DNA of 64,000 nucleotides from Gammaproteobacteria bacterium (lineage in GTDB: Bacteria; Pseudomonadota; Gammaproteobacteria; Enterobacterales; Psychrobiaceae): contig JABSRU010000007.1 in NCBI GenBank assembly GCA_013214965.1, positions 62,001 to 126,000 of the forward strand, read 5' to 3'. The notes beneath the pieces are model-generated. The model made no database searches, was not told the origin of the DNA, and saw only the letters and a list, made by a program, of their open reading frames with translations. The translations under genes were made by a program, and so were the position numbers. Shown here piece after piece: positions 1 through 64,000 of the stretch; position 1 is the first letter of the stretch; every line of letters starts with the position of its first letter.

Positions 1-168
1 AGCGATATATTCATTGAGTACACTTTGCTGCGCGGCATTAGTCATTTTTAAATCGATAGCACTGATACTCATTAAAGTGACGGCGATACTGGTCATTATC
101 ATCATCAGTATCAGCGCGGTGACAAGGACAAAGCCCTGTGAAGTCTGGTTGTTGGTTAGAGTTGCCAT
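1..168 (-). CDS. pilX: PilX-like minor pilin, N-terminal part only
   Basis: The gene runs off the left edge; only its first 56 residues are present. The start ATG (read on minus from 168) is followed by a short leader, QGFVLVTALILMMIMTSIAV, and then SISAIDLKMTNAAQQ. This is the usual start of type IV pilus assembly protein PilX: a hydrophobic N-terminal helix followed by the MTNAAQQ-type region. It overlaps the end of pilW by 13 bp, so the genes are translationally coupled in the order pilV-pilW-pilX. PilX normally joins PilV, PilW and FimT/PilE in the pilus priming complex. The assignment rests on the N-terminus and gene order. Confidence 0.75.
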   Translation of the reverse strand, partial: MATLTNNQTSQGFVLVTALILMMIMTSIAVTLMSISAIDLKMTNAAQQSVLNEYIA

Positions 169-1151
169 TGCTGCATCCCCGAATTAGTAAGTTTAATCGT
201 AGAGACCATCAGAGTTCGACGATAATTATCATTAAAGGTTAAACGCCGTTGGGTCGCAGCATTATCACCACCTAAAATAAAAGTGACGGCGTGTTTTGTA
301 CGATTATTGGCAGGCTCTAATGAGCGGACTAACAGGTATATTTGCACGGTTAATATTTTACTGTCGGCTTGGGCCCAATTAGTTTCGGTCATTTGATCGC
401 TCGTTTTATAGATATTGACTTGGGCATCGGCGGTGGTATCAAGACCAAAAATAAAGCGGATATTCTCAATACCCTCCATGATCGATTCACTAGACATTCC
501 GCCTTTTTGAGTCAGGCGTTTTCTCATTAATACTGGCACGCTTAATTTGACGGAATTGACACTATAGTATTGACGGCTAATATAATAAACATGATGGATA
601 TAATGCCAAATGGTAACATGTGGCGAGCTTGGTAATCGATTTCCGGAGCCAGCAATAATCGTTCCTTGATTACTTTGGCTTAACATATAATACCAATTGT
701 CATGGCCGAATAAGTCAGATTTCTCTTCACGTCCTAGGTGTTTTATTTGCACAATATCACTATTTTTTTGTGCCCGTTTAACGCAATTAATCATTGTTGT
801 ACTGTTGACCGTGACACTGTAAATAAACTTGAAATTATGTTCACTGACTTTAGGAAAACTACCATTATTGAAGTTATCAAAACAATCGTTGCCTGGCGTT
901 ACTGGCACACTGACATTGATAGCATTGAGAGTGTGGGGAAAGTAATTGCCCCAAAACCCTGCCATTTCGAGATCTTTTCTTAATATATCCATCGCTAAAC
1001 GTCCAGACTCCTGTAGCTCGCCGATGATTAAGGTGTCTTTAGTGGTTATTTTTAGGCTGAGATAAGTCATCACGACGCCGCCTAGGATAAAAACACCAAT
1101 CGTCAGGCTGATCATCATTTCGACGAGAGTCATCCCTTGAGAATGTTTCAT
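156..1151 (-). CDS. pilW: PilW-type minor pilin (331 aa)
   Basis: A class III-like prepilin leader, MKHSQG, precedes MTLVEMMISLTIGVFILGGV. Cleavage would fall after Gly6, leaving methionine at mature position 1 and Glu at position 5, the residue needed for pilin packing. The 331-residue length and the long polar C-terminal part fit the PilW family of type IV pilus assembly minor pilins. Its start overlaps the pilV stop (TAATG arrangement) and its end overlaps pilX, so this is a tight minor-pilin operon. The role is priming pilus assembly in the inner membrane. The family is clear from leader and context; no catalytic residues are expected. Confidence 0.85.
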   Translation of the reverse strand: MKHSQGMTLVEMMISLTIGVFILGGVVMTYLSLKITTKDTLIIGELQESGRLAMDILRKDLEMAGFWGNYFPHTLNAINVSVPVTPGNDCFDNFNNGSFPKVSEHNFKFIYSVTVNSTTMINCVKRAQKNSDIVQIKHLGREEKSDLFGHDNWYYMLSQSNQGTIIAGSGNRLPSSPHVTIWHYIHHVYYISRQYYSVNSVKLSVPVLMRKRLTQKGGMSSESIMEGIENIRFIFGLDTTADAQVNIYKTSDQMTETNWAQADSKILTVQIYLLVRSLEPANNRTKHAVTFILGGDNAATQRRLTFNDNYRRTLMVSTIKLTNSGMQQWQL

Positions 1152-1690
1152 TACTGGCGAACCAATAGATAATTATTTAAGGTAATCTGCCGGCGATTTT
1201 TAATGTTAATACCACAGCTTACTTTATTATTTTGTGATTTAGCCTGCGCTCTACCTTGCCAGCTGACGATGACTTTTATATTAATTTGATCGGTCGCTGG
1301 TGGGTTAATTAAAGTGGGAAGGATGCATACTTCGGCGTCACTTAAGGATCCGGTAAATTCAGTGGCCTTAATTGATTTTTTCCATTGTTCAATATCAAAA
1401 GCGGCGATTTGTTGGCTATTACATTGCGTGTTAATACAACTTTGTATTGCTTTAGCCTGAGTCGAACTAGAAAAACTGGTGCGATAAATGTTTATAATTT
1501 GGTTGGAGGGATTAGCATTAATCCGTTCAATGATATCTTGGGCAACCGCTAATGCCGAGGAACGTTGCAGTGCATCAAAACTAGCATGCTTGGCAAAGCC
1601 TTGTAAGCTAATTGTGCCCAATAAACCAATGGTTAACACGGCGAAAGCAATTAAGCTTTCTAGTAGAGTAAAACCGTGATTACTAAACAT
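1151..1690 (-). CDS. pilV: PilV-type minor pilin (179 aa)
   Basis: The prepilin leader MFSNHG is followed by FTLLESLIAFAVLTIGLLGT. Cleavage after Gly6 leaves Phe1 and Glu5, the hallmark of type IV prepilins processed by PilD. I chose the ATG at 1690 over the TTG two codons upstream, because an AAGGAG ribosome site lies about 7 bases before it. Length and position ahead of pilW fit PilV. No fimT/gspH-like gene precedes it; the next gene upstream is an unrelated peptidase, so pilV is probably the first gene of this transcript. Confidence 0.85.
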   Translation of the reverse strand: MFSNHGFTLLESLIAFAVLTIGLLGTISLQGFAKHASFDALQRSSALAVAQDIIERINANPSNQIINIYRTSFSSSTQAKAIQSCINTQCNSQQIAAFDIEQWKKSIKATEFTGSLSDAEVCILPTLINPPATDQINIKVIVSWQGRAQAKSQNNKVSCGINIKNRRQITLNNYLLVRQ

Positions 1691-1849
1691 ATTCAACTCC
1701 TTAACTCTTAAAATCAGTGGTTTATGACTTTAATTGGGGTGGTTAATATTTAACCAGGTGTTGAGTGTAGACCACTAGTCTGAATAATGTAAATATTTTC
1801 TTAGGGGAAATTTTAGAGGGATTTTTAGAAGATAAATATCGTGTTAAAA

Positions 1850-1881
1850 AACAACTGGTCAATGGTTATTGACCAATTGTT
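1850..1881 (-). terminator. Rho-independent terminator after the M1 aminopeptidase
   Basis: A 13-bp stem with one internal mismatch (arms 1850-1862 and 1869-1881, six-base loop) is followed on the minus strand by a run of six T. It lies just past the stop of the aminopeptidase gene. Confidence 0.75.
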
Positions 1882-1890
1882 GTATTTTTT

Positions 1891-3741
1891 TTACAGACCT
1901 AATACGCCATCAACTGTTCCTTGCGCTAACGGATGGTAGCCAGGGCGAGCTGTTTGATAGACTCTTTGAGCCCATGTTTTACCTTTGGTTGTTTTAGCCA
2001 GTTCCTTATAAAGCGGAACGATTAACTTGCGACGACCAATTTCAATTAAATAATCATTAAGTTGATCAAAAATTGCAGGGTAACCAGCGCGCAATGATAA
2101 TAAAAACCAAGCGTGAGCTATTTCATTATTGGTGCTGCTTGTTAATTGGTGAGCTTGGTCTAGCGCGCTCATTTTATCCTTGCTTAAGTCTTGTGGTAAG
2201 TTATTTAAGAAGTGCAACCATTGGTGTACCGTCCAGTTAGCCGTTGGTAAATCCTTAGCCGCTAATGTCCCTGCTAACAGTTCACTGATTTCGCTATCTA
2301 CCTTGGTGAAAACATCAGAGGTTGGCGTTGGGGTAAAACTTGGTAGCCCTTCGCTAAAGATCCACTCATTGATTTGTGCTTGGCTGACTTTATCTGAATG
2401 TTGGTTGAGTAAGTTAGCTTTTAAATAGTCAACAAAAGTACTAGTGCCAATGCTTTGGAATGCAAAGTGGTTAAAGTAGTCTTTAATAAACTGATCGAAA
2501 TTAGCACGACCGAGCTTTTGTTCTAGAAAGATCAAGAACAACTGACCTTTAGTGTATGGCACACTTGAGAAAGCCGCATCAGGATCACGACCCTTTAGAT
2601 CGACATATAACACGGTGTCACTGGTTGGTTTCATTGTCGCCACTAATTGGCGTAAATTTTGCGCATCTAATGCTTGTTCCATGACTGCGCGTTCAACCCC
2701 AAAAACTTCTTCCATAATGCGGTTTTCAACATATGAAGTGAAACCTTCGTTTAACCACAGATCGCGCCAGCTTTCGTTAGTCACTAAGTTACCAGACCAA
2801 GAATGTGCTAGCTCATGCGCAATTAAGTTCACTAGGCTTTTGTCACCGGCAATAATGGTTGGCGTGATAAAAGATAGGCGTGGGTTTTCCATGCCGCCAA
2901 ACGGAAAGCTTGGCGGTAAAATTAATAAGTCATAACGACCCCAACGATAAGGACCAAATAATTTCTCGGTCGCATCGATCATCGCTTGAGTGTCTTCAAA
3001 TTCAGCGGCAGCGGCTTCAAGCACACTAGCTTCAGCATAAACACCGGTGATGTCACTCATGGCTTTAAATTCTAAATCACCGACCGCTAGTGCGATAAGG
3101 TAAGGAGGAATTGCCTGTGGCATTTTAAAGAAGTAATCACCATCGCGTTCAGTATTCGGCTCATTGTTAGCACTCATTACCGCTAACAAATTTTTATCGG
3201 TGTGAATGCGAGCACTATAAGTCATGCGCACACTTGGTGAATCTTGAATTGGGATCCAGCTACGGGCATGAATCGCTTGGTTTTGGCTAAACATGTAAGG
3301 CTGTTTTTTGCCTGCCGTTTGCGCTGGTGTTAACCATTGCAAGCCAGACGCTTTATCCGTTGATTGATAATAAACGCGAATAGTCGCGGCTTGAAAGCCT
3401 GGTTTAATGGTTAGCTTTGAGCCCATGACATCATCACGAGCGGCTAGGACATAAGGTGCTTTAACCCAAGCGCCAGTAGCTGATTTAGCCATGATTTTTT
3501 CAATGATTAAATCGCGAGTATCTAATACAACGGTGGTGGCATTTTTAGCTGACCAGTTTAAGCTTAAATCAGCGAAACCTGCTAATGCTTTATGGTCGAA
3601 ATCGACCGTTAAATCTAAGTAAAGATGAGAGACTTTAACTTGATCGTAATTGGCGTAGGTAAGTTTGTCTTTGAGTTGAGCCATCACTTGAGTAGAGATG
3701 ATCATACTCAAGAAAATAGATAGTTTTAATAACACACGCAT
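1891..3741 (-). CDS. M1 family metallo-aminopeptidase, secreted (616 aa)
   Basis: A zinc aminopeptidase of the M1 family, closest in layout to leukotriene A4 hydrolase-type enzymes and the cold-active aminopeptidases of Colwellia-like bacteria. A signal peptide (about residues 1-21, ending QVMA) indicates export to the periplasm or beyond. The exopeptidase motif GGMEN is at 282-286, zinc ligands His309 and His313 lie in HELAH, and the third ligand Glu332 is in LNEGF. A C-terminal helical domain follows, as in LTA4 hydrolase. The expected role is removing N-terminal residues from peptides for nutrition or turnover. It is monocistronic, with its own terminator, and divergent from glnB. Confidence 0.92.
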
Positions 3742-3849
3742 TATATTTATCCAATGATTAAAAAGGCATAAGTTTAATCAAAAGTTTAAGATATTCAATA
3801 CAATTGTTGCCAGTGGTTAAAATTTAAGTGCTACAATAAGCGCTCCTAG

Positions 3850-5188
<1,339 letters not shown>

Positions 5189-5223
5189 GAGTGGCAGTGT
5201 GTAATCAATTTAAGTGAAGAATA

Positions 5224-5253
5224 ACACCAAGGCGATCGTCACCGCCTTGGTGT
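5224..5253 (-). terminator. Hairpin terminator after TonB receptor A
   Basis: A perfect 11-bp stem (arms 5224-5234 and 5243-5253) with an eight-base loop lies just past the receptor stop. The T-tract after it on the minus strand is weak (TTATTCTTC), so efficiency may be moderate. Confidence 0.6.
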
Positions 5254-5260
5254 AAATCAA

Positions 5261-7468
5261 TTAGAAGCTGTATTTGTAGCCAGCAAATAATTGACGTGTT
5301 TTACTTGGTCGTGCGCCGTACGGACGGTGACTAACGATTTCAACACTATCAAGTACGTTATCAACCTTAATATAAAAGCTGCCATCGTCGCCTAAGTCGT
5401 AAATCGCCGAGAAATCAACGGTAGTTAAAGGTTTCGTTTTAACTCCAACGAAGTTGACATGGTTGCCTGTACCGGCCACTTCCTTCATTTCGCCAACGTA
5501 GCTAGTCAACAAAGAAACCTGCCAACGATTAGCCGATAAGCCCAAAGTGAAGGTTAATTGATTTTCGGCTAAATAAGGCACTTCATCACCAGTGGTAATA
5601 TTACCCCATAATGGAAAGTCAGAGTCAAAGGTCTCTTTAAATTCTGATTGGGTATGGGTGTAAACTAAACTGACTGGAATATCGACCGTATCATTAACGC
5701 TAAAAGTATGACTAAAGCTTGTCTCCAAGCCGTAAACATCAACATTACCGGCATTATATTCTTTATCGACCGTAGCACTACATTTGGCCGAAGCAGAGAA
5801 AGTACAGCTCTCTTTTAGGTTACTAAAGTCATTTAAGAACGCAATAACTTCGGCTTTTGTGCCGTTATCTGAATAACGAAACCCTAATTCATAGTTAACA
5901 CTTTCTTCTGCTTTAATCGCTGGATTCTGTTGAGGGCTAGTTGGGACATAACCTTTATTTATCCCAAACAAGAAACCTAAATTATCAGTACTTTGATAAA
6001 AGGCACTAAAACCTGGTAACCACACTTTGCTGGTTTTGTTGAGCCAATCGTTGGTTTTGTGGCTGAATAAATTTTGATATTCAGCATCAATAAACTCACC
6101 ACGCACCCCTAGGGTTAAGGTTAAGTCGCCGATGTAAACATTGTCTTGAATATAAACAGAGATTGCATCGGTGGTTTCAGTGTTTGAGGTGGTTGCTTTG
6201 GTTGGTTCACCAGTCGTGGTTAATGTGCCACTGCGCATCATAAAAGTGTCGGTGGTGTGAGCACGTTCAATTTGATCGCGATGATAACGTAAGCCGACAT
6301 CTAACGAGTGCTCATAGCCACCCAGTGTATATTGCCAAGTTAAATCACTTTGCAACCCTTGCGAATAATATTCACGAGCATTGTCGCCAACAATAATGCG
6401 GCTAAAGCTTTCTGAATCAGTTTGACCACTTAACACTTTATAATAATCAGGATGAAGCCCTTCGTTGGGCTTAGCAATGATGTCTTCGAGTGACGTTGCG
6501 CCTTCAAAGCCATTAACCTTAAACCATGAGCGAGCAAAATTATTACGATAGGCACGAGTGGTGACACTAACGTTGTTATTTTCGATATGGTGAGTCAATA
6601 AAATAGACTGATGATCCCAGTCCATTAAATCCTGTTGCGAAGCAGCATAACGACGGTAAGGAGTATTAACAAAGTCTTCTTCCGTTAGCCCTAGGTAACT
6701 CTCATGAGAAATCTCGTCATCATAACCGAGTTTTAATTCAATAAACTGACCATAATCTTGATCTGATAAATTGTATTTAAACTTAGCCATTAATGAGTTT
6801 TTCTTAAAACCAGTGTCGCCACCGCCATCGAGCTCTTTAAAGCCATCGGCACTCACTTGAATGCCTTCGACTAAATAGCCAAAGTTACCATGAGTGTTGC
6901 CATAATGGAGGTGAGTTTTACGGTAACCATCGCTACCAAAGCCTAAATCTAAACCACCTTCGCTAATTGTTGGTACTTGGCGGGTGGTTAAGTTTAAGGC
7001 TCCAGCGACGGTGTTTGGACCATATTTAATCGTGGCAGGCCCTTTAAAGACTTCAACCCCGGTCATCCGGCTGACCATCGGGAAATAATAAGCCGCAGCA
7101 GCAGAGTAGGGTGCTGGTGCAATTAAAATACCATCCTCCATCAGTGCTATTTTTTTACTACGTTCAGGAGTCGCGCCGCGAAAACCAATGTTAGGGCGCA
7201 GGCCATAGCCATCTTCCTGACGGATATTAACGCCAGGAACATTGGCTAAAATACGGCTAATATCATCGTATTCAAATTTTTCAAGCTCGGCCTGATCAAT
7301 TAAGGTCGCCGAACCTGCATCGTTACGCAGCGTATCATCGTGACCAATAATTTGAATCCGCTCTAAATATTTAGTGGTCTCTTTTTTAGTGGTCTTGCTT
7401 TCATCAGCCAACGCTAAATGGCTAACCAACAGGCTAGAAATGACTGTTGCTAATAATGTTTTATTCAT
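5261..7468 (-). CDS. TonB-dependent outer membrane receptor, locus A (735 aa)
   Basis: An outer membrane gated channel importing a metal chelate or similar ligand with TonB energy. It has a signal peptide of about 21 residues, then a plug domain (about 50-165) with DDISRILANVPGVNIR, GFRGATPERSKK and FKGPATIKYGPNTVAG. A long beta-barrel follows, ending in an aromatic residue (GYKYSF), as outer membrane proteins do. It is the last gene after the imelysin gene (12-bp gap), and probably forms one uptake unit with the imelysin and DUF4856 lipoproteins. It is clearly paralogous to the receptor at 43225-45444. The ligand is unknown; iron is the likely guess from the imelysin partner and upstream Fur-like site. 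Confidence 0.88.
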   Translation of the reverse strand: MNKTLLATVISSLLVSHLALADESKTTKKETTKYLERIQIIGHDDTLRNDAGSATLIDQAELEKFEYDDISRILANVPGVNIRQEDGYGLRPNIGFRGATPERSKKIALMEDGILIAPAPYSAAAAYYFPMVSRMTGVEVFKGPATIKYGPNTVAGALNLTTRQVPTISEGGLDLGFGSDGYRKTHLHYGNTHGNFGYLVEGIQVSADGFKELDGGGDTGFKKNSLMAKFKYNLSDQDYGQFIELKLGYDDEISHESYLGLTEEDFVNTPYRRYAASQQDLMDWDHQSILLTHHIENNNVSVTTRAYRNNFARSWFKVNGFEGATSLEDIIAKPNEGLHPDYYKVLSGQTDSESFSRIIVGDNAREYYSQGLQSDLTWQYTLGGYEHSLDVGLRYHRDQIERAHTTDTFMMRSGTLTTTGEPTKATTSNTETTDAISVYIQDNVYIGDLTLTLGVRGEFIDAEYQNLFSHKTNDWLNKTSKVWLPGFSAFYQSTDNLGFLFGINKGYVPTSPQQNPAIKAEESVNYELGFRYSDNGTKAEVIAFLNDFSNLKESCTFSASAKCSATVDKEYNAGNVDVYGLETSFSHTFSVNDTVDIPVSLVYTHTQSEFKETFDSDFPLWGNITTGDEVPYLAENQLTFTLGLSANRWQVSLLTSYVGEMKEVAGTGNHVNFVGVKTKPLTTVDFSAIYDLGDDGSFYIKVDNVLDSVEIVSHRPYGARPSKTRQLFAGYKYSF

Positions 7469-7480
7469 CGTATTACCCTG

Positions 7481-8749
7481 TTAATCGTTATCGCCGGCTG
7501 CTGTTTCTGGTAATTTTAACGCCAGATTAGTGATGAAATCATTTTTTAGTTGATCGGTTAATGATTTGAGCTTGGCATGGCTTGCGGTTATTTTATCTGG
7601 GTTTTCATTTAAGGTGGTCGCTAAGCTTTTTTCAATGGTTTTCAATTGCGCGATAGCGGCCTTGGTGCTAGCTATCATGTTGGTGCTAGTGGCGGCGCTT
7701 TTTTGCTCAATTAAATAATCGTCAAAACCGGTGGTATTACTTGCGTTGCTGCCGTTGCCTAAAAAGAGCTTTTCGAATCCTTTCAGATTACTAATTAGGT
7801 TGTTAACTGAGTTGTCACTATAAGGCGACTCAACACTTTCAGGATGGATACCTGAAGTACAGCCTTTACAAATACCCAAAGGCTTAGCTAATTTGGCATC
7901 TTTACTGATTTTATCAAGATAGAACAAACCGTCACTAATCGCATTGACCCCAGCGTGCGCACTTTCGAAACGACTGCCTTGGCTACCTGCTGTTTTTAGC
8001 TTGTTAGCATAGCCAGTATCGCCAAGCCATTCACCAAGTAAGATATCGCTGTTAGCGATTAAATCTTTACTGACTTCGCTGGCGAAATTACAACGGGTGA
8101 TTCTTTGTTGTTCAGTGCTTTTTTTATTCCAATCGTTTAATACCGTTGGCGTTGTTTTACAACTGTGGCTTAATATTGGATTAAATAATAAATACTCTAA
8201 AGCGTCTAAGCCTCGGCGGGTCGCTGTACGGCGACTAATGTCATAGACGGTGCCATTAATATCACCGTTAGCAAAATACATCGTGTCTTGATCGACACCA
8301 CAGCTACTGACCACTGGCCATGAGTAGATGTTATTACGCAGGGTTGATGAATTAGCAAGTAATGGTCCAATTTGCATCACTTCAATTTCTTGCCAAACCG
8401 CCATCGCTTGCTGCCAGCTAGTTTTAGCCGCGGTTAATGAAGTATCAACACTGGTGCGTGCGCTGCCAGCGACATAGGACTTTTCAGCGCTACAATAATC
8501 AATAACCGCTTGTTGTTGGCTGGTCGCTAAGGTTTTAAATGCTTGATAAGTTGGAGTGATAACATTATCGGTTAAGTTCACTAATAATTTAGTTTCGTTA
8601 AAGGTGGTGGTAGGCGGTGTTGGCGTTGAAGGTGTCTTGTCGCCATAATCGCTACCGGCCGTACTTGAGGTGCTTTCGCCACAGCCAGATAGAATTGCTG
8701 CCATTGCAACAACTAGTGCTAGCGGACGATATTTGTTGATTTGAGCCAT
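7481..8749 (-). CDS. Imelysin family lipoprotein, locus A (422 aa)
   Basis: The lipobox AILSGC gives a lipidated Cys23, so the protein should be anchored in the outer or inner membrane facing the periplasm. The body matches the imelysin (peptidase M75-like) alpha-helical fold used in periplasmic iron or haem-related uptake. The position of the family motif GxHxxE reads GLDALE (180-185) here, so the metal-ligand His is replaced by Asp182. A Pro/Thr-rich linker (about 38-50) follows the lipobox. It sits directly upstream of the TonB receptor and downstream of the DUF4856 gene. Peptidase activity should not be assumed. Confidence 0.85.
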   Translation of the reverse strand: MAQINKYRPLALVVAMAAILSGCGESTSSTAGSDYGDKTPSTPTPPTTTFNETKLLVNLTDNVITPTYQAFKTLATSQQQAVIDYCSAEKSYVAGSARTSVDTSLTAAKTSWQQAMAVWQEIEVMQIGPLLANSSTLRNNIYSWPVVSSCGVDQDTMYFANGDINGTVYDISRRTATRRGLDALEYLLFNPILSHSCKTTPTVLNDWNKKSTEQQRITRCNFASEVSKDLIANSDILLGEWLGDTGYANKLKTAGSQGSRFESAHAGVNAISDGLFYLDKISKDAKLAKPLGICKGCTSGIHPESVESPYSDNSVNNLISNLKGFEKLFLGNGSNASNTTGFDDYLIEQKSAATSTNMIASTKAAIAQLKTIEKSLATTLNENPDKITASHAKLKSLTDQLKNDFITNLALKLPETAAGDND

Positions 8750-8851
8750 AATGATTACCTTATCTATTACAGGATCATCGAGAACTATAGGGTGATTAAT
8801 CTGTAATCAATATTGTTTGTGTTATTAATATTTTTAGCAGTATAAAGCAAA

Positions 8852-8879
8852 AAAGCGAGACCGTTAATGATCTCGCTTT
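8852..8879 (-). terminator. Rho-independent terminator after the DUF4856 gene
   Basis: A perfect 9-bp stem (AAAGCGAGA and TCTCGCTTT, ten-base loop) is followed on the minus strand by TTTTTT. It separates the DUF4856 gene from the imelysin-receptor pair, which must then have its own promoter or depend on read-through. Confidence 0.8.
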
Positions 8880-8902
8880 ATTTAGTGGGTATTACTTAAA
8901 AT

Positions 8903-10714
8903 TTACCAACCTTTAACATTCGTTTCGTCAAAGCTATAAGCTGCTTGAAGAATGTCACGTGCTTCTAATAATTTTGCTTCGTAACCAGCAACGTCAGCTG
9001 CTTTTAATACTGGTTGCATACCGATTAGCTCTTGTAGTTTAGTAAATTCAGCATCAGTAACTGGGCTGTGTGGGTTAAACTGTAGACCTAAAGAGAAACC
9101 TTTAAGTTCTGACCAATGCTTCGCCAAGTTGCCATAGTTAAAGTCAGCTTTACCGATCATTGGTAAATCATCTGCAATCACTTCATTGATGTAATGAACG
9201 ATAGTTGCTGAGATTGCTTTTTCCCAAGCCACGATAGCTTCATCACGCTGTTCTAGTAATGTAGTCTTTTCATCAGCGGTAAATTCAGCACCAACTTTAT
9301 TGTTAATGATAGTACGAGCTGTTAGAAAAGCATCGAATGCTTCTTTGGTTAAGTCAGTTTTGTTTTCATTCTTAGCTGAACCAACATCACGCTTAGCCGC
9401 ATTCGTTGAATTACTAACATTAATTTCAGCGGTTAGATCAATTTTACCGTCTGTATTTGCGTCATTGTAGCCTTTACTCCAGCCATCGCGACCTGATTTA
9501 GCACGAATTTCTAAATCGGTGAAATCATTGTAGTTACGTGCTGCGCCAAAATAGCCGAAACCTTCATCAAAACCATGCTCAAGTGCAGTGTAATTTTTAG
9601 CACCATCTTTTGCGCCGGTAAGATTATTTTCGTTTAAGCCTTTGCCATCAGTAGTGTGATCTAAGTAATCATCAGCACCCTGTGAAAAGTTAATCGCACC
9701 CAATAAGAATTTTTGAGTTAGTTGCTTAAGATCTAAGCCATTATCTTGGAGGAAGAACTTTGTGATTGTGTCACCGTTAACATCAGTACGAGTATCACCG
9801 TTAAGTGCAGTTTGAATATTGTCAGCAATTAGACCAAAGAAATGTTGAACTAGGCTATCAGGAGTTTTTGATCCTTTAGCATCCCAACCTTCAAGATCGG
9901 TTGTCCAATCTTTATGTTGACCTTTTTCGTCTTGACCAGCAATTTTACCCTGAAGGTTTTTATGCGATGAACTGATATCACGAAGTGAAGTTTGTTTAGT
10001 GGTGAAAGATGATGAGTAATTTAATGGTGCGTCAGCTTTACCATCTTCCCACTCAGTAGAAGTACCTGCGTACATCGACATTAGCTTAGCAACAACATCC
10101 GCTTTGTTAGTGAATACGTTGTTATCATAATCAGCTTGTAAACCGGTGTTAATATAATCGTTTAATTGCTTGATGAGTACTTGGCGAGCTACTTGACCAC
10201 CATAAGAAACGCTTGATTCACCAGATTTGAATTTACTTTCAAATTTATAGGTTGTAGGGACTGTGATTGCAGCTAAAACACTGGCAACACCTTTGCTGTC
10301 AGTCACTTTAACTGTTAGCTCTTGAGTGTAGCTTTTCTTGCTACCAGAACCTACGCTATCGTTGTCAGTAACTGTTACTTTTAGCGCAATTGACTGTGCC
10401 TGTTCAAAATTAAGTGCTGTGTCAGCTTTTAATTTAAGTTCGCCAGCTACTACTTCAAAACGTTCGTCATCAACAGCGTAAGTAAAAGTATCTTTAGCAT
10501 CTGCATCAGTAGTTGTTAATGAACCGATAGTTGCCGCTACTGCATTCTCTACTACTGTATCAGCTGATAAAGCAACTGCTGTTGGTGCTTTATTCGTTGG
10601 CTTAATAATATCAGCTATCTTGTCACTGCTGCCACAAGCGCTTAGGCCTAGTGATAATAAAACAGCGGTTGCGATGATACTTGGCTTTGATTTAAACATA
10701 GTAATAGTTCCCAT
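8903..10714 (-). CDS. DUF4856 domain lipoprotein with N-terminal cadherin-like domain (603 aa)
   Basis: The lipobox GLSAC puts a lipidated cysteine near residue 27. Residues about 45-145 look like a cadherin-type repeat (VENAVAATIGSLTTTDADAK, then ALNFEQAQSIALKVTVTD). The remainder, from TYKFESKF and GGQVARQVLIKQLNDYI onward, matches the DUF4856 family, which recurs next to imelysin and TonB receptor genes in marine bacteria. The biochemical role is unknown; a surface or periplasmic ligand-binding protein is the simplest guess. A Fur-like box lies 37 bp upstream, and a terminator follows. I used the ATG at 10714; an in-frame ATG six codons in (MFKSKPS) gives a more usual lipoprotein start. 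Confidence 0.8.
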   Translation of the reverse strand: MGTITMFKSKPSIIATAVLLSLGLSACGSSDKIADIIKPTNKAPTAVALSADTVVENAVAATIGSLTTTDADAKDTFTYAVDDERFEVVAGELKLKADTALNFEQAQSIALKVTVTDNDSVGSGSKKSYTQELTVKVTDSKGVASVLAAITVPTTYKFESKFKSGESSVSYGGQVARQVLIKQLNDYINTGLQADYDNNVFTNKADVVAKLMSMYAGTSTEWEDGKADAPLNYSSSFTTKQTSLRDISSSHKNLQGKIAGQDEKGQHKDWTTDLEGWDAKGSKTPDSLVQHFFGLIADNIQTALNGDTRTDVNGDTITKFFLQDNGLDLKQLTQKFLLGAINFSQGADDYLDHTTDGKGLNENNLTGAKDGAKNYTALEHGFDEGFGYFGAARNYNDFTDLEIRAKSGRDGWSKGYNDANTDGKIDLTAEINVSNSTNAAKRDVGSAKNENKTDLTKEAFDAFLTARTIINNKVGAEFTADEKTTLLEQRDEAIVAWEKAISATIVHYINEVIADDLPMIGKADFNYGNLAKHWSELKGFSLGLQFNPHSPVTDAEFTKLQELIGMQPVLKAADVAGYEAKLLEARDILQAAYSFDETNVKGW

Positions 10715-10750
10715 AAAATAATTGCTAGTAGTCTACAACGATTGCCTAAT

Positions 10751-10769
10751 AGGAATCAATATCATTATC
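10751..10769 (-). promoter_or_regulatory. Candidate Fur box upstream of the DUF4856 gene
   Basis: The 19 bases at this position match the consensus GATAATGATAATCATTATC at 13 of 19 positions by eye, with an exact ATCATTATC-type half. The site is 37 bp before the start codon, where a repressor would cover the promoter. It supports iron control of locus A. Confidence 0.55.
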
Positions 10770-10854
10770 GTAAATGTTAAGGATATTGTTTAGATGTTTA
10801 TGATATATATCAATAATGAAAAGTTATGAATGGAATTTTGATAAAAAAGTGGAT

Positions 10855-10891
10855 GGTTTAGGCTTTACTGATGGCTCAATAAAACCTAACC
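10855..10891 (-). terminator. Imperfect hairpin after cheX
   Basis: Bulged complementary arms (GGTTTAGGCTTTA at 10855-10867 and its partner at 10880-10891) lie past the cheX stop and are followed on the minus strand by TTTTTT. It is a plausible but imperfect terminator. Confidence 0.45.
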
Positions 10892-10898
10892 GTAAAAA

Positions 10899-11366
10899 TT
10901 AAGCCTTGTCGAAACAAATTTCGATTACTGCTTTACCATCAATGCAGGTAAAAGGGATCATGATTTTAGGGCCATCGAATTGATGTGAAATCGTGTGATC
11001 TTTACCAGACACAACAATCGGGGTTGCCATACCAAAGTCATAGCCTTTTTGACCTAATAAGTTTTTAGCGCCGCCAGCAACCATATTAGTTATTTCACCA
11101 ACCATATCAGTTACTTCTTCATTGATTTTTCCTGGGTTTTCCCCCAGCATTTTTTGCATGATCGATAATGCCAGTTTTTTTTCAAATGAAATAGATAGTG
11201 ACCCTTTGGTGTCTGGTCCGACTAAACCGATAAGTCCTGATACATCGCCATGAGCAATTTCATTGCGTTTTAATATCGGCTTCCCTGGTTTTAATTTAGT
11301 AGAGGCCATTATTTCTAGTACATTTATTAAAGAATCTAAAAATGGATTGATAAATTCAGCTTTCAT
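10899..11366 (-). CDS. cheX: CheX-like chemotaxis phosphatase (155 aa)
   Basis: A small protein of the CheC/CheX family, which removes phosphate from CheY-P. The catalytic Exx(x)N motif is present in GEITNMVAGGAKNL (Glu91, Asn94). Only one such motif is visible, typical of the CheX type. No chemotaxis operon adjoins it; zur lies upstream and a DUF4856 gene downstream. Such orphan CheX proteins can serve other receiver domains. A candidate terminator follows. The gene could equally be annotated 'chemotaxis protein CheX domain protein'. Confidence 0.82.
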   Translation of the reverse strand: MKAEFINPFLDSLINVLEIMASTKLKPGKPILKRNEIAHGDVSGLIGLVGPDTKGSLSISFEKKLALSIMQKMLGENPGKINEEVTDMVGEITNMVAGGAKNLLGQKGYDFGMATPIVVSGKDHTISHQFDGPKIMIPFTCIDGKAVIEICFDKA

Positions 11367-11400
11367 GGGCGGCTAAAATCCTTTGGTAATATTATTATAG

Positions 11401-11844
11401 TTAATCGACTCGGCACTGATGACATAAACCATAGGCTTCTACGGTTTGTTTTTTTACTTGAAAATCATTTAGTCGAGCTTGATCGTTAATTGATTGTTGT
11501 ATTAGGAGCGAATGAACTTCCTGAACATCTTGGCATTTTTCACAAATAAATAGTTGGAGCTGATGCAGGTCAGAAAAATCATTACAGGCAATAAACGAAT
11601 TTTGAGATTCAACACGATGAATAAAGTGTTGTTCTAACAAAAAATCTAACGCGCGATAAACCGTAGGCGGTTTAGCGGATGAATCAGTTGTTTTTAAGTT
11701 ATCCAACAAGTCATAAGCGCTGATCGCACCTTGAGCTTCTAATAAAAGCTTTAACACTTTTCGACGAATCGCGGTAAATCGTGCACCTCGACCATCACAT
11801 AATGTTTGAGCACTCTCTAATAATGTATTGATTTTTGTTGTCAT
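11401..11844 (-). CDS. zur: Zinc uptake regulator Zur, Fur family (147 aa)
   Basis: A Fur-family repressor. The N-terminal winged helix contains AKPPTVYRALDFLLEQ, which is nearly identical to the equivalent stretch of enterobacterial Zur and differs from Fur. The structural zinc cysteines are C101/C104 (CEKC) and C141/C144 (CHQC). The protein is shorter than E. coli Zur and lacks the His-rich tail. It normally represses znuABC and zinc-sparing paralogues when zinc is plentiful; no znu genes lie in this window. It is followed by cheX after a 34-bp gap, so co-transcription is possible. Zur is favoured over Fur. Confidence 0.87.
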   Translation of the reverse strand: MTTKINTLLESAQTLCDGRGARFTAIRRKVLKLLLEAQGAISAYDLLDNLKTTDSSAKPPTVYRALDFLLEQHFIHRVESQNSFIACNDFSDLHQLQLFICEKCQDVQEVHSLLIQQSINDQARLNDFQVKKQTVEAYGLCHQCRVD

Positions 11845-11927
11845 TTTATTTTTATTTTATTTTTATTGGATTAACTTTAACACCAATAAAAACTTTTGGT
11901 AATAGTTATTATTAATAAATATAGCAG

Positions 11928-12965
11928 CTAAGGGTTTTTGAGATTGCTAGTCGTTTGCTCTCTTATCTCGCCAGGCGTCTGTCCTGTCCACTGTTTACAG
12001 CGGCGATGAAATGAACGAACTTCAGAGAACCCTAGTCTGTTGGCAATATCTGAAAATGATAATGGACTGTTTTTTAAGTAGTCATGTGCTAATTCTTGCC
12101 TGACTTGATCTAACAGTTGTTGATAGTTAATTGACTCTTGTTGCAGTTTTCGTTGCAGGGTACGAGGGGGCAGATTAAGTTGTTGAGCGGTAATTTCTTT
12201 ACGGACTACTCCTTGTTTTAACTGGGCCCTGATTGAGTTTTTAACTTTGATAGAGAGAACCGAGTTGTCATGGTTGAGTACTAGCATTTGAGTTGATGCA
12301 TGTTGCTCTAAGGTTTTTCTTAATGATTGGTCGGGTTGGCGCAACGGTTTTTCGATTTGAATTTTACTAATCACTAAACCGCTTTTTTGTTGGTTAAATA
12401 AAATAGGACAGTTAAATGTTTGCTGATAAATTTTGACAATATCGGCAGTCGGCTTGTCATGTTCTAATCGCAGTTCGATCGGACTTTGATTGGAGTTAGT
12501 GAGCCATTTTGCATAGGCACACCAAGATGCCAGTACGTTATCAATCATGTGTCGGCGTACTATGGGGTCGCTGTAAGCACCATGCCATTGAATAATTATT
12601 TGATTGTTGTCTTCGGTAAGCGAAGTAACTCCCATGTCTCCGACTAATTTTTCGTAGGGAACAATGCGATTAATCGCTTCACGCAAGGTTGAGCAACTCA
12701 TGGTGATATAGCCTAACGCGCGATAGGAACCCGGCTGAACATGGCGACCAGACTTTAATCCCAATAACGGATCGCCCGATTGTTCTATCAGGTTTTTGAT
12801 TAATCGCTGAAATTGTTCACCGCTTATGGATGCATTCTCTTTATTGATTAATGAAGCGGGTATATTAGCCGCGGTCAAGGCGCAACCGATTGATAATTTA
12901 GCTGCTTTGGCATAACGTAAATATTGTTGCACTGCCTCAATGGAGGCCGAACCGAGGTTTTTCAT
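11928..12965 (-). CDS. AraC family transcriptional regulator (345 aa)
   Basis: The N-terminal part (about 20-210) is of the Arabinose_bd type, as in OruR/ArgR-like regulators. The C-terminal AraC domain is visible from LNLPPRTLQRKLQQESINYQQLLDQ to FSEVRSFHRRCKQWTGQTPGE, including the second helix-turn-helix. It is divergent from the flavoprotein-dehydrogenase-kinase operon with about 118 bp between starts, so it most likely controls that operon. The inducer is unknown; related regulators beside lipid or glycerol genes respond to small organic molecules. Confidence 0.87.
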   Translation of the reverse strand: MKNLGSASIEAVQQYLRYAKAAKLSIGCALTAANIPASLINKENASISGEQFQRLIKNLIEQSGDPLLGLKSGRHVQPGSYRALGYITMSCSTLREAINRIVPYEKLVGDMGVTSLTEDNNQIIIQWHGAYSDPIVRRHMIDNVLASWCAYAKWLTNSNQSPIELRLEHDKPTADIVKIYQQTFNCPILFNQQKSGLVISKIQIEKPLRQPDQSLRKTLEQHASTQMLVLNHDNSVLSIKVKNSIRAQLKQGVVRKEITAQQLNLPPRTLQRKLQQESINYQQLLDQVRQELAHDYLKNSPLSFSDIANRLGFSEVRSFHRRCKQWTGQTPGEIREQTTSNLKNP

Positions 12966-13083
12966 GACTTTAATACCAAATAAGTGGCTTAATTAGACCA
13001 ATGACTTGGCTCAAATAGTCACAGATTAGTCATGGATTGTCTATAACATAGATTATCAATTGGATAAATATTGGAGAGTGAGT

Positions 13084-14688
13084 ATGCGTCGTTGGAATGG
13101 TTGGGGGGATGAAGCCAATAGGTTAGCATTACCTGATAATGCCAGAGCCTTTTTGTCGGAGCGCGTGGGCGAGGCAATGCCGTTGCCCGATGCGACGTTA
13201 GCGTCGGTGATCAAGACCGTACCGGCATCGCGATTACCTGAACATCCGTTGATTGATCGCAGCGAAGAAGAGCGAGTTCGTCATGCTAGGGGTCAAAGCT
13301 TACCCGATTGGCTAGCGATGCGAAGTGGTGAGTTTAATATTTTTCCTGATGGTGTCGCTTTTCCTGAAACCACTGATCAGGTTGCGCAGTTATTGGCTTT
13401 TTGTCATCAGCAAGACATTGTCGTTATTCCCTATGGTGGCGGCACTAGTGTCGCTGGACATATCACGCCATTAAAGTCGAAAAAACCTATTTTAACCGTC
13501 GATATGGGGCGAATGAATCGATTAATCGATTTAGAACCGCAGAGTTTAATCGCGACTTTTGGCGCTGGCACACCGGGTCCTCAAGTCGAATCTCAACTTC
13601 ATGCGCTGGGTTATACCTTAGGGCACTTTCCTCAATCCTTTGAATTGGCTACGATTGGTGGCTGGGTTGCGAGTAGATCTAGTGGTCAACAGTCATTACG
13701 TTATGGTCGAATTGAGCAATTATTTGCTGGGGGTCGCATCGAAACGCTACAGGGAGCAATGGACATTAATACCTATCCTGCCTCGGCGGCAGGTCCCGAT
13801 ATTAAAGAGATGGTACTTGGCTCGGAAGGGCGAATGGGGATTATTTCTGAAGTTAAAGTACGGGTCACAAAATTAGCCGAACAGGAAAATTTTTATGTTG
13901 CGTTTTTTAGTCACTGGCAGCAAGCGAAAAGTGCGGCGCAGTTAATGGTGCAATCGGGCATTCAGTTGTCGATGTTGCGATTAAGTAATGCGGTTGAAAC
14001 ACAAACTCAATTAGCATTGGCCGGACAGCAAACGCAAATCATGTTGCTAGAAAAACTTTTAGCATTAAAGGGCGCGGGCGATCAAAAATGCATGATGACC
14101 TTTGGTGTAACGGGCTCAAAAGTGCAATGCCGTTCATCACTATCCCAAGTGAAAAAAGTGATTAAAAGCCATCAAGGGGTTTATACCGGGACTCGATTAG
14201 GAAAGCATTGGGCTAAAAAACGTTTTACCATGCCTTATTTAAGAGAAACCCTATGGCAGCAAGGCTTTGTCGTAGACACGTTAGAAACAGCGACCGATTG
14301 GGATAATGTCGATAACTTATTAAATAAAATAGAGCAAACTCTCGCTAGCGCACTGGATCAACACCATGAAAAAGTGCATGTATTCACTCATTTATCTCAT
14401 TTTTATAGCCAAGGGTGTAGTATTTACACCACCTATGTTTTTCGTTGCGCAAGTAGCTACCAGCAAACGTTAGCTTGGTGGCATCAGCTAAAACATAGCA
14501 CATCAGAAGTTATCGTTAATAATCGTGGCACCATTAGTCATCAGCATGGTGTTGGTAAAGATCATGCGCCGTATTTAGCGGTTGAAAAAGGTGAACTCGG
14601 CATGTTGGCAATCCGTTCGTTATATGATGCTTTCGATCCTGATCAGCGAATGAATCCTGGTACGTTATTAATGGATAGAGATATCTAG
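13084..14688 (+). CDS. Alkylglycerone-phosphate synthase-like FAD-binding oxidase (534 aa)
   Basis: A flavoprotein of the FAD/PCMH family resembling alkyl-DHAP synthase, which swaps the acyl chain of acyl-DHAP for a fatty alcohol in ether lipid synthesis. The FAD-binding stretch runs from IPYGGGTSVAGH through MNRLIDLEPQ to IGGWVASRSSGQQSLRYGR. The catalytic-site segment SHQHGVGKDHAPYL keeps the paired His of animal AGPS. I chose the ATG at 13084 (MRRWNGWGDE) because GGAGAG lies 5 bases upstream and family members start this way; a TTG at 13060 is in frame. It is the first gene of an operon with GlpD-like and FGGY genes. In bacteria the actual substrate is not established. Confidence 0.85.
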   Translation: MRRWNGWGDEANRLALPDNARAFLSERVGEAMPLPDATLASVIKTVPASRLPEHPLIDRSEEERVRHARGQSLPDWLAMRSGEFNIFPDGVAFPETTDQVAQLLAFCHQQDIVVIPYGGGTSVAGHITPLKSKKPILTVDMGRMNRLIDLEPQSLIATFGAGTPGPQVESQLHALGYTLGHFPQSFELATIGGWVASRSSGQQSLRYGRIEQLFAGGRIETLQGAMDINTYPASAAGPDIKEMVLGSEGRMGIISEVKVRVTKLAEQENFYVAFFSHWQQAKSAAQLMVQSGIQLSMLRLSNAVETQTQLALAGQQTQIMLLEKLLALKGAGDQKCMMTFGVTGSKVQCRSSLSQVKKVIKSHQGVYTGTRLGKHWAKKRFTMPYLRETLWQQGFVVDTLETATDWDNVDNLLNKIEQTLASALDQHHEKVHVFTHLSHFYSQGCSIYTTYVFRCASSYQQTLAWWHQLKHSTSEVIVNNRGTISHQHGVGKDHAPYLAVEKGELGMLAIRSLYDAFDPDQRMNPGTLLMDRDI

Positions 14689-14697
14689 GGGAATACG

Positions 14698-16365
14698 ATG
14701 AATAAAGCGGTGTGGTCTCCTGGCTGGCGTGAGCAAGTCATTGAACAGTTACAGTCACAACCAAAAACGTGGGATGTCATTATTATTGGCGGCGGCATTA
14801 CCGGTGCCGGGATTTTACGTGAAGCGGTTAAGTTGGGGCTGAAGACTTTGCTGATTGAGCGTAATGATTTTGCGTGGGGGACCTCTAGTCGCTCTTCAAA
14901 AATGGTTCATGGCGGTTTACGCTATTTGGGGTCGGGGCAGTTGCTGTTAACGTATCATGCGGTGAAAGAACGGCAACGACTGTTAAATGAAGCACCCGAT
15001 TTAGTCCAGCCGCTGAATTACTTAATGACCCACTATGGTCATGATTTCCCTGGACCGTTTTTATTTAATCGATTATTGAGTATTTATGATTGGATGGCCG
15101 GGCAGCATAATCATCAATTTATTAACGATGGCATTGCGGATTTTTTTGCACCAGGGATTAAGCAACATCAATTACAAGGCGCGACCCAATTTGCCGATGC
15201 GGTGACCGATGATGCTAGATTAGTGATGCGGGTGTTAGATGAAGCAACACAACAAGGTGGCACCGCATTAAATTATGTTTCGGCACAGGGGTTTATTGAT
15301 GATAATGACGGTAAGGTCGGTCGTGTAAAAGGCGTGATCTTAAAAGATCAGCTCAGTGGCATTAGTGTCGAGGTGCAAGCCAACGTTGTGATCAATGCAT
15401 CGGGAGTGTGGACCGATCAATTACGTGAAAAATTAAGTCAGCATAAAGTCGTAAATCAGCATGAAGACAATAGTATTGTCATTAGACCGCTAAGAGGAAG
15501 CCATTTGATTTTCCCTGCGTGGCGTTTACCAGCGGCATATTCCATTAGTTTCTTTCACCCTAGCGATCGACGATTGATGTTTATTTTCCCTTGGCAGGGA
15601 GTCACCGTTATCGGGACAACAGACATTGATCATCAGCAAGCGATTAATGCCGAACCTTATATTACACAGTCCGAAGTGGATTACCTGTTAGCGGCGATTA
15701 ACTCACAATTTCCCAGTGCGGATATTACCGAACAAGACGTTATTTCATCTTATTCGGGGGTTCGTCCGGTTGTTGGTACAGGGGAAGGGAAACCATCTGA
15801 TGAAAAACGTGATCACTTTATATGGGATGATCAAGGTGTTATCAGTGTTGCTGGGGGGAAATTAACGACCTTTCGGTTAATTGCATTGGATGTGTTAAAA
15901 ATAGCGCGTGCTTATCTTCCTGATCTTAAGAAGGAGAGTGATGATAGCCGTATTTTTAAATCAATTAATATTGAGCAGCTAAACTGGCCATCCGATTCAC
16001 CGCTAACCACCCAGCAAAAAAAACGTTTAGTGGGTCGATATGGCGAGGCGGCGCCTTTTCTTATAAACAACCCCGGTGATGCTCATTGCATTGTCACCAC
16101 CGACACCCATTATGGTGAGTTACGCTGGGTGTTAGAACACGAAACGGTGATTCATCTTGAAGACTTATTACTGCGTCGCACCCGCTTGGGGCTGTTATTA
16201 AAAGATGGCGCGGCGATTATTTTTAATGAAATAAAACCATTGTGTCAGGAGATATTAGGCTGGGATGATGCACGTTGGCAACAAGAGTTATTGGATTATC
16301 AACGGCTAATTAAACGGTGTTACTCACTGCCTAGTCGTCGCTTAGCTGAGGATAATGATGAGTAA
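14698..16365 (+). CDS. Glycerol-3-phosphate dehydrogenase/oxidase family flavoprotein (555 aa)
   Basis: A GlpD-type FAD enzyme that oxidises sn-glycerol 3-phosphate to DHAP, passing electrons to quinone or O2. The dinucleotide-binding motif is IIIGGGITGAGILREAVKLG, followed by ERNDFAWGTSSRSSKMVHGG, the typical GlpD signature. DAO-type and C-terminal GlpD helical domains complete the length. It starts 9 bp after the AGPS-like gene and overlaps the kinase gene by 11 bp, so the three are one operon. I gave no gene symbol because this may be a paralogue dedicated to the neighbouring flavoprotein rather than the general glpD. Confidence 0.87.
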   Translation: MNKAVWSPGWREQVIEQLQSQPKTWDVIIIGGGITGAGILREAVKLGLKTLLIERNDFAWGTSSRSSKMVHGGLRYLGSGQLLLTYHAVKERQRLLNEAPDLVQPLNYLMTHYGHDFPGPFLFNRLLSIYDWMAGQHNHQFINDGIADFFAPGIKQHQLQGATQFADAVTDDARLVMRVLDEATQQGGTALNYVSAQGFIDDNDGKVGRVKGVILKDQLSGISVEVQANVVINASGVWTDQLREKLSQHKVVNQHEDNSIVIRPLRGSHLIFPAWRLPAAYSISFFHPSDRRLMFIFPWQGVTVIGTTDIDHQQAINAEPYITQSEVDYLLAAINSQFPSADITEQDVISSYSGVRPVVGTGEGKPSDEKRDHFIWDDQGVISVAGGKLTTFRLIALDVLKIARAYLPDLKKESDDSRIFKSINIEQLNWPSDSPLTTQQKKRLVGRYGEAAPFLINNPGDAHCIVTTDTHYGELRWVLEHETVIHLEDLLLRRTRLGLLLKDGAAIIFNEIKPLCQEILGWDDARWQQELLDYQRLIKRCYSLPSRRLAEDNDE

Positions 16366-17914
16366 ACGTTACATTTTTACCATTGATAATGGTACTCAGA
16401 GCGTCCGAGCTTTGCTGTTTGATACTGATGGAAACTTAATTGGTAAAGGCCAACAGCAGCTTATCCCTTATTTTTCCAAGCAACCGGGCTGGGCTGAACA
16501 GGAACCCGAGTATTACTGGCAATCATTAAAGCAAGCGTGCGATAAGCTTTGGGCCTGTGTTGATATCGATCGCGCGGCGATTTGTGGCATGTCGGTAACG
16601 ACTCAACGCGGCACGGTGATAAACCTTGATCAGCAAGGACAACCATTAAGGCCTGCAATCATTTGGTTAGATCAACGCCATGCGGCTATTGAAGGGAGTA
16701 TTAAGGGCTGGTGGGGGTTACTCTTTAAAGTGGCACGTGTTGGCGATGTGATTAAACGTTTTCGCGAAAAATCCCAAGCTATTTGGATTAAACAAAATCA
16801 ACCTGATATTTGGCACAAAACCGATAAATATCTTCTCTTGTCAGGATATTTAACCTATCGCTTAACCGGGAATTACGTTGATTCGGTGGGGGCGCAAGTG
16901 GGTTATCTTCCCTTTGATTATAAAAAATTAAAGTGGGCGTCAAAAAACGACTGGCGCTGGTCTCTTTTATCATTGACCTTGGACATGCTGCCAACACTGG
17001 TGCAACCGGGTCAATTAATGGGGAAAATAACCAAAGAGGCTGCATTACACACCGGTTTACTGGCAGGAACTCCTGTTATTGCCGCCGCGTCGGATAAAGC
17101 TTGTGAAATTTTGGGCTCTGGCGGCACTGATTCTCACATTGGTTGCCTAAGTTATGGCACGACGGCCACTATCAACATGACTAACCAGCGTTATGTCGAA
17201 CCGATCCCTTATATGCCTGCTTATCCGTCAGCTATTCCTGGGGTCTTTAGTTCTGAAGTGATGATTTATCGCGGTTTTTGGATGGTTAGTTGGTTTAAAA
17301 AAGAGTTTGGTCAACACGAACAAAAAATTGCCCAAGCTCGCGGTATTGAACCGGAACAATTGTTTGATGAGCTAGTGAACCAAGTACCCGCTGGTTCCAT
17401 GGGCTTAATGTTACAACCCTATTGGTCTCCCGGTGTTAGAGAGCCTGGCCCTGAAGCGAAAGGTGGCATTATTGGTTTTGGCGATGTCCATACTCGCGCC
17501 CATATTTATCGGGCGATACTTGAAGGGCTAGCCTATGCATTACGAGAAGGGAAAGAACGTATTGAACGACGAAGCGGCAACAAAATAACGGTGTTAAGGG
17601 TTGCTGGTGGCGGTTCTCAAAGTGATGCCGCGATGCAATTAACCGCGGATATCTTTGGGATATCTGCGGAGCGTCCACACACCCATGAAACCTCAGGTCT
17701 TGGCGCAGCGATTAATGTCTGTGTCGGATTAGGGGTGTACCAGAGCTACGAACAAGCCGCTGAAAACATGACGCGCATTGGTGATGTTTTCCACCCTAAT
17801 CAAGCCACCTCAAAAATATATGATCGATTATATCAAGAGGTGTATTTGAAAATGTACCAGCAGCTACAACCGCTTTATCTCTCATTACGCGATATTACTG
17901 GGTATCCTAGTTGA
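16355..17914 (+). CDS. FGGY family carbohydrate kinase, glycerol kinase-like (519 aa)
   Basis: The ATP-dependent sugar/polyol kinase fold is seen in the N-terminal phosphate-1 motif FTIDNGTQSVRALLFD, WAEQEP and GMSVTTQRGTVI, and in the C-terminal RVAGGGSQSDAAMQL. The family phosphorylates glycerol, xylulose and related polyols; the operon context with a G3P dehydrogenase suggests glycerol or a glycerol-like substrate. It overlaps the dehydrogenase by 11 bp. Two adjacent ATGs (16355, 16358) could start it; GAGG is closer to ideal spacing for the second. A substrate other than glycerol is possible, so glpK is not assigned. Confidence 0.85.
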   Translation: MMSKRYIFTIDNGTQSVRALLFDTDGNLIGKGQQQLIPYFSKQPGWAEQEPEYYWQSLKQACDKLWACVDIDRAAICGMSVTTQRGTVINLDQQGQPLRPAIIWLDQRHAAIEGSIKGWWGLLFKVARVGDVIKRFREKSQAIWIKQNQPDIWHKTDKYLLLSGYLTYRLTGNYVDSVGAQVGYLPFDYKKLKWASKNDWRWSLLSLTLDMLPTLVQPGQLMGKITKEAALHTGLLAGTPVIAAASDKACEILGSGGTDSHIGCLSYGTTATINMTNQRYVEPIPYMPAYPSAIPGVFSSEVMIYRGFWMVSWFKKEFGQHEQKIAQARGIEPEQLFDELVNQVPAGSMGLMLQPYWSPGVREPGPEAKGGIIGFGDVHTRAHIYRAILEGLAYALREGKERIERRSGNKITVLRVAGGGSQSDAAMQLTADIFGISAERPHTHETSGLGAAINVCVGLGVYQSYEQAAENMTRIGDVFHPNQATSKIYDRLYQEVYLKMYQQLQPLYLSLRDITGYPS

Positions 17915-17925
17915 GATATGAGATA

Positions 17926-18179
17926 TTATTTTTCTCCCAAAATCTCAAATGAATCATTTCTCAGGCGAGCTTTACGATCTAGAACAATTACCCAGTGTGT
18001 GCGATGAATCATGTCAAAAGCAATATTCATCTCCCAATTAGATGTCAGGTGTTAGCGCCATCCTCCGAAGGTTCCCACTTAACTTTTGAATATTTAACGT
18101 CAGTAAACTCTTGATCTATTATATTTTGCCCTGTTGCTGACGTATGGGATAAAGGACTTATAAGCATAAGTGCAATAAG
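17926..18179 (-). pseudogene. Frameshifted small secreted-protein gene
   Basis: Two minus-strand reading frames abut here. The upstream frame gives a signal peptide-like segment (LIALMLISPLSHTSATGQ) and then IIDQEFTDVKYSKVKWEPS, stopping near 18045. The other frame continues at once with TSNWEMNIAFDMIHRTHW and VIVLDRKARLRNDSFEIL to a TAA at 17926. A single missing base would join them into a protein of about 85 residues. No good start codon precedes the signal segment. The product is not recognised. It could be a true pseudogene or a sequencing error. It fills most of the gap between the FGGY kinase and the following lipoprotein gene. Confidence 0.45.
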
Positions 18180-18314
18180 AAGCTATTTAATAACGTAACC
18201 TATTAATAATTTAATATATTTTTATTTTTCACTATCATTTTTAAGAATGTTTACTGTACTATCATGGTCGATTTATCGGATGAATTTTTAAATTTGACAG
18301 AAGGGAAATGTTTT

Positions 18315-19769
18315 ATGCTAGATAGAATGGGTAAGTTGCTTGTGCCAGCAGTACTGGCTGGATTACTGGCTGGTTGTGGTGGTTCTGATGCGCCAGTCGT
18401 TGAAAGGCCACCAGAGGCTAGTAAGTCGATTTCTGTTGCCGGTAAAGTCATTGATGGTTACGTGGTTGGTGCAACCGTGTGGCTTGATTTAGATGGTAAT
18501 GGTCGTTTTGATGATAACTTAGAACCGTCAGTGGTCTCTACCGAGTCAGGTAACTACAGTTTTGAATTTACCGAAGAACAAGCGTCTTGCGTGCCGTATT
18601 CAACCATGTATGTTGAAGTGCCTGTTGGAGCGATTGATGAAGACTCTGGGGTCGTTACGCAAGCCTATCAAATGTCATCTCCGCCATCGATTACGCCATT
18701 ATCTGATGATGATATCCGTAACATTTCGCCATTGACTTCTATTATCTGGGATCAATTTAAGCGTAAATTTAAGAGTAATGACAAAGACAACCTCAGTTGT
18801 GCTGAGTTAAAGTCTGATATTAATTTGCGCAATGAGCTTAAGGAGGAGATTGAGTCAGTCATTCTCACATTGGTCAGTCACTATAATCTGTCTGCGGATC
18901 AAATATATTCTGACTTTATCGCTAAGGGAGATACGGCGGCATACGACTTGGCGCAAACTATTGTTACTGGTATGAAGGCATCTTATAAGCACAAAGTCGC
19001 GTTAGAAAAAATATATCCCACTGCTGAGATACGTGTTGTTATCTATCAAGATAATAAAATGGATGAAGAATACAAGTTCTCCAATGTTTGGTATCGTGAC
19101 GCAGTCGTTTTTTTGGATGATGGAAGTTTATTTGAGATGACTAAGCTATTCGATACTGGGTCATTGGACAAGGTTGATGTTGTTCTGATGAAGCTTCGTA
19201 ATGTTGCTATCGCATGGGGTGATCCGTCTCTTGATGGGAAGTTAAATATTCGTGAAGACACTTATAGAGATCCAGATGGGACTTATCGATGTAGCAACAT
19301 TGAGAGCGTTACTTTTGATAGTAAAGGTATTCGATATGTATTAGGTAACATTGCTCCTTCCATGTCATTCCCTACTATTGATGAGTGTGTCAATAATAAT
19401 TTTGATAAGCCTGAACAGCGCTATTTTTCAGTCAGGTTCACCGAGGGTGATTCAGATTTCTATACGAGTTTCTTTTTTAGAGACGATGCTGCTAACTTCA
19501 CGACATTGAGTCATTGGATTAATGTCAAAGACAAGGCTGCTGTTTTGAAGGCTAATGAATTGATTAGCATGTTTGATTCGTTCCCTTACCGTTTCGATGA
19601 TCCTGTGAATATTAGTTACAGTTACTGGCGTAAAAGTAAAACCTTGGGTAATGTAATTATCAGGAAAGATGATAAAAGCAACTGGGTTAAATCGACGAGT
19701 AAGAATGATGGAACGAGTGTCTACCAATGTAGTTCAGACGGTGTGAACTGGGTCGCTTGTAGCGGTTAA
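18315..19769 (+). CDS. Large lipoprotein of unknown function (484 aa)
   Basis: The ATG at 18315 gives MLDRMGKLLVPAVLAGLLAGC, a classic lipoprotein signal with a lipidated Cys, and AAGGGAAA lies just before it; an upstream in-frame ATG at 18264 would bury the signal. Residues about 35-80 (GKVIDGYVVGATVWLDLDGN, then GRFDDNLEPSVVSTESGNYSF) resemble a carboxypeptidase-regulatory/SdrD B-like fold with an Asp-rich calcium-type loop. The rest is not recognised; a predicted helical middle and beta-rich C-terminus can be seen. It probably stood next to dusA before the island inserted. Cell location is the envelope; the role is unknown. Confidence 0.7.
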   Translation: MLDRMGKLLVPAVLAGLLAGCGGSDAPVVERPPEASKSISVAGKVIDGYVVGATVWLDLDGNGRFDDNLEPSVVSTESGNYSFEFTEEQASCVPYSTMYVEVPVGAIDEDSGVVTQAYQMSSPPSITPLSDDDIRNISPLTSIIWDQFKRKFKSNDKDNLSCAELKSDINLRNELKEEIESVILTLVSHYNLSADQIYSDFIAKGDTAAYDLAQTIVTGMKASYKHKVALEKIYPTAEIRVVIYQDNKMDEEYKFSNVWYRDAVVFLDDGSLFEMTKLFDTGSLDKVDVVLMKLRNVAIAWGDPSLDGKLNIREDTYRDPDGTYRCSNIESVTFDSKGIRYVLGNIAPSMSFPTIDECVNNNFDKPEQRYFSVRFTEGDSDFYTSFFFRDDAANFTTLSHWINVKDKAAVLKANELISMFDSFPYRFDDPVNISYSYWRKSKTLGNVIIRKDDKSNWVKSTSKNDGTSVYQCSSDGVNWVACSG

Positions 19770-19817
19770 ACACTGTTATTGACTGAAGTTTCTAAAATGA
19801 ATATCAAATTGTAAATA

Positions 19818-19867
19818 AGGGTCACACAGTGGCCCTATAGAGTATTTTAAAATGATTTTTAAAATAC
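19818..19867 (+). terminator. Double hairpin after the lipoprotein gene
   Basis: Two hairpins lie one after the other. The first has 8-bp arms including a G-U pair (19818-19825 and 19829-19836). The second is a perfect 11-bp A/T stem with a four-base loop (19842-19852 and 19857-19867). Both lie between the lipoprotein stop and the dusA remnant. At least one probably ends transcription. Confidence 0.55.
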
Positions 19868-19934
19868 CATTTAGATAAAAATCTGTTATTTGGTTGTTTT
19901 ATGTTTTTTTTATTCTCTTTAAGTTGGCGTTTTT

Positions 19935-19985
19935 ATGAAAGATATCCCTGCTTACCGCATCTCTATAGTACCGATGTTAGATTAG
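19935..19985 (+). pseudogene. dusA: Displaced original 5' end of dusA
   Basis: An ATG at 19935 opens a 16-codon frame reading MKDIPAYRISIVPMLD before TAG. The stretch RISIVPMLD aligns with [10 protein letters not shown] of the complete DusA at 24741-25757. It is what remains of the native dusA start after an element inserted in the gene and supplied a new 5' end to the downstream copy. It also contains the left attachment repeat (19954-19985). Confidence 0.75.
19954..19985. repeat. Left attachment-like repeat (attL) in the dusA remnant
   Basis: It matches 24799-24830 at 27 of 32 positions, with 13 identical bases at the start (ACCGCATCTCTAT) and a further identical ATGTTAGATT block. The mismatches suggest that time has passed since insertion, or integration between non-identical att sites. 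Confidence 0.75.
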
Positions 19986-21085
19986 CCGTTTTTATTAGTT
20001 ACTTGGCATAGTATCAGTTAAAGCAAAATAGTAGTTTTTATTATGAAAATACCTTTAAAGTAGATTAGACTAATATTCGCTAAAATCTACGCCTTAAGCT
20101 TAAACTGTAATGGTTGCTTGTGGTTCTTATCCTTTTGATTTGTATGGTAACTTTCTCTTTTTTGTTTTTACTGCAAGGAAAGTGACTAAACTTCTGATTG
20201 AGCTAAGTGAAGTATATCTACACCTATTAAACCAATTTTCACGCTTTTGGCATACACACCATTTTAATGCGGTATTCGTGCCGTTATTTGAAGGAACCTG
20301 TCCAATACCTTCACAGTCGACAAGATGGACAAAAGTGTTATTCCAACGACCATCTGGAAGACTTCCTCTAACCCTGCTCCTTTGACCATTGCTTAAGGTA
20401 AATGGTCTTGTTTGTATATTTATGGCAACTGTTGTCTCTGGTGATTTAATCGCTCCTTTTACTGACATCATGGTTGCTTACCTGCACGGCTTTGTCTTGA
20501 ATGCTTATAAATTTAGGAGCCACAGAGGATTAACCCAACGTGCAACAAATGTGAGAGTTGTTAACTGTGTTTTCACAATTTCGCACAGGAAAAACACCTT
20601 TGAAATAAAGTATTATTCGTTAAATCGTCATCTCGATTAATATTAAGTTTGGTGCCGCTCAATTTTGACGACATAGCTTACGTTTAATCGTAATGTTTTT
20701 ATTAGTTTATACAAATACTGAAATTTTGAGTTACCGAAGTGATCATCACAATATTGAGCATAATGGTGCGATGATTAATTTTTTCATTATTACTTCCTTG
20801 TAAATCAATGGCATTTTGGATGTGTTATTAGAGCAATTTTATTTTTAATAAGCTAAGCCGTTGTTAAACTAAACTCAGGGCGAATCACCAACCTTATTTT
20901 TTCTTTAAGGCGTTCTTAAAGAGGCTGCTTAGCTTACTCCTATTCATTTTTTTATTGGTAATTGAACTGTTATATTTATCAATAATTTAATGGTGACCTA
21001 TCAAAGATAGAGAGCACATCACTACTTTTTTCATGAATATCTACTATGATTTTTACAGATGTTATTAAGTTGTAATTTTAGATAG
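19986..21085. other. Left part of the island with no convincing gene
   Basis: About 1.1 kb, very A/T-rich and with short frames only. Two hints of former coding exist on the minus strand. The first is a 114-codon frame at 20127-20471. The second is at 20746-20787, where AAGGAAG precedes an ATG and a 13-residue signal-like start (MKKLIIAPLCSIL) that ends in TGA. Neither could be connected to a known protein. The region looks like decaying cargo DNA. Confidence 0.5.
20127..20471 (-). CDS. Doubtful open frame in the island (114 aa)
   Basis: The N-terminal two thirds (for example TLSNGQRSRVRGSLPDGRW and NNTFVHLVDCEGIGQVPS) has a natural-looking amino acid mix; the C-terminal third (KTKKRKLPYKSKG) does not. 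Upstream spacing gives only a weak AGG-type ribosome site. No family is recognised. It may be the surviving middle of a longer secreted protein gene whose start is the signal-like segment near 20787. Non-coding chance is a real alternative. Confidence 0.25.
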   Translation of the reverse strand: MMSVKGAIKSPETTVAINIQTRPFTLSNGQRSRVRGSLPDGRWNNTFVHLVDCEGIGQVPSNNGTNTALKWCVCQKRENWFNRCRYTSLSSIRSLVTFLAVKTKKRKLPYKSKG

Positions 21086-21097
21086 TTGGTGTGTCTT

Positions 21098-21715
21098 ATG
21101 GAAAATGAATTAAGTAACTCAAGATTAAAAATCGGTTGCAATATTATTTATGTCCATTGTTTACAAGGTCTTAAATATAAGATAAATGCAAACTTAACGA
21201 AGCAAGATCACGTAAACTCTCGTGAAACTGGCTTTACATTAATCGAGTTGGTTGTTGTTATTATTATTCTCGGTGTTTTATCTGTTTCTGCACTACCAAA
21301 GTTTCTTAATTTTGCTCGAGAATCCAAAATAGCAGTCTTAAATAAAATTGCAGGAGATATGAGATCGTTAAACGAACAAGTGCACTTTAAAGCTATTCTG
21401 AAAAATAAAAATAACCTATCAGGTAATACTTATTTTGATTCTAACTTAGGTGAAATTAATGTTTACAATGGCTATTTAGAAACTATTGGTGAGGGTGGTA
21501 GTAGAATTGGAATCTTTGAAATGGTTGGCGTTGAGACAGTTAATGATTTTAGTTTAAGTAATGAGGTTGGTTATTGCGCGTATCGAAGAGGCGGGTATGG
21601 AGAATTGGGCGTTGCAGGTTCCTCTAACCTTGGTAATCAATGTTTCATTGAGTATAGAGAAGCATGCAGTTTGACAGTAAAATATAAAATAACGGTAGTT
21701 AATGATGGGTGCTAA
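21098..21715 (+). CDS. Orphan type IV prepilin-like protein in the island (205 aa)
   Basis: The pilin hallmark is RETG followed by FTLIELVVVIIILGVLSVSA, with the cleavage Gly, mature Phe1 and Glu5 all present, then LPKFLNFARESKIAVLNKIA, as in MSHA/PilE-type major pilins. The C-terminal half contains three or more cysteines (CAYRRG, NQCFIEYREAC, DGC) that could form the pilin disulfide loop. I chose the ATG at 21098 over a TTG at 21086. The leader before the cleavage site is about 46 residues, far longer than the usual 5-20; no closer start codon is available. It has no pilus neighbours here. Confidence 0.6.
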   Translation: MENELSNSRLKIGCNIIYVHCLQGLKYKINANLTKQDHVNSRETGFTLIELVVVIIILGVLSVSALPKFLNFARESKIAVLNKIAGDMRSLNEQVHFKAILKNKNNLSGNTYFDSNLGEINVYNGYLETIGEGGSRIGIFEMVGVETVNDFSLSNEVGYCAYRRGGYGELGVAGSSNLGNQCFIEYREACSLTVKYKITVVNDGC

Positions 21716-21775
21716 AAACCTTATGTGATTTTCAACTTAGTTTTATGCCCAATCGGACTTTTTATTACCCAATTA

Positions 21776-21945
21776 TTAGCGCAGCACCCGATGATAGTGA
21801 TTATTCATGGTCGAATAAGCCGTAATATCAATTGAGAATACTTGAGCCAGCACATTAATTCGGTTGATAATTTATCCTATTGCCAGTTGGTTTTTGTTGC
21901 GTTTGGTCAACAGATCGCGGTTATCATGTTGCTTGAAATATTATC
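21776..21945 (-). pseudogene. Remnant of a REP-associated/IS200-like (Y1) transposase
   Basis: One minus-strand frame reads YFKQHDNRDLLTKRNKNQLA, a stop codon, then INRINVLAQVFSIDITAYST and MNNHYHRVLR before a final TAA. This matches the conserved region of Transposase_17-type proteins, where LAxxFxIDxxAYxxMxNHYHxVL includes the HxH metal site. Both the 5' part with the first strand and the C-terminal half with the catalytic Tyr are absent. It fills much of the gap between the prepilin and the spike fragment. Confidence 0.6.
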
Positions 21946-22022
21946 ATCTTCGCAATGTCGGACAAATAACTTTGTACCGTTAATTTGTTTTCATTACAAT
22001 TTCCGCCATTAAAGCGCCGTTA

Positions 22023-22658
22023 TTGCTGTATCGATTTTCGTTATTGAGTTATATCCATATACCCACACAAAATTTCTATTGCACCGATGTCACGTTGCAG
22101 CAATCACACCGCAGCAAACTAGCTGGCAGTGATGGCAATTGGCATTTACAAACCGATGGTGAAATAAAACAGACTAGCCAAAAATCGATTGTTGATAGCC
22201 AGATTAGAGAAGAAATTCACCATCAGCGCGATGTCACTATCACAGGACATGACACCAACAAAACTGATGGCAACCAAATTAATGAAATCATGGGCGCTTT
22301 AAAAATATTGGTCGGTGAAAAGGCGATCATAACTTCATTGGATAATTTATTGCTTGGCAGTGACAAACAAATCATTGTAAAAAGCACTGAGAACATGACA
22401 TTGGAAAGTTTAAAGACGCTCGAAGCCAAAGCCAAGAAATTGGTAAAAGTTCAAGGTGCAACTGTTTGGCTGGGTAGTGAAAGTGTTAATGCTGTACAAA
22501 TATTGCTTGATTTGATTGCTATCGTAAAAGATACCAATGGATTATTGGCCACACATACTCACCCAGGAACAGGACCATCACAACAAGCAAGTCAGTTTGT
22601 CGTTTTTAAAACCTCAGCAACTGGCCTTGAAAGTAGCTTGTCACCTATTACTGAGTAG
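22023..22658 (+). pseudogene. C-terminal fragment of a phage/T6SS-type spike protein (VgrG/gpV-like)
   Basis: From about SHRSKLAGSDGNWHLQTDG the frame resembles the repetitive beta-helical end of tail spike/VgrG proteins. It finishes with VWLGSESVNAVQILLDLIAI, MNGLL-like and ATHTHPGTGPSQQAS, a typical C-terminal pattern of these families. The OB-fold and gp27-like domains are missing, and the frame opens on a TTG without a ribosome site, so it is a 5'-truncated remnant. No other tail or type VI genes are nearby. It may be left from a prophage or from a VgrG cargo cassette. Stop at 22658. Confidence 0.6.
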
Positions 22659-22748
22659 AGGGAATCATAAAACTCCCCTTACTAGTTTTATATGTAAGGT
22701 ATCTGTATTATTGATATGTTCTTACTTATTAATTTTAAAGGATTGTTT

Positions 22749-23546
22749 ATGAGTGCTCAAAGAAAACTGTTGAAAACGTGGGGTTTTTGGCTGGCATTTT
22801 CTTCACCTATAGTAATCGGGTTGTTACTCGCTTGGTGGATGGCATATGTAGATGGTGTGTATGCTGTAAATATTTTACGTTGGAATAATTCTAATATACT
22901 ATTTGCTTATGATTTTTTTAAAATTCCTCTGCTTATTGCTGCATTATCTTTTCCTCTTGTTGCATTAATTACTGCCAATCATCGCTCTGGTCAAAGTGTT
23001 GCATTGATGAGTTTACAGCGCTCTCAGAATTATTTTTCAAATCATTTTACTCACCTTGAACGATTTGAGGAATATTTGAACACTAATCACCTGCTTATAG
23101 ATAATGTGAAATCTCCTCGAATTATCCATAAATGTTTTTACCCTCGTTCTAGAGGTGGGGACTTAGATATTGACAATAAACTAATAACTTCATTCAAGGA
23201 AAAAATTAGTAGAATTGAATGTTATGCCCTAGATATCAAAGCAATTGACGGTGAATTTTTTACTAACGGTGAATTGCATGATTCTGTGGTAATTTATATC
23301 AAAGAAATATTATCGTTTATCCAAGTGGTTTCCAATAAAATGCAAAGCCAAGACCGGATGATGTTAGGTAATTTTCATCAAGTGACGAGAGCGCTATTTG
23401 ATTATGTGCAAATGCTAAATCATATAATCGACTTTGATAGTGATCATAGCCAGCTCCAATCAAATTCAATAATTCCCGAAATTCCTACAACGATAGAAGA
23501 TAGCTGGCACATACTTACCACTGAAGAAATCGGAAAGTTCAGTTAA
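22749..23546 (+). CDS. Two-TM membrane protein of unknown function beside the integrase (265 aa)
   Basis: AAAGGA precedes the ATG at 22749 (an upstream in-frame ATG at 22716 has no ribosome site). Two membrane segments are visible at about residues 12-35 and 60-80, followed by a long soluble, helix-rich part from ANHRSGQSVALMSLQRSQNY onward. The layout of two TM helices and then a Q/N-rich 'SQNYFSNHFTHLERFEEYL' helix resembles membrane proteins of phage-defence loci such as retron-linked effectors, but I cannot name a family. It is intact and lies immediately next to the integrase, where such islands carry cargo. Function is unproven. Confidence 0.65.
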   Translation: MSAQRKLLKTWGFWLAFSSPIVIGLLLAWWMAYVDGVYAVNILRWNNSNILFAYDFFKIPLLIAALSFPLVALITANHRSGQSVALMSLQRSQNYFSNHFTHLERFEEYLNTNHLLIDNVKSPRIIHKCFYPRSRGGDLDIDNKLITSFKEKISRIECYALDIKAIDGEFFTNGELHDSVVIYIKEILSFIQVVSNKMQSQDRMMLGNFHQVTRALFDYVQMLNHIIDFDSDHSQLQSNSIIPEIPTTIEDSWHILTTEEIGKFS

Positions 23547-23560
23547 AGAACATATTGCTT

Positions 23561-24634
23561 TTACTCTTTGAATTTATCATGCAGCTTATGCGGGAACAGC
23601 TGCGTGTAAACTTGCCACAAAATATTTAAATTACGGTGCCCAGTCACTTGGGCTACTTCTTCAATTGAATAACCCTTTTCAAATAGTCGGCTGGCACCCT
23701 CACGCCTTAAATCGTGATAGCGTAAATCTTCAATGCCTAAGGCGTTACGAACCCGTTGAAAACCTGCAGTGACGGATCTCGAATTGTAAGGAAAAATCAG
23801 ATCACCATCGTTGGGCTGTCGCTCAACAATATCAAATGAACCGGCCAACAATGGCACAATCATGTGATTACCTTCTTTTTTACGTGGATCTTTGCGGTCA
23901 CGAACTAAGATGGTTTTGTGATCGGTGTTCAAATCATCCCAGCGTAATTTGCAAACCTCACCAATACGCATGCAAGTAAGGATTGAAAAGTCGAGAATAT
24001 CTAAAAAAGGGATCCGAGTTTTACCATTTAAACGGTAAGCCATTCGCTCTTTTAGCCCGTTTTTCAATCTATCTAATTCATCCTCAGTTGGGCGGCGAGT
24101 GCGCTTTTGCGATTTACCAACCAAACCCATTTCAATTAGAACAGGCACAGCGTCTTCAAACACTTTGTAATTGGCTGAGATATTCCAAACAGGATCGGCT
24201 CTTTTCATTACGCTACGCAGATAAGCAATATCATGATAAATCGTTGCTGGTCCAGCACCGGCACTTCGACGGTTTTTGCAATGCTCAATTAAATCACTTG
24301 TTCTTAATTCATTGGACATTACTTTTGCAATATCACAATCAATAAGCATCTTAATTACATACTGTTTAGTGCGTCCCGTGTTGCTCCACAGGTCATGATC
24401 ATTAAAGTACAAATCAAGAAGTGCCCCAAGGGGCACCGTTTTTTCTTTAAAAAGTGCCCCATTTTCTTCCAGGCGATTTGAAGTAGCTTTGCCCCAGGTG
24501 CGTGCTAATTCTTTTTTACTGAATGTTTTTGACTCACGGTGTATAATCTCACCGTTTTTTTTGATGCGTACAGTGCAGCGATAGCTATAATCACCATTTT
24601 TTCTGGCACGCTTTTCGATAGTAATAGAAGCCAT
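23561..24634 (-). CDS. int: Tyrosine recombinase/integrase targeting dusA (357 aa)
   Basis: A phage-type integrase with an Arm/SAM-like N-terminal DNA-binding part (about 60-165) and a C-terminal catalytic domain. The catalytic residues are in place: Arg in CMRIGEVCKLRW, His and Arg in YHDLRREGASRL, His in TGHRNLNILWQVYTQL and Tyr in the same stretch. It starts 106 bp from dusA and is divergent from it. It would catalyse insertion and excision at the 5' end of dusA. The protein appears complete although the rest of the element is decayed. Confidence 0.92.
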   Translation of the reverse strand: MASITIEKRARKNGDYSYRCTVRIKKNGEIIHRESKTFSKKELARTWGKATSNRLEENGALFKEKTVPLGALLDLYFNDHDLWSNTGRTKQYVIKMLIDCDIAKVMSNELRTSDLIEHCKNRRSAGAGPATIYHDIAYLRSVMKRADPVWNISANYKVFEDAVPVLIEMGLVGKSQKRTRRPTEDELDRLKNGLKERMAYRLNGKTRIPFLDILDFSILTCMRIGEVCKLRWDDLNTDHKTILVRDRKDPRKKEGNHMIVPLLAGSFDIVERQPNDGDLIFPYNSRSVTAGFQRVRNALGIEDLRYHDLRREGASRLFEKGYSIEEVAQVTGHRNLNILWQVYTQLFPHKLHDKFKE

Positions 24635-24740
24635 TTTCTATACCTGTTTGAATATTTGTCCAACCCCAAATGGGGCGCATATGGGGCACCGCACACCGAA
24701 ATTGAACGTAATTCAAGGCGATTGAGAGTAATTTAAGTAA

Positions 24741-25757
24741 ATGAATGAACAAGTAAAGCATGACTGTAAGCCAGTTGTACCGCGCCATACGGGTAACCAC
24801 CGCATCTCTATTGCGCCTATGTTAGATTGGACTGATCGCCATTACCGTTATATGGCGCGTTTGATCAGTCGCCATCAATTGCTTTATACCGAAATGGTCA
24901 CCACAGGCGCTATTATTCATGGCAAGGGTGATTATTTACGTTATAACGAGCAAGAACATCCTATTTCGCTGCAACTCGGTGGGAGTAATCCGGCTGATAT
25001 GGCGCTGTGTGCGCAAAAAGCACAGCAATATGGTTACGATGAAGTGAACATTAATGTCGGTTGTCCATCGGATCGGGTACAAAACGGCATGTTTGGTGCG
25101 TGTTTGATGGCGCAGCCTAAATTAGTCGCCGAATGTGTCGATGCGATGCGCAGTGTGGTGGATATTCCGGTGACGGTTAAGCACCGTATTGGGATTGATA
25201 ACCTAGACAGTTATCAGTTTATGACGGATTTTGTTGGTGAAGTGAGTGAAGCCGGTTGTGAAAGCTTTATTATTCATGCCCGTAAAGCGTGGCTTAGTGG
25301 CCTGAGTCCGAAACAGAATCGTGAAGTGCCGCCGCTTGATTACGAACGTGTTCATCAGCTTAAGCAGGACTTTAGTCAACTCGACATTTCGATTAATGGT
25401 GGCATCGTGACGCTAGAGCAAGCGGCAGAGCACTTGCAACATGTCGATGGTGTAATGATTGGGCGCGAAGCGTATCAAAATCCTTATATTTTAGCTGAGG
25501 TTGATCGGTTGTTTTATCAAGACGATGCAACGGTGTTAACTCGCCACCAAGTGGTCGAAAAGATGATGGAGTATATTGAACAACACTTGATTGCTGGTGG
25601 TCGAATTAACCATATTACTCGCCATATGCTCAACCTCTTTGTTAAATTACCCGGTGCGAAAATGTGGCGTCGTCATTTAAGTGAAAATGCCCATAAGCCA
25701 GGTGCTGATGTTCGGGTGATTGAGCAAGCATTAACTTTTGTTGAAGCTCCTGACTAA
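24741..25757 (+). CDS. dusA: tRNA-dihydrouridine(20/20a) synthase DusA (338 aa)
   Basis: The FMN enzyme that reduces U20/U20a in the tRNA D-loop using NADPH. The signature [20 protein letters not shown] is followed by [14 protein letters not shown] and the catalytic-Cys segment [19 protein letters not shown], all as in E. coli DusA. The first 26 residues before [10 protein letters not shown] come from the integrated element (see repeats); the native start remains at 19935. The gene is full length and likely functional. Its promoter is now inside or at the edge of the element, so its expression may differ from the original. Confidence 0.95.
24799..24830. repeat. Right attachment-like repeat (attR) inside dusA
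   Basis: It lies within the codons for [11 protein letters not shown] of dusA and pairs with the copy at 19954-19985. Everything in dusA upstream of it, including the present start codon, would have been supplied by the element. Confidence 0.75.
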
Positions 25758-25896
25758 AACACCATTAAACTGACCATCTTTAGGTGGCTTTATTAATAAA
25801 TAGAAAAAACGTAATTTAAACGTTAATATTATCAATGAATTAAGTGTGGCTCGTTAATTGCTTTAATCAATTGTTATTTAGTTATTAAGGATCGTT

Positions 25897-26103
25897 ATGG
25901 GACTTTTAATGCGCTTTCGTAAAGATACTCAACATGCACTGGTGAGTGGGATATGTGCTGGCTTAGCACGGGGATTTTCAATCCCTAGAAAGTGGGTGCG
26001 GATTACGGCGCTAGTGTTATTGTTGGTGATGCCAATCACTACCATCATACTGTATTTGATTGCGAGTGTGGTATTGCCGCCTAAAAGCAGATGGCTTGAC
26101 TAG
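25897..26103 (+). CDS. PspC domain membrane protein (68 aa)
   Basis: A small inner membrane protein with the PspC fold: ALVSGICAGLARGFSIPRKW followed by a hydrophobic segment (VRITALVLLLVMPITTIILY) and a short tail. PspC proteins take part in envelope stress sensing in the phage-shock response. No pspA or pspB is adjacent, and the protein is about half the length of E. coli PspC, so it is a lone PspC-domain protein. AAGGATC precedes the ATG; a second ATG at 25909 is also possible. Confidence 0.82.
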   Translation: MGLLMRFRKDTQHALVSGICAGLARGFSIPRKWVRITALVLLLVMPITTIILYLIASVVLPPKSRWLD

Positions 26104-26172
26104 TTTAGGCGATGCCTTTGTTATACTCTTGGCTAAGATAAATTATGTTGATTAACAATTATAGATGAAGGA

Positions 26173-27171
26173 ATGGAATTCAAGATGCTCAATTTAAATA
26201 AATCAGCAATATTTGGCAGTGCTTTTGGGGCGCTCATACTGATGTGGATTATCTCTATTTGGTGGAGCAATGAACCTGATATTATTGATATTAAATCGGT
26301 AACTGCCGAACAAGCGACAATACTTGAAGTTAAACCTGTGGTGGGTTTTGCAACGACCACGGCGTTAATTGAAGTAACCAATGCTTTATTCAATAAACCC
26401 GGTGGCTATTTGACCAATGATATTATTGTGCCATCGGTCATGATGGATGATATGCCAGCCTTTGAGTTTGGGGTGTTACAGCAAATCAGAGATATGGCCT
26501 TAGTGATGCGTAATGATTTTAGTCGTTCGCAATCGCAATCCATCGAAGATAAAGACTTAGTTAAAGCGCAACCGTTACTTAATTTTGATAATGATCGTTG
26601 GATTTTACCAAGCACCGAAAGTGAGTATAAAAAAGCGGTTAAATATTTAGAAGCTTACCGGATCAGATTATCGAACCCACAGTCGCAAGCACAATTTTAT
26701 GCCAGAGCGGATAATTTAACCGAATGGCTTCAAGAAGTTGAAAAACGCTTAGGCAGTTTATCGCAACGCTTAAGTGCCAGTGTTGGTCAGGATCGTTTAA
26801 ATACCGATTTATCCGGCGATAGCGCAGCACAGCAATCGACAACGGCATTACAACATCAGCAGATAAAAACAAGCTGGTGGCAACTTGACGATGTGTTCTA
26901 TCAAGCGCGTGGTGCTAGTTGGGCATTGATTCATTTATTAAAAGCGGTTGAAATTGATTTTGAAGGTGTATTGGAAAAGAAAAATGCGCTGATTAGCTTA
27001 CGTCAAATTATTCGCGAACTAGAACAAACCCAAGATGCCGTATGGAGCCCAATCATTCTTAATGGTAGCGGTTTTGGTTTAATGGCCAATCATTCGTTGG
27101 TCATGGCTAACTATATTTCTCGGGCGAACGCTGCAATAATAGATTTAAACAAACTTTTGAAACAAGGATAG
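26173..27171 (+). CDS. DUF2333 family membrane-anchored protein (332 aa)
   Basis: One N-terminal membrane segment (about 12-30, IFGSAFGALILMWIISIWW) is followed by a periplasmic part that matches the DUF2333 family: VEVTNALFNKPGGYLTND-like text, then DMPAFEFGVLQQIRDMALVM and RNDFSRSQSQSIEDKDL. The family is widespread in Gammaproteobacteria and has no assigned biochemical role. It lies 3 bp ahead of the next gene, so the two are co-transcribed. The start could be the ATG at 26173 or the one at 26185. Confidence 0.85.
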   Translation: MEFKMLNLNKSAIFGSAFGALILMWIISIWWSNEPDIIDIKSVTAEQATILEVKPVVGFATTTALIEVTNALFNKPGGYLTNDIIVPSVMMDDMPAFEFGVLQQIRDMALVMRNDFSRSQSQSIEDKDLVKAQPLLNFDNDRWILPSTESEYKKAVKYLEAYRIRLSNPQSQAQFYARADNLTEWLQEVEKRLGSLSQRLSASVGQDRLNTDLSGDSAAQQSTTALQHQQIKTSWWQLDDVFYQARGASWALIHLLKAVEIDFEGVLEKKNALISLRQIIRELEQTQDAVWSPIILNGSGFGLMANHSLVMANYISRANAAIIDLNKLLKQG

Positions 27172-27174
27172 AGC

Positions 27175-27942
27175 ATGATTAACAAAAAAATTGTACTAGC
27201 AACAGCTATTGCTTCGGTAATGAGTTTGCCAGTATATGCCGATGCTATTGGTGTTTATGTTGGGGCACAAGCATGGCAAAGTGAAGCGAAAGGTGGTTTT
27301 GCTGAAAGTAATGATTTAGTCAATTTTTCATTTGATGAGCAAACTAAAGCCAGTGCCTATATTAAAATTGAGCACCCTGTGCCGCTAATTCCTAATCTGC
27401 GTTTAAGAATGGGCACTTTAGAAGGACCTGGTCGTGTTAGCTTAACCAGTGATTTTACCTTTGGTGATAAAAATTACTTAGCAGGCAAAGAACTTGAGAC
27501 TAGCCTTGATTTTACTAATACTGATATCACGCTTTATTGGGAAATTTTAGACAATGATTTAGTTGGTTTAGATTTTGGCTTAACGGCTAAATATTTAAGC
27601 GGTGAGTTTTCTGTTACCGGTGATGTTGATGCTCAAGGCGTTAAAGGCACCAGTTATGAAGATGCTTCATTGTGGATCCCAATGGCCTATGTTGCCGCTA
27701 AAATTGCAATTCCGATGACCGGTGTTTTTGTCTATGGTGATGTCAATCTAGTGTCGTATTCAGATAATTCAATTCACGATTATGAAGTCGGCGTCGGTTA
27801 TAACTTCGTTGATAATTTTGCTGTCGATATTGCGGTAACCGCTGGTTATCGTGAAGTCTCTATTGAAATTGAAGATGTTGACGATATTTATGCCAACTTA
27901 CAATTTGAAGGCTATTTTGCCGGGATTGAAGTTCACTTTTAA
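27175..27942 (+). CDS. TIGR04219 family outer membrane beta-barrel protein (255 aa)
   Basis: A signal peptide (about 1-23, ending VYADA) is followed by alternating beta strands and a final aromatic-ended strand (GYFAGIEVHF), as for small outer membrane barrels. The pattern YVGAQAWQSEAKGGF near the mature N-terminus fits the TIGR04219 family common in Shewanella-like bacteria. It is co-transcribed with the DUF2333 gene (3-bp gap) and followed by a strong terminator. Pore or receptor function is unknown. Confidence 0.82.
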   Translation: MINKKIVLATAIASVMSLPVYADAIGVYVGAQAWQSEAKGGFAESNDLVNFSFDEQTKASAYIKIEHPVPLIPNLRLRMGTLEGPGRVSLTSDFTFGDKNYLAGKELETSLDFTNTDITLYWEILDNDLVGLDFGLTAKYLSGEFSVTGDVDAQGVKGTSYEDASLWIPMAYVAAKIAIPMTGVFVYGDVNLVSYSDNSIHDYEVGVGYNFVDNFAVDIAVTAGYREVSIEIEDVDDIYANLQFEGYFAGIEVHF

Positions 27943-27963
27943 CCTAAGAGGTTAATAAGTTAT

Positions 27964-27996
27964 AAAAAGGAGCCTAATGGCTCCTTTTTATTTTTT
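27964..27996 (+). terminator. Rho-independent terminator
   Basis: A perfect 11-bp stem (AAAAAGGAGCC and GGCTCCTTTTT) with a TAAT loop is followed by a T-rich tract (TTTTTATTTTTT), just after the TIGR04219 gene. It is a strong terminator. Confidence 0.9.
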
Positions 27997-28101
27997 GTAG
28001 TTAGACGATAAAGTTATAAAAAGTTGTTTTTTATTCTTTTGGGTTATCTATTGCCCTAGTTATTATGGTGCTATTCAAAATAAAGCATCGTGAGCTAGGA
28101 A

Positions 28102-29886
28102 ATGCTATTACAACAATTAAGTTCTTTAAGTAGCCCGCTGTCTGATCAGCAAGTTACTTCTCTACAGCAAGCAACGGCTAATATGTCGGCGGTTGAACTC
28201 TCTTGGGTCAGTGGCTATTTAGCTGGTCTAGCACAGAGTTCTGACCAAAGTGCCATTGTGGCAGCACCTGTACCAAGTGCGACATTAACGGTGCTTTATG
28301 GTTCGCAAACAGGAAATGCCAAAGGTGTAGCGAAACAAGTTGCAGAGGCTGCTACTGCACAGGGAATTAACGTTTCCTTAGTGTCGATGGCTGACTATAA
28401 AACCAAAGCGCTTAAAGATGAAACTCATCTATTAGTGATCGTTAGTACCCACGGTGAGGGTGAAGCCCCCGACGATGCCGAGCAACTACATCAATTTTTG
28501 GCCAGTAAAAGAGCGCCTAAACTCGCAGGATTAGAGTTTGCAGTCTTAGGCTTAGGGGATACGTCCTATGAGTTTTATTGTCAAACGGCGATTGATTTTG
28601 AGCTACGTTTATCAGCACTGGGCGCTAAATCAATTTTAGATCGTCGCGACTGCGATGTTGATTACGACAGTGATGTTTTAGCGTGGCAAGGTCAAATTAT
28701 TGAGCTGCTAAATGAAACGCTATCACAACCTGTTGCAGCTACGGCTGTTAGTGCGGGAGTTGCCACTACAACTTCACAATATTCGAAACAGAATCCACTA
28801 AGCGCTACTTTATTAGCCAGCAATAAGATTACTGGTCGCGGCGCTAATAAAGACGTTAGACACATTGAAATTTCTCTAGAAGACTCTGGTTTAAGCTATC
28901 AACCCGGTGACGCCTTAGGTGTGTGGTTTGATAATGATCCTATCTTAGTTAACGAATTAATCGAGCTCGTTGGTTTACAAGCTGAGCAGTTGGTCAATGT
29001 TAACGATCAAGAAATATCTTTAGCACAAGCATTAATCCAGCACTATGAGCTTACCCAGTTACATCCTGGTTTTGTGAGTACCTACGGTGAAGCCACTGCG
29101 CAAAGCAATTTGGTTGAACTTGGAACCGATAAAGCGGTGATGCGTGAATACATCGCTAATCGCCAAGTGATTGATGTGATCCGTCAAAATCGCGGCTCAT
29201 TGTCCAGTGAGCAATTACTGGCAGCACTCCGTAAATTAACCCCACGGTTATATTCAATTGCTTCCAGTGTCAGTGAAGTGGATGAAGAAGTACATTTAAC
29301 CGTTGCTGTTGTAGAATATGATGCCTTTGATAAAGCACATCAGGGTGCAGCATCAAGTTATTTAAGCCATCGTTTAGCCGAAGGTGACACCCTACGAGTC
29401 TTTGTTGAACATAACGATAACTTCCGCCTACCAAGTGCTGATAAATCAGTGATCATGATTGGGCCTGGTACAGGGATTGCCCCATTTAGATCTTTTTTAC
29501 AGCAGCGTGATAATGATGATGCATCAGGTCAAAACTGGTTGTTTTTCGGCAATCAACATTTTACCGATGATTTCCTTTATCAAACTGAACTGCAAGATTT
29601 CCAGAAGCGCGGCGTGTTAAACCGAATTGATTTGGCCTTTTCACGAGATCAAGCCCATAAAGTATATGTCCAAGATCGCATTAAAGAGCAGGGTAAAGAT
29701 CTCTATCAATGGTTAGAGGATGGTGCATCACTTTATATTTGTGGTGACGGCAATCAAATGGCGAAAGATGTTCATCAAGCCTTAGTGGAAGCCATTGAAC
29801 TTCATGGCAACAAAACGAATGAACAAGCACAACAATATTTAACTCAGCTTAAAACCGATAAGCGTTACCAGAAGGATGTCTACTAA
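28102..29886 (+). CDS. cysJ: Sulfite reductase [NADPH] flavoprotein alpha-component (594 aa)
   Basis: The electron-input subunit of assimilatory sulfite reductase; NADPH electrons go through FAD and FMN to CysI. The flavodoxin domain begins at TVLYGSQTGNAKGVAKQVAE (about 68), the FAD domain has RLYSIASS, and the NADP site shows IGPGTGIAPFRSFLQQRD. The C-terminus ends in KRYQKDVY, the conserved CysJ tail. Its stop overlaps the cysI start (TAATG). Length matches E. coli CysJ. It is the first gene of the cysJIH operon. Confidence 0.96.
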   Translation: MLLQQLSSLSSPLSDQQVTSLQQATANMSAVELSWVSGYLAGLAQSSDQSAIVAAPVPSATLTVLYGSQTGNAKGVAKQVAEAATAQGINVSLVSMADYKTKALKDETHLLVIVSTHGEGEAPDDAEQLHQFLASKRAPKLAGLEFAVLGLGDTSYEFYCQTAIDFELRLSALGAKSILDRRDCDVDYDSDVLAWQGQIIELLNETLSQPVAATAVSAGVATTTSQYSKQNPLSATLLASNKITGRGANKDVRHIEISLEDSGLSYQPGDALGVWFDNDPILVNELIELVGLQAEQLVNVNDQEISLAQALIQHYELTQLHPGFVSTYGEATAQSNLVELGTDKAVMREYIANRQVIDVIRQNRGSLSSEQLLAALRKLTPRLYSIASSVSEVDEEVHLTVAVVEYDAFDKAHQGAASSYLSHRLAEGDTLRVFVEHNDNFRLPSADKSVIMIGPGTGIAPFRSFLQQRDNDDASGQNWLFFGNQHFTDDFLYQTELQDFQKRGVLNRIDLAFSRDQAHKVYVQDRIKEQGKDLYQWLEDGASLYICGDGNQMAKDVHQALVEAIELHGNKTNEQAQQYLTQLKTDKRYQKDVY

Positions 29887-31574
29887 TGACCGATGTAAAA
29901 TTAGCAGCCAATGAATACATTAAGGCCGACAGTAACCTTCTGCGTGGCACGATTGAAGAAGGGTTACAAAACCATATTACCGGTGCGTTGTATGACGATG
30001 ATACTCAATTGTCTAAGTTTCATGGATTTTATCAACAAGATGACCGTGATTTACGTGGCGAGCGAAAAGCACAAAAACTAGAGCCGCTGCATAGCTTTAT
30101 GTTACGAGCTCGCGTGCCCGGTGGTGTTTGTACATCGCAGCAATGGCTTGATATCGATAAAATTGCCAGTTCGTTAACCATGAATCAAAGTATTCGCTTA
30201 ACGACTCGTCAAACGTTTCAATATCACGGTATTTTAAAGCGTAATCTTAAGCCGTTAATTCAAGCGCTTGATTTATCGTCGCTAGACTCGATTGCTGCCT
30301 GTGGCGATGTTAACCGAAACGTGATGTGTAACCCTAATCCGGTCGAATCTTCGTTGCATCAAGAGACCTATGAATGGTCTAAGCAATTATCAGAACAACT
30401 GCTACCTCGCACCAATGCTTATGCTGAAATTTGGCTCGATGGCGAAAAAGTCAGAGGCCATGAAGAAGAGCCGATGTACGGTAAAACTTATTTACCCCGT
30501 AAGTTTAAAATTGCTGTTGCGGTGCCGCCGCATAATGATGTTGATGTTTATACTAACTGTCTTGGTTTTATTGCGATTAGCGAAAACGGTAAATTGATTG
30601 GTTTCAATGTCACTGTTGGTGGTGGTATGGGCGCAACCCATGGTGATAAATCAACGTATCCTCGCTTGGCCGATGACTTAGGATTTATTAAATTAGCCGA
30701 CACCATTGCCGTTGCTCGCGAAGTTATTACCACGCAGCGAGATTGGGGCAATCGAGTCGATCGTAAGCTAGCTAGAATTAAATACACGGTGCAAAAGCAC
30801 GGGATCGAAAAATTCAGAGACGAAGTTGCTAAGCGTTCTGGAGTGACGATTGAACCACCTCGCACGATTAAATTTACCACCCGTGGCGATCGTTTTGGTT
30901 GGGTTAAAGGCACCGATAATAAATGGCATTTAACCCTGTATATCGAATGCGGTCGAATTAAAGATGTGCCGGGCAAAGAAGTGCAAACTTGTTTCCGAGA
31001 AATTGCTAAAGTGCACCAAGGTGACTTTAGAATGACCTCGAATCAAAATATGATTGTGGCCAATGTTGCTGAAGCTGACAAAGCGGCTATTGAAGGTATT
31101 GCACGTAAATATGGTGTGCTTGGCGAGCGTTTAACGCCGCTGCGTGAACATTCTATTGCCTGTGTTTCTTTACCAACTTGTGCATTGGGTATGGCAGAAG
31201 CAGAGCGTTATTTCCCTGAATTTACCGATAAAGTCGATAGTTTGCTGACTAAGCACGGCATCAGTGACCAACCCATTGTGATGAGAATGACCGGTTGCCC
31301 TAATGGTTGTGCTCGCCCCTATGCCGCTGAAATTGGCTTAGTAGGTAAAGGCCCCGGTCGTTATAATTTGTATTTAGGCGCAGCCTTTGATGGGACACGA
31401 TTAAGTAAAATGGTCCGTGAAAACATTAATGAAGCTGAAATTATGGACGAACTAGATGGCCGCTTTGAACGTTTTGCGTTAAACCGTCAGACTCAAGAAA
31501 ACTTTGGTGACTTCTTAGTAAGAACACAAGAGGTTAAAGCAGTATTAAGCAGTGCGAGGGATTTCCATGACTAA
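29886..31574 (+). CDS. cysI: Sulfite reductase [NADPH] hemoprotein beta-component (562 aa)
   Basis: Carries the siroheme and 4Fe-4S centre that reduce sulfite to sulfide. The cluster cysteines are in [15 protein letters not shown] and [14 protein letters not shown], and the substrate-binding basic residues are in [12 protein letters not shown]. Length and both ferredoxin-like repeats match the family. It is coupled to cysJ by a one-base overlap and to cysH by an 8-base overlap. Confidence 0.96.
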
Positions 31575-32316
31575 TACCATATCGACTATTGATTTTAGCG
31601 CGTTATTAGACGCGCCAAAGGATCAGCAACAAGCAATATTAGCGCAAGTAAATCAACACTTGATTGAGCTAACACCGCAGGAGCGAGTGCAATGGGCCTA
31701 TGAAAATTTGCCTGGTACTCATGCTTTGTCGTCGAGCTTCGGTATTCAATCGGCTTTAATGTTGCACTTATTGACTGAGCAGCAAGCGAATGTACCAGTG
31801 ATTTTAACCGATACCGGCTATTTATTTAGCGAAACCTATCAGTTTATTGACCATTTGACTGAGCGTTTAAGTCTCAATTTGAAAGTTTATCAAAGTGAAA
31901 CCTCCAGTGCATGGCAATTGGCGCGCTTTGGTAAAGAATGGGAACAAGGTGTCGACGGTATAGAGACCTATAATCGCCGTAATAAAGTTGAACCGATGCA
32001 GCGAGCGCTAACTGAAATCGGCGTTGACGTTTGGTATTCAGGTTTACGCCGCGAACAAGCGGGGAGTCGTCAAGAGTTACCGGTGCTTGAAATTCGGGGG
32101 CAGCGTTATAAATTGTTACCGATTATCGATTTAAATAATAAACAAGTGCACCAATATTTAACCAAACATGACTTGCCTTATCATCCGTTGTGGGAAAAAG
32201 GCTACGTGTCATTAGGTGATACACACACATCAAGACCACTTGAACCAGGGATGAGTGAAGAAGAAACTCGATTCTTCGGCTTAAAACGAGAATGTGGTTT
32301 ACATTACGATATTTAA
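31567..32316 (+). CDS. cysH: Phosphoadenylyl-sulfate (PAPS) reductase, thioredoxin-dependent (249 aa)
   Basis: Reduces PAPS to sulfite and PAP. The PP-loop-like nucleotide site reads [16 protein letters not shown], and the catalytic Cys is in the C-terminal ECGLH motif ([10 protein letters not shown]). The iron-sulfur CC/CxxC pair of APS reductases is absent, so it should use PAPS, in agreement with cysC downstream in the window. I chose the ATG at 31567 (AGGGA just upstream) rather than the in-frame GTG at 31552. It overlaps cysI by 8 bp; a terminator follows. Confidence 0.94.
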
Positions 32317-32333
32317 TCGTTATCAATTCTAAT

Positions 32334-32361
32334 AAAAAACTGCGCTGAGTCGCAGTTTTTT
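32334..32361 (+). terminator. Rho-independent terminator of cysJIH
   Basis: An 11-bp stem (AAAAAACTGCG at 32334-32344 with CGCAGTTTTTT at 32351-32361) and a six-base loop, with a run of T, lies 18 bp past the cysH stop. Confidence 0.88.
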
Positions 32362-32472
32362 TATCGCAAAATTTCCTCCGCTATTTTTTTACTCTGCTAC
32401 ACTTTCAATTAGATGTACGGTTAGATTGTTTGGAGTCATAGACATGATTTTATCAAAGGGAAGTCGACAATT

Positions 32473-33312
32473 ATGCTGGACCTAAATGATTTTGTAACTA
32501 AGGCCAATAGACTGTATACGTTACCTGACATCTGTCTGCAATTGAATTCTTTAGTTAATGATGGCAAAAGCTCAGCAGAAGAGGTCTCGCGCTTAGTGAG
32601 TATTGATCCTGCACTGACCATTCGAGTATTAAAATTAGCTAATACCGCAATTTACCTTCGTAATAAACAGGTAGAAACCATCACGGAAGCGGTACAACTT
32701 ATTGGCACTGATGAATTAAATAATATTGCGATTATGACTTCTGCTGCATTAATTTTTAAGGGGATAAACTCTAATAAACTTAGCCTTGATAATTATTGGT
32801 ATCATAGTGTAATAACGGCTATTACTGCTAAACTTTTATACAAAGCTAAATTTGGTAAAGCCGGCGGTCATATGTTTGTGGTCGGTTTATTACATAATAT
32901 AGGAGTGCTGATAATTTTAGAGCGATTACCATATTTTTCAATAGATTTTGATCGAACGTTTGGCTGCAATCGATTGATGCATGGTCATGAAAAGTCCAAG
33001 CTTGGCTTTTCTTTTGCTCAATTGGGTGCTGCGCTTATTGAACTGTGGGATATTTCACCCTTAATGTCGAATACTATTAAATTTCAAAACTCGCCCCTTC
33101 GTTGTCTAGAGTACAAACAGGAAGCACTTATTCTTCATTGTGGGATAATCATTGCTGATAATACCGTTGAATATTGTACTTGTGAACCTAGCGATACATT
33201 TTTGACTCCTAAATTGGTGACGGAGTTGGCGCTAGACTATTCTGAGTTAGATCAGGTGATAGCTGATGTCATTAAACTAGCGCCAAGTGTCGCGAATATA
33301 TTTAAAGGATAA
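32473..33312 (+). CDS. HDOD domain protein (279 aa)
   Basis: An HD-related output domain protein: LPDICLQLNSLVNDGKSSAE and VSRLVSIDPALTIRVLKLAN are the family start, with a degenerate HD-like core around FVVGLLHNIGVLIILERLP. HDOD proteins serve in signalling without clear enzymatic activity. It sits 12 bp before an HD-GYP response regulator, so the two form a two-gene signalling operon. AAGGGA lies about 12 bases before the ATG. The signal and target are unknown. Confidence 0.87.
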   Translation: MLDLNDFVTKANRLYTLPDICLQLNSLVNDGKSSAEEVSRLVSIDPALTIRVLKLANTAIYLRNKQVETITEAVQLIGTDELNNIAIMTSAALIFKGINSNKLSLDNYWYHSVITAITAKLLYKAKFGKAGGHMFVVGLLHNIGVLIILERLPYFSIDFDRTFGCNRLMHGHEKSKLGFSFAQLGAALIELWDISPLMSNTIKFQNSPLRCLEYKQEALILHCGIIIADNTVEYCTCEPSDTFLTPKLVTELALDYSELDQVIADVIKLAPSVANIFKG

Positions 33313-33324
33313 GGGGCTAAAATA

Positions 33325-34854
33325 ATGAATGATATGTTTCTTTTTTCTGATGACGAATCTGATGTTCCAGACATCAACACGGAACCTTGGAATATCCTCA
33401 TCGTGGATGATGAGGAAGATGTTCATGCGGTCACCAGTTTAGCACTGGCCTCTTTTGAATTTAATGGCCGAAGGCTTAATTTATTGCATGCGTACAGTGG
33501 TGAGCAGGCGAAGGTCATTTTAAATCAGCATGATGATATTGCACTTATTTTGCTTGATGTCGTGATGGAAAGCGATCAAGCCGGATTGGATTTGGCAATT
33601 TATATTCGTAAAGAGCTAAATAATCATCAAGTTCGCATTGTATTACGCACCGGACAACCTGGAGAAGCCCCTGAACATCAGGTGATTCGTGATTACGATA
33701 TTAATGACTACAAAAATAAAACCGAATTAACTTCAGTTAAACTTTACACCGTGCTCTATTCTAATTTAAGAGCTTACCGAGATATCGTTACGGTGATTCA
33801 AAGTAAAACGGCCCTAGAACGTTTGATCAAAGCGTCTCGCGGTATTTCGTCTCGACATGGCTTAAAAAGTTTTGTCAGGTTAACCATTAGCCAACTGCAA
33901 GAGCTACTTTACTTTAGTGAACAAGATCTCTATAGCTACGAAGCTAATGCTTTTTCTTATGTTAACAAGACACTTAAGAAGTTTCAGCTAAACGATCCTC
34001 ACAAAATAGAGCAAGATATTACCATTGATGAATTGTCAGGCATTGAGCAAGAATTAGTGACTCGTGCCATTGAGCAATCCAGTAATATTTATCAAGACCA
34101 GCATTTTGTGATGTATTGTAGTAACAATAATATTAGTTTAATTTTCTATGGGAAAATTGGTCATCACTTAACGGATATTGATCAACATATTCTTAATATT
34201 TTTACGGAGAATTTAATTTCGGTTGCTGAAAATATTCGATTACATGAAGTGATTGATAGCAGCCAAAAGGAGTTGATCTATCGGTTAGGCGAAGTGGTCG
34301 AATTACGCTCTAATGAAACTGGATATCACGTTAAACGAGTGGCGTTTTATTCCGCGTTGATGGCTGAGTTAGTTGGACTATCTGAGGATGAAATCAGTTT
34401 AATTATGAGTGCCTCGCCGTTACATGATGTTGGTAAAATTGCGATCCCAGATGCGATACTTAATAAGCCCGGTAAGCTAGATGGCGATGAATGGGAGATT
34501 ATGAAAACCCATGCTTTAAAGGGATACAATATTCTTAACGGTTCAGGGATGGTATTACTCGATGTTGCTGCAACCATTGCATTATCTCATCATGAAAAGT
34601 GGGATGGTAGTGGTTATCCGCAGGGGCTAAGTAATGATCTCATCCATATGTATGGTCGAATTACCGCAATCGCTGATGTTTTTGATGCGTTAGGTAGTGA
34701 ACGTTGTTATAAAAAGGCCTGGCCACTAGAGGATATTTTAGATTTATTTAAACGAGAGCGAGGTCGTCATTTTGATCCTCGATTAATCGATTTATTTATG
34801 GCGAACCTTGATCGTTTTTTAGCTATTCGTGATGACTTTAAAGATGTGCCATAA
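33325..34854 (+). CDS. Response regulator with DUF3369 and HD-GYP domains (509 aa)
   Basis: The receiver domain (about 22-150) has the acidic pair in LIVDDEED, phospho-acceptor Asp78 in ILLDVVMES and Thr/Lys counterparts (VLRTGQ, NKTEL). The middle part (about 165-310) fits DUF3369, a GAF-like sensor. The C-terminal HD-GYP domain shows HDVGKIAIPDAILNKPGKLD and HHEKWDGSGYPQGL, so both HD and GYP residues are intact, predicting cyclic-di-GMP phosphodiesterase activity. It is co-transcribed with the HDOD gene. No dedicated histidine kinase is adjacent. Hybrid signalling between phosphorylation and c-di-GMP is likely. Confidence 0.92.
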   Translation: MNDMFLFSDDESDVPDINTEPWNILIVDDEEDVHAVTSLALASFEFNGRRLNLLHAYSGEQAKVILNQHDDIALILLDVVMESDQAGLDLAIYIRKELNNHQVRIVLRTGQPGEAPEHQVIRDYDINDYKNKTELTSVKLYTVLYSNLRAYRDIVTVIQSKTALERLIKASRGISSRHGLKSFVRLTISQLQELLYFSEQDLYSYEANAFSYVNKTLKKFQLNDPHKIEQDITIDELSGIEQELVTRAIEQSSNIYQDQHFVMYCSNNNISLIFYGKIGHHLTDIDQHILNIFTENLISVAENIRLHEVIDSSQKELIYRLGEVVELRSNETGYHVKRVAFYSALMAELVGLSEDEISLIMSASPLHDVGKIAIPDAILNKPGKLDGDEWEIMKTHALKGYNILNGSGMVLLDVAATIALSHHEKWDGSGYPQGLSNDLIHMYGRITAIADVFDALGSERCYKKAWPLEDILDLFKRERGRHFDPRLIDLFMANLDRFLAIRDDFKDVP

Positions 34855-34880
34855 AAAACCAACATAATTGTTGGTTTTTT
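34853..34880. terminator. Strong two-way terminator between convergent genes
   Basis: A perfect 12-bp stem (AAAAAACCAACA with TGTTGGTTTTTT) and a TAAT loop lies between the HD-GYP gene (plus) and the DUF3012 gene (minus). T-runs exist in both directions, so it can serve both genes. Confidence 0.88.
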
Positions 34881-34903
34881 ACGGCAAACAGTTTAAATAG
34901 AGA

Positions 34904-35065
34904 TTATTTAAATACGCAGTGCTTAGCGAAATCAGCAGCTTCGTTAGCTGTCCAGTCTGATTTTGGCTTTTCTTTCATTTGGTCACACCACTTCTCGCTG
35001 CCAATTTCCGGTGCACACGCTGCCAAAACAAATACACTTAGAGCGATGATTAATTTTGTTCTCAT
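34904..35065 (-). CDS. DUF3012 small lipoprotein (53 aa)
   Basis: The frame begins at the ATG at 35065 with MRTKLIIALSVFVLAAC, a lipoprotein signal with Cys17 as the lipidated residue. The mature part (PEIGSEKWCDQMKEKPKSD, then WTANEAADFAKHCVFK) matches DUF3012, a tiny envelope lipoprotein family of marine Gammaproteobacteria with two conserved Cys and WTANEA. GGAAT lies upstream as a weak ribosome site. No function is known. It is transcribed toward the shared terminator. Confidence 0.82.
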   Translation of the reverse strand: MRTKLIIALSVFVLAACAPEIGSEKWCDQMKEKPKSDWTANEAADFAKHCVFK

Positions 35066-35349
35066 TAGTTATTCCTTTAAATTTTAAAAACATTCCACGT
35101 TTTACTGAATCAAAACTTATCGCTAATCAAACCATGATCACAAGTTAAGATTCTGCATACTTTAAAGTATAGATAGGGTTCTCTGAATTGAATATTAATG
35201 AAGCATTCAAATCCTATATATCAAAAAGTAATTAAAATTAATTAACTATTATTTTATGAGATAAGAAGAGCAAGGTATATTAAGGACTATTCAATTGTAT
35301 TTATAAGTGGCCGTGGTTGTTTCACCGTCAATGTTATCGGGAACGTATA
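35066..35349. promoter_or_regulatory. Divergent intergenic region upstream of cysD, with a palindrome
   Basis: This gap must hold the promoters for the DUF3012 gene and the cysDN block. A perfect 14-base palindrome, ATACTTTAAAGTAT, is at 35157-35170. No clear CysB-type site could be told apart by eye in the A/T-rich sequence. No small gene was found. Confidence 0.4.
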
Positions 35350-36258
35350 ATGAGTCAAGTAAACCTTACCCATCTCCAACAGCTTGAAGCGGAAAGTATC
35401 CATATTATTCGTGAAGTTGCTGCTGAGTTTGACAATCCAGTGATGCTGTATTCTGTCGGAAAAGACAGTGCGGTGATGCTACATTTAGCGCGTAAAGCGT
35501 TTGCGCCAGGAAAAATTCCATTTCCGTTATTGCATGTTGATACCACTTGGAAATTTCGTGAAATGATTGAATTTCGCGATCAACAAGCAAAAAAGCATGG
35601 TTTTGACTTGTTAGTTCATATTAATCCTGATGGTGTTGAAATGGGCGTAGGCCCATTTACCCATGGTAGCGCTAAGCACACTGATATCATGAAAACGGAA
35701 GGATTGAAGCAGGCACTTAATCAATATGGTTTCGATGCTGCCTTTGGTGGAGCGCGTCGCGACGAAGAAAAATCTCGAGCGAAGGAACGTATTTATTCAT
35801 TTAGAGATAAATTACACCGTTGGGATCCTAAGAATCAACGTCCAGAATTATGGCATACCTACAATGGTCAAGTGGATAAAGGCGAAAGCATTCGAGTTTT
35901 CCCACTTTCAAACTGGACCGAATTAGATATTTGGCAATATATCTATCAAGAAAACATTGATATTGTGCCTCTTTATTTGGCGGCTAAACGTCCGGTAGTA
36001 GTCCGTGATGGCGTCAAGATTATGGTTGATGATGATCGGATGCCGATTGCTGACGATGAAAAAATCGAATATCAAATGGTGAGATTTAGAACCCTAGGCT
36101 GTTATCCATTAACGGGGGCTGTTGATTCAACGGCTGCTACCTTACCGGAAATTATCGAAGAAATGCTCCTGGCTCGTTCATCGGAGCGAGAAGGTCGTGT
36201 GATTGATTCTGATTCGTCAGGTTCAATGGAAATGAAAAAGCGCCAAGGTTATTTTTAG
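35350..36258 (+). CDS. cysD: Sulfate adenylyltransferase subunit 2 (302 aa)
   Basis: Forms APS from sulfate and ATP together with the CysN GTPase. The PP-loop nucleotide site reads [20 protein letters not shown]. The tail [13 protein letters not shown] is the family ending. I chose the ATG at 35350 ([16 protein letters not shown], matching the usual CysD start) over an in-frame ATG at 35317. Length equals E. coli CysD. It leads a five-gene block with cysN, an SLC13 permease, cysC and cysQ. Confidence 0.96.
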
Positions 36259-36267
36259 GAAACTGTG

Positions 36268-37689
36268 ATGAATTTAGAAATTGAAAAGCAAATAAATGAA
36301 CTGGGTGTCGAAGCCTATCTCGATAAACAACAACATAAAAGCATGTTGCGATTATTAACTTGTGGCAGTGTTGATGACGGTAAAAGTACGTTAATTGGTC
36401 GCTTACTCCATGATAGCGCTCAAATTTATGAAGACCAATTAGCCGCAATTAAGAACGACAGTAAGAAGGTCGGCACCACTGGTGATGATATCGATTTAGC
36501 CTTACTGGTTGACGGCTTGCAAGCTGAGCGTGAGCAAGGGATCACCATTGATGTTGCTTATCGTTATTTTTCGACTGAAAAGCGAAAATTTATCATTGCT
36601 GATACTCCAGGTCATGAACAATATACCCGAAATATGGCCACTGGTGCTTCCACCTGTGATCTGGCGGTTATTTTAATTGATGCGCGTTATGGTGTGCAGG
36701 TACAAACGCGTCGTCATAGTTTTATTGCTTCATTGTTAGGGATTAAGAACTTCATTGTTGCGATCAATAAAATGGACTTGATTGACTACAGTGAAAAGAC
36801 TTACGAATCTATCAAACAAGATTATTTGAACTTTGCTGAACGATTAGGCGAGCGTAATATTCAGTTCGTGCCATTATCAGCGCTTAAGGGCGATAACGTC
36901 GTTAATAAAAGTGACACAATGGCATGGTATCAAGGAGATCCGCTGCTTAATTTACTTGAAGATGTTAAACTAGACAGTACTGTCTATACCGCTGGTGCAC
37001 GCTTACCCGTGCAATATGTTAATCGTCCTAATCTTGATTTTCGAGGGTTCTGTGGCACGTTATCCGCTGGCACATTGAGTAAAGGCGAAGCAATCACCGC
37101 ATTACCTTCAGGTAAAACTAGCACGATTAAATCGATTGTGACCTTTGAAGGTGAGCTCGACATGGCTGTTGCTGGTCAGGCGATTACGGTGACTTTACAA
37201 GATGAAATAGATGTCAGCCGCGGTGACTTACTGGCGACCGGTGTATTACCCCATAGCAGTAATGGTGCCATCGCTAATTTAGTATGGATGGACGAACAAC
37301 CCTTAGTGGAAAATCGTCAGTATGATTTAAAAATTGCGAGTAAAAAAACGCAAGTGACCATAACGTCGATTGAACATCGCATTAATGTTAATACGCTCGA
37401 CAAAGAACCCGTTGATAAATTGTGCCTTAATGAGGTCGCTAGTGTTGAATTAGCGTTTGCAGAAAAACTTAGCTTCGACTTTTATGATGATGTTCGAGAT
37501 ACCGGTGGTTTTATCTTAATTGACCGTATTACCAATGTCACCGTTGCGGCGGGCATGATTAATCAAGTCAGTGATTTGTCACCTCAATCCACTGAGTTTA
37601 GCGAATTTGAAATAGACTTTAATACCCTAGTACGCAAGCACTTTCCTCATTGGCAAGCACTAGATATTAGTGTCTTGAAAGGGAAATAA
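36268..37689 (+). CDS. cysN: Sulfate adenylyltransferase subunit 1, GTPase (473 aa)
   Basis: An EF-Tu-like GTPase whose hydrolysis drives APS formation by CysD. The P-loop is [18 protein letters not shown], the G3 motif [16 protein letters not shown] and the G4 motif NKMD. It lacks the C-terminal APS kinase fusion seen in some bacteria; cysC is a separate gene here. AGGA precedes the ATG at 36268 (a GTG one codon upstream is also in frame). It starts 9 bp after cysD and ends 1 bp before the permease gene. Confidence 0.96.
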
Positions 37690-37690
37690 G

Positions 37691-39430
37691 ATGATATCAA
37701 TGTCAGCTGGGGTTATTTTTATGCTGGCAGCGCTGGTTGTATTGTTAATTACTAACAAGATACGACCAGCGATATTATTTACTGCTGCCATTGGCATTAG
37801 CTATTTATTAAACTGGATTAGCTTAGAGCAAATGATGGCTAATTTTACTAACCCATCATTGTTAACGCTGATTTTGTTGTTGTTAGCGGCTGTTGCTGTC
37901 GAAAAATCTGATGTACTCCAGTTGGTTGGGCGTCATTTGAATCACAGTAATTTCCCGTTAGTAGTCGCTAAATTAGGGCTGTCAACCGCATTTTTGTCTT
38001 CGATTACCAATAATTCTGCGGTGGTCGCTTCGCTGATTGGGGTAATAAAGCGAAATCAATATCACTCGCCGTCTAAGCTGTTATTGCCTTTGTCTTACAC
38101 CGCAATTCTTGGCGGTACACTGACCCTGATTGGGACATCGACGAACTTAATCGTTAATAGTTTTGTCGTTGACGCTGGGCTGGAGCCGATTGGTTTTTTT
38201 GATTTTACCTTAATTGGAGTTGTGGTGGTGATTAGCGGTATTATCGTGATCACTATTTTTGGTGCGCGTTTGCCTGACCGCTGCTCACAAGTTGATGCTG
38301 AATTACCTTACTTACTCGAAGCGGTGATCAGTACCGAATCAATCATGGCCGGACGGAGCGTTGAAGATAATCGCTTACGTGCTTTGCAACGACTGTATTT
38401 AGTTGAAATTGAACGTGACGGTCAATTCATTAAGCCGGTATCTCCGAAAGAAATCCTGCAAGCGGGCGATCGATTGATGTTTGCTGGTGATACTCAAAGT
38501 TTGCACATTTTGCAAGAAATGGATGGCTTAGAGTGGTTTGCTAAATCTCATCTGAAAGGTCAGGCGTTAGTCGAAGTTATTATCAGCCACTCCTCTCGCA
38601 TTAATGGTAAAACATTAAAAGAGAGTTGTTTCCGGCAGCGTTTTGATGCTGCCGTAGTGGCTATTCGGCGCGGGCATGACAAACTCAGTGGTGGTTTTGG
38701 TCAAATAAAACTGCGCGCCGGTGACACGCTAATGTTAGTGCCCGGTAAAGGTTTTCATCAAAACCCAGATATTTATCGTGAATTTGTAATGGTAAGCGAA
38801 TCCGATGTCAGCGCTAGGCTCGATAAAAAACAGTCTAAACTGGTGATTTTTGGTTTCTTAGCCACGTTGTTCGTGTCGTTGCTTGGTTTTATTCCTTTAA
38901 CGAAAGGCTTGCTGGTACTCAATATTGGTTATTTATGTGCAGGTGTTATTACTTTAGAGGAATTGAAACGGCGCTTTCCCTTTGAGTTAGTTGCTATTGT
39001 TGGCGCAGCACTCGGGTTAGCTAATATTATGGTCGATAGTGGCGTTGCTCAATTACTTGGTGATGGCTTACTAAGCCTGTTTAATGGCTGGGGAGTGCTA
39101 GGAGCTTTTATAGCGGTGTATTTTTTTACCCTATTGCTAACTGAGCTTATTACCAATAATGCCGCTGCGGCATTAGCGTTTCCTATTGCCTATAGTTTAG
39201 CGCTAAGCTATCAGATTGATCCTAGACCATTTATTATGGCGGTTATTTTTGGTGCTAGTGCCAGCTTTATTTCTCCCTATGGTTATCAAACCAATTTAAT
39301 GGTTTATAGTGCCGGTAATTATCGATTTAGGGATTATTTGAGTTTGGGGGTACCACTCTCTATTGTCTATTCAACCGTGGTTATTATCATGATCCCACTC
39401 GTTTTTCCTTTTGTGAAAATTGCGCTTTAA
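37691..39430 (+). CDS. SLC13/DASS family permease with two TrkA-C domains, probable sulfate importer (579 aa)
   Basis: About ten to twelve membrane segments in two halves, with SSITNNSAVVASLIG (N-terminal) and LLTELITNNAAAALAFPIAY (C-terminal), the SNT-like motifs of sodium-coupled anion carriers. Between the halves (about 200-370) are two RCK/TrkA-C domains (MAGRSVEDNRLRALQRLYLV and LVEVIISHSSRINGKTL), as in SLC13-type sulfate/thiosulfate permeases. Its position between cysN and cysC makes sulfate the obvious substrate. It would replace the CysPTWA importer, which is absent here. Confidence 0.9.
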   Translation: MISMSAGVIFMLAALVVLLITNKIRPAILFTAAIGISYLLNWISLEQMMANFTNPSLLTLILLLLAAVAVEKSDVLQLVGRHLNHSNFPLVVAKLGLSTAFLSSITNNSAVVASLIGVIKRNQYHSPSKLLLPLSYTAILGGTLTLIGTSTNLIVNSFVVDAGLEPIGFFDFTLIGVVVVISGIIVITIFGARLPDRCSQVDAELPYLLEAVISTESIMAGRSVEDNRLRALQRLYLVEIERDGQFIKPVSPKEILQAGDRLMFAGDTQSLHILQEMDGLEWFAKSHLKGQALVEVIISHSSRINGKTLKESCFRQRFDAAVVAIRRGHDKLSGGFGQIKLRAGDTLMLVPGKGFHQNPDIYREFVMVSESDVSARLDKKQSKLVIFGFLATLFVSLLGFIPLTKGLLVLNIGYLCAGVITLEELKRRFPFELVAIVGAALGLANIMVDSGVAQLLGDGLLSLFNGWGVLGAFIAVYFFTLLLTELITNNAAAALAFPIAYSLALSYQIDPRPFIMAVIFGASASFISPYGYQTNLMVYSAGNYRFRDYLSLGVPLSIVYSTVVIIMIPLVFPFVKIAL

Positions 39431-39439
39431 GAGAATTTT

Positions 39440-40051
39440 ATGAATAAAATAAATATTGATGATAATGTCGTTTGGCACCACCATCAGATTGAAAAGCATG
39501 ACCGAGGTCAGCTCAAGCAACAAAAACCCTGTTTACTATGGTTCACCGGGTTAAGTGGCTCAGGAAAATCGACCCTCGCTGGAGCTGTCGAAGCGGTATT
39601 ATTTAAACGTAGCCAACATACTTATTTACTCGATGGCGATAACGTTCGCCATGGTTTATGTGGTGATTTAGGCTTTAGTGATGACGATCGGATCGAGAAT
39701 ATCCGCAGGGTCGGTGAAGTGGCCAAATTGATGGTGGATGCTGGATTAATTGTCTTGAGCGCCTTCATCTCACCTTTTAAGAGTGAACGAAAGGTCGTTC
39801 GTGAATTGTTTGAGCAAGGTGAATTTATTGAAGTGCATATTGCGACCTCATTAGCGGTTTGTGAATCAAGAGATCCTAAAGGGCTATATCAAAAGGCCAG
39901 AACAGGAGAAATAAAAAATTTCACCGGTATCTCGTCAGAGTATCAAGCGCCCGTTAATCCTGAATTGATCATCGACACCGATAAGCAAAGCATTGAGCAA
40001 TCAGTCGATAGCATTATTGAATATTTACTCCAGCGAGGATTTTTATTATGA
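39440..40051 (+). CDS. cysC: Adenylyl-sulfate (APS) kinase (203 aa)
   Basis: Phosphorylates APS to PAPS. The P-loop is [18 protein letters not shown], followed by [17 protein letters not shown], the APS-binding signature, and [13 protein letters not shown] near the C-terminus. It starts 9 bp after the permease and overlaps cysQ by 4 bp. Full length for the family. Confidence 0.95.
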
Positions 40052-40833
40052 AACTTGAATGGCAACAGCCGCTCATTAATATTGCTCGTGATGCTGGGGC
40101 GGCGATTATGGGATTTTATCAGCAAAGTGACACTCAAACTTGGGTTAAAGCAGACGATAGCCCATTAACTCAAGCTGATTTAGCGGCTCATCAAGTGATT
40201 GTTGATGGCTTAGCACTGTTAACCCCGGACATTCCTGTGCTGTCTGAGGAATCAACCGCTTTGCCCTGGGCCACTCGTAAAACCTGGGATCAGTATTGGT
40301 TAGTTGATCCGCTGGATGGCACTAAAGAGTTTATTAAGCAAAATGGTGAGTTTACGGTTAATATCGCCTTTATTGCTAATCATCAACCAGTAATGGCTGT
40401 GGTGTACGCGCCAGCATTACAAAAATTGTATTTTGCTAATACTGCTCAAGGTTGTTTTCTGCAAGAGGAGAATAACGAGGCGATACCGTTAAACTTAAAC
40501 AAGGTTGATCTGGGTCAATTAGTGCGAGTCGTTGGCAGTCGATCCCATGCTAGTCCTGAGATGGCACAATTTACTCAACAATTTAGTTCGGTAGAATTAG
40601 TACCAACCGGTAGTTCCTTGAAACTGTGTTTAATTGCTCAAGGTTTAGCGGATATTTATCCAAGGCTAGGACCTACCATGGAGTGGGATACTGCTGCAGG
40701 GCAGTGTATCGCACAATGTGCCGGTGCTAAAGTGACGAAAATAAATGGCAATCCATTGCGATATAATGAAAAAGAGTCTTTGCTTAATCCATTTTTTGTC
40801 GTGACTCACCCTGATTTATTATGGAGAGCTTGA
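40048..40833 (+). CDS. cysQ: 3'(2'),5'-bisphosphate nucleotidase (261 aa)
   Basis: Hydrolyses the PAP left after PAPS reduction to AMP, relieving inhibition. The metal-dependent phosphatase motifs are LSEES (acidic), [20 protein letters not shown], and [15 protein letters not shown]. It overlaps the cysC end by ATGA and ends the cys block; a 93-bp gap separates it from the chemoreceptor gene. Confidence 0.94.
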
Positions 40834-40926
40834 AAAATAGTCCCTTGTCATTAGATTTAACATGTCTTAACATATATTTGTAGTTGTTGTATTGGAAGTT
40901 AACAATAGTATGTTGAGGAGTTATCT

Positions 40927-42555
40927 ATGTTATCAAGATTAACGATTGCCCAGCGTGTGTGGGCGTTGTCTATTATTTCAATTTGTATTATTTTGACCAA
41001 GTTAGTGTTTGGTATTGTTGAGCTAAGGGAGCAATTGCTTGATGAACACAAACATAACCTCACTAACGTGGTGAGTGTAGCGCACGGTATTATTTCTAAT
41101 TATCATCAACGTTCACTTAATGGTGAACTGTCAAAAGAACAAGCTCAAGCTGATGCCATTAGTGCCGTCAAGTCGCTTAGATATCAAGATGTTGAATATT
41201 TTTGGATTAATGACATGCAGCCAAAAATGATCATGCATCCCATTAAACCGCAACTCGATGGTAAAGATCTAAACGGTGTTAAAGATCCCACCGGTAAGTA
41301 TTTATTTAAAGAATTTGTTGCTAAAGTCCAGAGCTCAAAATTTGGCTTTGTTGAATATTATTGGCCGAAAGCCGGCAGTGATGATCCCGTCGCTAAATTA
41401 TCTTTTGTTAAAGGGTTTGAACCTTGGGGCTGGTTAGTTGGCTCAGGGGTTTATATTGATAATGTCGATCAACAGTATCAAAGTGCATTAATGAAACAAC
41501 TTTTCACATTATCAATCGCTATCGCTTGTTTGTTAGCGGTCACAATAGTTATTGGTCGATCAATTATAGTGCCGTTAAAAACAGCCACTTTAGCGATGCA
41601 TGACATTGCCGAAGGCGATGGCGATTTAACCGTTAAACTTGACGATAGTGGTCGAGATGAATTAGCGCAATTAAGCGATGGTTTTAATCAATTTGCCGAA
41701 AAAATTCGTCAGGTGATCATTCAAATGAAAGCCTTTGGGATAGAAATTAACTTATCCTCAACCAACCTTGCCGATGTTACCGTGCAGTCACGGACGCAAA
41801 TTGATAATTCTCAAAATGAAACCAATCAAGTGGCTACTGCTGTCACTCAGTTAAGTTCAACGGTTATCGAAGTGGCTTCTAATGCGGGAGAAGCATCTAA
41901 AATAGTCCAGTCGGTCCGCGAACAAGCGCAGTCAGGGAAAAAAGAAGTGGCAGATTCAATTAGCACCATGCAACAAGTCGCCTCCGCGATTGATGGTGCG
42001 GCGCAATCGGTTGCCAGTCTCGAGAATGATGCGCAAAACATTGGGAAAATTGTGGTGGTGATAAAATCCATTGCCGAACAGACTAACTTGTTGGCATTGA
42101 ATGCGGCGATTGAAGCCGCGAGGGCGGGCGAACAAGGACGCGGGTTTGCCGTTGTTGCCGATGAAGTTCGAGTTTTGGCGCAACGCACGCAAGAGTCAAC
42201 CACCGAAATTGAACAAATGATCGCTAATTTACAGCAGGGCAGTCAGGATGTTGTCGCGGTCATTGCTCAGGGTAAAACATTGGCGGAACAAGGTGTTGAG
42301 CAATCAAATATCAGTGGTCAGGCATTTAATGCCATTACCACTGAGATTGATAATATTGTTAATATGAATTCTCAAATCGCTGCGGCCACTGAGGAACAAA
42401 GGGTTGTGGTTGATATGATTAGCGAGAACATTAACAGAATTAACGACTCTTTTACTGCCAGCCTTGATGATGCAACTTCAATTGCTAATGCTAGTGAGAA
42501 ACTGGAATCGTTATCACATGAACTAGAACGACAATTATCACACTTTAAAGTGTAA
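40927..42555 (+). CDS. Methyl-accepting chemotaxis protein with Cache sensor (542 aa)
   Basis: TM1 at about 12-30, then a periplasmic single-Cache (sCache_2) domain (about 35-190) with [19 protein letters not shown] and [20 protein letters not shown]2 lies at about 193-212, followed by HAMP and a cytoplasmic signalling domain with the hairpin core [20 protein letters not shown]. The protein would bind small carboxylates or related ligands outside and control CheA. A short TTGAGGAG ribosome site is visible. It follows the cys block but has its own spacing, so a link to sulfur metabolism is not implied. A 14-base palindrome (ACACTTTAAAGTGT) overlaps the gene end. Confidence 0.93.
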
Positions 42556-42563
42556 TAATGACC

Positions 42564-43079
42564 TTACTGTTCCGCTTCTCGCTTTAGGTTAGTTAGCCCT
42601 AACTCGAAAGCGGAACCTATATTTGAGTCCATCATTTGAGCGATATAAAAACCAACGATCGGTATTTGTATCTCACCTTCAATTTTCCACTCAACTCGTG
42701 TTTTATTGTTACCGATAGCGATGTAGTTAAGGTGTGAAACGCTGGGTAGTTTGGCGTCATTGAACCACAGGTTATATATAATCCCTGTTCGTGGGGCGCT
42801 GGCGATAAACTCAAGGCGTCCGCCGCCTGAATTATCACTCCAATATTGATTGGCCCCAACACCTTTGGTTGTTTCACCAAGGGTGACCTTAATCGATGGT
42901 TCTAATTCAAGCCAAGGGTTCCAAACTGGCCATTGTTTAAGGTCATTGGTTAATTGATGAATGCTATCTGAAGACGCATTGATCTCAATCGAGCGATTCA
43001 CTTGATAATCCTGTGGTAAAAAAAGCCCCGCAAAACAAACTAGCACTAAAAACCAAAATATAATTCTTATTATTTTCAT
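42564..43079 (-). CDS. SRPBCC family (polyketide cyclase/START-like) protein (171 aa)
   Basis: An N-terminal hydrophobic segment (about 5-20, possible signal anchor) is followed by the SRPBCC start INASSDSIHQLTNDLKQWPV and WNPWLELEP. The fold binds hydrophobic ligands; no specific ligand can be named. The gene is convergent with the chemoreceptor gene (8-bp gap), and its upstream gap (43080-43224) contains the terminator of the receptor gene. Related proteins of this length are common hypothetical proteins in marine bacteria. Confidence 0.82.
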   Translation of the reverse strand: MKIIRIIFWFLVLVCFAGLFLPQDYQVNRSIEINASSDSIHQLTNDLKQWPVWNPWLELEPSIKVTLGETTKGVGANQYWSDNSGGGRLEFIASAPRTGIIYNLWFNDAKLPSVSHLNYIAIGNNKTRVEWKIEGEIQIPIVGFYIAQMMDSNIGSAFELGLTNLKREAEQ

Positions 43080-43176
43080 CGGACATTCTCATTTTTATTA
43101 TATTGTGCTTTAAATTTAGCCTATTTTTATTGATGATGCATGTAGATTATGAAATGCTCTATTGAATAATAAAAAA

Positions 43177-43202
43177 GACTCCCTTAAATAATCAAGGAAG
43201 TC
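43177..43202 (-). terminator. Terminator after TonB receptor B
   Basis: A 9-bp stem with one mismatch (GACTCCCTT and AAGGAAGTC, eight-base loop) is followed on the minus strand by TTTTTT. It ends the long locus B transcript. Confidence 0.75.
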
Positions 43203-43224
43203 CGAGGATGTTAGGTGGAAAAGA

Positions 43225-45444
43225 TTAAAATTTAAATTTAATCCCTACGATCATTTGTTGCGGTTTTCCTGGGCGAGCGCCAAGAGGTCTTCTTGATACC
43301 ACTACTTGTTTGTTGGTTAAATTATCAATTTTTCCATAAATACGTAATATTGACGTTAATTGATACCAAGCAGAAAAATCGATTTGTTGTTGTTGGTCGG
43401 TCCAATAACCCTCTAAGTCGGTACGGCTACCAGCAGCTTCACTCATTTTATCGGTGTGTTTAAAGAGGAGAGCCAATTGCCAGTTTTCGGCGGTTAATCC
43501 TGTTTTTATGCTCAGTTGATTTTTTGGCATATAAGGTAATTGATCACCTTTTTTTACATCGCCCCATTGAATGAACGATGACTTAAAGTCACTGTTAAAT
43601 GACGAGTCGGTTAAGGTATAGCTAATCGCAAATGGTATATCAATAGTATTTGTTAATGACCATTGACTGCTGAAACTTGCTTCAATCCCCTGAACGTTGA
43701 CGCTACCGCCATTAAACTCGATATCTATATTGGTAACACAACCGCTAGAAAATGTGCAGCGACCTTTTAAATTGGAATAGTCGGTATAAAAACCAATAAG
43801 CTCGGCTTTCGTTCTCTGGTTTGAATAGCGTAACCCAAACTCATAATTCCAACTTTCTTCGGCTTTGATATCTTGTTCGCTATTATGGCTTTGACCTGGG
43901 CTGTTAGGAACAAAGCCCTTATTAACACCAGCTAATAAACCAAATTGATCATTAAAGCGATAAAAGGCGCCTAGACCCGGTGACACCAGAGTGTCTTTAT
44001 TATTGTATTGCTGTTGAGTCTTTTTATCGAGCAGTTGACCGTCTATATTCTCAACCCGTAAACCTGCTTTTACCGTTAGTTGTTCAAAGTCGAGTTGGTA
44101 ATTTAAATAAGAGGCTAGGGCAGTGACTTGTCCTTTATTACGGGCACTGACGATAGTCGGTTGATTAGTGGCGACTAACTTTTTATTAAGCATCAAATAA
44201 CCATCTTCAAAGTGATGTCTGGTCACTTGATCTTGATGGAGTCTTAAACCAAATTCGAGCTGGGAATCAGCCCCAAAATGTTGTGATTGCCATGTTAATT
44301 TTGATTGTAACCCTTGTGAGTAATACTGGCGATCATTATGACCATACATTAGGGTATCGGTCATGATAGCAGAGTCACGTGCGCCTGTTAGGACATCATA
44401 ATATATTTTGTTTAATCCCGTGTCTGGCGATAATAAAACCGTTTGAATACTACGATTAGTGTTTAAACGATTTAGTTTTCCCCAATCACGGTCGAAATCT
44501 CGGCGGTAAGCAACCGTGTGGATATTTACCCGATCGTTTAATTCAATATAATGACTTAATTGTATTTGTTGATGCTGCCAGCTCATTAAGTCATTTTGGC
44601 TCGCGAGGTAACGTCGATTGGGTTGGCTATTAAAATCATGGTCAGTTAATCCGAGGTAGGTTTCATGGGATTTTTCATCGCCATACCCTAGTTTTAGCTG
44701 CCAAAGTTGATAATACTCTGGGCTGTCGACTTCATAATTTAATTTAACTAATAGTTCATTTTTAGTAAAACCGGTATCGCCACCGTTATCTAGTTCCTTA
44801 AAACCATCGGCGCTCACCCTTATTCCTTCAACCAAGATCCCTAATTTACCAATATGGTGGTTATAGTAACTGTGTAGTTTCTGATAATTATTTTCACCAT
44901 AAGCCAGCTCAAGGCTGCCTTCGTTTATATCACTGATGGTGCGTGAATGCATGTTGATAGCGCCGCCAACAGTGTTGGGGCCATAACTGATTGCTGCAGG
45001 CCCTTTAAATACTTCAATACCAGTCATGCGGGCACTGTTAGGGAAATAATAGGCAGCTGGAGCAGCATAGGGGGCTGGCGCAATTAAAATGCCATCTTCC
45101 ATGATGGTTATTTTACTACTACGTTCTGTCGTCGCACCACGAAGACCAATATTCGGACGCAAGCCATAGCCATCTTCTTCACGAATATAAACCCCTGGCA
45201 CTGTTTGCAGAATCCGATGAATATCGTCGAATTCAAATTGTTCGAGCTGCTCTTCGTTTAAGTAATACGCAGAACCCGTCTCGGTATTTAATTGTTGGCT
45301 TTGGCCAAAAATACTGATAATTTCAATTTGCTTCTGTTTACTTATTTTAGACTCGGCTTGAGCCGCATCTGCAATTGGATGAAAGGCCATACTTAATACA
45401 ATTGGTAGTCCTAACATCATCCGGACTTGTTGTGATAGGGTCAT
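43225..45444 (-). CDS. TonB-dependent outer membrane receptor, locus B (739 aa)
   Basis: A signal peptide (about 1-27), plug domain with DDIHRILQTVPGVYIREEDG, GLRGATTERSSKITIMEDG and FKGPAAISYGPNTVGGAI, then a beta-barrel ending GIKFKF. It is strongly similar to the receptor at 5261-7468 along plug and barrel, so the two are paralogues with perhaps different ligand preferences. It follows the DUF1513 gene by 2 bp and is the last gene of the locus. The ligand is probably an iron or other metal complex, inferred from the imelysin and DUF1111 partners. A good terminator follows. Confidence 0.88.
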   Translation of the reverse strand: MTLSQQVRMMLGLPIVLSMAFHPIADAAQAESKISKQKQIEIISIFGQSQQLNTETGSAYYLNEEQLEQFEFDDIHRILQTVPGVYIREEDGYGLRPNIGLRGATTERSSKITIMEDGILIAPAPYAAPAAYYFPNSARMTGIEVFKGPAAISYGPNTVGGAINMHSRTISDINEGSLELAYGENNYQKLHSYYNHHIGKLGILVEGIRVSADGFKELDNGGDTGFTKNELLVKLNYEVDSPEYYQLWQLKLGYGDEKSHETYLGLTDHDFNSQPNRRYLASQNDLMSWQHQQIQLSHYIELNDRVNIHTVAYRRDFDRDWGKLNRLNTNRSIQTVLLSPDTGLNKIYYDVLTGARDSAIMTDTLMYGHNDRQYYSQGLQSKLTWQSQHFGADSQLEFGLRLHQDQVTRHHFEDGYLMLNKKLVATNQPTIVSARNKGQVTALASYLNYQLDFEQLTVKAGLRVENIDGQLLDKKTQQQYNNKDTLVSPGLGAFYRFNDQFGLLAGVNKGFVPNSPGQSHNSEQDIKAEESWNYEFGLRYSNQRTKAELIGFYTDYSNLKGRCTFSSGCVTNIDIEFNGGSVNVQGIEASFSSQWSLTNTIDIPFAISYTLTDSSFNSDFKSSFIQWGDVKKGDQLPYMPKNQLSIKTGLTAENWQLALLFKHTDKMSEAAGSRTDLEGYWTDQQQQIDFSAWYQLTSILRIYGKIDNLTNKQVVVSRRPLGARPGKPQQMIVGIKFKF

Positions 45445-45446
45445 TT

Positions 45447-46550
45447 TTAAACGCCTTGTAAAGTTGTGAGGTGGTTGTCCCAGCGAATATCGTTAAATTT
45501 TAGTGTATTCATTTGTAAAGAATCAGATTGTCGCTGGTGATTGACTATGCCTTTACCGTTAGTGGCGACAAAATGTTGATCGACTAGCGACAAACCAGCA
45601 CCATCACGTAAATGAATACTGTCGAGAAAACGATTGGATTTAAGATCCCAAAATGTTACTAAATCACCACGGGGGCAACTGATTGCCACTAATTCTGCTT
45701 GGCTATTAATGCAAATACTGGCGGTATACTGATTCATAGAGCGCCACACTTTATCGTTCGCCAGTAAATACTGGAGCGAAGTCTCACCGTGATGGCTGAT
45801 TGCTAACGGTACTTGATCTGTTTTTTGACCTTGATATTGTAACCCTGCAATCACCTTGCCTTGATCACTAACATCGAGATGACGAATACTAAGGTGATGG
45901 TTATCTAATTTAAATTGATCAATAATTTGACCTGTTTTTAAATCGAGATAAGTTAACGAAGGCGCCATCGTATCGAGATTTAGTTTCTTGCGCGGCCAAT
46001 TAGGGTGTGTTTTGATCCCGCCATTGGCGATGACCAGTGTTTGACCATCGGGCATTAAGCGACACTCATGAGGACCAAGCCCTCCTGCATCAAAACTATC
46101 AATTACTTGATAGTTTTCAGTGTCACGTAACACGATAACACCACGGCCTAATTCAAAATCATTTTCGGTCGTAAATAAAATTTTACCATCTTGGGAAAAT
46201 ACGCCATGACCATAACTGTGGTGGTTTTTAGCCGACCGAATATGATGACGAATTTCACCTTGGCTAAAATCGATTTCCATCATGAATGTACCAGGACGTC
46301 TAGCGAAAATAATGCCGTGCCCTGGTTTATTCGGATGAGCCCATGCGCCATGACCCCGTGCGGGCAAGCTAACTTGGCTTATCAGATCGCCTTGTAAATT
46401 AAACGCAGCAGCAAAGTGTTTCTTTTTTTTGTTGGAATAAGCACTGATTAACCAGGGTTCATTAACTTGCGCTCGATTTAGCCACCAAGGAAGTGTAGCA
46501 GCACCTACCGCTGCACTAGCCCCGATGATAAATTGACGTCGGTTAAACAT
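45447..46550 (-). CDS. DUF1513 family Tat-exported beta-propeller protein (367 aa)
   Basis: The N-terminus MFNRRQFIIGASAAVGAATL holds twin arginines in an RRQF context, followed by a hydrophobic stretch, so export through the Tat pathway is likely. The body matches DUF1513, a propeller family (RGHGAWAHPNKPGHGIIFAR, then HSYGHGVFSQDGKILFTTEN) that recurs in imelysin/DUF1111 clusters. The function is unknown; conserved His residues (HSYGHG, GPHECRL) could bind a metal. It overlaps the imelysin gene by 1 bp. Confidence 0.87.
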   Translation of the reverse strand: MFNRRQFIIGASAAVGAATLPWWLNRAQVNEPWLISAYSNKKKKHFAAAFNLQGDLISQVSLPARGHGAWAHPNKPGHGIIFARRPGTFMMEIDFSQGEIRHHIRSAKNHHSYGHGVFSQDGKILFTTENDFELGRGVIVLRDTENYQVIDSFDAGGLGPHECRLMPDGQTLVIANGGIKTHPNWPRKKLNLDTMAPSLTYLDLKTGQIIDQFKLDNHHLSIRHLDVSDQGKVIAGLQYQGQKTDQVPLAISHHGETSLQYLLANDKVWRSMNQYTASICINSQAELVAISCPRGDLVTFWDLKSNRFLDSIHLRDGAGLSLVDQHFVATNGKGIVNHQRQSDSLQMNTLKFNDIRWDNHLTTLQGV

Positions 46551-47689
46551 TAGTCACCATCGTTTGAGTTAAAGCCAATATTAAGATCTAATGCTTGAAC
46601 AAAATCAGCAGTGAATAGGTCACGTAGCGCCCGCAGGTTAGTGATCACAATCGTTAATTGTTGACGTTTCTGGTTATCACTTAATGCTTGAGTATAAGAG
46701 CCATCAAGTTTATTTATCGCGTTAATTGCCGCGGTGATCTTCGTTTTCATATTGTCATTAATTGACTGTTGTTTTAAGAATTCCCCTAAAACTTTGCCAA
46801 AACCATGGCCATTACCCGCGGTATAAATATCATTAAAGACCGCAATGTTTGTTTTTATATTGGCAATAGAAGTATCGCTGTGATGGCTTTCAGTACTTAA
46901 AGGTAAGCCGGGACTTGCTTTATCTAAAGGTTTTAAGATCTTTTCATCTTTTACTTTTTCTAACTGCTCTAACCAATTGGTCACGAGTTCTTCAACGGCA
47001 TCCTGCACGCCAGTAAACTCGCCTGTGCCAGTGATTAACGTGTTACCGTAATTCCCCCCTGAAGCTTGCCATTGATTGGTCAAGTCGGTGGATATATCCG
47101 CTAAATTAGCGCTGATAGCCGTTAATAGTTCACAGCGTTTTGATTTGTTGTCGGCTGCTAATAAACCATATTGAGTATCTGTCGGATAAAGTAGTTGTTC
47201 TGCCGCAGGGAAACCCTGGCCACCGACACTTTTTGATGCAATATATTGAGCTGTTAAAGGTTGTTGTTCTAATAAGTGGTTCTTAATTGCAATGGTGACA
47301 GCATTATTTTTGTCAGGCCAAAATTGAATACGAAATAGCATATCAACCACGGGGCCTACTTTAACCCATTGAATATGTTGCCATGCCTGATGAGCTGCTG
47401 ACCATTGTGATTTTAAAATATCAAGATCGCTACTGGTAGCATTGGTCAATGCACAAAAGCTAACTGTTGCTTGATTAAATTTCTTACTCTTCATCTCGAA
47501 ATTTTGATAGCTTGGTATGATGTGATTTTTGGTTAAATCAGTTAAATATGAAGAAAACTCTTGTTCTATAGTTTTAGTTGGAGTGGTTGGTGTTGTTACA
47601 GTACCACCACCATCATCACTGCCGCCGCCGCATGCGGTTAGTCCAAAGGCTAAGGTGAAGGAAGTTGTTAATGCCGCTATTTTTTTCAT
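46550..47689 (-). CDS. Imelysin family lipoprotein with degenerate motif, locus B (379 aa)
   Basis: The lipobox GLTAC gives lipidated Cys20, followed by a Gly/Asp then Thr/Pro linker (about 21-39). The imelysin fold is supported by LKSQWSAAHQAWQHIQWVK-type helices and the overall length. At the family GxHxxE position it reads GFPAAE (159-164), so the His is replaced by Pro161. A role as a binding partner rather than metal enzyme is possible. It starts 10 bp after the DUF1111 gene and overlaps the DUF1513 gene. Confidence 0.83.
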   Translation of the reverse strand: MKKIAALTTSFTLAFGLTACGGGSDDGGGTVTTPTTPTKTIEQEFSSYLTDLTKNHIIPSYQNFEMKSKKFNQATVSFCALTNATSSDLDILKSQWSAAHQAWQHIQWVKVGPVVDMLFRIQFWPDKNNAVTIAIKNHLLEQQPLTAQYIASKSVGGQGFPAAEQLLYPTDTQYGLLAADNKSKRCELLTAISANLADISTDLTNQWQASGGNYGNTLITGTGEFTGVQDAVEELVTNWLEQLEKVKDEKILKPLDKASPGLPLSTESHHSDTSIANIKTNIAVFNDIYTAGNGHGFGKVLGEFLKQQSINDNMKTKITAAINAINKLDGSYTQALSDNQKRQQLTIVITNLRALRDLFTADFVQALDLNIGFNSNDGD

Positions 47690-47699
47690 GTCACTAATC

Positions 47700-49109
47700 C
47701 TATATTGATTTTAGGAAACCCAACAGGGCTTGTCTATCTGATTTATTCATCTTTAAATAATGTTGTTTGGCTGGTTCCGCTTCACCACCGTGCCATAAAA
47801 TGGCTTCACTGATTGAGCGAGCCCGACCGTCATGAAGGAAGAAACTTGCACCGGTTATTTTTTGTTGCAAGCCAATTCCCCATAGGGGAGGGGTGCGCCA
47901 TTCATTCCCATTGGCTTTATACTCGGTTATGCCGTCGGCTAACTCTATACCCATATCGTGAAGCGCTAAATCGGTGTAAGGCCAAATAGTTAAATTGGCC
48001 AGCGCAGGAATAGTATAGTTAGGGTCTGTCACATAGGATGGAGTGTGACAGTATTGACAACCCGAGGTGTAAAATAGTTGACGACCATGTTGTTTGTTGG
48101 CTAAATTCCTTGCTGGCGGTACACTAATATAGGTACTAAATAAATTAACTAAACGCAGTAATTTGGCCGGAATTTCTGGGCCTCCTTGTTGACCGACTGC
48201 TGACGTTTGTTGGCAATTAATTTGAGATTTAGTACAGTTTTCATCTTTGAATAAGGGATTAGTAATACCAATATCACCATTAAAGGCAGCCGCTACTTGT
48301 TGAGCAAGGGTTGGGTGTTTTGCTTTAAAGCCAAACCGACCAATGGCAGTATCATGACCTGAACTGACATCTTTGACTCGATTATAGTGGGCTGATATTC
48401 CATCTTGATCGCGATCATCGATATCTTCTTGTGCCAGTAAATCCGCTTGTTTAATGGCATCAAGTAACCCCATGCCATAAATGCTCGGTGCATACCGTGG
48501 TGATAGTCCGATGTTTTTTGCTAAGGGCCCATAATTTAAGCCAGTGAGTCGATAACTTGGTTTTCGTAATTGATAAATTTCACCATCGGTGAACTTTCCC
48601 TCAATTTCTTGGTATTGCAAATCGAGTAATGCTTCACCCATGAGCTGGTTTTTATCATCATTAACTAACGAATGGACATGGCGCGGCTGGATCTGCCCGC
48701 CATATACGGGGTCAACAATGTTAATGCCAGCAGTAACGCTACCTAAACGAATCAATAATGAAGACGGTTTATGGATCCCCGGTTCAGACATTGGACCTCG
48801 TCCGCCGGCATGATGGCAGGTGATACAAGAACGGGTAATAAACAATGGACCTAAGCCATCACGATCGCGAGTCGCTGCCGGTGCTGCAACCCAGGGATCG
48901 CGAAACAATGAAAAACCGGTCCAAAAATCTAACTGGTCCATCCTAGAAATATGTGGCATCGGATGAACGTAACTTCGACTCGAGATGTTTTCTAAGGTTG
49001 CAGCACCTGCTGGTCGATGTTCTTTGGGATCAAATTTAGGAACTTTATTGTCACTACAAGCTGCTAATCCTAGGGTAATAAGGATTAGAGATAGTGGCTT
49101 TGTTATCAT
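47700..49109 (-). CDS. Di-heme oxidoreductase-like (DUF1111) lipoprotein 1 (469 aa)
   Basis: The lipobox GLAAC is followed by a cytochrome-c-like protein with two covalent heme sites: CITCH (about 95-99) and CQYCH in the C-terminal half. The family (DUF1111, thiol oxidoreductase/di-heme peroxidase-like) is distantly related to MauG/CcpA. The C-terminal segment KITGASFFLHDGRARSISEA and ILWHGGEAEPAKQHYLKM is typical. It would work in the periplasm, perhaps oxidising or reducing the metal or ligand taken up. It overlaps the stop of its paralogue upstream by 1 bp. Confidence 0.88.
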   Translation of the reverse strand: MITKPLSLILITLGLAACSDNKVPKFDPKEHRPAGAATLENISSRSYVHPMPHISRMDQLDFWTGFSLFRDPWVAAPAATRDRDGLGPLFITRSCITCHHAGGRGPMSEPGIHKPSSLLIRLGSVTAGINIVDPVYGGQIQPRHVHSLVNDDKNQLMGEALLDLQYQEIEGKFTDGEIYQLRKPSYRLTGLNYGPLAKNIGLSPRYAPSIYGMGLLDAIKQADLLAQEDIDDRDQDGISAHYNRVKDVSSGHDTAIGRFGFKAKHPTLAQQVAAAFNGDIGITNPLFKDENCTKSQINCQQTSAVGQQGGPEIPAKLLRLVNLFSTYISVPPARNLANKQHGRQLFYTSGCQYCHTPSYVTDPNYTIPALANLTIWPYTDLALHDMGIELADGITEYKANGNEWRTPPLWGIGLQQKITGASFFLHDGRARSISEAILWHGGEAEPAKQHYLKMNKSDRQALLGFLKSI

Positions 49110-50788
49110 TACAACGATCCTAAAAATGCTAATAATTGCTGGCGTTGTACCGCGGTTAAAGCCATAAATTTATCTTTAGAGGCTTCTGACTCGCCTCCAT
49201 GCCATAAAATGGCTTCTTCATGGGTTCTAGCGCGCCCATCGTGCATAAATGTCGCTTTGGGATGGACGGTTTGGACTAATCCCGTTCCCCACAGTGGTGG
49301 CGTTTTCCATTCTGTCCCCGTCGCATTACCTTGCGGTAAATCATCGGCTAGTCCTTCACAACGTTGAACGTAGATGCAAAGCTCCCCAGCACTACAAAGC
49401 GTACCGTCTGCTAATTCTCGGGTAACTTTACAGCTACCGCCCATATCGTGTAACAGCAAGTCGGTGTAAGGATAAATGACTTGATTTGATAAGTAAGCTA
49501 ACGGTTTAGGATCAGGTAACAGTTCTGTTAATGTTAATTTTCCGAGTAAACTGCCCATCGCTGTTCCGGTGACATGGCGAGGTGTATGGCAATCAACACA
49601 ACCGGTATTAAAGAACTGTTCACGGCCGGCAATTATTTCACTTTGCCACTCTTTAGTACTGCGATCGTACCCTCGTCGAGCTGGCACGGCGAGCACTTTG
49701 TTATAAAATTCAACTAACGCTAATTGTCGATCAACAATGTCAGGTTCATTCCCTTGTTTAATTTCTTTTTCAGCGCCTAAGGTGCAGGCAGTTTGTTGTT
49801 TGGTACAAGATTCTTCGATAAATAGTTTGTTAGTGATCCCCATATCGCCACGGTAAGCGCCTGAGATTTGTTGTAGTACGATTGGGTTCTGTGCTTTGTA
49901 GGCAAATCGTCCCAATTCGACTTTTTTGGTCATGACATTGGTCACCATCGCTGCCTTGCCAGAAATACCATCTTTATCTTTATCTAATGGATCGGCGAGC
50001 GCTAAAATATTTTGTGCCGGGATTGCTTCGAGTAAGCCTGAACCAAAAATAGCGGGGGCGACTCGTGCTGAAAAGGCCACCTTGTCATTGAAAGGACCAT
50101 AGCTTAAGTCTTTCACTTTATAGGTTGGTTTTCTTAATTCATAATTGGTGCCGTCGGGATATTGACCTAATATTTTCTCGTATTCGATATACGCATACGC
50201 TTCACCAAAGAGCTTATCGCCATTGATTGAGCCATTATGCTGAGGCAGACCTGATTTGACGTCTGAGGTGGTTAAGCTTTGCTCGGCATAAGTTTGAATT
50301 TGATCGCCATAAATGGGATCTTCATTACCATAGATGTCACCAATTTTTAGAAAAATACTGGTCATTGGTTCATTAATGCTTTCGGGCAATATACCTTTGC
50401 CATCATTATGATGACAGCCTTGGCAACTTGCGGCATTAACGAGAGGACCAATACCTTTATGTGGGGTGCGGAACAAATGATCGCCAGAAGTGAAAAAACC
50501 ATCACTGCGAAAATCGTCACTCACGGGCACTGGACGTTGACTAAAAGCATCTTTGGTTTTAACAAACATCGTGACATCGCCACCAGCAAGGTGCTCATTT
50601 GGTTGGATAGTTGTTGCTGTTAAGGGGGCTAAGCCACTGTGATCCTTTGGATTGGTCGGTGTGGGTATTGTTGGAGTGGTCGGTGAGGTAGGAGTCGCTG
50701 AGTCGGATCCTCCTCCACAGGCGCTAAGAGTAAGCGTTAAACAAGATGTTATTACGGATAACATTATTTTTTTGTATTGCATTGCCAT
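49109..50788 (-). CDS. Di-heme oxidoreductase-like (DUF1111) lipoprotein 2 (559 aa)
   Basis: The lipobox TLSAC and a Thr/Pro linker (about 31-48) lead to heme sites CQGCH (122-126) and CVDCH in the second half, and the family ending ATFMHDGRARTHEEAILWHG. It has an extra segment compared with its neighbour (an insertion with four Cys: CKVTRELADGTLCSAGELC, then CEGL), which may form disulfides. It is the first gene of the DUF1111-imelysin-DUF1513-receptor operon. Two adjacent starts (50788, 50782) are possible; AAGG precedes the first. Confidence 0.88.
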   Translation of the reverse strand: MAMQYKKIMLSVITSCLTLTLSACGGGSDSATPTSPTTPTIPTPTNPKDHSGLAPLTATTIQPNEHLAGGDVTMFVKTKDAFSQRPVPVSDDFRSDGFFTSGDHLFRTPHKGIGPLVNAASCQGCHHNDGKGILPESINEPMTSIFLKIGDIYGNEDPIYGDQIQTYAEQSLTTSDVKSGLPQHNGSINGDKLFGEAYAYIEYEKILGQYPDGTNYELRKPTYKVKDLSYGPFNDKVAFSARVAPAIFGSGLLEAIPAQNILALADPLDKDKDGISGKAAMVTNVMTKKVELGRFAYKAQNPIVLQQISGAYRGDMGITNKLFIEESCTKQQTACTLGAEKEIKQGNEPDIVDRQLALVEFYNKVLAVPARRGYDRSTKEWQSEIIAGREQFFNTGCVDCHTPRHVTGTAMGSLLGKLTLTELLPDPKPLAYLSNQVIYPYTDLLLHDMGGSCKVTRELADGTLCSAGELCIYVQRCEGLADDLPQGNATGTEWKTPPLWGTGLVQTVHPKATFMHDGRARTHEEAILWHGGESEASKDKFMALTAVQRQQLLAFLGSL

Positions 50789-50809
50789 TGCAGGTACCTT
50801 AAATCACAA

Positions 50810-50833
50810 AAGGGCTCATAAACATGAGCCCTT
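50810..50833 (-). terminator. Hairpin between the imelysin gene and the DUF1111 operon
   Basis: A perfect 10-bp stem (AAGGGCTCAT and ATGAGCCCTT, AAAC loop) is followed on the minus strand by TTTTGTG. The T-run is short, so it could act as a partial terminator that lowers expression of the downstream operon relative to the upstream imelysin. Confidence 0.65.
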
Positions 50834-50890
50834 AAAAATCAATATATTATAAACTACTTAGTTCATTTTTAAGCTTTTTTTCATAGGTTA

Positions 50891-52288
50891 TTAGATTTTT
50901 TCTTCAGTATCTTGACGTATATCAGATGTTGTTACGCCTAATGCTTTGATGGCTTGTTCGATATCATCAGTTTGTGCAACTAACGCTTTGATCACAGCCA
51001 AAACATTTTTCTGTTCTGGTCCTTCTTGGATTAGCATATCGAAAGGCATACCTGATTTTGCTTTGGTATCAATCACAGCTGCAGCTGCCATTGTTGCCTC
51101 AAGTGAACCACGAAGTTTGTTGGCTAATTCATGCTCACCTTTAGTCACTAATAAATCAAAGATTGAAGCTCCTTTGATTTCTTCACCATTGATGCGAGTG
51201 TAACTAGCACGGAAACTGTTTTGTACGCCTTTGGCATTTAGGAATATGTCACGATGCGTGTTATCACTGAAACATGAATGCTCGTCTTCTTGTGAGTTAG
51301 TGATTAGTGCGATGTTGATACGCTCACCGGCTAATTCACCAAAGCTTAAGCGGCCCATGCCTTCAAGGATTTTAGCTAGCGAAGCATCGCCACCTTTAAC
51401 AAAATTGTTGTAATGTGTACCGGTGCTTGGTTCCCATGTTTTAACAACAGGCTTTAATTCGTCAATTAATAGCTGCGCTGCAACTAATAAGTATTCGCCG
51501 CGGCGTTTACAAATTGCTTCATCACTGTAATCAGGACCTGAAGTACATAGACTGCCCATTTGGTAATCAGACACCGGGCGTTGGCCGCCTGAAAAATCAC
51601 GATTACCTTCGCCTGACATGTCTTTGTTTAAATCTTGGCCCCACAGTAGGAACTCGATGCCATGGTAACCGGTTGTCACGTTACGCTCATCTTCACCGGT
51701 TTCGAATAAACCTTTAATCGTCGCCGCATCAATTTTAGGATAATCAATGCTGTTAGCGATGATGTTTTTACCATTGGCACCACTAATCGCAAAAGTACCG
51801 TCTTCTTGCTTTTCATTACCATCGACGACTGGGGCAACATAATCGATTAATGCTTCACCTAGTGGCCATGCATTTAAACGTCCTTCAGGACCACTACCGT
51901 CTTTACCTAGCGTGCCGTCAGCTTTTAATTCATCAATAGGACCACTACGAAAACGATACACTTCAGTTTGGCCGTATGGTTCGCGAGAAGCAAGCCAAGC
52001 GTGTTTTGCGTCAGCCATTGTTTCTACGGTGGGAGCAGCAACAAATGCTTTTAATGCAAGTTGTAACGCTTGAGCAGTGAATAAAGAATCTGAATAAGCC
52101 GCATAAGCGATATTGGCATTGGTTTTTAGAACATCATCACGAGTCACGAAAGTGCTAACACCGTTTACGCCTGCTTGACCTTGAGCGCCAACTTGGCCAG
52201 CTTGTCCGTCTTTACCATCGCCACATGCCGCTAGATTTAATCCGATGACAACAGCCAGCGCGACTTTTGAAATTGATTTAAGATTCAT
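50891..52288 (-). CDS. Imelysin family lipoprotein with intact motif (IrpA-like, 465 aa)
   Basis: The lipobox LAAC gives lipidated Cys22. A short collagen-like run of Gly-X-Y triplets (about 27-43) follows, then the imelysin domain. The GxHxxE motif is present as GYHGIE (207-212), in contrast to the two other imelysins of the window, and a second conserved region reads HSCFSDNTHRDIFLNAKG. This resembles the iron-regulated IrpA type found in cyanobacteria and marine bacteria, involved in periplasmic iron uptake. It heads locus B. Upstream lie an inverted repeat and a Fur-like sequence. Confidence 0.87.
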   Translation of the reverse strand: MNLKSISKVALAVVIGLNLAACGDGKDGQAGQVGAQGQAGVNGVSTFVTRDDVLKTNANIAYAAYSDSLFTAQALQLALKAFVAAPTVETMADAKHAWLASREPYGQTEVYRFRSGPIDELKADGTLGKDGSGPEGRLNAWPLGEALIDYVAPVVDGNEKQEDGTFAISGANGKNIIANSIDYPKIDAATIKGLFETGEDERNVTTGYHGIEFLLWGQDLNKDMSGEGNRDFSGGQRPVSDYQMGSLCTSGPDYSDEAICKRRGEYLLVAAQLLIDELKPVVKTWEPSTGTHYNNFVKGGDASLAKILEGMGRLSFGELAGERINIALITNSQEDEHSCFSDNTHRDIFLNAKGVQNSFRASYTRINGEEIKGASIFDLLVTKGEHELANKLRGSLEATMAAAAVIDTKAKSGMPFDMLIQEGPEQKNVLAVIKALVAQTDDIEQAIKALGVTTSDIRQDTEEKI

Positions 52289-52313
52289 TATTGATATATC
52301 CTTGAATTTAAAA

Positions 52314-52329
52314 TTAAACGTTCGTTTAA
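52314..52329. promoter_or_regulatory. Inverted repeat upstream of the imelysin gene
   Basis: Perfect 7-base arms, TTAAACG and CGTTTAA, are separated by TT, 26 bp upstream of the imelysin start. The symmetry is that of a dimeric repressor operator. The binding protein is not known. Confidence 0.4.
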
Positions 52330-52390
52330 ATATATTAGTTGAAATTTGGTAGTAAGATAACTATTACTTATCTATATGTCAATCTAAATA

Positions 52391-52406
52391 GGAGTGATTC
52401 TCGTTT
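52391..52406. promoter_or_regulatory. Weak Fur-box-like sequence between divergent genes
   Basis: Read on the minus strand, the site contains ACGAGAATCACTCC, similar to the AATGAGAATCATT type of Fur half-sites, but only about 10 of 19 positions match the consensus. It lies about 100 bp upstream of the imelysin gene and 60 bp upstream of the TPR gene. Confidence 0.3.
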
Positions 52407-52468
52407 GTTTGGTGGTTTGTTGTTAATATAAGCTATAATGAGTTGATATTATTAAAGAGGAAGTGCTG

Positions 52469-53641
52469 ATGGCTGTTTTTTCTTTTACTCATTTCACCCT
52501 GGGCTTAGGCGTTATTTTATTACTACTAACCGGATGTAGTAATCGCTATACCAAGGCTCAAATCGATCATCGAATATTATTTCATGACGCTGCCTTTGAG
52601 CGCCCTGAGCATCTACCCGATCCTGCTCAAGTATTTATCCTCAGCGCCATTCAACAAAACCAAATTTCAAGTCTGATTAATTTTTCTAGTGATATCCCTT
52701 TGGCGACTCAATTAATCAATAAATTACTCAAAGATGATTATGGCTCGTTCGATTATGATAATAGCTACACGAGAACAGCCAGTGAAACCTTTGAGGTTAA
52801 ACAGGGTAATTGTTTGTCGATGGTTATTATGACCGTGGCGATAGCACAGCAATTAGGGATTAATTATCGAGTCCAAGATCTGGCTATTGCGCCTGTTTGG
52901 TCTCGTGATGGTGGTTTGTTTTTAATTAACGGCCATATTAATATTCAGTTAGATCGCGCTAGTGGCGTAACTGCTCAAAGGGAAATTTTTGTTGGGCCAC
53001 GATATGTGACACTCGATTTCATTCCGAGTCGGGCGATTCGAAATATTGCGACCACGAGAGTATCACAAGCACGGCTTGTTGCGATGTATTTTGTGAATTT
53101 AGCGGCCGAGACCATGGTTAAACAGCAGTGGGATCTTAGTTACTATTTACTTAAATTAGCGCTTGAGTCTGATCACAGTTATAGCGCGGCATGGAATAGC
53201 TTAGCGGTGGTCTATCGCTATCGAGAACAATTAATGCTAGCAGAGAAAGTGTATCGTTATGCAATGTTGGCCAATCCCGATGATCTTAATTTGATTGCTA
53301 ACTTTTCGCTATTGTTAGAGTCACAGGGGAGGTTTAGTGAATTATTTGAATATCAACGGCGCTATGATTTAGCTCAGTTGCATAACCCTTATCATTACTA
53401 TGATTTGGCTGAAATAGCATTAGCGGCGCAGCAATATCAACGCGCAATTAAATATTATAAGCAAGCGATTGATTATTCGAGTGCGGTTGATCAATTTTAT
53501 TTTGGCTTGTTTAAATCATATTATCTGCTGGGACAATGGAATACGGCGCAGAAATACTTAGTGCAAGCGCGAAAATACAGTGCGACGATTAAAAATAGAC
53601 AGCGTTATAACGCAAAGTTGATGTTGTTATCTAACCGGTAA
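52469..53641 (+). CDS. Transglutaminase-like/TPR lipoprotein (390 aa)
   Basis: The signal MAVFSFTHFTLGLGVILLLL is followed by TGC, a lipidated cysteine. The middle (about 90-200) matches a transglutaminase-like fold: TFEVKQGNCLSMVIMTVAIA holds the Cys, followed by NGHINIQLD with a His. The C-terminal half (about 225-385) is a run of TPR helices (SAAWNSLAVVYRYREQLMLA, then AEIALAAQQYQRAIKYYKQA). I chose the ATG at 52469 (AGAGG 8 bases upstream) over a GTG at 52463. Function is unknown; related proteins are envelope-anchored peptidase-like or scaffolding proteins. Confidence 0.82.
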   Translation: MAVFSFTHFTLGLGVILLLLTGCSNRYTKAQIDHRILFHDAAFERPEHLPDPAQVFILSAIQQNQISSLINFSSDIPLATQLINKLLKDDYGSFDYDNSYTRTASETFEVKQGNCLSMVIMTVAIAQQLGINYRVQDLAIAPVWSRDGGLFLINGHINIQLDRASGVTAQREIFVGPRYVTLDFIPSRAIRNIATTRVSQARLVAMYFVNLAAETMVKQQWDLSYYLLKLALESDHSYSAAWNSLAVVYRYREQLMLAEKVYRYAMLANPDDLNLIANFSLLLESQGRFSELFEYQRRYDLAQLHNPYHYYDLAEIALAAQQYQRAIKYYKQAIDYSSAVDQFYFGLFKSYYLLGQWNTAQKYLVQARKYSATIKNRQRYNAKLMLLSNR

Positions 53642-53646
53642 GAGAA

Positions 53647-53671
53647 GCCAGCATACCGATGATATGCTGGC
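53647..53671. terminator. Hairpin between convergent genes
   Basis: A perfect 9-bp stem (GCCAGCATA and TATGCTGGC, seven-base loop) is followed on the plus strand by CTTTAATTTTTC. It lies between the TPR lipoprotein gene and the convergent ppaC gene. Confidence 0.7.
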
Positions 53672-53682
53672 CTTTAATTTTT

Positions 53683-54603
53683 CTAAGCAAATACTTTTTG
53701 CAGTGGCGGTACCACTTGTTTTTTACGGCTCATCACGCCAGGTAACCATGCTTTACCATCAACAGTTGTTGTGTCGAAGGCTTTTAGCGCTAAATCAACG
53801 TCATCACTAATCAACAATAACTCCGAACCTTCCTGCATAATGTCAGTCAGTAATAAGAGCACTGAGTGTTGACCTTCTTCTTGCTTTAATTTGGCGATAT
53901 CAGCTTGTAAATCCGCTTTCATCTGGTCAAAAATAGCTAAATCGATCACTTCTAATTGTCCGATCCCAATTTTAACGCCATTCATATTAAAGTTCTTAAA
54001 ATCACGCATCACTAAGTCACGCATTGGCGTGTTAAGGACCGCTGATTTTACTTCAAACATTTCCATGCCAAGGGCTTTAAAATCTTCTATGCCCGCCATT
54101 TCTGCGAGTGCTTCAACACAACGGATATCGGCCGTAGTACAGGTCGGTGATTTAAAAATAACCGTATCACTTAAAATAGCGCATAGCATCATGCCAGCGA
54201 TATCTTTTGGAATGGCAACTTGATGAAAGTCATACATCATTTTGATCACTGTATTACTACAACCGACCGGGCGGATCCAACATTCTAATGGTGTGTCTGA
54301 CGTCAAATCACCCAGTTTATGATGATCAACAATGCCTAATAATGTTGCCTCAGCGATATCATCAGGTGCTAGCGCGATATCTGAGTGGTCAACAATGTAT
54401 AGACTTTCGCCAGCGTAGCTCATTTTAAGTTCCGGCGCTGCAAAGCCAAATTTATCTAAGATAAACTGTGTTTCCGGTGATAGCTGGCCTAAACGAGCTG
54501 GAATAGCTTCTTCACCTATTTGGGTTTTCAGATGGGCTAGTGCAATGGCACCAACAATTGAATCTGAATCTGGTATTTTGTGCCCCACGACGTAAACTGG
54601 CAT
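53683..54603 (-). CDS. ppaC: Manganese-dependent inorganic pyrophosphatase, DHH family (306 aa)
   Basis: A family II pyrophosphatase that splits PPi into two phosphates with Mn or Co. The N-terminal metal ligands are in VVGHKIPDSDSIVGAIALAH, then VDHSDIAL, and the name-giving DHH motif appears in GIVDHHKLGD. The C-terminal DHHA2 domain ends with WLPGVMSRKKQVVPPL, the substrate-binding SRKKQ motif. Length is typical for the family. It lies 78 bp downstream of fbp in the same direction; co-transcription is possible. Confidence 0.95.
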   Translation of the reverse strand: MPVYVVGHKIPDSDSIVGAIALAHLKTQIGEEAIPARLGQLSPETQFILDKFGFAAPELKMSYAGESLYIVDHSDIALAPDDIAEATLLGIVDHHKLGDLTSDTPLECWIRPVGCSNTVIKMMYDFHQVAIPKDIAGMMLCAILSDTVIFKSPTCTTADIRCVEALAEMAGIEDFKALGMEMFEVKSAVLNTPMRDLVMRDFKNFNMNGVKIGIGQLEVIDLAIFDQMKADLQADIAKLKQEEGQHSVLLLLTDIMQEGSELLLISDDVDLALKAFDTTTVDGKAWLPGVMSRKKQVVPPLQKVFA

Positions 54604-54681
54604 TTTTAACCTCTTATAATTACCGTGCTATTTCGAATGTTGATTAATATTCGATGCTATTAGCGATAGATCGAATGTTGT

Positions 54682-55650
54682 TTATTTATGGTAGCCAAGA
54701 CAAGTGTCGACTTCATTTTTTGAGCCTAAAATAACCGCAACGCGCTGATGGATCTCTGTTGGCTGAATCTCCATGATTCTCTGATAACCTGTTGAAGATA
54801 CACCGCCAGCTTGTTCAACTAAAAAGCTCATTGGATTGGCTTCATACATCAAACGTAGTTTGTTTGGTTGCTTTGGGTTTTTGGTATCGGTCGGGTATGT
54901 AAAAATACCGCCACGAGTTAACACGCGGTGTACATCTCCTACCATCGCGGCAATCCAACGCATATTAAAGTTTTTATCACGAGTTCCAGTGTCACCAGCA
55001 ATTAAATCACTAATGTATTGCTGCATTGGTGCTTGCCAGAATCGTTGATTTGACATATTAACGGCAAATTCTTGGGTGTCTTCGCTAATTATCATTTTTT
55101 CATTGGTTAACAAAAACTCACCAATGGTGTTATCTAAGGTATATTGGCGAACACCATTACCCGTCGTTAATACTAATTGAGTTGATGGGCCATATAAGAC
55201 ATAACCCGCGGCAACTTGTTGAGTGCCCGGTTGTAGAAACATTTCCTCAGTAGCACCAGTTTGACCTTCGGGTACTTCCATAATTGAAAAAATGGTACCG
55301 ACAAGGCTGTTAATGTCGATATTTGATGAACCGTCTAATGGATCAAAACAAACGAGGTAGCGACCATTTTCACTGCCTGCGACGATCGTATCTTCTTCTT
55401 CTGATGCAATCGCACGCACTAGGCCTGATTCTAATAAAATGTCTTTAATTAATTGGTTTGAAATAACATCTAATTTTTTCTGAGTTTCACCTTGAATGTT
55501 TTCATCTAAGGTTGAACCTAAAATATCGGCCAGTTCACCTTGGTGAAGTCTAAATGATATTTCTTTACAAGAAGCCATTAAAGTATTGATTAAGGAGATT
55601 AAATCTAAATCGACATTATCGTTACGAAGTACGGGTACAAAACGTTGCAT
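54682..55650 (-). CDS. fbp: Class 1 fructose-1,6-bisphosphatase (322 aa)
   Basis: Catalyses the gluconeogenic step from fructose 1,6-bisphosphate to fructose 6-phosphate. The metal-binding and catalytic motifs are [11 protein letters not shown], and [20 protein letters not shown] in the middle of the protein. The C-terminal segment [18 protein letters not shown] and [15 protein letters not shown] is also typical. Full length for the family. It is divergent from the histidine kinase gene. Confidence 0.95.
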
Positions 55651-55814
55651 CTGGAAATCCTAGTCTCATGAAAAGTTAATTAACCATATAATAACATCAT
55701 CTTTAAATAGTTTTTATCACTAGTTTCGATGATTTTATCGTTCAACCTATTGTTTGGCTATTTTTTACCGTATTATAACAAGCACTCTCTTGAATTTTAT
55801 GGAAGAAATTTTAA

Positions 55815-57269
55815 ATGTTGTACAAGTTAGGGTCGCATAGTTTAATTGGGCGTCGTTTCATTTTATATACGGTTTTGTTTAGCTCTTGCATTGCATTACT
55901 CTTTACCTTAATTCAGGTGCAATTAGAGTATAAACGAGAATTAAGTAAGCATGCGATGTATCAACAGCTGATCAATGACAGCTTACTTAATAGCTTAAGT
56001 AAAAGTATCTGGACCTATGATGACTCTCAAATATATCTGCAATTACAAGGCATTGTAAAAATACCAACCATTGAACAAGTTAAACTAAACTTACCTGAAA
56101 ATATTAAATTCAATGTTGGGAATATCCAATCTAATCAATTAAATTATACTGAAATAGACGTTCAATATTCATCAGCGCAAGATAGCCGAGTACTTGCGCA
56201 ATTAGTGATAGTGTCAGGAATGGATGAAACTTATCTCCATTTAATGTCGTTTGGTAGCATCATGTTGTTATTAAATGCGACAAAAACGGCTTTGGTCGTC
56301 ATCTTTATGTTATTTTTGGTTGACCGCTTAATTGGTCAACATCTCTATACGATAAGTCGTCATATCTTAAATTACCAAGAAACAAAAAAACCGCTGCCAT
56401 TAAAACTACATCGAACGATGTATATAAAACATGATGAAATAGATCAGTTGGTTGATTCACTTAATAGCATGCAACAACGGATATATTTTGAACGGAATAA
56501 CTCCTTAGCCGAAGCTCAAAAAAGAGAGCATTTACAAGCTAAAATTATTGAACAAAAAGAACAATTGTATGCGCTTGAGCGTAATGTAAACCTGAGTGAT
56601 ATGACGTCCCTTGGGCAAGAGCTTGAGCAGCCGCTGATGGGGATAGTTGGCTATGCTAATATTGCCCGTCGGATGCTCGATGAGGATTCTAAGGATGTTG
56701 AACGATTCTCACAGATTGTTGATAAAATCAGCAATAATTCACACTTAGCGACTAGTATCGTTGAACGGAGTAAAAATGTGCTCAATTTGACAATACCTGT
56801 GCTTGAGTTAATAGATGTTAATAGTTTAATTTCAACAGTTATTAACATGTTAGGGCATGAGTTAAATGAAAGCGGTGTCATTGTTGCTCATCATAACGAA
56901 CAGCAAAGACAGTTGATTAAAGTGGATGGTAAACAATTTGAGCAAGTACTGATTCATTTAATCCGTAATGCGATAGATGCATTGCAAGAGCAACCTGACG
57001 ATTTACGATTTATCGAAATTTCATGTATTGAAGATGGTCGTTTTACCCGAGTAATAGTTGAAGATAATGGCCAAGGTATTAGTGAAGAAATATCTAATAA
57101 ATTATTTAAGCCATTTTTCACCACTAAAAAACAGGGGTTAGGCATTGGCTTAAGTTCGTCGAAAAACTTGATTGAGGCAATGCATGGCACTATTGTTGCT
57201 CGAAATAGGTTAGATCGCGGGGCATGCTTTACAATCAGCATCCCCCTATTGGAAAGGGCGAGCGATTAA
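55815..57269 (+). CDS. Histidine kinase-like membrane protein lacking the phospho-acceptor His (484 aa)
   Basis: TM1 at about 13-34, a periplasmic part, TM2 at about 145-168, a coiled coil (about 225-258), then the dimerisation helix and an HATPase domain. The ATP site looks complete: N box VLIHLIRNAIDALQEQ, G1 VEDNGQGISEE, F box FKPFFTTKKQ and G2 GLGIGLSSSKNLIEA. The H box reads SLGQELEQPLMGIVGYA, where the usual phospho-acceptor His is Gln268 (codon CAA at 56616-56618). It cannot autophosphorylate in the classic way. No response regulator is adjacent; the convergent SieB-like gene overlaps its end by 4 bp. Confidence 0.85.
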   Translation: MLYKLGSHSLIGRRFILYTVLFSSCIALLFTLIQVQLEYKRELSKHAMYQQLINDSLLNSLSKSIWTYDDSQIYLQLQGIVKIPTIEQVKLNLPENIKFNVGNIQSNQLNYTEIDVQYSSAQDSRVLAQLVIVSGMDETYLHLMSFGSIMLLLNATKTALVVIFMLFLVDRLIGQHLYTISRHILNYQETKKPLPLKLHRTMYIKHDEIDQLVDSLNSMQQRIYFERNNSLAEAQKREHLQAKIIEQKEQLYALERNVNLSDMTSLGQELEQPLMGIVGYANIARRMLDEDSKDVERFSQIVDKISNNSHLATSIVERSKNVLNLTIPVLELIDVNSLISTVINMLGHELNESGVIVAHHNEQQRQLIKVDGKQFEQVLIHLIRNAIDALQEQPDDLRFIEISCIEDGRFTRVIVEDNGQGISEEISNKLFKPFFTTKKQGLGIGLSSSKNLIEAMHGTIVARNRLDRGACFTISIPLLERASD

Positions 57270-57871
57270 GCACTACGCTTGAGATTAACCACTGGCGTTA
57301 AATAACTGGGACGGGTTGATTTTAAGTAGTGAATATCGTCATAGTTTGGCTTACCTTGTGGTAAGTTTAAGCGCTGCTTACTTAAATATGGCCGAGCGTT
57401 GTGAGAGATCATTAATTCGATTTCTGCATCGCCTTGCTCATTGAGCTTAATCTGACTATAAAAATCGACGGGGCTTAATATGCCGGAGCTGAGCAGGCTT
57501 TTAACATCAGATTCATTTTTAGGTAACCATAATGACGTTTTTCTTTGTAAAAAGAACTCTCTTAATACAGCACGTTCACCGGTTACTAAGGTTTTAATTC
57601 GATTTTCAATTTCTTGTTTTTGTAGCGTTTCGATATTGCTTACCCGCACTTGTTTTACCATTGATGAGATAACATCAATCAGTAGGTAAGTGGTGCTGAT
57701 AATAAAGAACATCCCAGCAAAGTGAATATTCTCCGTGATGAATGGAGTGATTTTGATCGTAGAACTAACGCTACTAGGCATAAATATTATTAATGCGCTA
57801 ACGATAGCAAGCCATAACATGCCATGAAAAATATAGTGTGAAGGTTGTTTAATTGAATGATCTTTCCACAT
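57266..57871 (-). CDS. SieB-like (superinfection exclusion B family) membrane protein (201 aa)
   Basis: Two membrane segments (about 12-32 and 48-70) are followed by a cytoplasmic part with IKTLVTGERAVLREFFLQRK and LLSSGILSPVDFYSQIKLN, a pattern I associate with the SieB-type domain family of lambda-like superinfection exclusion proteins. The chromosomal members are not all phage proteins and their role is unproven. I chose the ATG at 57871 (AGG six bases upstream); a TTG at 57889 is also in frame. The 3' end overlaps the kinase-like gene by 4 bp. Confidence 0.6.
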   Translation of the reverse strand: MWKDHSIKQPSHYIFHGMLWLAIVSALIIFMPSSVSSTIKITPFITENIHFAGMFFIISTTYLLIDVISSMVKQVRVSNIETLQKQEIENRIKTLVTGERAVLREFFLQRKTSLWLPKNESDVKSLLSSGILSPVDFYSQIKLNEQGDAEIELMISHNARPYLSKQRLNLPQGKPNYDDIHYLKSTRPSYLTPVVNLKRSA

Positions 57872-58049
57872 AATTAGCCTCAGTGACAAAAAACTGTCAT
57901 TTATTTAAATTCACTATAACTAAAGCAATTATTGTACCTATATTTGTGTTTATTTTAATTAGTTGAATTAGTGTTTGTTTTTTGTTCTAAAAATCGTGTA
58001 AAACCATAAAATGGCCATCAATGCGGCAATTTTAGTCTAATGGTAGGTG

Positions 58050-58544
58050 TTAAATATTAGCTAACAGTTCAAATGTGATGTCGTTAAAGCGCAAGGTTTT
58101 ACCACCATAATTTTTGATGAATAGTTTGGCATCATGTTCGGTCGAAAAAGCCGCTAATGTTGCACCCATTGCACCTTGTTGATTATGCTCCTTTACATAC
58201 CACGCTGTTTTAGCATTGATAAAGTGCTCATCATTAGGTTTGTCCCAAGGTGTTTGTGCCATATCATGGACCAATATTTGTTGCACTTGGCGTTTGTTTT
58301 CTGGTTGCAGGTAATAGGAAAACAAATCGCGGGTTGAACAAAATTTATGGGCTTTGGTGGCCTTTTTGTTAAAAATTTCACCTTTAGGGCCAGAGAACTG
58401 AGTGATTAACATGCCGCATAAATGACATTCATCACCCGATTCAATCACGACAGCTTGTTGAGCGAGTGTCGGAGATTGCTCTTGGCTACACCCCGTGAGG
58501 CTCAAGATGATAATGACTAAAAATAATCCTAGTTTTTGATTCAT
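58050..58544 (-). CDS. nosL: Nitrous oxide reductase accessory lipoprotein NosL (164 aa)
   Basis: A copper(I)-binding lipoprotein that delivers copper to NosZ/NosD. The signal ends in SLTGC (lipidated Cys about 19). The copper-binding CGM motif is in DECHLCGMLITQ, and FNKKATKAHKFCSTRDLFSY is the family's second conserved region. It is the last gene of the nos cluster, 10 bp after nosY. Confidence 0.93.
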   Translation of the reverse strand: MNQKLGLFLVIIILSLTGCSQEQSPTLAQQAVVIESGDECHLCGMLITQFSGPKGEIFNKKATKAHKFCSTRDLFSYYLQPENKRQVQQILVHDMAQTPWDKPNDEHFINAKTAWYVKEHNQQGAMGATLAAFSTEHDAKLFIKNYGGKTLRFNDITFELLANI

Positions 58545-58554
58545 GTTAAGTCCC

Positions 58555-59382
58555 TTAAAGCCCTTTACGGTTAAAGATAAAACTGGCGAGAGACAGTGGT
58601 AAAGCTATCCAGAGCGCCATGATGGATAGTAAGGTTGCTTGTGAAAAATTAGCCGCGGATGCCACACTTAATAAACCAGAATAGTCCTCTTGACTGAGGG
58701 CGGTTAAATTAATTAAACGAAATAAATCGGTGGGATTTAACCATAATAAATAAGGAAGAAAATCGGGATCAATTAAGCCATCACCGGTAACAAGTAACGT
58801 TAATAAAGCTAAATCAAACACCAGTACCATCATAAACCAGGTAATCAATGATAAACCCGCCGCTTTACTTTTCTCATCAACTAATGCACTAATAACAAAG
58901 GCAAAGCTGATAAACACCCAACTCAGCATAATCGCATAACCAATAAATGCTGAAAATTTAGCAATAACATCGCTGGCCGCGATGTCGCCACTAAATAAGC
59001 AAACCACCAATGCCGCAAAACCAAAGCCAATAATATTGGCCACGGCCATAATCGCGCCATGACCAACGAACTTACCCAATAGTAGTTGTGTTTTACTTAA
59101 TGGATAAGTTAGCAGCAGTAGTAATGTGCCTGATTCCTGTTCGCCGACAAACGCGTCATAACATAACATTAATGCAATAAGTGGAATGATAAACACCGCT
59201 AAGCTAGCCAGTGATATCATGGTGGAGTCAAGCGAGACAAAGCCCACTGTGCCAGACGCTGCCGAACCAAAGAATGCCAAGCCAATGGCTAATAGTGAAA
59301 AAATAACACTAATCGCAATAACCCAACGATTACGCAAGCCGTCAGTGAACTCTTTTTTTGCGATAGTAAACACGGGATTCAT
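58555..59382 (-). CDS. nosY: ABC transporter permease NosY (275 aa)
   Basis: An ABC-2 type permease with six membrane segments; with NosF and NosD it forms the machine that supplies sulfur and copper for the CuZ centre. The N-terminus FTIAKKEFTDGLRNRWVIAI and the motif ALMLCYDAFVGEQESGTLLL are characteristic. It overlaps nosF by 4 bp (ATGA). Length matches known NosY. Confidence 0.93.
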   Translation of the reverse strand: MNPVFTIAKKEFTDGLRNRWVIAISVIFSLLAIGLAFFGSAASGTVGFVSLDSTMISLASLAVFIIPLIALMLCYDAFVGEQESGTLLLLLTYPLSKTQLLLGKFVGHGAIMAVANIIGFGFAALVVCLFSGDIAASDVIAKFSAFIGYAIMLSWVFISFAFVISALVDEKSKAAGLSLITWFMMVLVFDLALLTLLVTGDGLIDPDFLPYLLWLNPTDLFRLINLTALSQEDYSGLLSVASAANFSQATLLSIMALWIALPLSLASFIFNRKGL

Positions 59383-60308
59383 GATACTTGCTCCAATAAT
59401 GATTGCATCGGCAGATGTTGATAATGAAGGTAGAGCTTCTCTAGGCTGGCATGGACCATTTCAAACTGACTTAAGTCTGGATGGGTTGCCAATTGTTGAA
59501 GCATCGCCAATTGCTTTTGATGGGGAATGGCTAACTCGATCTCTTGCTCATGTTGACTAACGATATACTCTGTTAGTGACATATCCGCTAAATGTTGTTG
59601 AGTTAAACCACCTGTTTTGATAATAATCGGTAAGTTAGCCTGTTGTCGTAACTCATTGATTGAACCTTGAGCTAGTACTTGGCCCTGGGCCATAATCATC
59701 ACTTTGCTGACATGGTGTTCAACTCCAGGTAAAACATGAGAGCATAGGATCACGGCACAACCCTGTTGCTTTAATTTATCGACACTCTGATAAAATTCAT
59801 GGGTGGCTACCGGATCTAAGCCAACGGTAGGTTCATCAAGTAACAACAACTTTGGACTTCCTAACATCGCTTGAGCCAAGCCTAGCCGTTGCCTCATTCC
59901 TTTGGAATAGGTTTTCACTTTGCGTTTAGCTGCTTGGTCTAAACCTACTTGCATTAACAATTGGTTGACTTTACTCGCCGGAATATTTTTTAGCTCGGCA
60001 AAATAAGCCAACACTTCATGTCCCGTTAATTGATCATAAAAACTGACATTTTCGGGCAAATAGCCGATATTTTTGCGAATAGTAGCAGCTTGAGATGAAG
60101 TGGGAGCGGCACCTAACACTGAAACTTTACCGAGACTTGGTTTAAATAGGCCAAGAATTAGTTTCATTAAGGTGGTTTTTCCAGCACCGTTATGACCAAA
60201 AAGTCCGAGTACTTCACCTGGTTTTAAGGTTAAGTCGAGGCCATTAACGGCTTTGACAGCGCCAAAATGTTTAAATACTTGTTCCAGTTCTACCACGTAT
60301 TTAGTCAT
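59379..60308 (-). CDS. nosF: ABC transporter ATP-binding protein NosF (309 aa)
   Basis: Energises NosY. The Walker A motif is GHNGAGKTTLM, the signature YSKGMRQRLGLAQAML and Walker B LLLDEPTVGLDP; the H-loop is in ILCSHVLPGVEHHVS. It overlaps nosD by 8 bp and nosY by 4 bp. Length is typical of NosF. Confidence 0.94.
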   Translation of the reverse strand: MTKYVVELEQVFKHFGAVKAVNGLDLTLKPGEVLGLFGHNGAGKTTLMKLILGLFKPSLGKVSVLGAAPTSSQAATIRKNIGYLPENVSFYDQLTGHEVLAYFAELKNIPASKVNQLLMQVGLDQAAKRKVKTYSKGMRQRLGLAQAMLGSPKLLLLDEPTVGLDPVATHEFYQSVDKLKQQGCAVILCSHVLPGVEHHVSKVMIMAQGQVLAQGSINELRQQANLPIIIKTGGLTQQHLADMSLTEYIVSQHEQEIELAIPHQKQLAMLQQLATHPDLSQFEMVHASLEKLYLHYQHLPMQSLLEQVS

Positions 60309-61620
60309 GATACTCGAATTCCTTAATTGCGATTGCTTGCCTAGGTGTAGCTTTAAAGCTTGGTTCCATTAACGGGCTATGATCTCTAATGCCCGATGGC
60401 TTTAATACCGGGAACTCCCGCTGAACCCAACGCAGAGTTAAGATGGTTGGACTGTTCATCAGTAATTTTGCTTCGGGATATTGCCATAGCATTTTGTCGA
60501 TGCCGTCATTGGGTTCAAAAGTTACATCACCACGGCCGTCACCATCAGTATCCCAGCCAAGATAATTGCTCCAATAATTACCATCCCAGTCTTGATCGCG
60601 GCTTGACACGTATTTAACTTGAACCGGATTGTTAATGAAGTGATTAGCGACAATCTTATTATCTTCAGAGCCTGCGGTTAAATGGATACCTATTTGTGAT
60701 TTGGCAAACCAATTGCCGCTAATCGTATTAAATAGCGAGTTATAAACAAACAGAGCCTTGCCTTCAGCACCGATCGCATCGGGGTCTCGTCGCTGGACGA
60801 CGCCGGAGATATAATTGTTGGTGATATTTGATTTGGTAATGAAGTTAAGCAACAGACCGTGATCATTACTATTGATCGCCAAATTATTGGCCACGGTTAA
60901 AAATTTAGATTGCATTAATGCATAACCGACTCGGGTGTTAACGGTGAGGTTCTCGCTAACAACATTGGTGTAGGAATACATGTAATGAACTCCATAGCGC
61001 AAATCATGGAGATAGTTATCGACCAGTTGATTCTCATTGCTGCTAATAATATAAATGCCATCACGGGTGTGCGAAACTTCATTCCCTTGTATTTGTGCAT
61101 ACTTGACCATCACTAAATGAATGCCATTACCACGATCGGCGCTGCGCATTGTGTTATCGCCTTGAATGTGATTATTGAGCACTTTGGTATAATAACTTTT
61201 ATCAAGGTAAACGCCCATGCCACGACCGGTTAAATGATTGTTTTGAATGAGGGCATGAGTCGCTGATTTTTTTAGATAAATCGCAGCGTTTTGATCGGTT
61301 AAATTATCGCCCCAATGAATCAAGCTAATATTTTCAATGGTAATGTGTGAGGCCTCAAGTAATAGGGTATTACCTTGACCGTTGCCATCAATGATAGTCT
61401 TGGATGGAATACTTAAATCGCCACGTAAAGTCAGCGCTTTATTGATGATGAAATTGCCAGTGTAATGTCCAGGCGCAAGGACTAGGATATCGCCAGGATC
61501 AGCGTTATCAATACTTGTCTGTAACGACATTTCACTGTTCACTCTGTGTTGCGCAGCTAATATTTGAGTCGATAATAGCGCGACAACCCCAGCAATCAAC
61601 AGGATTATTATATTTTTCAT
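60301..61620 (-). CDS. nosD: Periplasmic copper-assembly protein NosD (439 aa)
   Basis: The signal peptide (about 1-22, ending QILAA) directs the protein to the periplasm. The rest is a parallel beta-helix of CASH/NosD repeats, with turns such as NHLTGRGMGVYLDKS, GNEVSHTRDGIYIISS and DGNYWSNYLGWDTDGDGRGD near the C-terminus. NosD assembles the CuZ centre of NosZ together with NosFY. It overlaps the start of nosF. Confidence 0.94.
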   Translation of the reverse strand: MKNIIILLIAGVVALLSTQILAAQHRVNSEMSLQTSIDNADPGDILVLAPGHYTGNFIINKALTLRGDLSIPSKTIIDGNGQGNTLLLEASHITIENISLIHWGDNLTDQNAAIYLKKSATHALIQNNHLTGRGMGVYLDKSYYTKVLNNHIQGDNTMRSADRGNGIHLVMVKYAQIQGNEVSHTRDGIYIISSNENQLVDNYLHDLRYGVHYMYSYTNVVSENLTVNTRVGYALMQSKFLTVANNLAINSNDHGLLLNFITKSNITNNYISGVVQRRDPDAIGAEGKALFVYNSLFNTISGNWFAKSQIGIHLTAGSEDNKIVANHFINNPVQVKYVSSRDQDWDGNYWSNYLGWDTDGDGRGDVTFEPNDGIDKMLWQYPEAKLLMNSPTILTLRWVQREFPVLKPSGIRDHSPLMEPSFKATPRQAIAIKEFEYHD

Positions 61621-61648
61621 GGTTTATATTTCGTTAGCGGAAAAACAT

Positions 61649-61671
61649 CCCACTCATTTAGCATGAGCGGG
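61649..61671 (-). terminator. Attenuator-like hairpin between nosZ and nosD
   Basis: A 9-bp stem including one G-U pair (CCCACTCAT with ATGAGCGGG, five-base loop) is followed on the minus strand by TTTTT within ATGTTTTTCC. It lies in the 82-bp gap after nosZ, and could reduce read-through into nosDFYL or protect the nosZ mRNA end. Confidence 0.55.
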
Positions 61672-61702
61672 CATCATTAAACCTTACTACTCCATAAAGA
61701 AG

Positions 61703-63610
61703 TTATTTAGGCTCAACTAACATACGACCACGCATTTCCATGTGTAGGGCATGACAGAACCAGTTACAGTAATACCACTGAACACCCGGCTTATCAGCAA
61801 TAAAGGTCACTGAAGCCGTGGCTTGTGGGCTAATTTCCATTTGCACGCCATGGTTAGTCATACAGAAACCGTGGGTAACATCTTCAATCATATCGAGGTT
61901 AGTGATAATGACGGTGACTTCGTTACCTTCTTTGACTCTAAACTCAGTCATGCCATAGTTTGGCGCAACAGACGTCATGTAAACACGTACTTTGTTGCCT
62001 TCACGAATCACTTTATTATCTGTTTCAAGGGTAACGCCATCTTTCTTCGCTTTTGCAACGGTGCTTGCAAAGAATGGGTCATCGCGAGTCCATAATTTAG
62101 CTGGCTTTAGCTTAGAGCGATGAACCATCATCACATCATGGGGTTCAGCAAAAGCAGGGCCGTCATGTAATAGCACCATTTCATCGCCAGAAATATCGAT
62201 TAATTGATCGTTTTCAGCGCGTAATGGACCGACATTTAAGAAGCGATCTTTTGAGAACTTACACAGTGATACTAGGTATTTACCATCGGCATCACGGGTT
62301 TCACCCATGGTTGTATGGTTATGACCGGGTTGATAGTGGACATCTAACTTCTGACGAATGTAGTTTACTTTTTTACCGTTGTAAGCAGCAATCGCTTCAT
62401 CGATATTCCATTTAACAATTTGGCTATCGATAAATAGCGTGGTGTAAGCAAAACCGCGACCATCGAAGGCGGTGTGCAATGGACCTAAGCCTAGTTCTGG
62501 CTCACCAATCACCGCTTTACGTGGGTCTAAGTTATTATCAAATACTTCCGCTAGTTTTTTGATTGATACGATCGACACAGTTGGTGATAGCTTACCGTTA
62601 ATCATAAAGTAATCACCATTTGGTGAGGTATTGATGCCGTGAGGACTCTTAGGAATAGGCACATAACGAGTGATTTTAGCTTTCGCATTGTCTTTTGTAC
62701 CATCTAATACAGGGACTTTTGAATCACCAATAGTGATGAATTGACCCGCTTTAACCGCTTTTTTAATGGCATGTAAATCGAATACGACAATATGGTCCCG
62801 CTCTGCACTGATCATTTCACCTAAGGTCATGCCCATTTCTGAGTTATAACAGGTTGATGCCATGAAACGACCATCGTAATCGGCATCGGTATTATCTAAG
62901 TTACCTGAGACAATGACTTGTGCGAACACTTCCATTTTTTCAGCATCGATGATGTTAAACATTGAACGGTAAGCACTGACGTTGTCTAAATCGCGGCCAT
63001 CGTTTGGTAATGGAATTTCATATTCGCCATTACAAAATACATATTTGGTAAAAGGGACTTTTTGGGTTCGCAAACCGTGGATCGCTTGAACATTTGGAAT
63101 TTCAATAATCTTATCTGTTTTCATCACGTCACAACGAATACGTGCAACACGGGTGTTGGCTTTATCATTAATGAAAACGTATTTACCGTTATAACGACCA
63201 TCGGTCATTGACATGTGAGGGTGATGACAATCGCCAGTCAAAAAGCGTTGTGATTCACCTAAAATTTCTTTTGATTCGTTGGTGATGCCCCAACCAGTTG
63301 CACTATCAACATTAAATACTGGAATTCGCATTAATTCACGCATTGAAGGTATACCTACGACGCGAACTTCACCCGACTGACCACCACTCCAAAAACCGTA
63401 GTACTCATCGAGTTCACCTGGGGCAACGCTGGCGTGAGCTGCCATTTTTTCTTTGGTTCTTGCCGTGGCAGCAGCGGAAAACATCGCTGAAGTCATGACT
63501 GGAGCGGCTAAACCTACACCACCAATAACTGCGCCAGCACCAAGGAAGCTACGGCGACTAAGACCTTTGATTTCTTCTTGTTCTATTTCATTATTTTTGA
63601 TGTCACTCAT
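61703..63610 (-). CDS. nosZ: Nitrous oxide reductase NosZ, clade I, Tat-exported (635 aa)
   Basis: The periplasmic copper enzyme reducing N2O to N2. The Tat signal holds RR (19-20) in [12 protein letters not shown], the mark of clade I. The N-terminal propeller carries the CuZ histidines, including DCHHPHMS, and [12 protein letters not shown] and [14 protein letters not shown] follow. The C-terminal cupredoxin domain carries CuA: Cys615, Cys619, His623 and Met626 in [13 protein letters not shown] chose the ATG at 63610 (GGAG upstream); a TTG four codons earlier is in frame. nosR lies upstream and nosDFYL downstream, the usual clade I order. Confidence 0.97.
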
Positions 63611-63641
63611 TTTTTTCTCCAAAAATGCCTTTACGGCGGAC

Positions 63642-63733
63642 GCGGTTGGAATATGACCGCATTTGATGTGTTTTGTGTATATCTTCGGTTTACGTTGGGT
63701 GTCAAATACGGCTGGAATAGGGCCGTATTTGAC
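63642..63733. repeat. Two similar hairpins with a shared loop in the nosR-nosZ gap
   Basis: Copy 1 has arms GCGGT and ACCGC (63642-63646, 63656-63660). Copy 2 has perfect 12-base arms (63701-63712, 63722-63733). Both have nine-base loops of the form TGGAATANG. The copies match at about 20 of 27 positions, and two of the differences keep base pairing. They lie between the nosR stop and the nosZ start. They may be regulatory RNA, or a dispersed REP-like repeat; there is no family I can name. Confidence 0.65.
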
Positions 63734-63785
63734 TTTTATTTATTATGGTCTAAACCACTTTTTTGAAAGATAGCAAAATTATTGT

Positions 63786-64000
63786 TTAGCCAACTTGCTT
63801 TATATCAATTGTTTGCTCGTTGCTTGGAATTTTACGACGACGCTTTCTCGCCATTTTCATCAGTGGTGGACACTTTTTGTCATCATAATAGGTGACTTGG
63901 CAATCAAGACAGTAATGGCATTCACGGAGGTTGATGGTGCCATCGGGATGAATCGCTTGAATTTCGCATTCCACGGCACAAGTATTACAAGGACCGCACT
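63786..64000 (-). CDS. nosR: NosR, C-terminal part only
   Basis: The frame continues past the right edge. The visible end contains CGPCNTCAVECEIQAIHPDG, a 4Fe-4S ferredoxin motif, then INLRECHYCLDCQVTYYDD and CPPLMKMARKRRRK, which is the usual C-terminus of NosR. NosR is the membrane flavo-iron-sulfur protein that supports electron supply to NosZ and nosZ expression. It is followed by nosZ after about 175 bp in the same direction. Confidence 0.92.
   Translation of the reverse strand, partial: CGPCNTCAVECEIQAIHPDGTINLRECHYCLDCQVTYYDDKKCPPLMKMARKRRRKIPSNEQTIDIKQVG

Follow-up and report, generated by a model that had tools for sequence, protein, structure and literature searches.

Two related hairpins before nosZ and a predicted FNR-type nosZ promoter at the end of nosR in a gammaproteobacterium

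The greenhouse gas nitrous oxide is removed by NosZ, whose gene is transcribed separately in some nos clusters and not in others: passages in PMC5582078 report monocistronic nosZ transcripts in P. stutzeri, E. meliloti, and Pa. denitrificans, and passages in that paper and in PMC6152468 describe some nos clusters as one polycistronic mRNA. The window analyzed here, by which we mean the whole stretch of 64,000 nucleotides, carries two hairpins in the gap between nosR and nosZ and thereby raises the question of what these hairpins are. An earlier note on this DNA had offered three readings, namely, a nosZ mRNA leader element, a binding-site pair, and a dispersed repeat family, and had taken compensated changes in the stems as a sign of selection.

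The assembly of the window's genome comprises 4.25 Mb and is 95.7% complete. The nos genes of the window lie on the minus strand, with nosR followed by nosZ after 175 bp (Table 1). Family models confirmed the identity of NosR and NosD, and the ABC ATPase, membrane protein, and small lipoprotein-like protein beyond were named nosF, nosY, and nosL from position, as expected. The nosZ gene was taken to begin at the ATG in Table 1, the open reading frame list having a TTG at 63622; across loci, start codons and nosR stops were set by rule (a ribosome-site motif before an ATG) and not curated. Gaps longer than 175 bp occur in 4 of 87 other nosZ loci (with L090 left out of the count and reported apart), so that the length by itself is not exceptional. 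Both hairpins of the earlier note are present where it had placed them. On the sense strand, the promoter-proximal copy (HP1) reads GTCAAATACGGC-CCTATTCCA-GCCGTATTTGAC, with 12 perfect pairs, and the start-codon-proximal copy (HP2) reads ATGCGGT-CATATTCCA-ACCGCGT, with 7 pairs including one G-U; the two are 66 bp apart with a linker of 38 nt and agree in 20 of 24 letters. The copies are alike in their similar loops and in the core and unequal outside it: the outer 5 bp of HP1 are absent from HP2, and the likeness ends near the hairpin edges. Neither the stem length of HP1 nor the likeness of the copies is due to chance, as none of 1,000 dinucleotide shuffles of the gap reached a 12-bp stem (largest, 10) or a 20-of-24 likeness (largest, 18). 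The gap folds with a z score of −4.6 on the sense strand versus −2.0 on the other. Read in the antisense direction on the plus strand (63701-63733), HP1 is followed by TTTTATTTAT and resembles an intrinsic terminator for antisense transcription; three terminator-like sites lie on the plus strand in 63500-63900, two of them being HP1 and HP2.

Table 1. Features of the nosR-nosZ region, with positions in the window; L010 and L011 are the nosZ loci of the two close relatives
Feature	Position	Strand	Remarks
nosZ, clade I TAT-dependent nitrous-oxide reductase	61703..63610	-	ATG at 63610
nosZ ribosome-binding site GGAG	63617..63620	-	same letters in L010 and L011
Small hairpin GCC-GTAAA-GGC	63627..63637	-	in minimum-energy folds, weak; between HP2 and ribosome-binding site
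HP2, start-codon-proximal copy	63640..63662	-	7-bp stem, 9-nt loop CATATTCCA
HP1, promoter-proximal copy	63701..63733	-	12-bp perfect stem, 9-nt loop CCTATTCCA; seen in this genome only
Predicted nosZ transcription start	63760 (within a few nt)	-	inferred from class II spacing
Candidate −10 hexamer TATCTT	63767..63772	-	starts 30 nt downstream of box centre; same hexamer and offset in L010 and L011
nosR 3' end	63786..64000	-	gene runs past window edge; stop codon 63786-63788
FNR/DNR-type box TTGATATAAAGCAA	63795..63808	-	9/10 of TTGAT-N4-ATCAA; inside nosR 3' end; identical in L010 and L011

To place the hairpins among relatives, NosZ was searched in 394 genomes of the order, drawn evenly from the larger group; 37 matched, one of them weakly, and only one besides the window's own genome exceeded 75% identity. 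Among the best 80 of 159 nosZ loci on genome contigs, the next after the two close relatives stood at 78%. These relatives are L010 (NosZ identity of 91%) and L011 (87%), and the locus L091 of the congeneric genome G003 is the same DNA as L010 over the stretch compared. Both L010 and L011 have one hairpin just before nosZ, with arms GCGGT and RCCGC and differing loops. The 5-bp core of HP2 is kept in L010 (with one G-U) and in L011, its arms being identical at 9/10 and 10/10 positions, unlike the stretch between TATCTT and the stem, where few letters are common to the three loci; codon agreement between pairs of nosR genes at identical residues is likewise only 45 to 48%. HP2 therefore looks to be under constraint, as judged from these alignments, its arms having been kept while the neighboring stretch and the codons diverged. 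HP1 was found in the window only and not in the two closest nosZ relatives found. The earlier note had suggested comparing the gap in related nos clusters and had held poor conservation in close relatives against a nos-specific role; such poor conservation applies to HP1 and not to HP2.

Beyond this clade, a covariance model (R1) was built from HP1, HP2, and the L010 hairpin. The 8-nt-loop hairpin of L011 was omitted, having been misplaced in four-hairpin alignments; it was spotted by eye, and R1 did not report it at an E value of 5. The model reported no HP1/HP2 hairpin before nosZ in 85 other loci, a result to be read with the fact that R1 misses L011 too. In 15 of these 85 loci, some hairpin of at least 7 pairs occurs in the 220 nt before nosZ, several of them inside nosR and none with the HP1/HP2 sequence; at this threshold, the stems of L010 and L011, at 5 to 6 bp, go unlisted, and short stems elsewhere would be missed. 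A hairpin of unrelated sequence, TGGCTAC-gccg-GTAGCCA with a 7-bp stem, precedes the nosZ ATG of Shewanella sp. OPT22 (L015) by 15 nt. As for folding, the window leader has a z score of −4.4, and those of L010 and L011 fold no better than shuffles (z = −1.1 and −0.5).

Moreover, the comparison revealed a conserved block in the last nosR codons, where a run of 22 nt identical in the three species contains the FNR/DNR-type box, which was recognized only after the block had been seen. It is the sole three-way identical run of at least 14 nt in the 2,205-column nosR codon alignment; taken alone, the codon-run statistic is marginal (257 of 5,000 permutations reach a 22-nt run), and the identity may partly reflect protein constraint. 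When the three loci are lined up on the box without gaps, TATCTT is the only six-letter run that they share past the stop codon, and a shared 6-nt run in the 45-nt segments arose in 0 of 20,000 base-composition shuffles; the hexamer matches TATAAT at only 4 of 6 positions. At class II activator promoters, the box center lies about 41.5 bp before the start and the −10 hexamer about 30 nt after the center. The locus resembles the class II nos promoters of the FNR/DNR/FixK2 kind in its box, matching TTGAT-N4-ATCAA at 9/10 positions about 41.5 bp before the predicted start, and differs from them in having its box within nosR, in the 3' coding end of that gene and ahead of nosZ, and in that its start is predicted. 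In B. diazoefficiens, passages in PMC5582078 place one nosR start site 40.5 bp from the axis of a FixK2-like box. Considering these spacings, the box and TATCTT probably form a class II promoter layout for nosZ.

The count of boxes across loci points the same way at the stricter threshold: all 3 hairpin loci have a box with at most one mismatch within 250 nt upstream of nosZ, as against 1 of 85 other loci, control windows giving 27 of 964, whereas boxes with at most two mismatches are not enriched before nosZ (16 of 88 loci versus 283 of 964 control windows). Left out of this count, and of that of gap lengths, were the window duplicates L008, L009, L099, and L100, the L010 DNA of L091, and L102 and L103. 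The genome encodes FNR (NF008365, 403.7 bits against a cutoff of 228) and a DNR-like regulator, whose best match among solved structures is DNR (3dkw, 3.1e-30). Upstream of nosR, 9/10 FNR-type boxes are present in all three species, with no shared hexamer at +30. One such box outside the window, ATGATCAAGATCAA at 4485-4498 of L101 (minus strand), matches at 9/10 positions and is centered 78 nt before the nosR ATG. Over the whole window (1-64000), 17 FNR-type boxes with at most one mismatch were counted, more than expected, as 100 shuffles gave 5.5 on average and 11 at most. A promoter noted by eye, TTGACA at the edge of the HP1 3' arm with TATACA 18 nt on, was not seen in the relatives and was dropped because the candidate promoter of FNR box and TATCTT is conserved. 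Elsewhere in the genus, the nosZ loci of G004, G006, and G007 (L092 to L094) encode NosZ that is 72 to 73% identical and have short gaps and no FNR-type box at one mismatch. Judging from these differences, the genus seems to hold two nos lineages, with horizontal transfer as a possible cause.

With the class II layout upstream of both, HP1 and HP2 probably lie in the 5' untranslated leader of nosZ, and the "mRNA leader element" of the earlier note gains support from this position and from the conservation of HP2 in two relatives, which amounts to three sequences from one clade. The predicted leader measures about 150 nt in the window, 86 nt in L010, and 90 nt in L011. From TATCTT to the first stem core, the distance is 46 nt in the window (HP1), 44 nt in L010, and 51 nt in L011; from the last stem core to the ATG, it is 31 nt (HP2), 35 nt, and 33 nt, respectively. 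HP1 thus holds the place of the relatives' hairpin as measured from the promoter and HP2 that place as measured from the gene, and the window leader is longer than those of the relatives by about one unit. The simplest account, which we favor with fair though not high confidence, is that a 66-bp duplication in the window's lineage gave HP1 and HP2. The "about six DNA turns" of the earlier note does not hold, because with 10.5 bp per turn the 66 bp make about 6.3 turns, and a duplication would explain the spacing without appeal to DNA turns. The flanks of HP1 and HP2 are no longer alike, so that the case for duplication rests on the spacing; either the flanks diverged afterwards or what took place was a smaller, more complex event.

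Nearer the gene, the small hairpin of Table 1 has counterparts in L010 (GCC-GTAA-GGC) and L011 (CCC-GCTA-GGG), and a different fold was obtained with a shorter L010 piece. Folding predictions for the window and L011 place some of the GGAG letters in pairs (their partner in the window being a CC from the stretch that separates HP1 from HP2), and for this reason the leader, which could affect translation either way, might lower rather than raise it. An anti-Shine-Dalgarno role of the loop (UUCCA versus UUGGA), possible in the window, was dropped, as the L010 loop cannot pair so. Stem-loops in the 5' untranslated regions of E. coli ompA and papA stabilize the mRNA, and the present hairpins resemble them as GC-rich stem-loops in a predicted leader upstream of a ribosome-binding site. 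Compared with the known stabilizing stems at the 5' terminus, HP1 lies further in, beginning 27 nt past the predicted start. Leader effects on nos expression have a precedent in Bradyrhizobium ottawaense: passages in PMC12999732 report that nosZ expression fell when the nos promoter and untranslated region were swapped together and did not fall when the promoter alone was swapped, and they suggest a hairpin as the cause of the lowered expression. The nosZ-only transcripts mentioned at the outset are a further likeness, separate nosZ transcription being established in those systems, and a hairpin leader goes unmentioned in those passages of PMC5582078. A description of this nosZ leader was not found in the open-access papers searched.

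Taken together, the best explanation, to which we give an even chance, is an FNR-family-driven nosZ leader in which an ancestral hairpin was duplicated and which acts in cis on the nosZ message. At low oxygen or in the presence of nitric oxide, FNR or the DNR-like protein would bind the box in the last nosR codons, and the bound activator, at class II spacing, would bring RNA polymerase to TATCTT, with a start near 63760. The ancestral leader would have carried one GC-rich hairpin of the HP2 type, its core ending 31 to 35 nt before the ATG, and duplication of about 66 bp in the window's lineage would have produced the present pair. In cis, a hairpin may govern ribonuclease access or the openness of the ribosome-binding site and so set nosZ output apart from that of nosR. 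The effect on stability or translation, together with its direction, is the weakest step of this scheme as deduced from sequence; the chances that HP2 affects the nosZ message seem roughly balanced, and an effect of HP1 is doubtful. A bolder version, which we consider improbable, is a clade-specific cis-regulatory RNA composed of GC-rich hairpin, small hairpin, and ribosome-binding site, with an RNA-binding protein or a small RNA as its reader, in which the duplicated hairpin would provide two-hairpin control atop the FNR/DNR promoter.

The compensated stem changes bear on a different reading. Two core pairs do differ on both sides between HP1 and HP2 (G-C/A-U and U-A/C-G), as the earlier note had observed, and they are weak evidence of the selection that it had drawn from them, because they come from two copies in one genome and a single template switch could make them. 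Pair covariation on the three sequences is not significant, 102 of 500 shuffles being as good. According to PMC8794818, a single template switch in replication can give rise to perfect stems and to compensatory changes of several bases. The hairpins could, although this is rather unlikely, be devoid of function, HP1 having acquired its perfect stem and compensated pairs from the duplication and a template switch that copied one arm and HP2 being an inherited remnant. HP1 agrees with such an origin in being perfect over 12 bp, with outer pairs absent from HP2, L010, and L011 (the pattern of one switch event), and in being seen in one species only, whereas HP2 agrees with it poorly, its core arms having kept 9/10 to 10/10 letters in L010 and L011 where the stretch before them kept few and codon agreement is 45 to 48%.

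Operators, meaning DNA palindromes to which a regulator binds, are an improbable alternative to RNA elements for HP1 and HP2, and this is the form in which the binding-site pair of the earlier note survives. HP1 is indeed a perfect 12-9-12 inverted repeat, arm and loop letters are common to both copies, and passages in PMC1274295 describe, for other bacteria, nos genes with candidate DNR and NsrR sites nearby. However, both hairpins come after the conserved FNR box and the −10-like element in the direction of transcription, the letters of the loop were not kept in L010, R1 finds no copy upstream of nosR in L101, and duplication accounts better for the 66-bp spacing of the pair, given that each of the two relatives carries a single copy. 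Further copies, which a regulator site would usually have, were not found in the genome: a degenerate 23-mer allowed up to three mismatches matched only the HP1 and HP2 places in the whole assembly (reversed control pattern, 1), and the bare loop motif TGGAATANG is common with little excess (111 matches versus 87 for the control). When the gap served as a BLAST query against 9 genomes of the genus, a strong match was obtained in the window's own genome only, where the next match elsewhere had an E value of 0.68, and a weak one in G003 (E value of 0.004, 53 nt, 78%), in the corresponding position ahead of nosZ; the remaining matches had E values of at least 0.02. In the 9 congeneric genomes, R1 placed HP2, HP1, and the G003 hairpin at E values of 3e-7 or better and all else listed at 0.003 or worse; nine of the weaker matches, viewed by eye over about 240 nt each, look like background. 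The best of the weak matches (L138, 24.7 bits) falls inside a 393-amino-acid open frame amid prophage-like frames, and another (L141, 18.3 bits, in G006) forms a similar GC-rich hairpin. In Colwellia chukchiensis (L076, 5008-5039), a terminator-like hairpin with AAAATGCGGC...GCCGC lies downstream of nosZ and scores 21 bits with the model.

Far less probable still are antiterminator or attenuator signals bound by an RNA-binding protein, of the ANTAR/NasT kind known from the nosR leader of Bradyrhizobium. That system likewise has hairpins in the leader of a nos gene, passages in PMC6759348 and PMC5582078 describing a NasT-bound hairpin leader of nosR, and two hairpins stand in a nos gene leader here as well, but the present hairpins depart from it in the size and signature of their loops and in the length of their linker. 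Passages in PMC3369931 define the ANTAR target RNA as two hairpins with hexanucleotide loops, A at position 1 and G at position 4, and a linker of 5 to 12 in eut genes; the present loops have 9 nt and contain no G, hence no A1/G4 signature, and the linker is 38 nt. No intrinsic terminator (a stem and then a T run) is listed on the minus (sense) strand in 63500-63900, and no Rfam family reaches the gathering score in 63000-64000 (best, 22.2 bits against a cutoff of 60). The ANTAR domain PF03861 was not found in the genome, a profile that matched no control genome either. As for copies of a dispersed palindromic repeat (REP-like or MITE), two copies with a common loop and varied stems could be so read, yet a search of 4.25 Mb at up to 3 mismatches in 23 found two copies, both in the nos gap, and the reading is scarcely credible; the repeat family and the many unrelated locations considered in the earlier note thus fall away, the HP1/HP2 sequence also not having been found in phage or plasmid records or E. 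coli genomes, nor as an exact degenerate pattern in IMG/VR.

The feature is thus real, small, nos-specific, and of an ordinary kind, and it has a by-product, namely, a predicted promoter and start site for nosZ. It also illustrates that compensated hairpin copies from one genome can mislead about selection. If the reading as an FNR-driven nosZ leader is true, a gammaproteobacterial clade would have its own nosZ promoter hidden in nosR together with a structured leader, with a concrete start site for nosZ.
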